Below are positions 1-48,147 of a DNA stretch of 48,147 nucleotides, one piece after another. Numbering within the stretch: position 1 is the stretch's first letter; each line of letters begins with the position of its first letter. The notes below the pieces were generated by a model that saw only the letters and a list, made by a program, of their open reading frames with translations, was not told where the DNA came from and did no database searches. Source of the DNA: an uncultured Saprospiraceae bacterium (GTDB lineage: Bacteria; Bacteroidota; Bacteroidia; Chitinophagales; Saprospiraceae); assembly GCA_937923485.1 (NCBI GenBank), contig CALDUE010000133.1, positions 1 to 48,147 on the forward strand, read 5' to 3'. The translations under genes and the position numbers were made by a program.

Positions 1-644
1 AGAACCTCACGTGCTTCTGGGTAGTAAACCCAAAACATTGGATCCTCGTACTGGAAGTTTCCGTCCTCGTCGAGTACATCACGTAGTGGAGCGATTCCAA
101 GAATACGAGGCTTCATTGTTGAACTCTCTTCATCGAAGAACCAAATCTCCTTGACACGGAAACGCTTGATGTCCTCTGGGTTGAGGTCATTACGCACTAC
201 TTCGAGTTTCTCTTCGTAGGTATCAGGATCATAGGTCGTAATCGTATCGACGCTACTTGTTTTCGCAGCAACTTCCTCTGGCGTTAATGGATAAGAGAAC
301 TTATCATCCTCTGTACTGTAGACTGTGAAGTCTCCATTCATTGCGGCATCAAGAAGAATCTTCGAGAATGGACGCTCTGGGTACATGAACGGTTGGTTCA
401 TCTTCTCACGGGTATCAATTACACGCCAGATGCGCTTTTCCCAGAAGATATCAGCCTCACGTACTGGATCATAAGCGAGAATACGCTTCTCATCCATGAT
501 AGTCTTTTCGACAATTCCGTCGAGAGGTTTGTCTACGGCAGGCGCACTTGATTCGGTAATTACCGTTTCAGGAATTTGAGCTTCTACCGTCATGGTTAGA
601 CTTAAGAAGGCTGCAAGCCCAAGGAGAAAACGAAAGTTTTTCAT
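1..644 (-). CDS. gldN: GldN, type IX secretion/gliding motor ring protein (3' end cut by window edge)
   Basis: The frame opens with ATG at 644 and stays open to the window edge, giving the first ~214 residues. Residues 1-23 form a signal peptide ending in VEAQ, so the protein is exported to the periplasm. The mature part contains the GldN hallmark region around residues 65-90 (DIFWEKRIWRVID, then REKMNQPF). In this family GldN/PorN is a periplasmic protein that binds the lipoprotein GldK to form a ring under the outer membrane as part of the type IX secretion machine. It follows gldM after a 54-bp gap on the same strand, matching the usual gldKLMN order. The C-terminus and anything downstream are outside the window. 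Confidence 0.93.
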   Translation of the reverse strand, partial: MKNFRFLLGLAAFLSLTMTVEAQIPETVITESSAPAVDKPLDGIVEKTIMDEKRILAYDPVREADIFWEKRIWRVIDTREKMNQPFMYPERPFSKILLDAAMNGDFTVYSTEDDKFSYPLTPEEVAAKTSSVDTITTYDPDTYEEKLEVVRNDLNPEDIKRFRVKEIWFFDEESSTMKPRILGIAPLRDVLDEDGNFQYEDPMFWVYYPEAREV

Positions 645-658
645 CTAGTTAGTATTGA

Positions 659-676
659 TGCTACGATAACGTAGCA
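659..676 (-). other. Inverted repeat (7-bp stem) in the gldM-gldN gap
   Basis: TGCTACG and CGTAGCA are perfectly complementary around a 4-nt loop. The repeat sits 14 nt upstream of the gldN start codon. No T-run follows on the minus strand, so it is unlikely to be a terminator. It may affect mRNA stability or translation of gldN. Confidence 0.5.
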
Positions 677-698
677 AACGTTCGAGGTATTGGGGGTC

Positions 699-2348
699 TT
701 AACGAATTTGGAAGACCATCGAGTTGAGCTTACGTCCAGCATTATCACCAGGACAGCGGCCCTTCACTTCATTGAAGTAGTAAGTATCACCTGGAGTAGC
801 TGCACGTACGATACGTTTCGCATCAGCATTGAACTTTCCACCTGGATTCAGGACTGTGATTGGATCCTGACGCTTAGGAACGCGGACGATCTTAAAGCCT
901 TGAATTTTACACTTCGCATCGAAATCGAATCCCTCCAACCATGCAATAAGACCACCTTGAGCTTTAAACTCACCGTTACCCATTGAACCGTCGGCTTTAT
1001 TACCAAGCTTTGCTACTGGATCAGGAATACGCTTTACACGGAAATCAAATGTCCCTAGCGGAGAACCTGCAGCAGAAACTGAGATTTTCGCGTCACCTGG
1101 CTTAGAAGCTGTTACTTTAAATGTTGGATATGAACCCGATACAGAGATTGGGCCAGAGCCATTTACACGTACTTCGTTAGAACTAACACCAGATGCTGAA
1201 ACAGAGATTGGGTTATCTACACCCATGTAGAATACGTTCATCTTATCAGCTGATACCGCTACAGAACGTGATCCAACTTCGTAAGTGAATTTCGCCTCAC
1301 CTGTTGCAGTCTTACCCGTAAGTGGATTCTTTACTGATACAGTAAGTGGTACAGTCTTTTGACCAGTTCCACTAGCTGGAATCGTAAGATCAGCCGTACC
1401 GTCACTCTTAATCTTGAGCGCACGACCATTAGCTGTGATACGAACGTTTTCTGGACTCAATGAACTAGAGTATGTACCAACAGAAACTGTTGCTTTGATA
1501 CTCTCACCACCGATTACATAGCTACGGTCAGCATTTACAACTGGGAAGAATTGATCAAAAGAAATCGTCTTACCACCTGCAAGCTTCGCCATATCGTTTA
1601 CCATGTTTGCCTCAGAAGCTTTGAGGTCTGCCTGCATCTGAGATAGAAGAGGAAGAACAGCAGCTACTGGCATTTGACGGAACTTGAATTCAGACCAGCT
1701 TTTGGCCTTTGACTCAGGATTATCTTGCCAACCGCTATCATCAATGTTGAATGGCATGTCATTGGCTACACTCGAAATCTGGTCTGCTACTTGTGCTTCG
1801 TTTAGCCCGAATACATCAGCATTTTCAGTAACAAGTTTAGTGTAAACATCGATTAACTCTTGACGAGTTTTGAGTACCTCAGCCTTGATTCCAGGACCTA
1901 ATGGCTCAGCACCATCATAGCCTTCAACAAGTAGACGAGTAGTTACATCCTTGTTTTTCTTACCACGAATGTACTTCAACTCACCAGCGTGATCTTCTTT
2001 ATAGTCACCAGCATCTACCTTTCCATTGATATCACCTGATTCATCGATTAGGCGATCACGGATGCTATTGATAAATGCATCGAAACCTTTAGATACTTCA
2101 CGCACCTGCTTGATAGCTGGCTCGATTGGACGGAATTCAGCCTTCGAATCGTCGGCTAGGAGTTTTGATAAACTTGACTGTGTTGCGTCAAGCTGACCGT
2201 CAACCACTTTCATGGTGTCGGTATTACCCTTATCAAGAGTAAAGAAGGCGTTCATTACCTCGGCTGAAACATTCAGCGCGAGCATTGCCGTAAGAACCAG
2301 GTACATGAGGTTAATCATGAGCTGGCGCGGCTCCTTCGGAATTGACAT
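699..2348 (-). CDS. gldM: GldM, inner-membrane motor subunit of the type IX secretion/gliding system
   Basis: The protein has 549 residues, slightly longer than is usual for the family. The N-terminus (MSIPKEPRQLMINLMYLVLT) is the characteristic GldM start: a short cytoplasmic segment followed by one transmembrane helix at about residues 10-30. A long periplasmic part follows: a helical region to about 220, then beta-rich domains with repeated Ser/Thr/Gly-rich strands. In the known system a GldM dimer inserts into a GldL pentamer; proton flow through GldL rotates GldM, which reaches across the periplasm to the GldK/GldN ring. It lies 88 bp downstream of gldL and 54 bp upstream of gldN. The ATG start is fixed by the conserved N-terminus. 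Confidence 0.95.
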   Translation of the reverse strand: MSIPKEPRQLMINLMYLVLTAMLALNVSAEVMNAFFTLDKGNTDTMKVVDGQLDATQSSLSKLLADDSKAEFRPIEPAIKQVREVSKGFDAFINSIRDRLIDESGDINGKVDAGDYKEDHAGELKYIRGKKNKDVTTRLLVEGYDGAEPLGPGIKAEVLKTRQELIDVYTKLVTENADVFGLNEAQVADQISSVANDMPFNIDDSGWQDNPESKAKSWSEFKFRQMPVAAVLPLLSQMQADLKASEANMVNDMAKLAGGKTISFDQFFPVVNADRSYVIGGESIKATVSVGTYSSSLSPENVRITANGRALKIKSDGTADLTIPASGTGQKTVPLTVSVKNPLTGKTATGEAKFTYEVGSRSVAVSADKMNVFYMGVDNPISVSASGVSSNEVRVNGSGPISVSGSYPTFKVTASKPGDAKISVSAAGSPLGTFDFRVKRIPDPVAKLGNKADGSMGNGEFKAQGGLIAWLEGFDFDAKCKIQGFKIVRVPKRQDPITVLNPGGKFNADAKRIVRAATPGDTYYFNEVKGRCPGDNAGRKLNSMVFQIR

Positions 2349-2378
2349 ATTGTTTAATTGTAGTGTTGGGGATATGAA

Positions 2379-2410
2379 ACTCGACGCGATTAAATCTAAC
2401 CGCGTCGAGT
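2379..2410 (-). other. Inverted repeat (10-bp stem) in the gldL-gldM gap
   Basis: ACTCGACGCG (2379-2388) and CGCGTCGAGT (2401-2410) are perfectly complementary around a 12-nt loop. In the gldL to gldM direction it is followed by a mixed sequence without a T-run, so it is not a classical terminator. It could be an mRNA stabiliser, a processing site or a weak attenuator. Confidence 0.6.
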
Positions 2411-2436
2411 GTCAGAGAACTTGTGCAAGCCGAGGC

Positions 2437-3030
2437 TTACTTACCAGCAGGCGCGTTGCCCATTGCCGTTAGCATGTTGCCATACACGCGGTTGAGTGAT
2501 CCAAGGTTCTGGTTCAAAGAAGCCATTTGATCCTTGTACTGCTTAGTATCCTCGAGAGAATCTCCCAAGTTCACTACTGCTTCGTTGAGCTTTCCGTAGA
2601 AATTGTTCATTGAAGCGATTTGATCTTTTGTTCCAGAGAAGTCAACTTCCTGAAGTGCCTTAAGGCTAGATAGACTCTTTGACATTACCTGAAGCTCTCC
2701 TAGCATTCCGCCAAGTTGAGACTCAACAACTTCTCCATTCAATGCCTTCACTGGTGCACCTGCACCACTAGATGCAGAAATTGGAGCAATATTGCTTCCG
2801 TAGTTGTCTAGTCCTGGATATAGCTTTTCCCAGTAGTAATCCTTCTCTGGCCCAAGAATACCGAGCATGAGGAAGAGGAAAGCCTCTGTTAGTAGACCAG
2901 CCGTGAGCATCTCGCTCGCATATGGCCATGATTGGATTTTGAATAGTGCTCCTACGAGAACTACTGCGGCACCAACACCGATAATTAGGTTTTTGAAATA
3001 CTTAAATCCTTTCGACTTGACAAAGCTCAT
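2437..3030 (-). CDS. gldL: GldL, proton-driven stator of the type IX secretion/gliding motor
   Basis: The protein has 197 residues. Two transmembrane helices lie at about residues 13-31 and 38-58, followed by a cytoplasmic tail with coiled-coil character between about 100 and 190. Glu49, in the second helix (sequence GLLTEAF), is at the position described for the essential proton-pathway glutamate of Flavobacterium GldL. Family knowledge: five GldL subunits surround two GldM helices and convert the proton motive force into rotation. The Glu and the helix layout are seen; the motor function is by homology. The gap to gldK (233 bp) is unusually long for this operon and holds a 13-bp hairpin. 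Confidence 0.95.
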   Translation of the reverse strand: MSFVKSKGFKYFKNLIIGVGAAVVLVGALFKIQSWPYASEMLTAGLLTEAFLFLMLGILGPEKDYYWEKLYPGLDNYGSNIAPISASSGAGAPVKALNGEVVESQLGGMLGELQVMSKSLSSLKALQEVDFSGTKDQIASMNNFYGKLNEAVVNLGDSLEDTKQYKDQMASLNQNLGSLNRVYGNMLTAMGNAPAGK

Positions 3031-3148
3031 TTGAGTGTGTTTACGTGTGAATGAGGTTAGAGATGGTCAGTTAAATACTAGACCAGTTAACCATCCTGCA
3101 TTGTACAGAATAGTGGTGTGTGAAAATTGTTAACTAGAGAGAAACTCG

Positions 3149-3190
3149 ATACAACTCCTGTGGCCCAAAAGGGAGCGACAGGAGTTGTAT
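3149..3190 (-). other. Strong inverted repeat (13-bp stem) in the gldK-gldL gap
   Basis: ATACAACTCCTGT (3149-3161) and ACAGGAGTTGTAT (3178-3190) match perfectly around a 16-nt loop. On the minus strand the stem is followed by a pyrimidine-rich stretch (TTTCTCTCT) rather than a clean T-run. It begins about 74 nt after the gldK stop. Possible roles are partial termination, or a 3'-end stabiliser that sets the ratio of GldK to GldL/M. Confidence 0.65.
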
Positions 3191-3263
3191 GTAGGCTGAG
3201 AATGATCAAACGCTAGGGGGAAGACGGGATGATTAATCGTTACGAGTTAGTGAAGGCTGCTTT

Positions 3264-4505
3264 CTAGAAATCGTTGATAGAACGCCCTAGGAATGCGAGT
3301 GAACAACGGAAGCCAACATAACTCTTGGTAGTATCTTGGTACTCCCAGTTACGTGTTCCTGTTTGTAGGAAGAAACTGATATCCTTCCAACTTCCTCCAC
3401 GAATAACCTTACGCTTGTAAGATTCTGGATCCTCGTCCTGTGCATCATAACGGATGTCTGGGTTGAGGTCATGCTGGAAGCTATATGCATTTTCGTAGTA
3501 AGCTGTACTTGTCCACTCTGCTACGTTACCTGCCATGTTAAACAGACCGTAATCGTTTGGATAGTATGCATCTGCCTTTACAGTGTAAAGTCCGCCATCC
3601 TCAGGATAGTTACCACGGCCAGGCTTGAAGTTTGCTAACAAGCATCCCTTACCGTTACGCATGTAGTATCCACCCCATGGGTATGGAGCTAAATCCTTAC
3701 CTCCACGTGCAGCATACTCCCACTCGTGCTCGAATGGTATACGGAAATCCTCAGAGTTTACGCCATTCTCAGTTTGGAAGCTGTTCCAAAGATTAGTTCT
3801 CCAGTAAGCGAAAGCGTTTGCTCCGTGCCAATTCACACCAACCACTGGATAGTCGTCAAATGCTGGGTGCCAGAAGTAGTTACGCGTCATCGGCTCGTTG
3901 TAGCTATATGCGAAATCGCGAACCCATACAAGCGTATCAGGATATACGTTTACAGTCTTACGTTGGATAAAGCTGTTACGAGGAGCACCAGTCTTATCGT
4001 GTGCTGCACGCTTAGTATCGTACCACTCGTACGTGTACTGAAGCTTGCGAGAATCGAGCTCTTTACGTCCAGCAAAGCGATCATCGCCTTGGAAATAGAG
4101 ATCTTCGAGAGTTTCATCAGACCAGTCGATTTCATACTCCCAATCGATGTACTGCTCTCCAGTATACTCATCTTCGTAGAAATGGTCTAGGTAGGTATGT
4201 GCGATAGAATCTCGTACCCAGTTGACGAACTGGCGATACTCATTATTCGTAATCTCAGTGTCATCCATATAGAAACCAGAAATCGAAATTGATTTCGGCG
4301 CATTAAGGAACGTACCACTGATATCTTGATCACTTGCACCAATGTGTAAGGTACCGGACGGAATGTACACCATCCCATACGGGTTGATACCTTTCCACGT
4401 CGGTCTATCGAGAACGCCCGTAAGCTGTCCATTTTGCTTCGTGCCGCAAGCGGCGAGTAGCACTACAGCTAGTAAGCTGGCGAGTACAGTTATTTTTTGC
4501 TTCAT
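3264..4505 (-). CDS. gldK: GldK, outer-membrane lipoprotein of the type IX secretion/gliding system
   Basis: The protein has 413 residues. A lipoprotein signal peptide ends at Cys20 (lipobox LLAAC). From about residue 40 onward it has a formylglycine-generating-enzyme (SUMF1/FGE-sulfatase) fold, shown by IPSGTLHIG, FYMDDTEITNNEYRQF, the VVGVNWHGANAFAYW block, the NMAGNVAEWTS block and VIRGGSWKD near the end. In GldK/PorK this fold is structural rather than enzymatic: with GldN it forms the ring at the inner face of the outer membrane. It follows porP/sprF after 160 bp and precedes gldL. Confidence 0.94.
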   Translation of the reverse strand: MKQKITVLASLLAVVLLAACGTKQNGQLTGVLDRPTWKGINPYGMVYIPSGTLHIGASDQDISGTFLNAPKSISISGFYMDDTEITNNEYRQFVNWVRDSIAHTYLDHFYEDEYTGEQYIDWEYEIDWSDETLEDLYFQGDDRFAGRKELDSRKLQYTYEWYDTKRAAHDKTGAPRNSFIQRKTVNVYPDTLVWVRDFAYSYNEPMTRNYFWHPAFDDYPVVGVNWHGANAFAYWRTNLWNSFQTENGVNSEDFRIPFEHEWEYAARGGKDLAPYPWGGYYMRNGKGCLLANFKPGRGNYPEDGGLYTVKADAYYPNDYGLFNMAGNVAEWTSTAYYENAYSFQHDLNPDIRYDAQDEDPESYKRKVIRGGSWKDISFFLQTGTRNWEYQDTTKSYVGFRCSLAFLGRSINDF

Positions 4506-4644
4506 ACTAAAGCCCGAATTTTGCTTTTTTCTCTTACCTGGTTACAGTCGAAAAATCGTCTGCGGCCGTAAAAGTAACAATAACCTGAAAAGTGAGGGCA
4601 TTTCCACACAAACAGCTACCATTCATTTATCCACGGCAAAGAAC

Positions 4645-4661
4645 GTACCTAATATAGGTAC
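4645..4661 (-). other. Inverted repeat (7-bp stem) just after porP/sprF
   Basis: GTACCTA and TAGGTAC are perfectly complementary around a 3-nt loop. The repeat lies 4 nt downstream of the porP/sprF stop codon, in the porP-gldK gap. No T-run follows. Confidence 0.45.
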
Positions 4662-4665
4662 TTAT

Positions 4666-5643
4666 TCAAAGTCTTGGGTTAAAAATTATTGGGGGGAGTT
4701 TTCCCTTACCAATTGGATCAGTCATAACGTAGCGGAGTACTACTTCGTGAGAACCTTGATGTGATCTTGCTAAGGTAGAAAGACCCACATCGTAAGCGTA
4801 AGCTAAGGTGATTTTTTCGTTAGGACGCCAACCTAGCAGTATAGATACCGCATCTAGCGTATTTCCGTCGTAACCTCTTAACGCACTACCAAGGCCAATA
4901 TTGTTATTGTACCAAGCGGTAGCATTTACGACGGTTTGTACAGAGCTCTGATCGACCTGAAGCAATGCACTTGCCTCAATATCAAGGAGTTCCGCAACTG
5001 GGATCAAGGTGTTCAGATGTGTTAAAATGGTTCTAGACCACTTTCTATTAACACCAGACCATTCACTTACTGGCTCGTTTAGATCAAGGACCGATACTCC
5101 AAGGCGGGTATCTTTCCACTTTACTTCCAGTCCAGCATCAAATCCTAAGGAAGAGTTGGATTGATCGACTATGGGCAAAAGATTATCAAAGTGAGAGATG
5201 ATACCATTTTCGTAGACGCCGTTATCCGTCCGCAAACCTGTGGCATCTAGAGAAGCTTGCCTATAAGTCACGGCTCCACCGGCAGAAATACTCAAATCAT
5301 TCTTACTAAAGACCTTGTAAGAGAGGCCTCCACGAAATAAATTGACAGACTGCAGACCAATTTCATCTCTCTCAAAGCCAAAAGACACTCCTGCATTTGC
5401 AATGTAAACTGGGGCACCTACAGCAAATTGTGTCGTAGTAGGCGAACCTTCTAAGCCTTGCCATTGCTTTCTGACCGATGCACTAGCATCTAAAGAGTAC
5501 AGATTCCCAGAGCTAGCAGGGTTAAGTCGTAGTGGACTTTGATTAAAGAGCGTTGATTGAGGCCAAGATTGCGCATTCGCTACTCCACTCTCTAGTCCGA
5601 TTGCACACAATACCATTAGAAGCAGTGTACAATTTCGAAACAT
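4666..5643 (-). CDS. porP/sprF: PorP/SprF-family outer-membrane protein linked to the gld operon
   Basis: The reading frame is open further upstream to 5805, but that extension overlaps the methyltransferase and lacks a signal sequence. The ATG at 5643 gives 325 residues beginning with a clear signal peptide (hydrophobic core LLLMVLCAIGL, cleavage after VANAQ). The start of the mature protein, with NQSPLRLNPASSG, is typical of the PorP/SprF family (the 'many came before us, found' type N-terminus). The rest alternates amphipathic strands with Gly/Asp turns, as expected of a beta-barrel, and ends near LPPIIFNPRL. Family members help secrete or attach type IX substrates or adhesins at the cell surface. 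Position directly before gldK matches the porP-porKLMN order of Porphyromonas. Confidence 0.87.
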   Translation of the reverse strand: MFRNCTLLLMVLCAIGLESGVANAQSWPQSTLFNQSPLRLNPASSGNLYSLDASASVRKQWQGLEGSPTTTQFAVGAPVYIANAGVSFGFERDEIGLQSVNLFRGGLSYKVFSKNDLSISAGGAVTYRQASLDATGLRTDNGVYENGIISHFDNLLPIVDQSNSSLGFDAGLEVKWKDTRLGVSVLDLNEPVSEWSGVNRKWSRTILTHLNTLIPVAELLDIEASALLQVDQSSVQTVVNATAWYNNNIGLGSALRGYDGNTLDAVSILLGWRPNEKITLAYAYDVGLSTLARSHQGSHEVVLRYVMTDPIGKGKLPPIIFNPRL

Positions 5644-5740
5644 ACCTCTTCTAGTACTGCCGAATTGACCGAATACCCCAGGAGATTTAGCCTTCACTTT
5701 CGTGAAAACTAGCCCAACGGGACCAACGGTTACTAAGCTT

Positions 5741-6586
5741 CTACTCTGCGACTGCAGCATGGAGGGGAGTTTGAGGTTTTGGCGAAAGCTGATGAGGATC
5801 GCCAATAACGTAATACGCAGCGGTACTTACGAAGTTGCGAACGAAGGGTATAGCACCGAAGAGTTTGAACTGCTTGCGGGCTGCTATCCCAAATTTTAGT
5901 GCATAGATCGGATTGAACATCCAGAGTATCTGTTCGCTGATCTCAAGTTTGTTATCACGCACAATTCTTTCGAAGCGCTCGATGGTAATTTGAGTAGACC
6001 GAACATTTTCGAGTTCGTCCCTGACCACTTTTGGTTCTCCTGCGAGTTTTACCCAACCCCTATAAAGAGGTGGAGGGAGTAAGTGCACCCAAGGAAATTT
6101 ACTCACCATATGAGTTCTGCCTATTTGCTGGTGACCCCCGAAAGGCATCATCCACGGCGGAAACCCAAAAAAGATTTTTCCCCCTGGCGCCAGAAATTCT
6201 GCAAGCCTTGGCACCATTCGCTCTTGATGAGGAATGTGTTCGATGACATCTTTCAAAATAATTGCATCGAATCCTTCGGACGCTAAGTCTTTTGGATCGA
6301 CCTCATAAATGTCGTGATTCAAAATTGAGGCTCGGCCGGCATCGATATGATCCTTAAGAAAAGATCTAGCGAGTTCGGATCGACTAGGGGAAAGTTCAAT
6401 TCCTACGCCATAGTGGCCTTCGTCCACAAAAGCTTTCAGCACTCCTGCTTCAGCACAGCCAACTTCAAGCACTCGCCACGGAGCATCTTTCTTGATATGC
6501 TTCTGGAGTAGAGGAAGCACATACTCCTGTGAAATGCGACGTTGCATCTCGAAGTAGTGACTCTTATTTGTGTGGAATTCGAACAT
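5741..6586 (-). CDS. Class I SAM-dependent methyltransferase, substrate unknown
   Basis: The protein has 281 residues. Motif I of Rossmann-fold methyltransferases is seen at about residues 39-48 (VLEVGCAEAG), an acidic strand end at GIELSP (about 58-63), and the post-motif FDAIILKDVIEHIPH at about 105-118, which places it in the Methyltransf_23/UbiG-like group. The C-terminal third has a hydrophobic stretch that could sit at the membrane. Similar proteins in Bacteroidota are often near glycan or lipid genes, but here the neighbour is the porP-gld operon, 97 bp downstream on the same strand; co-transcription is possible but unproven. The last codons contain one copy of the 14-bp dispersed motif. 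Confidence 0.8.
   Translation of the reverse strand: MFEFHTNKSHYFEMQRRISQEYVLPLLQKHIKKDAPWRVLEVGCAEAGVLKAFVDEGHYGVGIELSPSRSELARSFLKDHIDAGRASILNHDIYEVDPKDLASEGFDAIILKDVIEHIPHQERMVPRLAEFLAPGGKIFFGFPPWMMPFGGHQQIGRTHMVSKFPWVHLLPPPLYRGWVKLAGEPKVVRDELENVRSTQITIERFERIVRDNKLEISEQILWMFNPIYALKFGIAARKQFKLFGAIPFVRNFVSTAAYYVIGDPHQLSPKPQTPLHAAVAE
5776..5789 (+). repeat. 14-bp dispersed motif, exact copy
   Basis: GTTTTGGCGAAAGC on the plus strand, inside the 3' end of the methyltransferase gene, where its complement is read as L-S-P-K. Confidence 0.85.
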
Positions 6587-6737
6587 CTATTGGATTAGAA
6601 GCTGAACGTAATGTTAGCACTCACAAGTACGCAAACCAAGCGCATTTGTTAAGACACTTGCCTGATTTGACAGCTGGACGCTACTGAGAATGTCAGGAAG
6701 ACAACATTGCGTTCTTTTTAAAATGTTTTAACTCAAT

Positions 6738-6769
6738 TTGTTTTATTCAACAATTTGTGTTTATGTTTG
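6738..6769 (+). promoter_or_regulatory. Bacteroidota-type promoter (TTG-N21-TATGTTTG)
   Basis: A TTG at 6738-6740 is followed after 21 nt by TATGTTTG at 6762-6769, matching the TTG / TAnnTTTG consensus of the Bacteroidota primary sigma factor. It lies 19 nt upstream of the ATG at 6789. The TTG could be mistaken for an upstream start codon of the same frame. Confidence 0.6.
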
Positions 6770-6788
6770 CAAAGCTAACACGAACACT

Positions 6789-7529
6789 ATGAAAAACTCC
6801 GCAACAAATCAAACCTCCTTCACAGATCGCTTATTGAGTGCTATCCTATGGGAGTTGAGTCTGCTTGGGCATAAAACGCTCGATCTTGTGAAAGTACTCG
6901 TACGTCCTGGTGGATGGTTTAGGAGTTTACCACACGTCCGCATTCTCATGGTACTCAGTATGCTTGTGCTCATTTTCCATGATGACGTTTCCTTTTCAGT
7001 TGGATTCGGTGATGGTACCCGAACAGAATCTGGTTCCGCGATTGATCCCAGTGCAGCGAATGCAGGATTTTTTAGCACTCCACAAGCATTGCTTACCAGT
7101 GTTTTTGCTACATCTAACAATTCTAGTAGCCACACTTCAGCTTTCGCCAAAACCGATCTCACGGTCATGGATTCCCAAACGGGGACGGCCTTAATCGAAC
7201 GATTTGACGCTACTGCCCGTGCAGAGCAAGCGAAGCTAGGAGTAGATGCTGGAGTTCTGCTTGCAACTGCTATTGCAGCAGGTGTTGTGCAAAGTCCGGA
7301 GCAAGTTGCAGACCTTGAGTTTACTACAAACTATTTCGGTGAGGCGCTTAAAGGCTCTTACCCTACAGCATGGTCTTCTTGGAGAGCGATGAGCTTGGCT
7401 ATTGTCGCGACCACTGAAAGCAGTGACCCTACGAGAGATGATCAAGTACATGCAGCTGCCGCGCAGTTTTCTGATCTGGCTACCGCAAAAGCACGCATCT
7501 ACGAAGCACTACGCTACTACGAGCTTTAA
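6789..7529 (+). CDS. Membrane-anchored protein with weak resemblance to glucosaminidase-like domains
   Basis: The ATG at 6789 gives 246 residues. The frame could be extended to a TTG at 6738, but that TTG looks like a promoter element. A single hydrophobic helix (about residues 45-62, VRILMVLSMLVLIF) is followed by a Ser/Asn-rich linker and an Ala-rich helical domain from about 115 to the end. The order of elements there (ALIERFDATARAE, VLLATAIAAG, NYFGEALKG, then a closing helix) recalls Bacteroidota glucosaminidase (GH73-like) domains. The usual catalytic Glu region after the LATAIA helix is absent, so if related it is probably not an active enzyme. This assignment is an inference. It is monocistronic, with its own promoter and a terminator downstream. 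Confidence 0.75.
   Translation: MKNSATNQTSFTDRLLSAILWELSLLGHKTLDLVKVLVRPGGWFRSLPHVRILMVLSMLVLIFHDDVSFSVGFGDGTRTESGSAIDPSAANAGFFSTPQALLTSVFATSNNSSSHTSAFAKTDLTVMDSQTGTALIERFDATARAEQAKLGVDAGVLLATAIAAGVVQSPEQVADLEFTTNYFGEALKGSYPTAWSSWRAMSLAIVATTESSDPTRDDQVHAAAAQFSDLATAKARIYEALRYYEL
7140..7153 (-). repeat. 14-bp dispersed motif, exact copy
   Basis: GCTTTCGCCAAAAC on the plus strand (motif on the minus strand), read here as A-F-A-K-T. Confidence 0.85.
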
Positions 7530-7707
7530 ACACTAGGCTGTTCTGTTAGCATGAGTGAACATTAACAGTCCACCTACTGCTATTTCCTACGCACAACTAT
7601 TTTCCCATGAAACAAGTCTGCCCGCAGCATCTTGAATGACAGCTGAAGGCCCGACTGCCCCCTTCTGACTGATACAAAAAACACACTTAGTTTCTCATTT
7701 CATTCGG

Positions 7708-7740
7708 AGCCGAAGAATACGTTCTTCGGCTTCCTTTTTT
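7708..7740 (+). terminator. Rho-independent terminator
   Basis: A perfect 10-bp stem (AGCCGAAGAA / TTCTTCGGCT) with a TACG loop is followed by TTCCTTTTTT. It terminates plus-strand transcription from the gene ending at 7529. The stem also lies between that gene and the convergent ettA, but there is no T-run on the ettA side. Confidence 0.85.
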
Positions 7741-7766
7741 CATGAGTATCTAAAAGATAGAATCTT

Positions 7767-9449
7767 CTAAGCCCTGTTGATCACGTTTTTGAATCTCGGT
7801 CTACGAGGAGCGACATCTCCAAGGCGGGCTTTTTTCGCTGTCTCATAATCGGAGTAATTCCCTTCAAAGAACACTACTTCAGAATCTCCTTCAAACGCAA
7901 TGATGTGTGTTGCAAGTCGATCCATAAACCAGCGATCGTGACTGATCAACATTACTGTTCCTGCAAAACTTTCGAGTGCATCCTCAAGCGCGCGGAGCGT
8001 GTTAATGTCCAAATCATTGGTTGGCTCATCAAGAAGTAAGACGTTCCCACCTTCTTTGAGCGTCATTGCTAAGTGCACGCGGTTGCGCTCTCCACCAGAA
8101 AGGACACCAATTTTCTTCTTTTGATCAGGTCCAGCAAAATTGAAGCGACTCAAATAGGCTCTTGCATTGAGCTCCCGATCACCGAGCTTCACAAATTCGT
8201 TCCCTTCAGCTACTGCTTCAAGAATGGTCTTATCAGGTGTGAGGTCTTCGTGCTTCTGGTCTACATAGCTAAGGTCAACCGTCTCACCGATTTCGACATT
8301 GCCATTATCGGCCTTCTCTTCACCTGTAATTATGCGGAACAGGGTCGATTTTCCGACACCATTTGCACCGATAATACCAACGATAGCCGTCCGAGGAATA
8401 CTGAGGTCGAGGTTATCAAACAACAGCTGATCTCCATACGCCTTTGAAATCTTGGAGATCTCAATTACGCTATCACCAAGTCTTGGGCCAGGTGGGATGT
8501 AGAGTTCTAATTTCTTTTCGCGCTCACGGCCTTCGTCTCCAGCCAATTTATCGTAAGCACTCAAACGAGCCTTACTTTTTGATTGACGTGCTTTTGGCGA
8601 CATGCGAACCCATTCCAACTCACGCTGAAGGGTTTTTCGACGCTTAGACTCAGATTTTTCTTCTTGCTCTAATCGTTCTGCTTTTTGCTCTAGCCAACTA
8701 GAGTAATTGCCTTTCCATGGAATGCCCTTACCCTGATCAAGCTCAAGAATCCAACCCGCAACATTGTCGAGAAAGTAGCGATCGTGCGTTACGGCGATGA
8801 CCGTTCCTTTGAACTGCTGCAGGTATTGCTCTAACCAATGGACACTCTCCGCATCCAAGTGGTTGGTAGGCTCATCAAGTAATAGGATATCTGGATCACC
8901 AAGGATGAGACGTGCAAGGGCCACGCGGCGGCGCTCTCCTCCAGAAAGGACTGAAATAGTCTTCTCTGGATCTGGACAGCGCAAGGCCTCCATTGCCGTT
9001 TCGACTCGATTCTCAACTTCCCAAGCATTGAGGCGGTCTAATTCATCGGTGAGTTCACCTTGACGCTCGATGAGTTTATTCATCTCATCATCACTCATTG
9101 GCTCGGCAAACTTGTTGTTGACCTCCTCATACTCCTTCAACAAAAGGTAGAGGTCTCCGAGACCTTCTTCTACAGTTTGCTTCACCGTCTTCTCCTCATC
9201 AAGCTGAGGTTCTTGATGCAGATAGCCGATCTTATAGCTCCCATCAAATTGCAAGTCTCCCTGAAAGTTGGTGTCTTCTCCCGAAACGATCCGTAGAACT
9301 GTCGATTTACCTGAACCATTAAGTCCAAGTATTCCAATCTTAGCTCCGTAGAAGAAGCTGAGGTTAATGTTCTTGAGGATTTGTTTTTTGCCACCGTCAA
9401 CAAACTTGTTGATACGTGACATCGAAAAAATGATCTTTTCGTCAGCCAT
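7767..9449 (-). CDS. ettA: EttA, energy-dependent translational throttle (ABC-F ATPase)
   Basis: The protein has 560 residues, the usual EttA length. Two ABC ATPase domains are present without membrane segments. The first has Walker A GLNGSGKST at residues 42-50, signature LSGGERRR and Walker B LLLDEPTNHLD. The second has GANGVGKST, LSGGERNR and LLLDEPTNDLD. The charged linker between the domains (about 245-310) is the P-site tRNA interaction motif of ABC-F proteins. EttA binds the ribosomal E site and couples the ATP/ADP ratio to entry into elongation. It lies 59 bp after yraN on the same strand and is probably co-transcribed with it. Confidence 0.95.
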   Translation of the reverse strand: MADEKIIFSMSRINKFVDGGKKQILKNINLSFFYGAKIGILGLNGSGKSTVLRIVSGEDTNFQGDLQFDGSYKIGYLHQEPQLDEEKTVKQTVEEGLGDLYLLLKEYEEVNNKFAEPMSDDEMNKLIERQGELTDELDRLNAWEVENRVETAMEALRCPDPEKTISVLSGGERRRVALARLILGDPDILLLDEPTNHLDAESVHWLEQYLQQFKGTVIAVTHDRYFLDNVAGWILELDQGKGIPWKGNYSSWLEQKAERLEQEEKSESKRRKTLQRELEWVRMSPKARQSKSKARLSAYDKLAGDEGREREKKLELYIPPGPRLGDSVIEISKISKAYGDQLLFDNLDLSIPRTAIVGIIGANGVGKSTLFRIITGEEKADNGNVEIGETVDLSYVDQKHEDLTPDKTILEAVAEGNEFVKLGDRELNARAYLSRFNFAGPDQKKKIGVLSGGERNRVHLAMTLKEGGNVLLLDEPTNDLDINTLRALEDALESFAGTVMLISHDRWFMDRLATHIIAFEGDSEVVFFEGNYSDYETAKKARLGDVAPRRPRFKNVINRA

Positions 9450-9508
9450 GGTGCGAATGTAGTGCTGCCAAGTCAGTCCAACGAAGAATAGCGATACTCA
9501 ACTTTACA

Positions 9509-9877
9509 CTAATCCCAAAATCCAAAAGCGTCTTTGACCCACTTGATTTTAACGTTGTCGCCCGCGTCAATGAGAACAATTACGACATCAAATTGAAAAT
9601 CACCGTCGTAGTTCTCGTCCTCCATGTACCGCGATGCGGCTTTCATGACGCGCTGTTGCTGCCTAATGCTTACCGCAGAAAGTGCATCATCCCAGTCCTG
9701 CCAAGCCCTTGTTTTTACCTCAATGAAGTGTAGACTCTTATCCACACGTGCGATGATATCGACCTCGGCCCTACTCCACCGGTAATTCTGAGCAAGAATG
9801 TCTGCCTCGAGCTCCGCTAAGAATTCAGCGGCGAGCTTTTCACCACGACGTCCGAAATTGATGTGTTCTGCTGCCAT
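9509..9877 (-). CDS. yraN: YraN/UPF0102 family, predicted endonuclease-like protein
   Basis: The protein has 122 residues, normal for UPF0102. The N-terminal helix carries FGRRGEKLAAEFL. The core has EVDIIA and FIEVKTR (about residues 38-58), matching the PD-(D/E)XK nuclease-like active-site pattern. The cellular role of the family is not settled. It is divergent from the rsmB-like gene, with start codons 64 bp apart. Confidence 0.9.
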   Translation of the reverse strand: MAAEHINFGRRGEKLAAEFLAELEADILAQNYRWSRAEVDIIARVDKSLHFIEVKTRAWQDWDDALSAVSIRQQQRVMKAASRYMEDENYDGDFQFDVVIVLIDAGDNVKIKWVKDAFGFWD

Positions 9878-9887
9878 TTGATCCTGC

Positions 9888-9895
9888 TACATTTG
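9888..9895 (+). promoter_or_regulatory. Probable -7 element for the rsmB-like gene
   Basis: TACATTTG is an exact TAnnTTTG match lying 45 nt upstream of the GTG at 9941. No TTG is found at the ideal distance upstream, so only the -7 box is supported. Confidence 0.45.
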
Positions 9896-9915
9896 CCAGC
9901 GCAACCTAAAGCACT

Positions 9916-9948
9916 ATGTTCAATTTATTAGCCACGCCAAGTGTTTAG
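9916..9948 (+). CDS. Possible 10-codon upstream ORF overlapping the rsmB-like start
   Basis: ATG at 9916 encodes a 10-residue peptide (MFNLLATPSV) whose TAG stop at 9946-9948 overlaps the GTG start at 9941 in another frame. Its context GCACTATG resembles the starts of murE and ftsQ. It could couple translation to the downstream gene or be chance. There is no homology support. Confidence 0.25.
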   Translation: MFNLLATPSV

Positions 9949-11143
9949 TCCAAAGCGCGCACCGCGCCCCTACCCGAACCTTCTCATGGCTGTCTGCGAC
10001 GGCTTGGACGAAGTGTTTAATGAAGGCTACTATGCTGATCGTGTGGTTTCCCATTTGCTCAAAAGAGATAAACGATGGGGCGCCAGAGATCGCGGTTTTA
10101 TAGCTGAGACGCTTTATGATTGCGTAAGGTGGTGGAGATTACTCGTCCACATAGGTGGAAGAGGTCGAGCCGAATACGTTTTGGCTGCCTATTGGGCCTG
10201 GAGATTTGACGAACCGTTAGATGTTGAAGGCTATCCGAATATCGGGCCTGCAGATGTTAAAGAAGCGCTGAAGACCGCTGCAGATCAACCCGCACTCTTG
10301 GCGAGTATGCCTGATTGGATCAATGAGTTGGCCGAAGCAGAACTCGGTGGACAATGGCCAGCCGTTCGTGATGCACTCAACGAGCAGGCATCCGTCTATC
10401 TACGTACAAATACCTTGAAAACCGACCGCTCTTCTCTCCTAGAGGTGCTTAATCGAGAGGGATTTGAAGTAGAAGCTGACCCGCGCGGTCCCTTAGCTAT
10501 TAAAGTCTTAAAACGAAGGAATTTATGGGCTACTAAAGCCTTTAAATCTGGTCATTTTGAAGTTCAAGACATTGCTAGTCAGCAGGTGGCACCCACATTG
10601 GATATTGAGCCAGGAATGACCGTAGTTGATGCTTGCGCTGGAGCAGGTGGCAAAACCTTGCAGCTCGCGGCCTTGATGCGCAACAAAGGACGCTTGATAG
10701 CCATGGATACGGAAGAACGTAAACTGGTCGAACTAAAAAAACGTGCTAAGCGGGCTGGAATTTCTAATCTTGATATTCGCCCGATAACTTCGACGAAAGT
10801 GATCAAACGCCTGGCTGGAAAGGCGGATAGAATTTTACTAGATGTTCCATGCTCTGGTCTAGGTGTACTGCGCAGAAACCCTGATGCGAAATGGAAACTA
10901 AAGCCTCAGTTCGTAGAGGAAGTCAAAACCTGGCAGGCTGACATTTTGAATCGCTATTCGCGTATGCTGAAGCCAGATGGAAAGCTCGTTTATGCAACGT
11001 GTAGCATTCTTCCTTCAGAAAGTGAAGCACAGGTCGCGAAATTTATAAACGCCTCGACAGACTGGCAGCTTAATGCAGAGCAGCGCTTGTCTCCTGTAGA
11101 TGATTATGACGGATTTTATCACGCCTTGCTAACACGGACTTAA
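9941..11143 (+). CDS. rsmB: RsmB-like 16S rRNA m5C methyltransferase (NOL1/NOP2/Sun family)
   Basis: From GTG 9941 the protein has 400 residues; ATG 9986 is an alternative start. The first ~140 residues are helical and NusB-like (RDRGFIAETLYDCVRWW). The catalytic domain carries the SAM motif DACAGAGGKT at 230-239, Pro-Cys at 303-304 (DVPCSGLG) and the catalytic Thr-Cys at 353-354 (YATCSILPSE). These are the two cysteines used by m5C RNA methyltransferases. The likely target is a cytosine of 16S rRNA, by family; exact site specificity is inferred. It converges on the next gene, the two stop codons sharing TTAA. Confidence 0.85.
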   Translation: MFSPKRAPRPYPNLLMAVCDGLDEVFNEGYYADRVVSHLLKRDKRWGARDRGFIAETLYDCVRWWRLLVHIGGRGRAEYVLAAYWAWRFDEPLDVEGYPNIGPADVKEALKTAADQPALLASMPDWINELAEAELGGQWPAVRDALNEQASVYLRTNTLKTDRSSLLEVLNREGFEVEADPRGPLAIKVLKRRNLWATKAFKSGHFEVQDIASQQVAPTLDIEPGMTVVDACAGAGGKTLQLAALMRNKGRLIAMDTEERKLVELKKRAKRAGISNLDIRPITSTKVIKRLAGKADRILLDVPCSGLGVLRRNPDAKWKLKPQFVEEVKTWQADILNRYSRMLKPDGKLVYATCSILPSESEAQVAKFINASTDWQLNAEQRLSPVDDYDGFYHALLTRT

Positions 11144-12084
11144 TCAATTGCGATACCACCTAGTTTTACCTCAATTTGCGTTTGTGAGTTCTTGGAAACG
11201 CGCGTTAGGCGAGTCGTCTGGTTGACATCATCATCGGCCACAAGCAAATTCTTAAACTCAAGTATGTTGTCCTGATTCTCATCTTGATATTCCACAACGA
11301 CGAGCTCGAATGCACCTTCCGATAAAACAGGAAAAGTGAATTCATCGTTTCTTCGAACATTTGCAGAAATAACCGCTGAACGGAAACCATTCTCTATTTC
11401 CTCTACACTGTCAAATCCGCCAACTGGATAAGCGTAGACAACCAATCTATGCGTCTGACGAGGAGTCGAGGTCGTGCGAGTTATTGATCCTGTGATGCTT
11501 CCTACTTCTTTAGGGTCTAAGAGTTGAAAAGCTTGCTCGGCACTGAGGTTTCCCCGAAAGGAGAAGTCTATAGAGCCGTCCTTTTCAACGTTTACGAGCT
11601 TATTCATATCGAGAAATAAGACACGCTTGGTGGTGATACCATCGGCAATCAGAAAATTCCCGACTGCACGAATGGTAGCGACAGTATTTGAACCAGCGTC
11701 TAATAAATCGGTATTGCCCGAGGCAGTTAAAATAAAGGAACTCTCTTGACCGGCGGACACAAAGTCAAACTCCGAGTTAGCATAGCCTCCTGGAGTTAGC
11801 ACCGCACGCGTACCGAGTTGTTTTGCGGTAGGTTCCACTAATTCGTCGAATATCATGGGCTCAGAAGTAACAAGTTCAACTCGCGATACATCACCAACTC
11901 GTGAAGCTTCTACGTTCAGGCCGACGGTCTCAGCATAAGGATGAATTGAAGGATTGAGCAGTATTTCAACCTGCAAGTAACCCTCCTCAAGTGCTGCGTC
12001 TAATTGATCAGCATCTTTCTCACAAGAAGCAAACACTAGGAGCGTGCTTGTGAGAAGAAGTGTAGTATTTTTTGTTAGTTTCAT
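11140..12084 (-). CDS. Lipoprotein of unknown function
   Basis: The protein has 314 residues with a lipoprotein signal peptide ending in the lipobox VFASC (Cys20), so it is expected at the outer or inner membrane facing the periplasm. The rest is beta-rich, with many short hydrophobic strands separated by Asp/Gly/Ser turns. The C-terminal part (about 210-310) resembles a carboxypeptidase-regulatory-like or Ig-like beta sandwich with an acidic loop DENQDN near residue 268. I do not recognise the family. The stop codon overlaps that of the convergent rsmB-like gene. No exact TAnnTTTG promoter is seen upstream. Confidence 0.8.
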   Translation of the reverse strand: MKLTKNTTLLLTSTLLVFASCEKDADQLDAALEEGYLQVEILLNPSIHPYAETVGLNVEASRVGDVSRVELVTSEPMIFDELVEPTAKQLGTRAVLTPGGYANSEFDFVSAGQESSFILTASGNTDLLDAGSNTVATIRAVGNFLIADGITTKRVLFLDMNKLVNVEKDGSIDFSFRGNLSAEQAFQLLDPKEVGSITGSITRTTSTPRQTHRLVVYAYPVGGFDSVEEIENGFRSAVISANVRRNDEFTFPVLSEGAFELVVVEYQDENQDNILEFKNLLVADDDVNQTTRLTRVSKNSQTQIEVKLGGIAID

Positions 12085-12185
12085 ATATTATGGAGTCACT
12101 GTAGGAGACCACCTTGATGCCGCAAATGACACGCCAATTGGAGTAAAAATTGGGGAATTTGGCTACGATTCGCCAACTTGCAGAA

Positions 12186-15008
12186 ATGGACCAGAAATCG
12201 GTAATAATCTCCATTTGTTTTGCGCTTCTTTCGTCTTGGGTACTAAATGCTGCGCAGGCTCAAACCATATCTACAGGATTTCCTTTAGCAGATATAGCGC
12301 AGGGAATCCCATTCAAAAATGTCGGACCTGACATTTTCAGCGGTCGTGTGGTTGACCTAGATGTCAATCCTGAGAACCCAACAAATTTCATTGTCGCCTT
12401 TGCTACGAGCGGACTTTGGGAGACAAAAAATAACGGCAGAAGCTTCACTGAATTATTTGCACAGCAAAGCACAGGAATCATAGGTGACGTTGCAGTCGAT
12501 TGGACGCGCAAGCATATATGGGTAGGCACAGGCGAGAATAATTCAAGCCGTTCGAGCTATGCAGGAGACGGCGTCTACCTCTCTACCGATTGGGGCAAAA
12601 CTTGGACAAACACCGGTCTTAAAAATACGCAACACATTGGTCGCATTGTGTTCTCTGAAAACGATGAGAATACGGTCATCGTTGCGGCCCTAGGTGCATT
12701 GTATACGAAAGGTGGTGAGCGAGGGCTTTTTCGAACCACGGATTACGGAAAAACCTGGAATGCTGTATTGGCAACTACGGAAGATGTTGGTGCGATTGAC
12801 CTCATCAGTGATCCAAATGATTCAAAAACTTTCTATGCTAGTACGTGGCAACGTGATCGCCGCGCTTGGAATTTCAGGGAGAGTGGACCTGAGTCTGCCA
12901 TTTATAAGAGTAGTGATGAAGGGAAGACCTGGCAGCGAGTAAGCACCAAATCTTCAGGGTTCTTAACAGGTGAAGGAACGGGTAGAATTGGCCTAAGCGC
13001 CTCGAGTAAGGATGGAAAAACCACCTTATTTGCAGTCGTTGACAATCAAAATCGCCGTCCTGAAACCAAGGAGGACAAAGATAAATTGACACTTACGGAC
13101 CTCGGAAAAATGAGTACAAGTGACTTTGTCTCTAGAGATGAAAAACAACTCAAACAACAACTTACATCACTTGGATTCCCTTTGAAGAGATATCCGTTTG
13201 ACAGTATTAAAACAGAGATAAAAGCAAATAGGCTTTCGCCAAAACTTCTTGAAGAATACCTGACTGACGCGAATTCCCTACTTTTTAATACACCTGTAGT
13301 CGGAGCAGAGGTATATCGCTCGGACAATGGCGGAGTAACTTGGACAAAAACCAATACGGACTATATCGACGACCTCTATTATAGCTACGGATACTATTTC
13401 GGCCAGATCGGATCGCATCCATTGAACCCAGATGAAATTTACATTTTCGGTGTCTCTGCAATACGAAGCGATGATGGCGGCAAAACGTGGAAGAGTATCA
13501 ATGAAGCGAACATGCATGCGGACCATCACGCCATTTGGATAAATCCGCAGGAGTGCGGGCACGTCATTTTAGGCAACGATGGAGGAGTTAATATTTCATA
13601 TGATTACGGCGAAACCTACAACCGAGTGGTGAGTCCGCCGGCAGCACAATTTTACGCTGTCAACGTAGACAATGCTAAGCCTTACAACGTGTATGGTGGT
13701 ACTCAAGACAATGGCGTTTGGAAAGGTCCAAGTACTTTCAAAGCAGGTCCAGGTTGGGAAATGTATGGCAACACTTCCTACAAGCATATTTATGGAGGTG
13801 ATGGCATGCAAGTCGAAATTGATCCGCGCGACAACAAGACGGTGTACACTGGATTGCAATTTGGAAACTATGCTCGCTTAGATCCTGATGGTTCACGTAC
13901 ACGTGTGAAACCTCAACATAAATTAGGAGAAAGACCGCTGAGGTTCAATTGGCAAACGCCCGTTCATCTCAGCATACACCAACCAGATGTCTTTTATATC
14001 GGATCAAATAAATTTCACCGTTCATTAAATAAAGGTGAAAATTACGACATATCGAGTGAAGACTTAACTAAAGGCGGTCGTAGAGGAGACGTGCCATTTG
14101 GTACGATTTCAACGTTAGATGAAAGCCCCTTGCGTTTTGGCTATCTGTATGTAGGTACTGACGATGGCCTTGTTCATGTTACACGCGATGGTGGATACAC
14201 CTGGACGGAGATTACTGAAGGACTTCCGCAAGACAAATGGGTGACGCGCGTCCAAGCGAGTAAGCATACACTCGACCGCGTGTATGTGAGTTTGAATAAC
14301 TACCGCAATGATGATTTCACTCCTTATCTCTTTGTGAGCGAAAATGGTGGCGACTCCTGGAAATCAATCTCCAATGGACTACCTGCCGGAGCCATTAATG
14401 ATATTCTCGAAGACAAAGTCCAACCAGACTTGTTGTATGTAGCAACAGACATGGGGATGTTTTATTCTTACAATCGAGGGGCATCTTGGAGCAAGCTAGG
14501 AAACCTGCCGCTTGTGCCTGTTCATGATTTAGTTATACAGGAACGTGAGCAAGATTTAGTGGTGGGTACGCACGGTCGCAGCATTTTCATAGGAGACCTT
14601 AGCCATTTGCGCTCACTACCTGATTCTGTGGGTCAAAAAAAGCTTTATGCGTATCAACCTGCTGAGACCAAGTGGAAACAATCTTGGGGGAATAGTCGAA
14701 GCCGTTGGAATCCTGTTGATACCCCACTCCTCCATCTTCCAGTTTTCACCGCAGACGCGGGAATGCTTGAACTTACCGTACAGGATTCTTCAGGGAAGAC
14801 AATGCAATCATTTTCTTTCGATGCGCAGCGAGGCCTCAATTATATTCCGTACTCACTCAGTATTACAGAGCAGGCTGCCAAGCGTATGGACGATACCAAA
14901 GAGCCTGCTGATAACGGGATGTTTTACTTAGTGCCAGCGAGGTATCATTTGCAAGTGAAACGCGGTTCAGCTTCCGCCAAAACATGGTTAACAATCACAG
15001 AAGAGTAG
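12186..15008 (+). CDS. Exported BNR/Asp-box (VPS10/sortilin-like) beta-propeller protein
   Basis: ATG 12186 gives 940 residues with a signal peptide (core SVIISICFALLSSWVL, cleavage near AQAQ). An open frame reaches a TTG at 12150 but adds only non-signal residues. At least seven Asp-box motifs of the S-x-D-x-G-x-T-W type are seen (STDWGKTW, TTDYGKTW, SSDEGKTW, SDNGGVTW, SDDGGKTW, TRDGGYTW, SENGGDSW), each at a propeller blade turn. Such proteins in Bacteroidota are annotated as glycosyl hydrolase or sortilin-like. Asp boxes alone do not prove sialidase or glycosidase activity, and no catalytic residues were identified. An insertion of about 90 residues (near 300-390) between blades is Lys-rich. 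No type IX sorting domain is seen at the C-terminus. Confidence 0.88.
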   Translation: MDQKSVIISICFALLSSWVLNAAQAQTISTGFPLADIAQGIPFKNVGPDIFSGRVVDLDVNPENPTNFIVAFATSGLWETKNNGRSFTELFAQQSTGIIGDVAVDWTRKHIWVGTGENNSSRSSYAGDGVYLSTDWGKTWTNTGLKNTQHIGRIVFSENDENTVIVAALGALYTKGGERGLFRTTDYGKTWNAVLATTEDVGAIDLISDPNDSKTFYASTWQRDRRAWNFRESGPESAIYKSSDEGKTWQRVSTKSSGFLTGEGTGRIGLSASSKDGKTTLFAVVDNQNRRPETKEDKDKLTLTDLGKMSTSDFVSRDEKQLKQQLTSLGFPLKRYPFDSIKTEIKANRLSPKLLEEYLTDANSLLFNTPVVGAEVYRSDNGGVTWTKTNTDYIDDLYYSYGYYFGQIGSHPLNPDEIYIFGVSAIRSDDGGKTWKSINEANMHADHHAIWINPQECGHVILGNDGGVNISYDYGETYNRVVSPPAAQFYAVNVDNAKPYNVYGGTQDNGVWKGPSTFKAGPGWEMYGNTSYKHIYGGDGMQVEIDPRDNKTVYTGLQFGNYARLDPDGSRTRVKPQHKLGERPLRFNWQTPVHLSIHQPDVFYIGSNKFHRSLNKGENYDISSEDLTKGGRRGDVPFGTISTLDESPLRFGYLYVGTDDGLVHVTRDGGYTWTEITEGLPQDKWVTRVQASKHTLDRVYVSLNNYRNDDFTPYLFVSENGGDSWKSISNGLPAGAINDILEDKVQPDLLYVATDMGMFYSYNRGASWSKLGNLPLVPVHDLVIQEREQDLVVGTHGRSIFIGDLSHLRSLPDSVGQKKLYAYQPAETKWKQSWGNSRSRWNPVDTPLLHLPVFTADAGMLELTVQDSSGKTMQSFSFDAQRGLNYIPYSLSITEQAAKRMDDTKEPADNGMFYLVPARYHLQVKRGSASAKTWLTITEE
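13232..13245 (-). repeat. 14-bp dispersed motif, exact copy
   Basis: GCTTTCGCCAAAAC on the plus strand, read here as L-S-P-K within the Lys-rich insertion of the propeller protein. Confidence 0.85.
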
Positions 15009-15395
15009 ATTCTTGCTCGGTATTCGCTGCAAATCACCTGCGAATGAGCGCAGTTTTGGCCGATAGATAAGCTGCGAAAAACTCTTTCGATGTTTGGTCG
15101 AAAAGCTCGGCTTAGGGGCGATAGCTTGTTTTAAGTGGACGATATGAAGGTTTTGGCGCAAGCTGAACACCCACTTCTGGTTGCATGTGTCAAAACAAAT
15201 ACTCTTGACATAACCAACTGCTTTACAGTAACTTACACAGGATTTCAAGTTATTGAAACCTCATCAATCCAGCTAACCAGATAGGGTTAGAGGGTGGCAT
15301 TAGGGCTGCTTTTGCCTGAATCTTTGCGGTGTCCTGAAAAACGGATGAACTGCTCTTCGGAGTGCTTCGCTATACACGACCGCTAAGAAACAAAC
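15009..15395 (+). other. Gene-free region before the type IX cargo gene
   Basis: This stretch of 387 bp has no supportable gene. It contains a variant of the dispersed motif (GTTTTGGCGCAAGC, 15150-15163). A weak -7-like box, AATCTTTG (15319-15326), is one mismatch from TAnnTTTG and lies 69 nt upstream of the cargo gene. No convincing terminator for the preceding gene was found. Confidence 0.5.
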
Positions 15396-17336
15396 ATGAA
15401 ATCATTCTACTCTAAAAGAGGCCTTCAAGCGATTATTGCTTGTGCATTTCTCCTACCTGCTAGCTCAGTATTCGCATCGGCTGACTCTCTAATTCTTGAA
15501 TTCGCTCCAGCGCTTTTCTCTGACTTCTCAAGCGGAGATACCGTTACTTTTGAATGCAGTGCATTGCCATTGTTGAGTGAAAGTGATGTTATTGCCACAG
15601 GTGGATGTGGAGGTGATATCAATATTGGTTTTAGCGAAAGCGTTAACATTCCAACAGATCCCATTGCAGCAGGATACCTCTCGGTAATGACGTGCAATTT
15701 TCTTGGTACCGATCCTTGTGGAAATACCGCCCAGCTTTCCATCAACATCAAAATCCAAGACAATACTGCACCTATTTTACAAGATGTTCCAGAAGACCTA
15801 TCACTACCAGTAGGTCGCACTATTCCATCTCCCGCACCTGTCTATGCCATCGATAATTGCAGTCGAAACCTTGAGGTCCAACTCGTAGAAGAATTAAGTT
15901 CAACATCGAGCTTTGAACGCGTCATACGCACTTGGAGCGCAACAGATGAAGCAGGAAATAGCAGTAGCGCATCTCAACAGATTACACTGGCTTTGCCTAA
16001 TTCTGATGAAGGATGTAATACAGAAGTTTTCAAAGGACTTACAACTGAGATCGATGCGACCGATTGCGAAAATGGGACAGAACTGTGTTTACCTTTTGCA
16101 GTAGCGACCGACGGTCTAGTCTTAGTAAATTCAAGCCCCGTCAACTATTTCAGCTGCGCATCAGACACTATGGTAAGTTATGAAGTGGCCGACCTAATGG
16201 CTAAAGACGGCGCCTATGAAGTTATCTGGGTTGTATCTCCAGGAGCGTATCGCTATCGTACAAATTCTGTCGATAGCTTGGTAAACTTCATGCGATTTGA
16301 ACAACCTGCGGGCGACTGGAAATTAGATGAAAGTCGATCGGTTGTAATCGGTCATCCAAATGCTCGCTACGCCGAATTGAAAGTTATTCATGCGTCAACT
16401 GGTCAGGAAGGATTTAGCAACCCAATTCCCGAGGTAGTCTCTTCGCAGTCGACCATCGTCCTCATGCCTGGTAAGCACAAGCTCACCTATCGTCAGGCAG
16501 AATGTGTCGATACGACGAGCGTAGAAGTTATCTGTGCAGAAGTAAGAGAGAGAAGTATTACAGCGATTAGAGGGATTGATGCAACACATACCCTACCCTT
16601 TTCAGGAAGAGCGGACCAGTATGAGGTCACCATTCTTGAGGACAACCTCGCGGGTCTACTAGAGATACGATCATTAGAGGGACCAAGAGTCAACTTCACC
16701 ACGCTTATTGATGGGGAAGCGTCGCTACTCATTGACTTATGCCACTTACCAACGGGAAATTGCGACCGTTATCAGTTGCGTTTTGAAATCGTCAATCGTG
16801 AGGACGTTAAGCCTCCAACAGCTGCTAAAGATCTTTACGCGGTTGCCTACAATGGACAGCGCTTGTTTAACATTCTTAGCAATGATCAAGTCATTGGAGA
16901 GGTTAGTTCGCTTACGCTCAAGTCCTCGATAAAAGGCAAGGCGCGTATTGATGCAATGAATCGCTTACACTACACGGCTCCTAAGGACTGGTGTGGCGAA
17001 GAGAGACTGTTGTACGAGGTTTGCAATCCTGGAGGGTGTGACACGGCTTCAATCGTGTTCCAAGTAACCTGTGAAGAGCTCATGGTTTTCAATGGCTTCA
17101 GCCCGAATCAAGACGGTGTCAATGATCATTTCACCGTTATTGGAATCGAAAATTACCCAGCTAATAACCTGGTCATTTTCAATCAGCACGGACACCAGGT
17201 ATACACAAAAGATTCTTACAACAATGATTGGGATGGCACCTATAAGGGCACTCCAATTCTTGATGGCACGTATTACTATGTGCTTACGATCAAAGGATTA
17301 GAAACTAAAAGCGGATATGTGCAAATAAAGAGGTAA
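15396..17336 (+). CDS. Type IX secretion cargo with gliding-motility-associated C-terminal (type B) sorting domain
   Basis: The protein has 646 residues. A signal peptide (about 1-29, ending VFASA) is followed by HYR/Ig-like beta domains with paired cysteines (about 45-195; DPCGNTAQL, then ATDEAGNSSS), a cysteine-rich middle, and an Ig-like domain at about 470-555 (PPTAAKDLYAV to YEVCNPGGCDTA). The last ~85 residues are the gliding-motility-associated C-terminal (CHU_C/type B) domain: FNGFSPNQDGVNDHFTV, LVIFNQHGHQVY, NDWDGTYKG, DGTYYYVL. This domain directs export through the type IX system and, with a PorP/SprF partner, retention at the surface. It probably functions as an adhesin or surface structural protein; the ligand is unknown. 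Confidence 0.93.
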   Translation: MKSFYSKRGLQAIIACAFLLPASSVFASADSLILEFAPALFSDFSSGDTVTFECSALPLLSESDVIATGGCGGDINIGFSESVNIPTDPIAAGYLSVMTCNFLGTDPCGNTAQLSINIKIQDNTAPILQDVPEDLSLPVGRTIPSPAPVYAIDNCSRNLEVQLVEELSSTSSFERVIRTWSATDEAGNSSSASQQITLALPNSDEGCNTEVFKGLTTEIDATDCENGTELCLPFAVATDGLVLVNSSPVNYFSCASDTMVSYEVADLMAKDGAYEVIWVVSPGAYRYRTNSVDSLVNFMRFEQPAGDWKLDESRSVVIGHPNARYAELKVIHASTGQEGFSNPIPEVVSSQSTIVLMPGKHKLTYRQAECVDTTSVEVICAEVRERSITAIRGIDATHTLPFSGRADQYEVTILEDNLAGLLEIRSLEGPRVNFTTLIDGEASLLIDLCHLPTGNCDRYQLRFEIVNREDVKPPTAAKDLYAVAYNGQRLFNILSNDQVIGEVSSLTLKSSIKGKARIDAMNRLHYTAPKDWCGEERLLYEVCNPGGCDTASIVFQVTCEELMVFNGFSPNQDGVNDHFTVIGIENYPANNLVIFNQHGHQVYTKDSYNNDWDGTYKGTPILDGTYYYVLTIKGLETKSGYVQIKR

Positions 17337-17395
17337 CGCGCTGTAGGCGGTTGATTTCAACTGCACACTGCGTTGTTTTTTAGCATAGTCGTATG

Positions 17396-17429
17396 AGCCC
17401 TGTTGACGGAAGTTGATGGGGCTTTTTTT
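17396..17429 (+). terminator. Weak rho-independent terminator after the type IX cargo gene
   Basis: AGCCC and GGGCT form a short 5-bp stem followed by TTTTTTT. The loop is long (18 nt), so efficiency is doubtful, but the T-run and position 60 nt after the stop fit. Confidence 0.4.
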
Positions 17430-17440
17430 GGATGTCGGAT

Positions 17441-17494
17441 GCCCCGCGCGGAGCGCGTGGGTCCTCGTGTCTTGACCCACTCGACTAGCGGGGC
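17441..17494. repeat. GC-rich hairpin repeat embedded in a heptamer array
   Basis: GCCCCGC (17441-17447) pairs with GCGGGGC (17488-17494), and inside it GTGGGTC (17457-17463) pairs with GACCCAC (17474-17480). The element is flanked by TCGGATG units on both sides (17435-17441 and from 17506). A shorter relative lies inside murE at 31950-31989. Confidence 0.65.
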
Positions 17495-17505
17495 TGCGCA
17501 AGGGA

Positions 17506-17572
17506 TCGGATGTCGGATGTCGGATGTCGGATGTCGGATGTCGGATGTCGGATGTCGGATGTCGGATGTCGG
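17506..17572. repeat. Tandem heptanucleotide array (TCGGATG, 9 copies plus a partial)
   Basis: Nine perfect head-to-tail copies of TCGGATG followed by TCGG, in the convergent gap between the cargo gene and typA. Translated frames across it give simple repeats and are not genes. Confidence 0.97.
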
Positions 17573-17661
17573 AAAATAAAATCTTCAAGTTGGGTTTTGG
17601 ATGGTCTTTCCGTCAAATACTCGACTGCGAAGCGGTCCGAAATCCATATACTGATATCTTC

Positions 17662-17698
17662 AAAAAAAAAGACCAGACCCCACAAGGAGCCTGGTCTT
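17662..17698 (-). terminator. Rho-independent terminator of typA
   Basis: On the minus strand an 8-bp stem (AAGACCAG / CTGGTCTT) with a 14-nt loop is followed by a run of nine T. It begins 22 nt after the typA stop. Confidence 0.85.
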
Positions 17699-17719
17699 CT
17701 CTGTTTGCGACAGCTGTTC

Positions 17720-19543
17720 TTAAATCTTCATACCAGCGAGTGCCGGGTTGCGGTTACGCTTACGCTCACTTTCGCTGAGAACGATCTTACGGATGCGCAT
17801 TGCATCGGGAGTTACCTCTACGTACTCATCACCTTGGATGTACTCTAGCGCTTCTTCCAACGTGAATTGACGTGGTGGCGTGATCTTGATCTTGTCATCC
17901 GCACCAGAAGAGCGGACGTTGGACTGCTTTTTCGCCTTGGTGAGGTTGACAACCATGTCGCCTGGGCGAGCATTTTCACCAACTACTTGACCTTCGTAAA
18001 TCTCCTCGTTTGGAAGAACCATGAGGATGCCACGCTCTTGCAAAGAGTTGAGTGAGTAAGGAATTGCCTTACCCTTCTCGTTAGAGATCATCGAACCGTT
18101 GATACGCTTTGGAATGTCACCCACCCAAGGAGCAAACTCACGGAAACGGTGTGTCATTATTAACTCACCTGCAGTTTGTGTAATGAGCTGTGTACGAAGT
18201 CCAATGATTCCACGCGATGGAATAGAGAACTCTAGGAAGGTACGCTCGGGCTTAGCTTCCATATTGGTCATGGTGCCTTTACGCTGAGTCACAGCATTGA
18301 TAACTGCTCCACTATACTCGTCTGGGACATTGATGTAGAGGTCCTCCATCGGCTCGTGACGCTTACCGTCGACTTCTTTGACAATTACTTGAGGTTGTCC
18401 GATTTGCACCTCATAGCCCTCGCGACGCATCGTCTCGATAAGTACACTGAGGTGAAGTACTCCACGTCCGAACACTTGGAATGCCTCGGCTCTATCTGTT
18501 GGCATCACCTTAAGTGCAAGGTTCTGCTCAATTTCCTTCTCCAAACGCTCCTTGAGGTGACGAGAGGTAACGAACTTACCTGACTGGCCGAAGAATGGAG
18601 AATCGTTAATCGCAAAGGTCATAGACATCGTAGGCTCATCAACAGCGATTGGTGTCAATGGATCTGGACGCTCTGGGTGAGTAACTGTATCTCCAATCTC
18701 GAACCCGTCGATACCAGAGATTGCACAGATGTCACCTGGTTGTACTTCGTCTACTTCAACGCGACCAAGACCTTCGTAGACGAAAATTTTCTTGGTGCGC
18801 TGCTTTGTCAAAACACCTTCACGGTTCACAAGACCGATAGGCATGTTAGGCTTGAGAACACCACGGTTGAGGCGACCTGAAGCCATTCGTCCTGTAAAAT
18901 TGCTGTATGCAAGCGAAGTGATCATCATCTGGATATCGCCCTCAAGCTCAACCTTTGGTGGCGGAACGTGCTCGATAATCATGTCGAGTGCATACGTCAC
19001 GTCTTCAGTCTCTGTTGCCCAGTCTGGCCCCATCCATCCGTTCTTTGCAGAACCGTAAACGACAGGAAAGTCAAGCTGCTCCTCTGTTGCTTCAAGTGCA
19101 AACATGAGGTCGAAAACCGCCTCATATGCCTCATCGGGCTTACAGTTTGGCTTATCCACTTTGTTGACAACGACGATCGGCTTCAGCCCAAGTTCGAGAC
19201 TTTTTGAAAGAACGAAGCGCGTTTGTGGCATCGGTCCCTCGAAAGCATCAACAAGCAGAAGTACGCCATCAGCCATGTTGAGTACACGCTCAACCTCTCC
19301 TCCAAAATCCGAGTGACCAGGAGTATCAATCAAGTTGATCTTGTGGTCTTTGTAGCGGATACTTACGTTCTTCGAAAGGATAGTGATTCCGCGCTCACGC
19401 TCGAGATCATTGTTGTCAAGCATGAGTTCAGCAGGCTTCTCTCGCTCGTGGAATAGGTTTCCAGCGTGAAGTAGCTTATCGACGAGGGTTGTTTTTCCGT
19501 GGTCGACGTGGGCGATGATCGCAACGTTACGAATAGGTGTCAT
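17720..19543 (-). CDS. typA: TypA/BipA ribosome-associated GTPase
   Basis: The protein has 607 residues, the standard TypA length. The GTPase domain carries G1 AHVDHGKTT (residues 10-18), G3 DTPGHSDF and G4 NKVDKPN. EF-G-like domains II, III and V follow, then the TypA-specific C-terminal domain with a basic end ([11 protein letters not shown]). It acts on the 50S subunit in late ribosome assembly and translation under stress. It is monocistronic, with a -7 promoter box about 110 nt upstream and its own terminator. Confidence 0.96.
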
Positions 19544-19653
19544 GGATAGACATTGAGGACGGTTTCAGCTCACGCTCCCGCAGTACTGACGGAAAGCAAG
19601 CAAAAACCTTATGATGCCGCTTCAAATGAGCGGCGAGTTTTGCAAAACGCGCG

Positions 19654-19661
19654 CAAAGGTA
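19654..19661 (-). promoter_or_regulatory. typA: -7 promoter element for typA
   Basis: On the minus strand TACCTTTG followed by CGCG is an exact TAnnTTTG match about 110 nt upstream of the typA ATG. No TTG at the ideal -33 distance was seen. The leader would include a small CCGCT/AGCGG hairpin. Confidence 0.5.
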
Positions 19662-19837
19662 CCTTATTCTAAGTTGCTTATGAGGAATTAACATTCCGAT
19701 TAGTGTTACTAAATCATCATTTGATTCAGCAACAGTAGCATATGTCCTGAGATTGCTTAGTATTTGGGGTGGCCATCTCACAACCAAATGCGTTCCCCTA
19801 CACTTCTTGTAGCATATTCATAAATCGCTCGAACGTC

Positions 19838-20362
19838 ATGGTCAGATCTCAAGTTGTACTCACATTTAGCCTGCTCATCTCAATCCTTTTGATGACCTCT
19901 AACTGTACTGTGCCTCAGGTTAATCACATTGAAATCGTACCGAAGCTTACCATTTCCAAGCAAACAATAGGCGAAGGCGTTAGCATGCTCATCCCCTTGG
20001 ATTATCAGAAAGTGGAAGCTGACAATGGATACGCAGCCAGTTTTGAAACTGAAAACCTAGCAAGTTCCTTGAGTCTACAGGTTGTCCAGGAAACCTTATC
20101 AACGGTGAAGTCTGCTTACTCACCTGCGTCCCTTGAGGAGAACGATTTATCACTATCTGAGCTGAGTACGGTGCAATATGGTGAAAACCCTAACGCGTTT
20201 TTCGCCAAAGTACATGATGATGAAAATGCTGTCTTTGGCTACGTACTCGCTATTGAACAGAAGGACAAGACCTACTTAATTGAAGGCGCCTCTACAGATA
20301 TATCTCACGATTTCTACGACTATAAAATTCGCCAAGCCCTGCTTTCGGTATTTATAGAATAG
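19838..20362 (+). CDS. Small predicted lipoprotein of unknown function
   Basis: ATG 19838 gives 174 residues starting with a hydrophobic signal (VVLTFSLLISILLM) and a possible lipobox ending at Cys22 (TSNC); Asn before Cys is atypical. The open frame extends upstream to 19769, but that adds a polar, non-signal segment. The mature protein is acidic and alternates strands and helices (YGENPNAFFAKV, VFGYVLAIEQKDKTYLIEG). I do not recognise it. It converges on ftsZ, whose terminator lies between them. Confidence 0.7.
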   Translation: MVRSQVVLTFSLLISILLMTSNCTVPQVNHIEIVPKLTISKQTIGEGVSMLIPLDYQKVEADNGYAASFETENLASSLSLQVVQETLSTVKSAYSPASLEENDLSLSELSTVQYGENPNAFFAKVHDDENAVFGYVLAIEQKDKTYLIEGASTDISHDFYDYKIRQALLSVFIE

Positions 20363-20440
20363 CATCGAGGGCATCAACCTTTCGAGAGCGACTAATTTGA
20401 ACAAGGTCAGCGTGAACTATAGGATTGAAAATACGGGTCC

Positions 20441-20477
20441 AAAAAAATGGCCGCACTCCCCGTGGGAGCCGGCCATT
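20441..20477 (-). terminator. Rho-independent terminator at the end of the dcw cluster (after ftsZ)
   Basis: On the minus strand AATGGCCG pairs with CGGCCATT, extended by an inner CTCCC/GGGAG stem, and is followed by a T-run (seven T including the last stem bases). It begins 67 nt after the ftsZ stop. Confidence 0.9.
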
Positions 20478-20544
20478 CGATGGATGAAAATGAGAAACTA
20501 AATCTTGAAGACTGTTGGGGGTTAGACTATTTCCTCCCCAATAG

Positions 20545-21984
20545 TTAATCTGCTTTGTCGTACAACCAAGGGCTTTCACCGCCTAGTCGTGGCTCTCCGT
20601 TCTGGTCTACAACCGTACGTGACGGCTGCTGTGTAGGTCTGTCGTTCGGGTTATGCTGCTGATTGCGCATGCGACGGTGACGGAGGTATGCTGGTTCGCG
20701 CTCTAGACTTGCCAAACCATTCGGATCACTTGGTGGGACAGGCTCACCTTGATTCTGGTTAAGTGGCGCGTATGGCTCTGAAGAGTTCGAACGCGGCTGT
20801 TGCTGCTGAGCGCGATACTCATTCATGATATCTTCCCGGTATTGAACAGACTTATTGTACTGATCAACTTTAGGAGAAAGGCTATCAAACTCGTAATGGT
20901 TTGAATCTTGTGCTTGCTGCTGCTGTTGCGGACGTACGGTGCGCTTTGCTTGCTGAGGAACCTGCTTGAGGTCAACAACCTGCTTGCTTGGGCGACTATC
21001 ACCAGAAATAGCTTGGATAGCTGAATCTTGGAAACCAGTTGCGATGACAGTGACGCTGATGCCGTCTTCCAAGGTTTCGTCGAAACAAGTACCCCAAATG
21101 AGGTTCGCGTCCATCCCAGCTTCTTCCTGCACGAATTGAGTGATCTTATCGATCTCGTCCATGGTTACATCGCTCGCACCTGAGCAGATGTTGAGCAAAA
21201 TATTCTGCGCTCCACTGATGTTGTTATCCTCGAGGAGAGGTGAGCTGAGTGCTTGATCCACTGCAGATTCTGCACGACCATCTCCATCAGCGTATCCGAT
21301 TCCCATGATAGCAACACCTGACCCACGAAGGACAGTGTTCACATCCTCGAAGTCAACATTGACGTAACCTGGACGTGTAATTATTTCTGCGATTCCACGA
21401 GCGGCTGTAGTCAATACATTATCAGCTTGTGCGAACGCTTGCTTCATCGGCATGTCTGCGTGAATGAGACGCAGCTTGTCGTTGCTCACAACTACGAGCG
21501 CATCTACGTGCTTTCTAAGTTCCATGAGTCCTTCGATACCGTTGCGAATGCGCGTACGGCCTTCGAAGGCGAATGGAAGAGTAACGATACCTACGGTGAG
21601 GATATCGAGGTCTTTTGCAGCTTTAGCAACAATTGGAGCGGCACCTGTACCGGTTCCGCCACCCATTCCTGCGGTAACGAAAAGCATCTGGCAATCGTCA
21701 TTGAGGAAATTCTGAATTTCACCAATAGACTCTTCACCGGCGCCGCGTCCGACTTCTGGTTTCGAACCTGCTCCGCGTCCGCGGGTAAGTTCTGGACCAA
21801 GGTGAATTTTAGTTGGAACAGGACTCAATTCGAGTGCTTGAGCATCTGTGTTACAAATGGCGAAGTCGACACCTACGATGTTTTGCTTAAACATGTGTGT
21901 AACGGCATTGGATCCACCGCCTCCGACTCCGAGGACTTTTATGATGGTACCGTTGTGCTTGCGACGTGCGAGATCAAAGATCAT
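20545..21984 (-). CDS. ftsZ: FtsZ, tubulin-like cell division GTPase
   Basis: The protein has 479 residues. The tubulin signature GMGGGTGTG is at 106-114 and the T7-loop NVDFED at 209-214, so the GTPase site should be complete. The globular domain ends near residue 325. A Gln-rich linker follows (poly-Gln near 355), then a peptide like the usual C-terminal FtsA-binding motif (EPAYLRH, about 431-437). The chain then continues about 40 residues to a terminal SPWLYDKAD, which recalls the aromatic/acidic C-terminal end of other Flavobacteriia FtsZ proteins. It forms the Z-ring at midcell. It is the last gene of the dcw cluster, 86 bp after ftsA. Confidence 0.96.
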
Positions 21985-21998
21985 GAGCTATAATTGAT

Positions 21999-22015
21999 TC
22001 TCGATAAAATCGAGA
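21999..22015 (-). other. Inverted repeat in the ftsA-ftsZ gap, close to the ftsZ start
   Basis: TCTCGAT and ATCGAGA are perfectly complementary around a 3-nt loop, ending 14 nt before the ftsZ ATG. No T-run follows. It could be an operator or an mRNA hairpin affecting ftsZ translation. Confidence 0.4.
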
Positions 22016-22070
22016 GTAAAGTAAAAGAATGCTGGACGGGCCAGTGAGAGAGTTGGTTAGGTCTAAAACA

Positions 22071-23483
22071 TTAGACCATATCAGGATCTTCGTCTGCTTC
22101 AAACCAAGTCTTGAGATTGGTCACGATTTTGGATTGCGCCCTTGAGAAAAATCCTTGAACAGGTTCTTTCGCTGAGGTTACTTCTCCATGGCCGTTCACG
22201 GAAGAAGAAGATGCTTTTTCAAGCGCACTCGGGCCGCTTGCAAGAAGATCACTTTCTGCCTTTGTGTCTTCTCGCTCCATTTCCTGAGCCAGGTTTGGAT
22301 TCAAGGAAATACGCTCTGCTGTGTCAATTCCTCCGATCAACAGTCCGATAGAAGTCGCAAAGATTGGACTGCTTAATTCTGAATCATATCCTTGCGCAAG
22401 GTGCTCAACTGGCAAACCAATGCGTGTTGGAATTCCAGTGAAGAATTCAGTGAGTTTATCAATATTCTTCAATAAACTTCCTCCACCTGTAAGTACGATT
22501 CCACCTTGGAGGCGATCACGAACATTTGATAGGCTTATTTGGAAATCGATGTAGCGAAGAATTTCTTCCATGCGTACTTCGATTACTTCCGCAAGATGTG
22601 CTTCGCTGATTTCTGTATGCTGCTGTCCTCGGCGATTTGCTATACGGATATAGCGGTTGGAGGCAGCTTCGCTTGCAAGTGCATTGCCAAACTTGGTCTT
22701 CAAATCTTCTGCATCTGCAGGAGTGATTTGGAATACTTGACGGACATCACTTGTGATTACGTCGCCTCCAAAAGGAAGCACACATGTGTGACTTATAACG
22801 CCATCAGCAAAGATTGTAATGTCTGTTGTTCCACCTCCAATGTCTACGAGGACGACGCCTTCCCGACGGTCTGCTTCGGTGAGCACACTCGCAGAAGAAG
22901 CAATTGGTTCGAGCGTCAGCCCAGTAACCTTAAGGTTTGCTTTTTCGACACATCTCATGATGTTCTTCGAAGCAAGTTTTTGGCAGGTAATGATGTGGAA
23001 GTTCGCACCAAGCCGAGTTCCGCACATACCGATTGGCTCGGTAATACCCCACTCATCATCTACTGCAAAATCTTGCGGAATGATGTGAAGGATCTCTTCC
23101 CCTGGTTTTAGCGGAAGCTTACGCATCGACGTGATAAGCTCGTCAATATCAAGCTGAGTGATCTCCGCGATATCATCTTCGCGGGTAATCATCCCGTGGT
23201 TCTGACGGCTAGCAATATGCTGCCCTGCGATACCAACATTTACTCGGTCGATTGACTTGCCAATTTGACGTTCGGCCTTTTGTACAGCCTCTTCAATTGC
23301 CTTAACGGTTTTGTCAATGTTGGTAACAACACCTCGCTGAACTCCATCTCCAGCAACTCTACCAAAGCCTAAAATTTCAACCTGTTTTAGATCATTACGC
23401 CGACCTACAATCGCACAAACTTTCGTCGTGCCTATATCAAGGGCAACAACAAAGTCTGTTTTTTCAGTTTCTTCCCATTTCAT
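22071..23483 (-). CDS. ftsA: FtsA, actin-like Z-ring membrane anchor
   Basis: The protein has 470 residues. The actin-fold phosphate motifs are DIGTTKVCAIVG (16-27) and DIGGGTTDIT (about 207-216), with the SHS2 (1C) domain between. After residue ~390 there is a variable acidic/Ser-rich linker, then an amphipathic helix near 446-460 (FFSRAQSKIVTNLKTWF) that is the expected membrane-targeting sequence, ending in an acidic tail. FtsA tethers FtsZ to the membrane and recruits downstream divisome proteins. It lies between ftsQ and ftsZ, the conserved order. Confidence 0.96.
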   Translation of the reverse strand: MKWEETEKTDFVVALDIGTTKVCAIVGRRNDLKQVEILGFGRVAGDGVQRGVVTNIDKTVKAIEEAVQKAERQIGKSIDRVNVGIAGQHIASRQNHGMITREDDIAEITQLDIDELITSMRKLPLKPGEEILHIIPQDFAVDDEWGITEPIGMCGTRLGANFHIITCQKLASKNIMRCVEKANLKVTGLTLEPIASSASVLTEADRREGVVLVDIGGGTTDITIFADGVISHTCVLPFGGDVITSDVRQVFQITPADAEDLKTKFGNALASEAASNRYIRIANRRGQQHTEISEAHLAEVIEVRMEEILRYIDFQISLSNVRDRLQGGIVLTGGGSLLKNIDKLTEFFTGIPTRIGLPVEHLAQGYDSELSSPIFATSIGLLIGGIDTAERISLNPNLAQEMEREDTKAESDLLASGPSALEKASSSSVNGHGEVTSAKEPVQGFFSRAQSKIVTNLKTWFEADEDPDMV

Positions 23484-23527
23484 CTTAAAGTGTTTACAGT
23501 GCTTACTGACTCAGTTTCTCAAAAAGT

Positions 23528-24316
23528 TCACGCTCTGGTCCGGCGCTTGGCATTTGCTGTTCCAATGACTTGGTCGCCGTACCGCAAGTCAATGTTGTTG
23601 TAGGCATCCCAGCCCATTTCAGGCACCACGCCCTGCATATAAGCTTTATACTTATATAGTTTGTTTTCTAGATCACTTAGATCGCCCAGTGTGACATCTG
23701 AAGTTCCAAGTTTAGGAACCAAGACATACTCCCCTCTTCGGTAATCTATTTGCTCAATTAGTGCGCTAAACAATTCGTCTTCTTGCAAGGCTTTCGCCAA
23801 AACAAATACCTCGAGCGTTGCTGTATCTGCAATTGCTTCTTTGAACGAAGGTACATCGCCTGTCATGACGGGAACCCTTACATTATCGTGCTTACTGAGT
23901 GGAAGAATCTCCCCATTCGGTCCGAGATAGTAGTCGTTTCCTGTTCGGTGATGAATGCGAAGGATCGGTTCGCGCTGAATAATACGTACATTTAGTATGC
24001 CGTCAAACCCTGTATAAATATTCGCTTCAGCAACAAAAGGATCTTCACGTACAAAGTCCTCTAATTCGGATAGTTCAAGTTTGTCAATAGGTTGCCCGAT
24101 CAAAGCACCGCTGACACCTGCGTCCAAACGCTTCTTAATATCAGAACCTTCTATTAGAAAACTGCCGGTAGGTGTCGGCTGGATATCGACTACGACATCT
24201 ACAATACGGCTGCCTAGACGGGTTATTCCCGCATATGCTGCTAACGTAAATGATGCTACCAGGAAGCCGACAAGTATGCGGCTCCACAGCCTGGCAGGCT
24301 GTAGTGTTTGTTTCAT
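23528..24316 (-). CDS. ftsQ: FtsQ/DivIB cell division protein
   Basis: The protein has 262 residues. A short cytoplasmic N-terminus is followed by one transmembrane helix at about 13-31 (ILVGFLVASFTLAAYAG). A periplasmic POTRA-like domain (about 36-110; GSFLIEGSDIKKRL, then ILNVRIIQREPILRI) and the beta domain (YYLGPNGEILPL to the end) follow. FtsQ links FtsA/FtsZ to FtsL and FtsI in the divisome. Sequence is poorly conserved across the phylum; the call rests on topology, POTRA pattern and position between murC and ftsA. The start context is AACACTATG. Confidence 0.9.
   Translation of the reverse strand: MKQTLQPARLWSRILVGFLVASFTLAAYAGITRLGSRIVDVVVDIQPTPTGSFLIEGSDIKKRLDAGVSGALIGQPIDKLELSELEDFVREDPFVAEANIYTGFDGILNVRIIQREPILRIHHRTGNDYYLGPNGEILPLSKHDNVRVPVMTGDVPSFKEAIADTATLEVFVLAKALQEDELFSALIEQIDYRRGEYVLVPKLGTSDVTLGDLSDLENKLYKYKAYMQGVVPEMGWDAYNNIDLRYGDQVIGTANAKRRTRA
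23790..23803 (-). repeat. 14-bp dispersed motif, exact copy
   Basis: GCTTTCGCCAAAAC on the plus strand; on the ftsQ coding strand it is GTTTTGGCGAAAGC, read as V-L-A-K-A. Confidence 0.85.
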
Positions 24317-24340
24317 AGTGTTTTATAGTTCCTCAGACAA

Positions 24341-25696
24341 TCATTTGGCCGAAACCAGACTTCTTGCCAATCCGTCAATATCACCTGCGCCCATGAAAAG
24401 TAAAACGTCTCCGTCAAGAACTTTCAAAAGTGCTGGTGCTTCCGAACTGGCCGCAAGATACTTTTTCTCCACAGAAATATTAGAAAAAATTATCATGGGT
24501 GTTACCCCTTCAATTGGCTGTTCCCGAGCAGGGTAAATCTCCAACAGCACAACTTCCCCTAAATCACTGAGCGCACGGGCAAATTCATCAGCAAAATCAC
24601 GTGTTCGACTAAACAAGTGTGGTTGAAAAATACCTATAACTCGGTATCCCTCAAAAAGCTCTTTTGCCGCCCGAATACTAGCCGCAACTTCCGTTGGATG
24701 GTGTGCATAGTCACTTATAGCGACCGCACGTCCAATTTTACCAAGACGCTCAAATCTCCGCGCGACTCCTAGAAAGCCACTTAGCTTTTCTATCGCCATT
24801 TCCAATGACGCACCAGTCGCAGAAACAGCTGCGAGTGCCGCTACGGCATTTTCAACATTATGCGCTCCAGGCATCATCAAACGGATGTGCTCAAATACGC
24901 CAAGTGGACAGGTTAACCTGAATTCAAAAGCACCATCAACTACGCATAATTGATCAGCATTCCAAGCCGCCGATGCATCGTTACAACCGTAGGTAACTAC
25001 CGAGACCTTTTTCAAGCTGCTTGCTAATTTTTCAGCGATGCTCGGTTTGGTAATGACTACTCCAGCTGGGTCAACCTTGCCAATGAATTGTCTAAATGAA
25101 TCTTCGAATGCACTTTCCTCCCCATAGATATCTAAGTGGTCGGCTTCGATGTAACTGATAATTGCGACATCAGGTTCCAAGCTCAAAAAACTGCGGTCGT
25201 ATTCGTCTGCTTCAACGACCAGCCATTCTCCTTTTCCTGCGAGGTAATTGGTCTTATAATTCGTACTTATTCCTCCGAGAAAAGCAACAGCGTCTGTATC
25301 TAGTTCTCGCATCAAATAAGCCGCCATTGTACTGGTGGTGGTTTTGCCATGAGTACCGGCAACACCGAGTGTTTTATGTCCTTGAGAAATAAGACCTAAA
25401 GCTTGTGCTCGTTTTACTAAGGGAACTGGACTTTTCTCCAAAGCGACGAGCTCTCCAAAATCCTTTGGGACTGCGGGAGTGTAAATCGCCAAATCGATAT
25501 CGGCAGGAATGCGCTCGGGAAGATCTTCGTAGTGCACATCTATTCCTTCGGCGACTAGTGCTTTGGTCAAAGTGCTTTCACGTAGATCGTAACCACTCAC
25601 TTTCACTCCCCGTGCATTGTAGTAACGAGCGAGTGCACTCATTCCAATACCGCCAATTCCGACGAAGTAGACATGCTTAAGCTTAGCGACTGACAT
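24341..25696 (-). CDS. murC: MurC, UDP-N-acetylmuramate-L-alanine ligase
   Basis: The protein has 451 residues. The N-terminal Rossmann domain starts VYFVGIGGIGMSALA (9-23). The Mur-ligase ATP motif is GTHGKTTTSTM (about 113-123), followed by the central-domain EADEYDRSFL block and the C-terminal domain with DYAHHPTEV. MurC adds L-Ala to UDP-MurNAc in the cytoplasm. Its start overlaps the murG stop by 14 nt, and ftsQ begins 24 bp after its stop. Confidence 0.96.
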   Translation of the reverse strand: MSVAKLKHVYFVGIGGIGMSALARYYNARGVKVSGYDLRESTLTKALVAEGIDVHYEDLPERIPADIDLAIYTPAVPKDFGELVALEKSPVPLVKRAQALGLISQGHKTLGVAGTHGKTTTSTMAAYLMRELDTDAVAFLGGISTNYKTNYLAGKGEWLVVEADEYDRSFLSLEPDVAIISYIEADHLDIYGEESAFEDSFRQFIGKVDPAGVVITKPSIAEKLASSLKKVSVVTYGCNDASAAWNADQLCVVDGAFEFRLTCPLGVFEHIRLMMPGAHNVENAVAALAAVSATGASLEMAIEKLSGFLGVARRFERLGKIGRAVAISDYAHHPTEVAASIRAAKELFEGYRVIGIFQPHLFSRTRDFADEFARALSDLGEVVLLEIYPAREQPIEGVTPMIIFSNISVEKKYLAASSEAPALLKVLDGDVLLFMGAGDIDGLARSLVSAK

Positions 25697-26789
25697 ATTC
25701 TAGAATGTGTTGAGCGATGTGTTGAGCGGCCGCTGGTTTCGCAGTATCTGAAGCTGCTTTTGCCATTTGCGCGAGGGCTTGACTGTCACCTAATAATTGT
25801 GAGAGCGTAGCACTTAATTTTTCTACCTGTTGGTTATCTGGAATAAGCACCGCCGCACCAGTTCGTTCCACAGCTTTCGCATTGGCTGTTTGATGATCTC
25901 CCGATACATTTGGACTCGGAATGAGTAGACTTGGCTTTCCCAATAACTGCAATTCAGAAATTGATAGCGCTCCTGCTCGACATGCGACGAGATCTGCTGC
26001 TGCGTAGGCGAGGTCCATGCGTTCGAGGTACGGGACGCATTTCACGTTTGGAAGTTTAGCTGTTTCGCTTTCGCTAAAACGAGCGAAGTAGCCCTCTCCT
26101 GTTTGCCAGATGACTTGTAATTCTTGATGTGCTTTCCAAAACGCGTGCATCTCTACGAAAGCGTCATTCATTTTTCTTGCTCCCAAGCTTCCGCCAAAAC
26201 TTAATAACGTCGGCTTGTTAGGATCTAGTCCGAAATGCACGCGTCCCTTCTCTTTACTTGTTAAACTATCAGCGCTAAGCGATTTTCGCAGCGGGTTACC
26301 GGTGTGTATGGTTTTAGCGGAAGCGAAATACGTAATGGCTTCGGGATAAGCAACAAAGACAGATTTGGCAATCTTACCTAGTAATCGATTGGTCACTCCG
26401 GCCAGAGCATTTTGCTCCTGTAAAAAAACAGGAACTCCCAAGGTATAGGCAGCAGCAAGCGCGGGGCCACTCGCATATCCGCCCGTACCGATGGCTACAT
26501 CAGGATTGAAATATTTGACCGTTTTGCGCGCCTTTCCAAGACTTCGAACGAGCTTAAAAGGAAAAGCAAAATTTCTCTTATCCAGACTTCTATGAAACCC
26601 AGCTACAGGCAGGCCTACAATTTTATATCCCGCCTCTGGAATTCGCCGCATCTCCATTTTACCTTCTGCACCGACGAATAAAAATTCACTATCTGGCACA
26701 AGCTCCTTCAAGGCCGCAGCTATCGCCAAGGCAGGATAGATATGTCCACCCGTACCTCCTCCAGAAAGTAAAATCCGTAATGCGGCCAT
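25683..26789 (-). CDS. murG: MurG, lipid II-forming GlcNAc transferase
   Basis: ATG 26789 gives 368 residues starting just before RILLSGGGTGGHIYPA, the conserved N-terminal UDP/lipid-binding loop. A longer frame to 26858 would overlap ftsW and is rejected. The GT-B C-terminal domain includes SFGGSLGAR (the second glycine-rich loop), CRAGALSISEL and the nucleotide-binding HQTANA block. MurG converts lipid I to lipid II on the inner face of the cytoplasmic membrane. It is 13 bp downstream of ftsW. Three variant copies of the 14-bp motif lie in this gene. Confidence 0.95.
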   Translation of the reverse strand: MAALRILLSGGGTGGHIYPALAIAAALKELVPDSEFLFVGAEGKMEMRRIPEAGYKIVGLPVAGFHRSLDKRNFAFPFKLVRSLGKARKTVKYFNPDVAIGTGGYASGPALAAAYTLGVPVFLQEQNALAGVTNRLLGKIAKSVFVAYPEAITYFASAKTIHTGNPLRKSLSADSLTSKEKGRVHFGLDPNKPTLLSFGGSLGARKMNDAFVEMHAFWKAHQELQVIWQTGEGYFARFSESETAKLPNVKCVPYLERMDLAYAAADLVACRAGALSISELQLLGKPSLLIPSPNVSGDHQTANAKAVERTGAAVLIPDNQQVEKLSATLSQLLGDSQALAQMAKAASDTAKPAAAQHIAQHILEYVSR

Positions 26790-26802
26790 AGGAGATGTAT
26801 GC

Positions 26803-27966
26803 TTAAACTGCTTTTGCCCGCACAGGCTTAGCTTTCTTGAGTTTTCCCTTTTCTTCAATCACCTTGCTTACGCTGAGGATAATTCCAAAGGCGATACAAG
26901 AGAATACAAGCGATGTACCTCCTCTTGAAATGATCGGCAAGGTGAGTCCAGTTACCGGGAACAAGTTGACAGCTACAGCAATATTGGCCAGCGCCTGCAT
27001 GACGATAAGTAAACTCAATCCAATGGCCATGATGGCTCCAAACAATTTGGTTGACTTGGTTAGGAGGCGGCAGCTTCTGATAAATAACCAGAGGTATAGT
27101 CCAATTACAACGAACGAACCGACAAGACCATACTCTTCAACGATCACTGGGTAAATAAAATCGGCGTGACTTGTTGGAATAAAACTCCGTTGCACACTCA
27201 TACCGGCCCCTTCTCCGAATACGCCGCCTGTGGCAATCGCAATCTTGGATCGAACTACTTGGTCTGCTTCAGAACCATTGTAAAACGTAGTCAGGCGAGA
27301 AATCCATGTTTCGAGACGGACCATGTCGGGAGCTATGGTTCCGATCACGATCAGCATCGCAAAAACTACTATGCCTGCGATAATTGCATAGCCAATATAT
27401 TTCATTGGTAGTCGACCAATAAATAACATCACTACGCAGGTAGCAAAAAGCATCATTGCTGTCGACAAATCAGATGGAGCGATCAAGCCACAGACAATTA
27501 ATACCGGTGCAATAATTGGCCAAAAAAGTCCCTTTCCTTCCTTGAGTCGATCTTGATAGGCACTGACGGCTCGGGCGAGGTAGACGATCAGGCCGATCTT
27601 TGCAAAATCAGAAGTTTGAAAACGAATGCTCGTAAACGGCAGTTCAAGCCAACGGCGTGCGTGACTCAATTCTACTCCATATAAAATGGTGTAAATAAGC
27701 AACACAATACTCCCTCCAAGTAACCAAGGAGCGAGTGATTTGAAGCGATAGTGTGGTGTACGATATGCACCATATGCCAAGGCGATTCCTAACAAGACAT
27801 GTACCGCATGCTTCGCCAATGTAATTTCGTACTGGCCTCCATCCATGCGAACAGACAGACTCGCACTTGCTGAATAAACAGCAAGCATTGAGAAAATAAT
27901 TAAGACGAAGAAAATGAACCAAATGGTCGTATCGCCACGCAAGCTGCGTAGAGGGGAAGCGTTCAT
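26803..27966 (-). CDS. ftsW: FtsW, SEDS-family septal peptidoglycan polymerase
   Basis: The protein has 387 residues and about ten hydrophobic helices. The conserved late segment VAVNLFPVTGLTLPIISRGGTS (split here as NLFPVTGLTLP and ISRGGTS, about 332-352) is the SEDS signature. FtsW polymerises lipid II at the septum with FtsI. The tail is basic. Its ATG overlaps the murD TGA (ATGA), which indicates translational coupling. Confidence 0.95.
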   Translation of the reverse strand: MNASPLRSLRGDTTIWFIFFVLIIFSMLAVYSASASLSVRMDGGQYEITLAKHAVHVLLGIALAYGAYRTPHYRFKSLAPWLLGGSIVLLIYTILYGVELSHARRWLELPFTSIRFQTSDFAKIGLIVYLARAVSAYQDRLKEGKGLFWPIIAPVLIVCGLIAPSDLSTAMMLFATCVVMLFIGRLPMKYIGYAIIAGIVVFAMLIVIGTIAPDMVRLETWISRLTTFYNGSEADQVVRSKIAIATGGVFGEGAGMSVQRSFIPTSHADFIYPVIVEEYGLVGSFVVIGLYLWLFIRSCRLLTKSTKLFGAIMAIGLSLLIVMQALANIAVAVNLFPVTGLTLPIISRGGTSLVFSCIAFGIILSVSKVIEEKGKLKKAKPVRAKAV

Positions 27967-29309
27967 AGGGTGTGTTGTAGTGTTTCTCGAAAATCGGGCA
28001 TAGCCTTGACCGCTGCCCGAAACTGATCTCCGCGGTCGATATAATTTTTAAATAAATCGAAGCTCGCACAGGCCGGTGACAACAAAACTACATCATCTGG
28101 CTCAGCTATTGTGCATGCTTCTTCAATTGCTTTGTCTAAACTCGAAGTATTCTTAAATCGATCTCCATAAAAAGAGAAGGCATTTTCTATTTTGGTGTTA
28201 TCAAGTCCAAGAGCAATAACACCTTTTACATGTGCTTTCACAAGCGGCATCAACATGTTATAATCGTTGCCTTTATCGGTTCCTCCTACGATCCAAACGA
28301 TTGGCTTGCTGAAAGAACGCAAAGCTTTATCGACAGCATCTAAGTTAGTCGCCTTGGAATCGTTGACGTACTCTACCCCTTTGACAAAACCTATACGCTC
28401 AAGTCGGTGCGGGGCATTTTCAAAAGTCAAAAGCGCTTTCGCTAAAACCTTTGGCGCAACACCTGCAAGCTCGGCTGCGGTAAGCGCGAAGCTTGCGTTT
28501 GCTGCATTGTGTGGCCCTGCAAGCGAAGTATCTGCAAGAGAATATCCTTGTGTTGGGGTGACCGCTTGTCCACTTTCATAGGATGCAGGCATCGCAACCT
28601 GACGAACGTTTGCAAGCTCAGAAGTCGGAAGTTTGGCAACATGTTTTAGCGAAAGCTTATCGCCTGCTTGCAGCCAAGTTGAACCAACGACTTGCGTTTT
28701 TCTTAGGTTATACTTCGCCGCAGCATATGCATCGAAACTGTTGTTATAGCGATCCAAGTGATCTGGCGATAGATTCAGTACCATCCCGATTTCTACATGA
28801 AACGCTTCAATATCTTCAAGCTGATAAGAACTTAGTTCAAGTACAAACCAGTCGGCATCAGCTTGATCAACAAGCAAACGCGCATAACTTACGCCAACGT
28901 TGCCGCCAACAGCGACATTTATACCTGCTGTTTTTAATAAGTGCCCTAGTAATAATGTCGTTGTTGTTTTTCCATTACTCCCAGTGATACCAATCACTTT
29001 GCCTTTGCGATAAGGAGCACAAAACTCCATCTCGCCAACGACGCGAATGCCTTTGGTTTTGGCGGAAGCTACTAGTGGAACACCCCATGGAATACCGGGG
29101 CTCTTCACGATGACATCTACCCCTTCCAGAATGTTGGCACCGTGGCCACCTTGCTCAAATCCAATCTTGTGCTTGGTCAATTCAGCCACCGCATCTTCTG
29201 ACAACTGAGCTGCATCACTTACGAAAACTGCATAGCCATTGGCCTTGGCAAGAAGCGCAACGCCTCTCCCACTCTCACCCCCACCAAGTACAAGCAGACG
29301 CTTTGACAT
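27963..29309 (-). CDS. murD: MurD, UDP-MurNAc-L-alanine-D-glutamate ligase
   Basis: The protein has 448 residues. The N-terminal dinucleotide-like fold starts LLVLGGGESGRGVA, the ATP motif is GSNGKTTTT (about 110-118), and the C-terminal domain has NDSKATNLDAV and LLSPACASFD, the MurD-specific motifs. MurD adds D-Glu. It overlaps mraY by one base (TAATG) and ftsW by four. It holds three copies of the dispersed motif in variant form, in different frames. Confidence 0.96.
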   Translation of the reverse strand: MSKRLLVLGGGESGRGVALLAKANGYAVFVSDAAQLSEDAVAELTKHKIGFEQGGHGANILEGVDVIVKSPGIPWGVPLVASAKTKGIRVVGEMEFCAPYRKGKVIGITGSNGKTTTTLLLGHLLKTAGINVAVGGNVGVSYARLLVDQADADWFVLELSSYQLEDIEAFHVEIGMVLNLSPDHLDRYNNSFDAYAAAKYNLRKTQVVGSTWLQAGDKLSLKHVAKLPTSELANVRQVAMPASYESGQAVTPTQGYSLADTSLAGPHNAANASFALTAAELAGVAPKVLAKALLTFENAPHRLERIGFVKGVEYVNDSKATNLDAVDKALRSFSKPIVWIVGGTDKGNDYNMLMPLVKAHVKGVIALGLDNTKIENAFSFYGDRFKNTSSLDKAIEEACTIAEPDDVVLLSPACASFDLFKNYIDRGDQFRAAVKAMPDFRETLQHTL

Positions 29310-30565
29310 TAACGGATTTTGAGGGTTACCACTGAAAGAACAGCGAAGAAAATAGCAACGAGCCAGAAGCGAATTACAATCTTAGATTCATGCATTCCCT
29401 TCCGCTGGTAATGGTGATGCAAAGGAGCCATGAGGAATACACGTTTCCCTTCGCCATACTTTTTTCGGGTATACTTAAAGTAACCCACCTGGATCATTAC
29501 TGATAGATTTTCAATTAAGAAGATGCCGCACATCAATGGAATAAGTAATTCTTTCCGTAGAGCAATGGCAAGTGCCGCTATTACTCCACCCAATGCGAGC
29601 GACCCCGTATCGCCCATGAATACCTGAGCAGGGTGTCCGTTGTACCAAAGAAACCCTAGACAAGCACCAACAAGGCATGCGGTGAAGACCACCAATTCAC
29701 CTGTACCTGGCAGATACATAATATTGAGATAATTGGATGCTACAGCATTACCACTTACGTATGCAAAGGCCAATAGCGTCAAGCCAATAATGGCACTCAC
29801 TCCTGCTGCCAATCCATCAATTCCATCTGTCAAATTTGCGGCGTTGCTGACTGCGGTTACCACAACGATAACCAACGGAATAAACAATAACCAAAGAAGT
29901 ATATCAGAGTTATCGCCCGCTAGTTGAGCAATCGCTCCATAATCTAGCGAATTAGACTTGAGAAACGGGACCGTCGTAATTGCCTGTTTGACGTAGGCAT
30001 AATCTGCAACCACTCCAGGGTCTTTGGTAGGAACGCTGATCGTTCGGACAATCTCATATCCTTGAGCTTCGGCTTCCTCTAAATCATAGCGGACCACCAC
30101 TTCATCACTAAGGAGCATGGTCACTCCTACCAACAGACCAAGGCCTATTTGACCTAGCACTTTAGATTTTGCAGAAAGACCTTCTTTATTCTTTTTAAAA
30201 ACCTTGATATAGTCATCCATAAAACCGATGATTCCCATCCAAATGGTGGAAACGATCATAAGAATGATGTATACATTATCAAGTTTGGCAAACAGCAATG
30301 CGGGAACTAGAATTGCCAAGATGATAATGATGCCGCCCATGGTAGGCGTTCCTTCTTTTTGCTTTTGGCCTGCTAGGCCGAGGTCGCGGACAGTCTCGCC
30401 AATTTGAAGATTCCTCAACTTCTTAATCATCCAACCGCCAATGCCTACAGAGACTAATATCGATACAATTACCGCCATTGCTGCACGGAACGTGAGAAAC
30501 TGGAACAAGCCTGCTCCAGGAAAAGACGTGTTTGCGTCTAGGTATGTGAAGAGCTCGTAAAGCAT
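29309..30565 (-). CDS. mraY: MraY, phospho-MurNAc-pentapeptide transferase (lipid I synthase)
   Basis: The protein has 418 residues and about ten transmembrane helices. The catalytic motifs are MDDYIK (about 116-121), [22 protein letters not shown] and the LHHHYQRKG loop. A hydrophilic insertion of about 60 residues (about 158-215, rich in charged residues) between helices makes it longer than the ~360-residue proteobacterial enzyme; similar insertions occur in Bacteroidota MraY. It transfers phospho-MurNAc-pentapeptide to undecaprenyl phosphate. A terminator-like hairpin separates it from murE. Confidence 0.95.
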
Positions 30566-30598
30566 ACCGTGGCGGTGACTTAGTGTAAAGTAGTTTTC

Positions 30599-30627
30599 AA
30601 AAAGCCCCGACGCGTTTAGGCGTCGGG
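30599..30627 (-). terminator. Terminator-like hairpin inside the dcw cluster, between murE and mraY
   Basis: On the minus strand CCCGACGC and GCGTCGGG form a perfect 8-bp stem with a 6-nt loop (CTAAAC), followed by GCTTTTTGAAAA. It lies about 35 nt upstream of the mraY start and 66 nt downstream of the murE stop, so transcription of the downstream half of the cluster must read through it or start after it. Confidence 0.75.
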
Positions 30628-30684
30628 ACAGGGTTTCAAAGTGCTGCCGGGGGATGCTCCCGAATCAGCTTCATAGTGTTTCAT
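30616..30684 (-). CDS. Possible 22-residue leader peptide before mraY, stop codon in terminator loop
   Basis: An ATG at 30684 starts a 22-codon frame ([10 protein letters not shown]...CPDA) whose TAA at 30616-30618 falls in the loop of the terminator-like hairpin. Its context GCACTATG matches the murE start and resembles ftsQ. A second ATG at 30674 in another frame has the same context and gives 12 residues. No homology supports either; the arrangement suggests a translational attenuator. Confidence 0.3.
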
Positions 30685-30692
30685 AGTGCGTC

Positions 30693-32195
30693 TCACGAAG
30701 GAGACAAATACTCGTGCAGCACCGCACGATCATCGAAGTCCGAGCGGACCCCGTTAATTTCTTGATAGGTTTCATGTCCTTTCCCAGCGACGAGAATAAC
30801 ATCTTCATCTCGCGCCATACGAACAGCGGTTCGTATCGCTTGTCGACGATCTGGTATTTGCAATACTCGATCGCGTAAATTTTGGGAAATCCCTAATTCA
30901 ATTGCGCTACGAATCGTTGCCGCATCTTCTGTTCGAGGATTATCATCAGTAATGATGACATAGTCACTCATCTTGGCTGCGATCTCTCCCATGAGCGGAC
31001 GCTTCGAGCGATCTCGATCACCACCACATCCGAAAACGGTGAAGAGCTGATGTCCTTGTCTGCGTATTGGTTGAAGCGTTTCGAGTACATTTTTGAGCGC
31101 ATCTGGCGTGTGCGCATAATCGACAAGGCCCGTTAGTTTTTGAGCAGGAACTTCGACAACTTCCAACCTTCCTGCTGCTCCTCTCAGACTGCTCAAAGCC
31201 AACAAAGCATCGGATTCATCTTGCTCTAATTCTACAGCGACACCAAAAGCGGCCAAAAAATTATAGGCATTAAAAGATCCAGCCAAGCGTGTATGCACTT
31301 CAATCTCATTTACCAATAAATGAAGTCCGCGAAGACTATCATCTAAGATGCGACCTTTATAATCTGCGAGTTGACGCAAGGCGTAGGTATGATGTTCAGC
31401 CTTGCAATTTTGAAGCATTACGTTGCCCCGCTTATCGTCAAGGTTGACAAGTGCAAAGGCGGTCTTTGGCAAGCCATCAAAAAGTAGCTTTTTCGCATTT
31501 ATATAACTCTTCATATCACCATGATAATCGAGATGATCGTGAGAAATATTTGTAAATACACCACCAGCAAAGTGACAACCATTAACGCGTCCTTGGACCA
31601 AGGCATGCGAGCTTACCTCCATAAAAACGTAGCCACATCCTGCATCTGCCATCTCTCGCAGGCGGCGTTGCACCGCCACAGCATCTGGAGTAGTATGCGT
31701 AGCTGGTTCTACCCTATCGCCAATTCTAACCTCGACGGTACCGATAAGTCCACAGCGGTATCCGAGTTTGGTGAAGAGATCATAGCATAAGGTGGCCACC
31801 GTGGTTTTTCCATTTGTCCCTGTAATGCCGACCACTTCAAGCTCTTGGCTTGGGTGCTCATAAAAGCTGGCGGCTACTTTGCCAAGCACAGCATTAGTAT
31901 CAGGTGCTTCTATCCAAGCTACATTTGGGCGTTGATGGGTATGGCCAGTCCCGCGCGTAGCGCGAGAATCCTCGCCTTTCTGCGGGGCTTTCGCCAAAAC
32001 AGCCACTGCACCCAACTCGATTGCCTTATCGATATAATCATGTCCATCGACTGTCAAACCGATGGTGGCAACAAATAGGAATCCAGGTTTGATCGCACGA
32101 CTATCAGAGGAGATTCCTACAATAGGGATGTCTGGATCTCCAGCTTTTAGCTGGAGACCCGTGTCGGCCAGGACAATACTTAGTGTAGTGTTCAT
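30693..32195 (-). CDS. murE: MurE, UDP-MurNAc-tripeptide synthetase (meso-diaminopimelate type)
   Basis: The protein has 500 residues. The ATP motif is GTNGKTTVATL (about 124-134). The substrate loop DNPRTED in the C-terminal domain is the pattern of enzymes that add meso-diaminopimelate. GSFNAYNFLAAFG and GKGHETYQ are also present. It adds the third residue of the stem peptide. An extra segment of about 18-20 residues (about 71-90, with GEDSRATRGTGH) lies in the N-terminal domain; its DNA matches a GC-rich repeat seen between genes at 17441, so it looks like an in-frame repeat insertion. Start context is GCACTATG. Confidence 0.95.
   Translation of the reverse strand: MNTTLSIVLADTGLQLKAGDPDIPIVGISSDSRAIKPGFLFVATIGLTVDGHDYIDKAIELGAVAVLAKAPQKGEDSRATRGTGHTHQRPNVAWIEAPDTNAVLGKVAASFYEHPSQELEVVGITGTNGKTTVATLCYDLFTKLGYRCGLIGTVEVRIGDRVEPATHTTPDAVAVQRRLREMADAGCGYVFMEVSSHALVQGRVNGCHFAGGVFTNISHDHLDYHGDMKSYINAKKLLFDGLPKTAFALVNLDDKRGNVMLQNCKAEHHTYALRQLADYKGRILDDSLRGLHLLVNEIEVHTRLAGSFNAYNFLAAFGVAVELEQDESDALLALSSLRGAAGRLEVVEVPAQKLTGLVDYAHTPDALKNVLETLQPIRRQGHQLFTVFGCGGDRDRSKRPLMGEIAAKMSDYVIITDDNPRTEDAATIRSAIELGISQNLRDRVLQIPDRRQAIRTAVRMARDEDVILVAGKGHETYQEINGVRSDFDDRAVLHEYLSPS
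31950..31989. repeat. GC-rich repeat copy inside murE
   Basis: It shares the blocks CCCGCGCG, AGCGCG, TCCTCG and GCGGGGCT, in the same order, with the intergenic element at 17443-17495. It is directly joined to an exact copy of the 14-bp motif (31987-32000). Confidence 0.6.
31987..32000 (-). repeat. 14-bp dispersed motif, exact copy
   Basis: GCTTTCGCCAAAAC on the plus strand; on the murE coding strand it reads V-L-A-K-A. Confidence 0.85.
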
Positions 32196-32228
32196 AGTGC
32201 TGTGTGTGTCTTGCGTCTGGCCGACGAC

Positions 32229-34349
32229 TTACCCTAGTGTTAGTTTTACGAATTGCCCGTTTGCTTTTGTCCCAGGCTTGATGGATTGACGTTTTACTTT
32301 TCCTCGACCACGGACATCTACCCTACAGCCTTTAGATTCTAGGAGGAACATCGCGTCGCGAACCCCCATACCGCGTACATCAGGTACACGTCCGGCAGGT
32401 ATGTTATATGCGACAACTGAAAGTGTATCTCCTGGACTTTTAAGTTCTACGATTCCACGTTGCGCTTTGTCAAAAGCAGGAATACCTAGCGAGGCGAACA
32501 CCTCAGCAATATCACTGTGACTTCCTTTTGCTTCACGTGGCAAAGTTGCTGCCTTCCAATCTGGCTTCGCCTCTGCTCGAAGTGCTGGGCGCAAGTTTGG
32601 ATCAGATGCGTAGAGGTTATCAGCAATCTCTCTCCATACAGGAAGTGCCACTTTCGAGCCGTAGTAATCTCCAACTGGCTTTGAGATTAAAACCATGATT
32701 GTATAGCGTGGATTTTCGACGGGGAAGTAGCCTATGAAAGAAGCTTGGTGGCCGTCTTCATGTCGACGTTTTGCTTCAGGAGAATAATCGTACTGTACCG
32801 TTCCTGTTTTACCAGCATATCGATAAAGGTTAGAAATTTGCCCGCTTGCCGTACCGCGCAATACCACCCCTTCGAGAAATTCTTGAGCCCAATCTAAAGC
32901 TTGCTTAGAAGCAATTTGATTGTTCAGGATGACGGGATGAAACTGCTCAACAATTTCTCCATCTCGCTGAATATTATCAACGAGTCGTGGCTTCACGTAC
33001 TTACCGTCATTAGCGATGGCATTATAGAACGCCGTCATTTGCAATGGCGTCAATTCAAGCTCGTACCCCATACTCATCCAAGGAAGGGTAATACCACTCC
33101 ACTGGTTCTCTATATCCTTTTTAGGATCTTTAATTAAAGGATAGCTTTCACCTTTAATCTCAATGTCCGTGATATTTCCTAGGCGAAATTGACGAAGCTT
33201 ATCAACGAATGCCGTCCGCCCTGCAAGGTCATTTCCGTAAAGATCGTTTATTAAGGAAGCGATACCAACGTTCGAACTAATTTCAAAAGCAGTGCGAACA
33301 GTTGTTGAATCCAATCCGTGCGGACTTGAGTCTTTTAGATCTCGATCATCAAATTTTCTTATCCCGTTATATAGTCGAACTATGTCATCAGGCTTAATCT
33401 TTTTGTCGTCGAACAACGCGAGTATCGACGCAAGTTTGAAAGTACTACCAGGCTCTACACGAGTACCTACAGCGTGGTTATAGCTTTCACTTATTGACCC
33501 GTTGCGGTAGCGCGTCAAACTAGACAATGCTCTTATTGCTCCAGTTTTACACTCCATGACTACGACAACGCCATACTCCGCTTGTGCTTTTTGAACTGCT
33601 CTTCTGAGTACTTGTTGAACGTTGTCCTGAACAGTTACCTCCAAGGTGGTCTGAATATCCATTCCTCTTTCGAGGTTCAGGTCAGAGATATCTACAAGAG
33701 GTTCCCACCTTCCGCTTGCTTTGAGCTGATGCGCAACTTTCACTTCTTCGCCAGCGAGGATATCGTCAAAATATCCTTCGATACCCACAGAAGTGCTATC
33801 GTCTTTCGCGTAACCGATGGTGCGTTGGGCCATCATCCCATAGTGATGTTGGCGCGTGTCTTTTGAATGAGATCCGAATCCTCCTCGGATTCTACCTCGA
33901 CGTAAGATTGGCCAGGTTTGCATTTCACGAAAACGCTCGTGGCTTGCCTCTTTTACCAATGGATAATAGTGTCCGCCTTTTTCGCGCGCAGCACGAAGTT
34001 CGGTAGCAATAGAATCTGGGGTTTTATTAGGATTTATATTTAATGAAATATAATAGGCGAGGCTATCAATTCCTTCATCGAATGCTGTTCGGGTGAGACC
34101 ACCGCTATTAGGATCGAAGTGGAGGTCATACTGAAACTGCGAAGTGGCTAGGTATGATCCATCCGCCGCGAGGATATTTCCTCGCGGAGCTTTTTGCGTG
34201 CGCATTTGCACGTGGGTCTCTTGCTCACGTTGTTTCCAATAGTCGGCCTCCTGCACGCCAATGCGGAAGGTCTGCGCCAAGACTAAAAGTGCGAACAACG
34301 TGAGCGCGAATGCGACGAGATAAGCTCGTGTAAGCAATTCGTTTTTCAT
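32229..34349 (-). CDS. ftsI: FtsI-type penicillin-binding protein with C-terminal PASTA domain
   Basis: The protein has 706 residues. One transmembrane helix is at about 8-26. The dimerisation region includes APRGNILAADG (54-64). The transpeptidase motifs are SxxK at 302-305 (STFK), SxN at 358-360 and KTG at 514-516, so the active site is intact. The last ~60 residues form one PASTA domain (VPDVRGMGVRDAMFLL). FtsI crosslinks septal peptidoglycan with FtsW. PASTA-bearing FtsI is known in Bacteroidota. The neighbour ftsL is 71 bp upstream and murE starts 33 bp downstream. Confidence 0.95.
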   Translation of the reverse strand: MKNELLTRAYLVAFALTLFALLVLAQTFRIGVQEADYWKQREQETHVQMRTQKAPRGNILAADGSYLATSQFQYDLHFDPNSGGLTRTAFDEGIDSLAYYISLNINPNKTPDSIATELRAAREKGGHYYPLVKEASHERFREMQTWPILRRGRIRGGFGSHSKDTRQHHYGMMAQRTIGYAKDDSTSVGIEGYFDDILAGEEVKVAHQLKASGRWEPLVDISDLNLERGMDIQTTLEVTVQDNVQQVLRRAVQKAQAEYGVVVVMECKTGAIRALSSLTRYRNGSISESYNHAVGTRVEPGSTFKLASILALFDDKKIKPDDIVRLYNGIRKFDDRDLKDSSPHGLDSTTVRTAFEISSNVGIASLINDLYGNDLAGRTAFVDKLRQFRLGNITDIEIKGESYPLIKDPKKDIENQWSGITLPWMSMGYELELTPLQMTAFYNAIANDGKYVKPRLVDNIQRDGEIVEQFHPVILNNQIASKQALDWAQEFLEGVVLRGTASGQISNLYRYAGKTGTVQYDYSPEAKRRHEDGHQASFIGYFPVENPRYTIMVLISKPVGDYYGSKVALPVWREIADNLYASDPNLRPALRAEAKPDWKAATLPREAKGSHSDIAEVFASLGIPAFDKAQRGIVELKSPGDTLSVVAYNIPAGRVPDVRGMGVRDAMFLLESKGCRVDVRGRGKVKRQSIKPGTKANGQFVKLTLG

Positions 34350-34420
34350 GGGAGTAGGTGTGTATAGTGTTCAAGTGTGAGTGTGCTGCCGTTTGTGTGT
34401 ATCAGTAAATAGCGAATAGC

Positions 34421-34762
34421 CTAACGACTATTCTCGGCATACAGCTTGCGAGGACTACTCCCGTCGAGTCCAAGTTTGCGCTGACGCATGCGCCGCAAGA
34501 CTTCAGATTGTTTGTTTTCGTTATTGATTTCACTAAGTAGCGTCGACGATTGGGAGCGTAATTCGCTCACCTCTACGCGTTCTACTTGTATCGCCTTCAC
34601 GGTATTTTGACCGCGATAAACATTCCAAACCATGATCAGGGCTAGGCCTGACACGAAGAAGAAATATGGAAGGTGACTAAACATACGGTCACCCATTCCT
34701 ATGGTTGGCGCGAATCGCTTGACCCAACCTCTTTTTTGTTTTTTAGTGTTTCTCGGTTTCAT
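34421..34762 (-). CDS. ftsL: FtsL-like small division protein
   Basis: The protein has 113 residues. A basic cytoplasmic N-terminus (KPRNTKKQKRGWVKR) is followed by one membrane helix at about 32-47 (YFFFVSGLALIMVWNV). A periplasmic heptad-like coiled coil follows (about 50-95; VERVEVSELRSQSSTLLSEI). This layout, plus position between rsmH and ftsI and a 20-nt overlap with rsmH, identifies it as FtsL; sequence identity in this family is always low. In the divisome FtsL pairs with FtsB and FtsQ to activate FtsW/FtsI. Confidence 0.85.
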   Translation of the reverse strand: MKPRNTKKQKRGWVKRFAPTIGMGDRMFSHLPYFFFVSGLALIMVWNVYRGQNTVKAIQVERVEVSELRSQSSTLLSEINNENKQSEVLRRMRQRKLGLDGSSPRKLYAENSR

Positions 34763-35666
34763 CGTTTCTCATTGCAACCCGTAAGCGTGCACTTCGGGCT
34801 CGTGGATTTTCACGTGTTTCATCTTCATCTGCCTCGAGAGGCTTCCTGGTTTCTACCTTCCAGGGGCGGCGTATTCTTCCAAAGTCGTCGGCATCGTGTT
34901 GTCCATCTGGTTTCCCAGTGCGCATCACGTGCTTCACCAACCTGTCTTCTCCACTGTGGTAACTCATTACTACGAGCTTCCCGCCAGGACTCATCACCTC
35001 CTGTGCAGCGGTTAACATTTCTTCAAGCGCGCCCATCTCATCATTGACTGCGATGCGTAGTGCTTGAAAAACTTGTGCGAGGTAGCGGGGACGATTGCCA
35101 CGTATGTAGCCATCGAGAAGACCCAATAAGTCACCGGTTGTTTTTAGCGTCCGGGTACTGCGCTCAGCGACGATCGCCTTTGCAACCGTGCGTGCATTGC
35201 GCACCTCACCATATGTACCTAATACCCATTGCAACTCTTCAGCATCAATCTCTTGTAAGAGTTGAGCGGCTGTTGGTACAGTGTCGTCCTGAGACATGCG
35301 CATGTCAAGCGGTGCATCGTAGCGGAAAGAAAATCCCCGCTCTGGCACATCGAATTGATGCGAACTCACGCCTAGGTCTGCTAAAAGTCCATCGATCTTT
35401 TTCACCTTATGCAGTCGCAAATACCGAGCGATGTGCCGGAAATTTGCAGCTATAAAAAGGAGGCGATCGTCATTAATACGTTTCGCCTGCTCTTCTGCGT
35501 CAGGATCTTGATCGAAGGCGATTAATCGACCTTCAGGTCCGAGTTGATCTAGAATGAGTTGGGCATGGCCGCCACCACCAAACGTTACGTCTACATACGT
35601 TCCGTTAGGATTGTGAACCAATGCCTCAACAGCAGCTTTCGCCAAAACGGGCACATGGTAACTCAT
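34743..35666 (-). CDS. rsmH: RsmH (MraW), 16S rRNA N4-methylcytosine 1402 methyltransferase
   Basis: The protein has 307 residues. The N-terminal YHVPVLAKAAVEAL is the conserved start, followed by the SAM motif DVTFGGGGHAQLIL (about 26-39), DLGVSSHQFD, and the C-terminal PRARSARLRVA. It methylates N4 of C1402 in the ribosomal P site. It lies between mraZ (18 bp gap) and ftsL, as in most dcw clusters. The 14-bp motif encodes V-L-A-K-A in its N-terminal conserved block. Confidence 0.96.
   Translation of the reverse strand: MSYHVPVLAKAAVEALVHNPNGTYVDVTFGGGGHAQLILDQLGPEGRLIAFDQDPDAEEQAKRINDDRLLFIAANFRHIARYLRLHKVKKIDGLLADLGVSSHQFDVPERGFSFRYDAPLDMRMSQDDTVPTAAQLLQEIDAEELQWVLGTYGEVRNARTVAKAIVAERSTRTLKTTGDLLGLLDGYIRGNRPRYLAQVFQALRIAVNDEMGALEEMLTAAQEVMSPGGKLVVMSYHSGEDRLVKHVMRTGKPDGQHDADDFGRIRRPWKVETRKPLEADEDETRENPRARSARLRVAMRNDETEKH
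35635..35648 (-). repeat. 14-bp dispersed motif, exact copy
   Basis: GCTTTCGCCAAAAC on the plus strand; on the rsmH coding strand it reads V-L-A-K-A, residues 7-11. Confidence 0.85.
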
Positions 35667-35684
35667 AGGTTGAGGTTTATATCG

Positions 35685-36185
35685 CTAGGCGGCTTGAAGC
35701 CCTTCATCAGTTTTGTTGGCGGCGGTTGTTTGCTGCTTATAGCTAGCGAATGCTTTTTGCGCACTCTCTCGAAGGTCTTTACCCGAAGGTTTTTGCTTCT
35801 CAAAAACATCCTTTGCCCAGATGTAATAGCGATCTCCTCGACCTGATATCACCACGTCTCTATCAATTCCTACGGCCGAAGCGAGGTGAGAAGAGATTTG
35901 AAAACGCCCGTTGCCATCTAAGTCAACAGTATCAAGCATTTGAAAGAACATATCCTTGAATTGAGATTGTTCCTCATCAAAATCGTCAAGCTTCAGAACC
36001 CGCTCACAGGTGGATTCCCAAACATTGGCCGGATATAAGACGAGGTGTCCCCCCATTCCAAGGGCCAACATGAATTTTGCTCCTGATTGATCTAGGTCGT
36101 TTCGCATCACGATTGGAGCAGGAAGACGGAGGCGGCCCCGTTCATCCATTCTGCAATCATAAGTACCAACGATAAGTTTGCTCAC
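35685..36185 (-). CDS. mraZ: MraZ, transcriptional regulator of the dcw cluster
   Basis: The protein has 166 residues from a GTG start; the conserved N-terminus (GTYDCRMDERGRLRLPA) fixes it. Two SpoVT/AbrB-type half domains are seen: DERGRLRLPAPI (about 13-24) and DGNGRFQISSHLASAVG (about 95-111). MraZ forms ring-shaped oligomers that bind TGGGN direct repeats upstream of its own gene; in E. coli it represses the dcw promoter. Here such repeats lie 18-92 nt upstream of the start codon, which supports autoregulation. The C-terminal extension (about 140-166) is Lys/Gln/Ala-rich. Confidence 0.95.
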   Translation of the reverse strand: MSKLIVGTYDCRMDERGRLRLPAPIVMRNDLDQSGAKFMLALGMGGHLVLYPANVWESTCERVLKLDDFDEEQSQFKDMFFQMLDTVDLDGNGRFQISSHLASAVGIDRDVVISGRGDRYYIWAKDVFEKQKPSGKDLRESAQKAFASYKQQTTAANKTDEGLQAA

Positions 36186-36202
36186 GGGCTAATTCTGGTT
36201 GA

Positions 36203-36277
36203 GCCCACAATGTAGCCCATTTCCAATATTTGCCCATATTTCCCCAAAATTTATTCAGCCCGCCCCACTAGTTCCCA
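36203..36277 (-). promoter_or_regulatory. MraZ-box-like operator upstream of mraZ
   Basis: On the minus strand TGGGN units start at 36277, 36267, 36246, 36236, 36219 and 36207. Those at 36246 and 36236, plus a degenerate TTGGA at 36226, repeat at exactly 10-bp spacing (TGGGG-N5-TGGGC-N5-TTGGA). The pair at 36277/36267 is also spaced 10 bp. The known MraZ site is a series of TGGGN repeats separated by 5 nt. Confidence 0.7.
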
Positions 36278-36458
36278 TAAATCACCAGTAGGGTTACCAA
36301 CTTCACTCATTATGCTTACACATTGATAATCAATAATTTACGGTTGAATTGAAACGTGAATCTAAGGTTATGCACATGGTTTTGAGACTTATCACCAAGT
36401 AAATTAACACCCCTTTTTACGCGGAAAAGGCTAATGGGAGCTGGCATTTTCATCAAAT

Positions 36459-36492
36459 TGGGCGTTTTGGGGAAATTTGGGGAGGCGCGGGG
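36459..36492 (+). promoter_or_regulatory. Second MraZ-box-like cluster on the opposite strand
   Basis: On the plus strand TGGGC (36459), TGGGG (36468), TGGGG (36478) and CGGGG (36488) follow each other at 9, 10 and 10 bp. This is the MraZ-box spacing but faces away from mraZ, about 275 bp upstream, with no plus-strand gene nearby. Confidence 0.5.
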
Positions 36493-36537
36493 TGAGCATT
36501 TTGAATCGTGCTGCGCACTTCTTTAAAATGGTTCATA

Positions 36538-36571
36538 CAACTCAACTTGTGCTGCGCACTGCGTTGAGTTG
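36538..36571. other. Long hairpin upstream of mraZ
   Basis: CAACTCAAC (36538-36546) and GTTGAGTTG (36563-36571) form a perfect 9-bp stem; inside, GTGC and GCAC form a second short stem. Confidence 0.55.
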
Positions 36572-36592
36572 ATTCAGGGTTCAAGGTGCTGG

Positions 36593-36684
36593 CAGAACCG
36601 TCAAATATTTTGGATGCGGGAATGTTTTGTGTGATATTGAGTAGTCGTTCGAGTGTGGGTTTGTCGGCTGATCTGACGGTTCTG
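36593..36684. repeat. 92-bp segment bounded by 11-bp perfect inverted repeats
   Basis: CAGAACCGTCA (36593-36603) and TGACGGTTCTG (36674-36684) are perfect inverted repeats 70 bp apart. No flanking target duplication is evident. It could be a miniature element or the closing stem of a small RNA. Confidence 0.5.
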
Positions 36685-36685
36685 G

Positions 36686-36699
36686 GTTTTGGCGAAAGC
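36686..36699 (+). repeat. 14-bp dispersed motif, exact intergenic copy
   Basis: GTTTTGGCGAAAGC in non-coding DNA, followed at once by a CCCTAA / TTAGGG inverted repeat (36700-36724). Confidence 0.85.
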
Positions 36700-36779
36700 C
36701 CCTAAAACCTAGCGCAAGTTAGGGTCTTACACATATAATCCATGCGTAATTCATAATTACCTGTATCACAGTATAAAGA

Positions 36780-37565
36780 CTAGCTTGCTCCAGAGCTATT
36801 CGTGGCGTCTTCAAAGGGAGCAACATGCTCTGGCGATGACTTTTTCTGAGGACTTGTAAACCTCATTTGCAGTACCCCAAGCACCGCTTCTTTTACGATA
36901 CCGCTGTGCATTTTACTGACACCTGCGGTGCGGTCAGTGAAGGTGATTGGTACTTCCTCAACTCGAAAGCCAAGCTGCCATGCGCGGAACTTCATTTCTA
37001 TCTGAAACGCATAGCCAATGAAGCGAATCCCATCCAGGTCCATTGCTTCGAGCACTTCTCTACGGTAGCATTTGAATCCAGCTGTAGGATCTTTTACAGG
37101 CATCCAAGTAATCGTGCGCACATATAGACTTGCGCCATAGCTGAGAAAAATGCGATCAAACGGCCAGTTCTCAACTTTGCCACCCTTCGTATAACGTGAG
37201 CCAACAACTACATCTGCTCTGCCTTCCAAGGCAGGCTTGAGTAAGCGTGGAAGGTCTTTGGGATTGTGGCTGAAATCAGCATCCATCTCAAAGAGAAAAT
37301 CAAAGCCTTTGGCCAAGCCCCATCGAAAACCGTCTAAGTATGCCGTACCGAGTCCAAGTTTTCCAGCTCTACTCAATAGGTGTAAACGCCCTTCGTATTT
37401 AGCTTGCATACTCCGCACTGCGTCGCCCGTTCCATCTGGACTGCCATCGTCTACAATCAATAGTTCAAAACCCTCAACCTGATCGAGCACAGCCGGCACA
37501 ATTCGGAAAATATTTTCAATCTCGTTGTACGTCGGGATGACGACGAGATGTCTGGGGTTAGACAT
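36780..37565 (-). CDS. Polyprenol-phosphate mannosyltransferase-like glycosyltransferase (GT2)
   Basis: The protein has 261 residues. The GT-A fold begins VVIPTYNEIENI (8-19), with IVDDGSPDGTG (about 37-47) and the metal-binding DAD in EMDADFSHNP (about 93-102). HIS-box-like FTDRTAGVSKM sits near 225. It is of the single-domain DPM1 type without C-terminal membrane helices. By family it transfers mannose or glucose from a nucleotide sugar to undecaprenyl phosphate, giving a donor for periplasmic glycosylation. It is last in a minus-strand set with the penicillin-acylase-family gene and a small membrane protein. Confidence 0.9.
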   Translation of the reverse strand: MSNPRHLVVIPTYNEIENIFRIVPAVLDQVEGFELLIVDDGSPDGTGDAVRSMQAKYEGRLHLLSRAGKLGLGTAYLDGFRWGLAKGFDFLFEMDADFSHNPKDLPRLLKPALEGRADVVVGSRYTKGGKVENWPFDRIFLSYGASLYVRTITWMPVKDPTAGFKCYRREVLEAMDLDGIRFIGYAFQIEMKFRAWQLGFRVEEVPITFTDRTAGVSKMHSGIVKEAVLGVLQMRFTSPQKKSSPEHVAPFEDATNSSGAS

Positions 37566-37599
37566 GGGGAAATATGATTACAAACAGTATACGTTTGAA

Positions 37600-37608
37600 G
37601 CGAAAGTA
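37600..37608 (-). promoter_or_regulatory. Possible -7 element before the GT2 gene
   Basis: On the minus strand TACTTTCGC resembles TAnnTTTG with one change; it ends about 34 nt before the ATG. The same string occurs just before lpxC. Confidence 0.3.
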
Positions 37609-37631
37609 CGGTTGCTTAAGCAAAACATCTG

Positions 37632-38018
37632 TTAAGCTATTGTTTCGACGCTCAGCTTCTTAGGCTTGCCTTGGATCACTACGCGCAAATACGCACCGAG
37701 CGCCCCAAAAAGAGCAGCAGACAAACCACCTACGATACTGGTAACGAGCAGCAAGACAGCCGCGCTGCCCAACCCAAAAATTTGAGCGATACGAGACGGT
37801 AAATCTCCATCTCCGATGCTGAACCACAGACCACCAATTGCGTAGGTGGCTGCTCCAGCAAGCAACATGGTCCAGAAAAGCAAGCTGGGGTGCCGAGCTC
37901 GAATGGTAAATCCTATCACCGCGGCAACGACTAAAAACCACCACCATGTACCAAATCCTATACTGAGCAGCCCAAGGACGACCGTGAGCAGAAAGGCGAA
38001 AAATAATTTACGAGGCAT
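37632..38018 (-). CDS. Small integral membrane protein of unknown function
   Basis: The protein has 128 residues with four predicted membrane helices (about 5-21, 26-36, 47-67 and 84-112) and a basic C-terminal tail (VIQGKPKKLSVE). No family recognised. It begins 9 bp after the penicillin-acylase-family stop, so it is probably co-transcribed with it. Confidence 0.75.
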   Translation of the reverse strand: MPRKLFFAFLLTVVLGLLSIGFGTWWWFLVVAAVIGFTIRARHPSLLFWTMLLAGAATYAIGGLWFSIGDGDLPSRIAQIFGLGSAAVLLLVTSIVGGLSAALFGALGAYLRVVIQGKPKKLSVETIA

Positions 38019-38027
38019 GTGTCGCGG

Positions 38028-40490
38028 TTAAGGAGTAAAGGTGAGGTGAGTGAACTGCTTGTTGTCTTTTATCGTCTCACTGGCTTGCAATTCGACGTGA
38101 TGATAACGACCTTCTACCCAATCAGAGACCATGTCATCGTAGTGGGGGTTGCCTGGGTGTCCACTCTGTCCTCCTGGATAAACTACTTCGGCCCCAACCT
38201 TATTTGAAAGGTCTACGACCATTCTCCAGCTCGGTCCAATATTTCCATTTTGGGCATTGAGGGTACCCTTCCGACCAGAGACAGGAAGATTCGACCTTGA
38301 AAAGGCAGGGAGACGCATGTAATGCTGAACTCCAGCATTGTTGTAATCTGCCCAAGCGTAATCTTCTTTCTCATTAACCAAGTCCTGTACTTCTTCACTT
38401 GCTGTGATAAGCGCAGCTGTAATAATGTCGGAGGCAGACTCTCGTTTGTCCGTCTTCTTGATATCAAACCAAGGGCTCAAAGGATCATTTTTGAGCAGTT
38501 GTACCAGTCGCCAGTCCTCTGGGGTTTCCAGCCTGCCCGTTTGACGCGTCATTTCGAATTCATCCCATGCCAGTGCTCTAAGTGCTTTGGCCCACTCTTC
38601 GAAAACAACGGGAGCGAGGGCATCATGCTCGAACCTAAAGTTCCATTCTTGCAACAAATCCAACTGACCACGTGCGGTGAGTGAGAGGTCATCGCGCTTC
38701 ACATCCTTCAGGAGTATGGGGAGTAAATCAGCAGCAAACACGGAGTAGCTATCCATTTGAAACTGCTTCATTGTTTCGATGCTCGATTTGCGTTGGCCTC
38801 GGATCAATGCATTGATGCGCCGAGATCGATAATGCTCGAAGGTGCCACGATAGTCGTACGGATAGGTGTCGTCGGTGCTGATCTGATTGGTACTCGCGAG
38901 AAAGCTCTGCCTTGGATTGACGGCGAATGGATTCTCGGTTGGGTCTAAATAGCCGATGACTTCCGGCTCGCCCACCTTTTTAATGAATTTGCCTTCGTCG
39001 GGCAGGTTGCGTGGTATTGTACCTGAGACCCTTAGTGCAATGCTGCCTTTCTTGTTTGCGTAGATGATGTTTTGAGCAGGCCAAGCCATCTTATAACTAG
39101 CACCCAAGAAATCACGGATATCCTTTGATTTATTGAGTTCCAAGAACGTCTCTAGTATCTCAGCTGAAGGACGTTTTAGCGTAAGCCAATCCATAGCCAA
39201 ACCATAGCGATAATCTTCTGGATCAGTGTAGACGATCGGTCCAAATTCTGTTACCACCACCGTATCGGAAATCGTTTCCATACCGCGGACTTTGATCTTT
39301 TCAATGCGATAGTCTACCTCGGCCGTGCGTCCGTTTGCTGTGCGATAGCGGGTATTGCTTGGATTGGTGTATTCGATCTCGTGCCAGTCGAGCACATCAA
39401 AGCCGACATTGGTTACCCCCCACGCACTCGCTTCGTTGAAACCTATCGTGATGCCAGGTACACCTGGAAGACTGACGCCATGTACGGCCAAACCTCCTGC
39501 ATGAAGTTCACTTTCAAACCAAATGCTTGGCAGCGTCAGGCCTAAATGGGGATCGTTTGCGAGTAGCGGTTTGCCTGTGGAAGTAAACGGTCCCGCGATG
39601 GCCCAGTTATTTGAGCCGATTCCTTCGGGTGTTTCCTTATATCCCTCCAAGCCTTTGGGAGAACTTGATCTTGAACCTAACAACTCAGATAATCCGAGTT
39701 TTGCTTTTTCGCTTGCATTGATGAGTGCAGTATCCCTTGATTGAAAAGGTGAATTAGGGGGAATGACTGGCACTTCATTAGGATCACGATCGGGGAAAAG
39801 AAATTCGAAGCTTCGTTCGCCGAGCAGATTGCGCGTATTGGTTGATTGAATATCGCTGTTGGCGTAGTTGAGGGTATAGGCCATGTTCACAGCAACCAGC
39901 GCTGTTCTTCTTGGAGACCACTTGCTTGGCGCGGCATTGAGCAACTTGTATTCTATGGGATAATCCTTTGGAGACAGTTGATCGATATAAGCATTTACCC
40001 CATCTGCATAACTAAGCACGGCCTGAAATGCGGAAGGATTGCTTTGCCATAAGGTATCAATCTTGGCGGCGAGCTCTCCACCACCAATTCTCCTTCTTTC
40101 GCGATCTATGTCAACCGTCAACTCACCTAGTAGCTCGCTCAAGGTGCCTTCTGCAGCACGAGAAACGATGTCAAATTGAAACAGTCGGTGCTGTGCTTGA
40201 ATGTAGCCCTGCGTATAATACAGGTCACGATCCGAGGTCGCGTAGATATGTGGGACAAGTCGCTCATCATAGTACACATCAACGGGTGCACGTAGGCCCG
40301 GAAGATCAAGATTTTTATTCCAGTAGTCTGAAGAGTTGTTGCGGTAAAATCCTTCAAATGGATTGAAGAAAGAACCTAAGGGAGGCGTATCACTTCCTCC
40401 GACGGTGATGCCCCGATCCATGAGAAAAAACCAACCGGTACAGAGAACTGCAAGGACTATCAACTTAAGCCAAGGCCTATTGTTTGACAT
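38028..40490 (-). CDS. Penicillin acylase family hydrolase (Ntn-hydrolase)
   Basis: The protein has 820 residues. An N-terminal membrane anchor or uncleaved signal (about 9-24, LIVLAVLCTGWFFLMD) is followed by the alpha-like chain with VYYDERLVPHIYA. Ser293 in GIGSNNWAIAG is the expected N-terminal nucleophile exposed by autocleavage, followed by NDPHLGLTLPS. The beta-like chain includes STNQI (near 533) and GNPHYDDM near the C-terminus. Family members hydrolyse amide bonds of beta-lactams, acyl-homoserine lactones or other N-acyl compounds; the substrate here is unknown. Its start codon lies 4 bp from that of the divergent lipoprotein gene. Confidence 0.93.
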   Translation of the reverse strand: MSNNRPWLKLIVLAVLCTGWFFLMDRGITVGGSDTPPLGSFFNPFEGFYRNNSSDYWNKNLDLPGLRAPVDVYYDERLVPHIYATSDRDLYYTQGYIQAQHRLFQFDIVSRAAEGTLSELLGELTVDIDRERRRIGGGELAAKIDTLWQSNPSAFQAVLSYADGVNAYIDQLSPKDYPIEYKLLNAAPSKWSPRRTALVAVNMAYTLNYANSDIQSTNTRNLLGERSFEFLFPDRDPNEVPVIPPNSPFQSRDTALINASEKAKLGLSELLGSRSSSPKGLEGYKETPEGIGSNNWAIAGPFTSTGKPLLANDPHLGLTLPSIWFESELHAGGLAVHGVSLPGVPGITIGFNEASAWGVTNVGFDVLDWHEIEYTNPSNTRYRTANGRTAEVDYRIEKIKVRGMETISDTVVVTEFGPIVYTDPEDYRYGLAMDWLTLKRPSAEILETFLELNKSKDIRDFLGASYKMAWPAQNIIYANKKGSIALRVSGTIPRNLPDEGKFIKKVGEPEVIGYLDPTENPFAVNPRQSFLASTNQISTDDTYPYDYRGTFEHYRSRRINALIRGQRKSSIETMKQFQMDSYSVFAADLLPILLKDVKRDDLSLTARGQLDLLQEWNFRFEHDALAPVVFEEWAKALRALAWDEFEMTRQTGRLETPEDWRLVQLLKNDPLSPWFDIKKTDKRESASDIITAALITASEEVQDLVNEKEDYAWADYNNAGVQHYMRLPAFSRSNLPVSGRKGTLNAQNGNIGPSWRMVVDLSNKVGAEVVYPGGQSGHPGNPHYDDMVSDWVEGRYHHVELQASETIKDNKQFTHLTFTP

Positions 40491-40494
40491 AGTG

Positions 40495-41115
40495 ATGAGG
40501 GGTTTAAGACAAGCTTGTTCAGCAGCAGCTGAGACAAGCGAAAAGTACGCAAAACGTATTGGGCAGCCAACCTACAGGTTTGCGTGGGTAATTCTAGTCT
40601 TATTGTTCGCTAAATGTTCGTCTCCTCAGCCGCAGCGAGAGTTTACGGGCGACAAGGTGTTTAGAACAACTCAACCTTCTCGGCTATTCTTTGCAAATAC
40701 CAAAGCGCACGGCTACTATCGTAAGCGACCTCCTGGCACCGAACTAGACGTGTATACTTCGCGCAAATTTCGAGCGACGCGCAAACAGCCCAAGCTCATC
40801 CCAATCATCGTTGATGCCTACTTAAAAGATGAGGCGTACCTTTTTATAGAGGCCAATAAATATCCTGGAATTAGTGATCCACTAACCATCAGAGTCCAGA
40901 CTGATAGCATCTCAGACACGTTTAGTATTGAAATCCCGACGCGAAGGGCGCAGTTGGAGTTTGCAACCGACCTCTACGAGGGTATCCTCCACGGAAAACA
41001 GGTAGAAGTTCTGGTACACGATACAGCCTTCGTGAAAATTTACGAAAAACGTACAGAACGGGCAGCGTTTCAGTCAATCTTTACAGACTATTATCGACTC
41101 ACGGAGCGTATATAA
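40495..41115 (+). CDS. Small lipoprotein of unknown function, divergent from the acylase
   Basis: The open frame runs from 40363, but the first 132 bp are inside the acylase gene; ATG 40495 gives 206 residues. A hydrophobic segment WVILVLLFAKC (about 31-41) ends in a lipobox-like Cys followed by SSP, so it should be a lipoprotein, although the stretch before it is long (about 30 residues). The mature part has TRYxR-like basic patches, then beta-rich segments (IIVDAYLKDEAYLFIEANKYPG). No family recognised. It is followed after 52 bp by the GWxTD gene on the same strand. Confidence 0.7.
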   Translation: MRGLRQACSAAAETSEKYAKRIGQPTYRFAWVILVLLFAKCSSPQPQREFTGDKVFRTTQPSRLFFANTKAHGYYRKRPPGTELDVYTSRKFRATRKQPKLIPIIVDAYLKDEAYLFIEANKYPGISDPLTIRVQTDSISDTFSIEIPTRRAQLEFATDLYEGILHGKQVEVLVHDTAFVKIYEKRTERAAFQSIFTDYYRLTERI

Positions 41116-41167
41116 TAGTACAGCATTACGTCTGCCATTTGCAGGTTACTCACTTTTAGGGGAACCT

Positions 41168-42652
41168 ATGTTTCCGTTGACCTACCTTTACTCTATGCGG
41201 TTTTACTTACTCTTCTTTGCGCTATCAACTTCTCTGCTCGCACTTGCTCAGCCAAAGGCATCTGTAGGATTTTCAACGTTTAACTCAGAGAATGGTCCTT
41301 ACGTCGAAGTATACCTTTCTGTTGAACGTTCATCGCTAGAAAAATCTCCAACGGGAAAGCAGTCCGCGGTATTTACCCTTCTTTTTAATCAGGACGATCA
41401 GATTCGTCAAGCAGATAAGATTGAGCTTATTGCGCCTACCGATGACGATGATCGAAACTTCATAGAAGCGATTCGCTATTTCATGCCGAATGGTAAATAT
41501 CGTCTCAGTGTAGAAGGCATCGACAATGCTGATACTTCTCAGCTTGCGCTAAAACTTGCCGCAGACATTGTCGTAGATTATGCTCAGGATTCGATTGGAC
41601 TGAGTGATCTTCAGCTGTCTGCCATGTCTTATGAGGTAGATAGCGCTGGCCATCACCATACGCTTGTGAAAGGAGGACTTTTTCTCGAGCCGCTTCCGCA
41701 AAACTTTGTCAAACGACAAATGGATGGGTTTACGGCTTATGTTGAAGCGTACTATCCTGAAAAATTTCAGAATGTTCCTTCCTTGCTAGAATATACGATC
41801 GTGAGTTTTGACGACAGTGGAAAGGCAAATGATATTTTCCGCAAGACCAAACGATTTGAGGCCAGCAATTTCACTACTCCATTTTTCATCAATATTAATA
41901 CGCAGTCCTTGGCGAGTGGTCGCTATGGCCTGCGCATGTCGCTTCGCGACAAGTCATTGCAAACTATCGCGGAGAAGCTGAGTATTTTTGTCGTTTCAAA
42001 TCCTGACAAAGACAAGCGTGCCTTGAGTGCTAAGCCAGCTACATATGAAGATAGCTTTGTACATGATATCTCTCCAGATTCACTGAAATATGTACTGCGT
42101 TCGATACTGCCGATTGTTGAAGCTGCCGAAAGTGACTATCTCGAAGGTGTAATTCGTAGTGACAACGAAGAGGCCCAAAAGCTTGCGATTTCTAATCACT
42201 TTGCAGGAGAATCTGCAGAACATCCAGAGGTCGCTTACAAGTCTTACTTGAAGATTGTACGCGAGATTGATGCCGCGTTTAAAAATGGTTTTCGGAAAGG
42301 ATTCGAGTCAGACCGCGGCTATGTGTACCTGAAGTACGGCCAACCAGATGATCGAGTAATTGTAAACGAAGACCCGAGTGCCCCACCTTACGAAATTTGG
42401 ATTTACAACTATGTAGAGCGCACTTTCCAAGGTCCGGGTAAATTCCTCTTTTACAATCCGAACCTCGACAATGCAAGTTTCTCGCTACTCCACTCTACTG
42501 TGCGAGGAGAGATTAGAGAGCCAAGATGGCAACGCATTCTTTACTCTCGATCATCGGCATCAGATTCATTTATCGATCAAGATGGTGTACAGGGTACCGA
42601 TGTCGGTGATCACGTGGGTCGCTATGCAGATGAGTATTTCGCAGATTTCTAA
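41168..42652 (+). CDS. GWxTD-domain exported protein
   Basis: The protein has 494 residues from ATG 41168, which has AGGGG five bases upstream; ATG 41195 is an alternative start that leaves a more compact signal peptide (FYLLFFALSTSLLALAQ). The C-terminal third matches the GWxTD domain of Bacteroidota: YLKIVREIDAAFKNGFRKGFESDRG region (about 355-380), YVYLKYGQPDDRVI (about 381-394) and YEIWIYNY (about 406-413). The name-giving Gly-Trp pair is not evident here; the segment before the domain instead has KNGFRKGF. Function of the family is not established. It lies between two surface lipoprotein genes. Confidence 0.85.
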   Translation: MFPLTYLYSMRFYLLFFALSTSLLALAQPKASVGFSTFNSENGPYVEVYLSVERSSLEKSPTGKQSAVFTLLFNQDDQIRQADKIELIAPTDDDDRNFIEAIRYFMPNGKYRLSVEGIDNADTSQLALKLAADIVVDYAQDSIGLSDLQLSAMSYEVDSAGHHHTLVKGGLFLEPLPQNFVKRQMDGFTAYVEAYYPEKFQNVPSLLEYTIVSFDDSGKANDIFRKTKRFEASNFTTPFFININTQSLASGRYGLRMSLRDKSLQTIAEKLSIFVVSNPDKDKRALSAKPATYEDSFVHDISPDSLKYVLRSILPIVEAAESDYLEGVIRSDNEEAQKLAISNHFAGESAEHPEVAYKSYLKIVREIDAAFKNGFRKGFESDRGYVYLKYGQPDDRVIVNEDPSAPPYEIWIYNYVERTFQGPGKFLFYNPNLDNASFSLLHSTVRGEIREPRWQRILYSRSSASDSFIDQDGVQGTDVGDHVGRYADEYFADF

Positions 42653-42699
42653 GCAGGAACTTGTTGGCGAACTTCTCAAGACGTATGACTAAGATTACA

Positions 42700-42707
42700 T
42701 ACGTTTG
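42700..42707 (+). promoter_or_regulatory. -7-like element abutting the CapA-family start codon
   Basis: TACGTTTG matches TAnnTTTG exactly and ends 5 nt before the ATG at 42713. A start site at the usual distance would make the mRNA nearly leaderless. No TTG at the -33 distance. Confidence 0.35.
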
Positions 42708-42712
42708 AGGTC

Positions 42713-43942
42713 ATGTTTATTGCTCTGACCACTTACCGACTTTACGTGCTTTTGTTACCTATGTTCACCAGCCTTGGGCTGCTGATCTTGGGTGGCTGCA
42801 CCTCTACTGGCGACTCTATTCAGACTGATCCCGTCGTGGTCGAGCCGAATGTTTTGGCGAAAGCAGACATTGACTCACTCACCACTACGACCACCTTAGA
42901 TAAAGTTGCGTTGGAGCGATCTGAGCTCCCTGCTGTTCCTAAAATCAAAGCCAAACCAAGGAATGAAATACGCATCGTAGCGGTAGGTGATATGATGCTC
43001 GGCACCAACTACCCTGCCCCGAAGTATCTACCTTCAGGTGATGGCTCGAGTATTTTGAGAAATGTAAATGGGCTATTGCAGGATGCTGACATTACGATGG
43101 GCAATCTCGAAGGAACTCTGCTAGACAAAGGAGGAACGCCTAAGCGATGCGACAATCCAGATGCATGTTATGCGTTTCGATCTCCTGAAAATTATGTGCA
43201 GCATTTTGCTAATGCCGGCTTTGATTTCCTCTGTCTGGCCAACAATCACTCCGGTGATTTTGGACCTATTGGGCGCAGCACAACTAAGCGAAAATTAGAG
43301 GAGTACGGCATCGCGTATGCAGGATTGATGGGGACCGATGAAATCGCCTATCGCACCTTTTCGGGAATCCGTTTTGCGTTTATCGCCTTTGCTCCAAACA
43401 GCGGTACAGTAGACGTTAGAGATATTCCAACTGCTCGGCGATTGGTAGAAAAAGCGGATGCTCAGGCTGACATCGTCATCGTCACATTCCACGGTGGTGC
43501 TGAGGGAGCGAGTGCGCAACACGTTACACGTCAGACGGAAAAATATTACGGAGAGAACAGGGGGAACGTCTATAAATTTTCGCATGCGGTCATTGATGCT
43601 GGCGCTGATGCGGTGATTGGACACGGACCTCACGTGACCCGTGGCATGGAGCTTTACAACGATCGATTGATCGCTTACAGCCTTGGCAATTTTGCCACCT
43701 ATGGTCGATTTAATCTTCGCGGTCCGGCAGGCGTAGCTCCGCTTTTGAAGTTTACTTTGGATGATACTGGAAAGTTCGTCGGAGGTGAGATCATCTCTAT
43801 TTATCAAACCAAGCCGAGTGGACCTAAAGTAGATCCCCAAGGAAGAGCGCTCAAGATTTTACAGGACTTGTCGCGAGAAGACTTCCCTGAGAGCAAATTG
43901 ATTATTGAAGCTGACGGGACGCTGCGAGGTCCTGAGAGTTAG
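42713..43942 (+). CDS. CapA-family (PGA_cap) metallophosphatase-like lipoprotein
   Basis: The protein has 409 residues with a lipoprotein signal ending at Cys29 (ILGGC). The CapA-type domain starts near 86 with VAVGDMMLG, then GNLEGTL (about 133-139), LANNHSGDFG (about 172-181), VTFHGGAEG and GHGPHVTRGME with SLGNFATYG. These Asp/Asn/His motifs are the metal-binding residues of the calcineurin-like fold. CapA is known from poly-gamma-glutamate capsule export, but many CapA-like proteins act on other substrates and no capB/capC genes are visible here. One exact 14-bp motif lies in the linker after the signal. Confidence 0.88.
   Translation: MFIALTTYRLYVLLLPMFTSLGLLILGGCTSTGDSIQTDPVVVEPNVLAKADIDSLTTTTTLDKVALERSELPAVPKIKAKPRNEIRIVAVGDMMLGTNYPAPKYLPSGDGSSILRNVNGLLQDADITMGNLEGTLLDKGGTPKRCDNPDACYAFRSPENYVQHFANAGFDFLCLANNHSGDFGPIGRSTTKRKLEEYGIAYAGLMGTDEIAYRTFSGIRFAFIAFAPNSGTVDVRDIPTARRLVEKADAQADIVIVTFHGGAEGASAQHVTRQTEKYYGENRGNVYKFSHAVIDAGADAVIGHGPHVTRGMELYNDRLIAYSLGNFATYGRFNLRGPAGVAPLLKFTLDDTGKFVGGEIISIYQTKPSGPKVDPQGRALKILQDLSREDFPESKLIIEADGTLRGPES
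42851..42864 (+). repeat. 14-bp dispersed motif, exact copy
   Basis: GTTTTGGCGAAAGC on the coding strand of the CapA-family gene, read as V-L-A-K-A. Confidence 0.85.
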
Positions 43943-43978
43943 AGACTGAAAATGTAGCCCTTCGTCGAAAGAGTGCGC

Positions 43979-44006
43979 TTGAAAATCGGGGATTGTGTAG
44001 CTTTCG
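43979..44006 (+). promoter_or_regulatory. Possible promoter abutting the DUF3667 start codon
   Basis: TTG at 43979-43981 is followed after 16 nt by TAGCTTTCG (43998-44006), which ends 3 nt before the ATG at 44010. The -7 box has one mismatch to TAnnTTTG and the spacing is slightly short. Confidence 0.35.
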
Positions 44007-44009
44007 GTC

Positions 44010-45170
44010 ATGAGCCGCTTCTCTGAATACGATCCATCATCTTGCTTGAATTGCGGAGAGCGCTTCGATCCAGAGACGACATTCTGCCCTTCCTGTGGCC
44101 AAAAGAATAGGAAGAATGAATTGAAGTTAATGGAGTGGATCAGAGAAGGGCTGAGTACATTTCTTCATTTAGAGGGAAGGACTTGGAATACAATTAGAGA
44201 TCTTCCTGCGCCAGGAAAGATTGCGATTAATTACTTTAATGGACAGCGCCAACGGTACGTACATCCGTTTAGACTTTTAGTATTTAGTTCGCTTATTTGC
44301 TTTGGTTTGATTTCTCTTGCGCGATATTATTCCCCTGATTCAGAAACTATGAATTTTGTCCAAATAGAAGATAAAAGTTCGGACGAAGTTAATAGCAGTA
44401 GTACATCTTATTCTTCACCAGCTATTATTAATAACATTAGAGAGCACCCTGTCGCCGAAAGGATGCGAGATATTGACTTATTACGCACCAGGTTTATTAG
44501 CCATGATCGTTTTAATCTTATTGCTGATAGTATGCGCAGGGCAGGAGCTAGTCAAGATTCAGCTCAACTTGCCTTACTCGACTCCATACAAAATTTTTAT
44601 CCTGTCCCCACAGACAACCTCTTTGGTCCAGAAGGGCATTTGACGATAGCAGGGGACACCTTAAATCTTGACAATAGGTCTGTTGCAACCGACAGCCCAG
44701 CCGAAGTTATTGAAAAATCGAACGTTAAGGCTTGGCTTTCAAGGCTAGTTGGCAAAAAAGTAGTCGCTGCTTACCAGGGGGGTGCAGCTACTTTATCCCA
44801 GCAGTTGAACGCAAATCTCTCGTGGGCCGTTCTGTTGTATGTGCCGCTATTGGCGTTTGGTTACTTTATCTTATATCGAAAAAGGCTTCCCCTCTACACG
44901 CAACACCTGACCTATATCGCTATTTTGATGTCAGTGCTGCTCTTATTTTTTGGATTGAGCACGTTGATCGATAGCATACTCGGTTTCAGGCTTGTCGCAT
45001 TAATCTTACTATTGGTATTTATTGTCTATAATTTTGTGAGCGATCAAAGAGTATTTGAAGTGGGTCCACTGCACGCATTCGGTAAAATAAACTTGCTTGG
45101 ATTCTATGGTTTCTTTGCTTTTTTAATTGCCGTACTCATCTGGCTTTTCGGCACGATGCTATTGATCTAA
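44010..45170 (+). CDS. DUF3667 membrane protein with N-terminal zinc ribbon
   Basis: The protein has 386 residues. Residues 12-32 hold two CxxC pairs (CLNCGERF, CPSCGQKN) forming a zinc ribbon. The conserved DUF3667 block follows (GKIAINYFNGQRQRYVHPFRLLVF, here split as GKIAINYFNGQRQ and RYVHPFRLLVF). One helix sits near 85-103, a long polar extracytoplasmic loop spans about 110-270, and four helices close the protein (about 272-386). DUF3667 is common in Bacteroidota and has no known function. The poly-Ser/Thr loop region has lower GC than neighbouring genes. It ends 5 bp from the convergent ABC ATPase gene. Confidence 0.88.
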   Translation: MSRFSEYDPSSCLNCGERFDPETTFCPSCGQKNRKNELKLMEWIREGLSTFLHLEGRTWNTIRDLPAPGKIAINYFNGQRQRYVHPFRLLVFSSLICFGLISLARYYSPDSETMNFVQIEDKSSDEVNSSSTSYSSPAIINNIREHPVAERMRDIDLLRTRFISHDRFNLIADSMRRAGASQDSAQLALLDSIQNFYPVPTDNLFGPEGHLTIAGDTLNLDNRSVATDSPAEVIEKSNVKAWLSRLVGKKVVAAYQGGAATLSQQLNANLSWAVLLYVPLLAFGYFILYRKRLPLYTQHLTYIAILMSVLLLFFGLSTLIDSILGFRLVALILLLVFIVYNFVSDQRVFEVGPLHAFGKINLLGFYGFFAFLIAVLIWLFGTMLLI

Positions 45171-45175
45171 CTTCT

Positions 45176-45808
45176 TTATTTCTGCCACTGGTCAGCGCTT
45201 ATCCTGATCGTACAATCGACAAAGTCGCGCTCCTCATTACTTGCGATGAGTACGGTACGATCTCCAGCCCAATCTGTAACGAGCTGTTGATACCAATCGA
45301 CGCCTTCGGTGTCTAGGTTACTGGTCGGTTCGTCGAGGTAGAGTGCGCTTGAATCTGTGGCAAGCGCCAGGAGGAGACGCATGCGCTGCTTCATTCCAGA
45401 ACTGTAGCTTGCGATGGTTTGCTTTCGAATACGTTTGGACCACCCTACCCTTTCCCAAAGATCGTCAGTTGTCAGGTTTTGGCGAAAGCCGCGCAATTGT
45501 GCATGAAGCTTGGCTGCTTCTTCTCCTGTTAACTCTTCGATGAGCTCGACGTACGGTCCGCAGAGACTTATTTCTTTGTAGAGGAGGGTATCTGGAATAG
45601 ACTTGGCGTTGGGGCCTGCGGCGCTGAAGGTTAGGGTTCCTTCACTTGGCAATAACTGCCCTGAGAGTAATTTAAGGAGTGTGCTTTTACCTGATCCGTT
45701 GGGACCAAGAATAGCTGTTCGTGAACCGCTGTGTAGCACATGCGTGAAGTCATAGACGATCCAATGAAGTCCGAATCGCTTGCGAAGCTTGTTGGCTTCA
45801 ATCCTCAC
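45176..45808 (-). CDS. ABC transporter ATP-binding protein without a visible permease
   Basis: GTG 45808 gives 210 residues (VRIEANKLRKRFGLHW...), overlapping the lpxA stop by 11 nt; a TTG at 45856 would extend it by 16 residues. Walker A is GPNGSGKST (about 34-42), the signature SYSSGMKQR, and Walker B ALYLDEPTSNLD. It is a short single-domain ATPase of the ABC-2/CcmA-like kind. No membrane partner is encoded within the window on either side, so the transported substrate is unknown. Overlap with lpxA suggests translational coupling with the lipid A genes. Confidence 0.88.
   Translation of the reverse strand: MRIEANKLRKRFGLHWIVYDFTHVLHSGSRTAILGPNGSGKSTLLKLLSGQLLPSEGTLTFSAAGPNAKSIPDTLLYKEISLCGPYVELIEELTGEEAAKLHAQLRGFRQNLTTDDLWERVGWSKRIRKQTIASYSSGMKQRMRLLLALATDSSALYLDEPTSNLDTEGVDWYQQLVTDWAGDRTVLIASNEERDFVDCTIRISADQWQK
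45476..45489 (+). repeat. 14-bp dispersed motif, exact copy
   Basis: GTTTTGGCGAAAGC on the plus strand; on the ABC ATPase coding strand the complement is read F-R-Q-N, a third reading frame. Confidence 0.85.
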
Positions 45809-46595
45809 CGTTGGAATAATGCTTTGGACCTCTGATGATGCCCCTCGTAGAAGCAACGACGAAGTTGATGATCTCTTTGCGTTCTTCTAAGTCAGGTAGG
45901 TCGCGCTCGATCAATTCCATCGCTTCTTGGCGGCTGAATCCAGGTGCAAAGAGAATGCGATACGCTCTTGAGATAGAGGTAATTTTTTCGCTTGAGAATT
46001 TGCGACGTTCTAGGCCCGTCTTGTTGACCCCTACAAAACGTACTGGCTCTCTTGCTGCGGTGATGTATGGTGGCACGTCCTTACGCAGCAGTGAACCTCC
46101 GCCTAGCATGGCATGGGCTCCGATCTTCACGAATTGGTGTACTGCTGCGGTACCTCCAAGCACGGCGTGATCGCCGACTTCGACGTGACCGGCAAGGTTA
46201 ACGTTATTGGCCAGCACTACATGATCGCCGACGACGCAATCGTGGGCTACGTGGACGTAGGCCATGAGCAAGCAGTGACTTCCGATGGTGGTAGTACCTG
46301 CAGCTGCGGTTCCTCTATTGATGGTGCAAAATTCGCGAATAGTAGTATGATCGCCAATGGTGAGTGTACTGTACTCGCCTGCAAATTTGAGATCTTGGGG
46401 TTCGGCACCAATGACTGCGCCCGGAAAGACGCGACAGTGCTTACCTAGTCGAGTACCTGCCATGATTACGGCATTGGGGCCGATGTGACAGCCGTCACCG
46501 ATGACTACGTCGTTTTCGATAGTGACGTAGGGACTGATTTCCACATGTTCGCCGATGGTAGCTCCTGCGTGGACGTTTGCTTTTGGATAGGTCAT
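45798..46595 (-). CDS. lpxA: LpxA, UDP-GlcNAc acyltransferase
   Basis: ATG 46595 gives 265 residues; a TTG at 46607 is less likely. The N-terminal two-thirds is a left-handed beta-helix of hexapeptide repeats (VHAGATIGEHVEISPYV onward). His118 in VHVAHDC corresponds to the catalytic His125 of the E. coli enzyme. The C-terminal helical domain starts near 180. LpxA performs the first step of lipid A synthesis, using acyl-ACP. It is 8 bp downstream of lpxC-fabZ. Confidence 0.96.
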   Translation of the reverse strand: MTYPKANVHAGATIGEHVEISPYVTIENDVVIGDGCHIGPNAVIMAGTRLGKHCRVFPGAVIGAEPQDLKFAGEYSTLTIGDHTTIREFCTINRGTAAAGTTTIGSHCLLMAYVHVAHDCVVGDHVVLANNVNLAGHVEVGDHAVLGGTAAVHQFVKIGAHAMLGGGSLLRKDVPPYITAAREPVRFVGVNKTGLERRKFSSEKITSISRAYRILFAPGFSRQEAMELIERDLPDLEERKEIINFVVASTRGIIRGPKHYSNGED

Positions 46596-46603
46596 CGAAG
46601 AAA

Positions 46604-47989
46604 TCAACGCTTTACAATTTGGGCAATTAATTCTCCTTCGCTAACAACAGTGTTGCCCACGTACGCAGTGCCCTGCATATGTACGATTCCACGACGGATA
46701 GGGGAAAGAAGTTCCATCTTTAAAATAAGTGTGTCACCAGGCCTGACCATTCCACGGAACTTGCAGCTGTCAATTTTGACGAAGTACATGTCCCATTCTC
46801 CTGGATCGCCTGTGATGCTTAGTGCGAGCATTCCGCCTGTTTGAGCGAGTGCCTCAATTTGAAGCACCCCTGGGAAGACGGGGTTGTTCGGAAAGTGGCC
46901 TTGGAAGATTCCTTCGTTAAAGGTAACGTTTTTCACGCCAACTACGTGCTTATCAGAAAGCTCGATCACTTTATCTACCAGCAACATGGGATACCGGTGT
47001 GGTAGGTAGCCCATGATTTGCACGGTATCCATGATTGGAGGAACGGTCGGATCGTACTTAGGTACTCCTCGCAGTTTACGCTGTTCTTTCAGCACGCTTT
47101 TAAGGCGTTTTGCGAAAGCGGTATTGACGGCATGTCCTGGTTTACGAGCAACAATTTTCCCTTTGATGGGGCAACCGATGAGTGCCAAATCACCGATTAC
47201 ATCGAGCAATTTGTGACGTGCGGGTTCATTTTGAAACTTGAGCTTCGTCGTGTTGAGCACGCCCGATGAATCTACAGAAACGCTTTCTCTACCAAGTCGT
47301 TTGGCCAAGGCAAGAAGTTCTGGCTCACTGACTTCACGCTCTGCAATTACGATTGCGTTGTCGAGCGACCCACCTTTGATCAGGTCTTGATTGAGCAGTT
47401 TTTCGATCTCGTGCAAGAATACGAAGGTGCGCGAATGAGCGATCTCCCCACCGTAGTCGGAAAGATCATTCATGGTAGCGTATTGGGGTCCGAGCACTTT
47501 CGAATTGAAATCGATCATGGTGGTGACCTCGAAATGATCGGCTGGCATAGCTACGAGTTCTGCGCCGGTGAGTTCATCTCTAAATTCGATGGGTTGCTCG
47601 ATTTCGAAGTATTCACGGTCAGCTTCGAGTTCGGAGGTACCGACTTTTCCGATAGCATCGTAAAACGGTCCTGCACTTCCATCGAGAATGGGCACTTCTG
47701 GTCCGGTGAGCGTTACAAGTGCATTGTCAATGTTATGTCCGACCAGTGCACTAAGTGCATGTTCCACCGTCGCTACGGTGGCATCGCCTTTTGCTAACGT
47801 GGTGCCTCGATTGGTTGCTACCACATAGGCTACGTCTGCAGGAACGACGGGTTCACCCTCTAGGTCAACGCGCTGAAACTTGATGCCGTGGTTGGCATCT
47901 GCTGGAAGAAACGTGATTGTAACTTCTTTACCGGTGTGGAGGCCAATGCCGCTGAGGCTTACTTGGCCAGCTAGAGTGTGCTGTCGCAT
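46604..47989 (-). CDS. lpxC/fabZ: LpxC-FabZ bifunctional fusion: lipid A deacetylase and 3-hydroxyacyl-ACP dehydratase
   Basis: ATG 47989 gives 461 residues starting RQHTLAGQVSLSGIGLHTG, the LpxC N-terminus; the frame extension to 48079 runs into heptamer repeats and is rejected. LpxC zinc and catalytic residues are seen in TVEHALSAL (Glu76, His77) and RHKLLDVIGDLAL (His and Asp, about 240). From about residue 318 the FabZ domain follows: His331 in LPHRYPM and Glu379 in LQIEALAQTGG. This fusion is characteristic of Bacteroidota. LpxC commits UDP-acyl-GlcNAc to lipid A, while FabZ consumes the same hydroxyacyl-ACP pool. It leads the lpxC-fabZ/lpxA/ABC operon. Confidence 0.96.
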   Translation of the reverse strand: MRQHTLAGQVSLSGIGLHTGKEVTITFLPADANHGIKFQRVDLEGEPVVPADVAYVVATNRGTTLAKGDATVATVEHALSALVGHNIDNALVTLTGPEVPILDGSAGPFYDAIGKVGTSELEADREYFEIEQPIEFRDELTGAELVAMPADHFEVTTMIDFNSKVLGPQYATMNDLSDYGGEIAHSRTFVFLHEIEKLLNQDLIKGGSLDNAIVIAEREVSEPELLALAKRLGRESVSVDSSGVLNTTKLKFQNEPARHKLLDVIGDLALIGCPIKGKIVARKPGHAVNTAFAKRLKSVLKEQRKLRGVPKYDPTVPPIMDTVQIMGYLPHRYPMLLVDKVIELSDKHVVGVKNVTFNEGIFQGHFPNNPVFPGVLQIEALAQTGGMLALSITGDPGEWDMYFVKIDSCKFRGMVRPGDTLILKMELLSPIRRGIVHMQGTAYVGNTVVSEGELIAQIVKR

Positions 47990-47994
47990 TGGGC

Positions 47995-48003
47995 GCGAAA
48001 GTA
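47995..48003 (-). promoter_or_regulatory. Possible -7 element abutting the lpxC start
   Basis: On the minus strand TACTTTCGC (one mismatch to TAnnTTTG, then C) ends 5 nt before the lpxC ATG. If used, the transcript would be leaderless or nearly so. Confidence 0.3.
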
Positions 48004-48050
48004 GTAATCCCCTATGGAAGGATTGGGGTATGGGGAAACTCTTTTTAGAA

Positions 48051-48147
48051 AGGGATGTGGGACGTGAGATGTGGGACATGGGATATGAGATGTGAGATAT
48101 GGGATTTGAGATTTGAGATTTGAGATGTGAGATGTGAGATGTGAGAT
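48051..48147. repeat. Degenerate heptanucleotide tandem array upstream of lpxC (runs off the window)
   Basis: Thirteen 7-bp units and a partial one, mostly TGAGATN or TGGGATN, with the last complete ones being TGAGATG. The first unit and several others are diverged. It starts 61 bp upstream of the lpxC ATG. Confidence 0.93.

Follow-up and report, generated by a model that had tools for sequence, protein, structure and literature searches.

To our knowledge, palindromic insertions that are read in-frame within proteins have mainly been described in Rickettsia and Wolbachia. The Rickettsia palindromic elements (RPEs) have a size of around 100-150 bp and are located in-frame in unrelated genes (PMC3767692, PMC10969869). 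Another class of palindromes, the REPs, is typically extragenic and carries a GTAG or CGTC tag (PMC3733652). For the REP transposases, a logic of guide recognition and CT-cleavage has been described (PMC8266576).

Here we describe a GC-rich palindromic unit within murE of an uncultured Saprospiraceae bacterium. The gene lies on a stretch of 48,147 nucleotides that was analyzed as a whole and that is referred to as the window (Table 1). The first-pass annotation took the segment for a dispersed repeat that was inserted in-frame into murE, and this reading is supported by the data. The unit resembles the RPEs and the Wolbachia palindromic elements in that in-frame palindromes are found in unrelated and often essential genes, at exposed regions, and are tolerated by the host protein. 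The differences concern the size (39 nt versus ~100-150 bp), the structure of two bulged hairpins, the GC-rich composition, the fixed 14-bp target and the host (Bacteroidota versus intracellular Alphaproteobacteria). In its behaviour the element thus appears analogous to the RPEs; no kinship in sequence is claimed. Among open-access literature titles there were none on intragenic palindromic elements in Bacteroidota.

Table 1. Position in the window of murE, of the inserted unit and its parts, and of the intergenic relative
Feature	Position	Strand	Description
murE (UDP-N-acetylmuramyl-tripeptide synthetase)	30693..32195	-	500 aa, intact; Pfam Mur_ligase, Mur_ligase_M, Mur_ligase_C
Inserted unit in murE	31949..31987	-	39 nt = 13 codons, two abutting bulged hairpins; ~residues 71-83 = PQKGEDSRATRGT
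Hairpin 1	31969..31987	-	model positions 14-32; 4-nt loop, one bulged base
Hairpin 2	31949..31968	-	model positions 33-52; 3-nt loop, one bulged base
14-mer GTTTTGGCGAAAGC at murE (landing site)	31987..32000	-	encodes VLAKA, ungapped versus relatives
Diverged intergenic relative of the hairpin element	17440..17495	-	extra nested palindrome; flanked by GATGTCGG-type repeats; 29 bits, E 1.6e-6 (murE-free model)

The minus strand of murE from 32000 to 31947 reads GTTTTGGCGAAAGCCCCGCAGAAAGGCGAGGATTCTCGCGCTACGCGCGGGACT. In the alignment, the interval of residues 66-94 comprises 29 residues in this MurE versus 16 in 103 of 109 relatives and 20 at most, and the segment was absent from all 109. This comparison set was composed of 29 genomes belonging to the same family and order and 80 named genomes, mostly Bacteroidota, and the nearest relative shared 57% identity. 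The net gain is 13 residues. The earlier claim that the insertion is in-frame was thus borne out, but the 18-20 added residues that had been inferred are too many, because the VLAKA encoded by the 14-mer, which aligns without gaps to other MurE sequences, had been included. Likewise, the statement that other MurE proteins are shorter is valid for this comparison set, which is mostly Bacteroidota, and not universally, as the MurE of E. coli has a longer loop at the insertion position. A MAG titled Verrucomicrobia (L067) contains a Bacteroidota-like MurE and is possibly mislabelled. The AlphaFold2 model of the protein (mean pLDDT 89.5) has MurE structures as its best structural matches in the PDB. 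Residues 71-90 are positioned between two strands with a pLDDT of 57-58, and by this prediction, of low confidence in the region, the insert would be a flexible loop within the N-terminal domain, which we infer to be tolerated and neutral. No murE was detected in the second available genome of the genus (the congener), so that a close empty site is lacking. The exact edges in murE were inferred from other carrier genes; the definition of the unit itself rests on the 13-aa net gap in the relatives, the 39-nt net gap in VPS10 of the congener, and structure and covariation.

A search with the murE DNA recovered six more places in the genome (the best with 85% over 54 bp, E 5e-11). A covariance model from which the murE copy was left out scored 68.1 bits on murE (E 1.8e-17 in the window), and a chance similarity between the murE segment and the repeat was rejected on this basis. 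As the same model also recovered the intergenic element (Table 1), the likeness of the two goes beyond chance. It had been put forward because of four blocks that murE shares, in unchanged order, with the minus strand of 17441-17495, and these could be confirmed in the sequence. The homology is limited to the hairpin part, however, as the intergenic copy differs in its flanks and contains an additional nested palindrome; it is a genuine but diverged relative of the murE element. The genome contains a family of similar intergenic copies, which are also flanked by GATGTCGG-type repeats. Such a flanked copy represents a sister type and not necessarily the source. Tandem GATGTCGG-type heptamers were found beside the intergenic element (17507-17577), and a degenerate GRGAT-type heptamer array is present at the end of the contig (48052-48140).

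Searching the two genus genomes, both drafts that are 85% complete, yielded dozens of further copies. With these, and with the absence of the segment from the MurE of all 109 relatives, neither of the two refuting conditions named in the first-pass annotation was fulfilled. At E <= 0.5, a covariance model that included murE (R1) matched this genome 109 times and the congener 89 times; these numbers include partial matches and palindromes that were matched on both strands. The model gave no match in 18 further genomes and two marginal matches in one other. A model of the hairpins alone (R3) produced 50 and 34 matches, respectively, with both strands counted; nhmmer matches, many of which covered nothing but the 14-mer or were a single palindrome matched on its two strands, were left out of the counts. 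At least 20 ORFs contain copies, which are found in several reading frames and in either orientation. The carrier products identified by Pfam include acetate kinase, RadC, a class I tRNA synthetase catalytic domain, a LuxR-type response regulator, an exonuclease III-type phosphatase-family domain, a DEAD helicase, an M16 peptidase and others, and one carrier gene possesses a Por_Secre_tail domain. In addition, a peptide profile made from six in-frame copies matched strongly in MurE, Cu-ATPase, VPS10-like, sugar isomerase-like and DUF2064 proteins. One 51-nt copy of the element was recovered with its 12-nt flanks in identical form from each of the two genomes (L260 28-78 and L275, G001:C80 3063-3113); whether this reflects shared ancestry, transfer or cross-contamination is not resolved.

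Six orthologs in the congener lack the hairpins, namely VPS10, the M16 peptidase, the exonuclease III-like gene, acetate kinase, DUF2064 and RadC. In VPS10, 39 nt are missing directly after GTTTTAGCGCAAG, in the M16 peptidase 30 nt, and in acetate kinase and the exonuclease III-like gene about 36-39 nt; the DNA of DUF2064 and RadC aligned poorly around the gap. At the hairpin-free site the 14-mer is intact in VPS10 and DUF2064, intact except for the last base (a T) in the exonuclease III-like gene, and has a single mismatch in acetate kinase; it is disrupted in the M16 peptidase and not clear in RadC. A target duplication was not visible at the carrier sites when compared to the congener orthologs. 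The insert of the isomerase is common to both species. In more distant genomes the insert is absent from MurE, exonuclease III, acetate kinase, Cu-ATPase and the metallo-beta-lactamase-fold protein, and gain of the insert is therefore more likely than loss. Our reading of the aligned sites is that the hairpins entered between the AAG and the C of the 14-mer, which in murE means between G13 and C14, with base 31987 being counted in both the 14-mer and the unit. The first-pass annotation correctly placed the insert next to the 14-bp motif; the motif itself is not part of the inserted DNA but a landing site that predates the insertion.

The two-hairpin structure is well supported by the 22 copies other than murE. 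Overall 89.4% of the cells are paired (89% in hairpin 1 and 90% in hairpin 2), with compensatory changes at two pairs of the former and four pairs of the latter. The number of compensatory cells was 31 versus 9.0 +/- 3.6 in shuffles, none of 500 shuffles scored as high, and all slid versions of the structure scored worse. Could the segments nevertheless be ordinary variable loops, which look like repeats through a GC-rich, low-complexity composition? The length of the MurE loop does vary across bacteria, as the E. coli protein illustrates, yet the score in the leave-one-out model, the six hairpin-free orthologs and the covariation leave practically no room for this explanation. The conserved pairing could also mean that the inserts are functional structures in RNA or DNA, for instance signals for mRNA stability or transcription, which are selected at each site and are not selfish. 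The compensatory changes indeed agree with such a role, but could equally result from selection on transposition substrates. Moreover, the copies are found in both orientations within genes, at unrelated positions and in unrelated functions, those tested are mostly absent from the orthologs, and no Rfam family was matched in the window. We consider a regulatory function very improbable.

The hairpins take up model positions 14-52, which is exactly 39 nt, and none of the six frames of the consensus contains a stop codon. Among the real copies, 3 to 6 of 23 contain a stop in a given frame, versus around 40% of shuffled copies. Given the 13-codon length and the stop-free consensus, the unit could be translated in any frame and in either orientation, so that insertions in surface loops or linkers would survive selection.

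Most coding copies are preceded by the 14-mer. In a census with R3, 58 distinct copies were collected, 31 with a 14-mer head and 27 without. Around three quarters of the former (23/31) are located in ORFs of at least 150 aa versus 3/27 of the latter (Fisher 1.2e-6), and the length is equal modulo 3 to that of the 41-nt model stretch in 23/23 coding headed copies versus 7/27 non-headed ones. Since R3 describes the hairpins alone, the head was not built into this association, although its training copies had themselves been found mainly as headed copies. Furthermore, not every R3 match was fetched, ORFs and not annotated genes were used, and the isomerase site and one further segment were counted in both species, so that not all copies are independent events. 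The occurrence of a repeat within an essential gene that remains unbroken, which was first noted as unusual, is thus real, but for 14-mer-headed copies insertion into a coding sequence that stays unbroken is the usual situation.

The 14-mer, GTTTTRGCGVAAGC, is itself exceptionally abundant, with 910 copies in this genome and 975 in the congener. In 59 other genomes it occurs 0-29 times each, and reversed-pattern controls gave 0 in both genus genomes. Twenty copies are present in the window (e.g. at 5776, 15150, 31987 and 45476). Within 325 kb, a sample that was largely chosen around element copies and whose proportions are only indicative, the motif was encountered in all six frames, with 44 copies in sense, 46 in antisense and 11 outside ORFs. 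In this respect it resembles the DNA uptake sequences of Neisseriaceae and Pasteurellaceae (PMC2346458): around 900 copies of one exact short motif, on both strands and mostly in genes, and it fits the description of hundreds of copies specific for a genus. In contrast to the uptake sequences no uptake bias has been shown for the 14-mer, and its abundance remains unexplained. In the open-access literature we found no paper with the 14-mer and no such motif for Bacteroidota.

A motif that is so abundant, exact in length and present in all frames, like an uptake sequence, offers a way in which the hairpins could have spread without a transposase, i.e. by recombination or template switching between the ~900 copies, for example when replication stalls or in the course of natural transformation. 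A strand with the 14-mer at its end would then pair with another 14-mer and carry the hairpins along, in line with the fact that 23 of 26 coding copies are headed by it. The homology would, however, be one-sided, and the clean 3' ends at VPS10 and acetate kinase require a second joining. There are also intergenic copies that lack the 14-mer, and it is missing from one coding copy in the congener, the hairpin insertion in a glycerol kinase-like ORF (L219 815-859). Spread by recombination therefore seems unlikely to us, though less so than the two explanations discussed above.

The interpretation that we favour, and in which we have considerable confidence, is that of a non-autonomous palindromic mobile element of 39 nt that was inserted into murE within a pre-existing 14-bp motif. 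It builds on the family of copies, the covarying pairing, the in-frame coding copies, the hairpin-free orthologous sites and the strong association between coding copies and the 14-mer, all of which are shown by the data. According to this proposal, the two-hairpin unit would enter the 14-mer without a visible target duplication, and would move, as we infer, as folded single-stranded DNA. The probable mover, likewise inferred, would be a Y1 transposase, either REP-associated or IS200-like. This last step is plausible and not shown, and we consider the case for it about evenly balanced. Single-strand transposition by a Y1 enzyme would explain why the insertion lies beside a fixed 5' motif and why no target duplication is visible, and this combination, together with the bulged hairpins and the AAAG and CY described below, would fit the transposition of REP and IS200/IS605 elements (PMC8266576). 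Both genomes contain Y1 transposase genes, several of which have inverted flanking repeats (Y1-like genes of this kind were seen at L194 1-1400, L193, L192 and L295), which suggests several REP-type systems in the genus. One weak Y1 gene is flanked by inverted repeats that contain a 22-nt module matching the element (21/22 upstream and 19/22 downstream). The link is weak, as the flanks of most Y1 genes consist of other repeat sequences and the module is found at only 1 of 5 Y1 loci in the genome; an element-specific transposase could not be identified among the Y1 genes of both genomes.

Like the REPs and REPINs (PMC3116915, PMC8266576), the element consists of short bulged hairpins, is present in at least tens of copies, and has a short motif on its 5' side and a CT-like 3' end; in both cases the genomes also encode Y1 transposases, with inverted repeats flanking the genes. 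The hairpins are preceded by AAAG in 16 of 22 copies and followed by CY in 16 of 22, which would be compatible with the guide and CT-cleavage logic of REP transposases (PMC8266576). Of the features that define a REP, the imperfect palindrome at high copy number is thus present (two covarying hairpins, with the R3 matches given above). Two others are not: the position of the GTAG/CGTC tag is taken by the AAAG within the 14-mer, and most headed copies (the 23 of 31 mentioned) reside inside genes and not outside. On these two grounds the element is not a classical REP, and that identity was rejected. With the RPE type the element agrees in the in-frame palindrome in several unrelated genes (at least 20 ORFs, many with a product that Pfam identifies, and in-frame lengths in 23/23) and in the insert-free orthologs (six, in the congener), but not in the family length of 100-150 bp, the unit being 39 nt by alignment.

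A more far-reaching view is that a genus-wide system exists, in which ~900 exact 14-bp motifs serve as landing sites for a frame-preserving 39-nt element that repeatedly adds a 13-residue peptide to proteins in a bacterium not belonging to the Rickettsiales; this we put forward only tentatively, and it may well not hold. The element in murE represents a second case of in-frame palindromic insertion, in Bacteroidota, with insert-free orthologs in a congener, an exact 13-codon unit and a defined landing motif. As such it makes the choice of sites by these elements, and their effects on proteins, directly testable.
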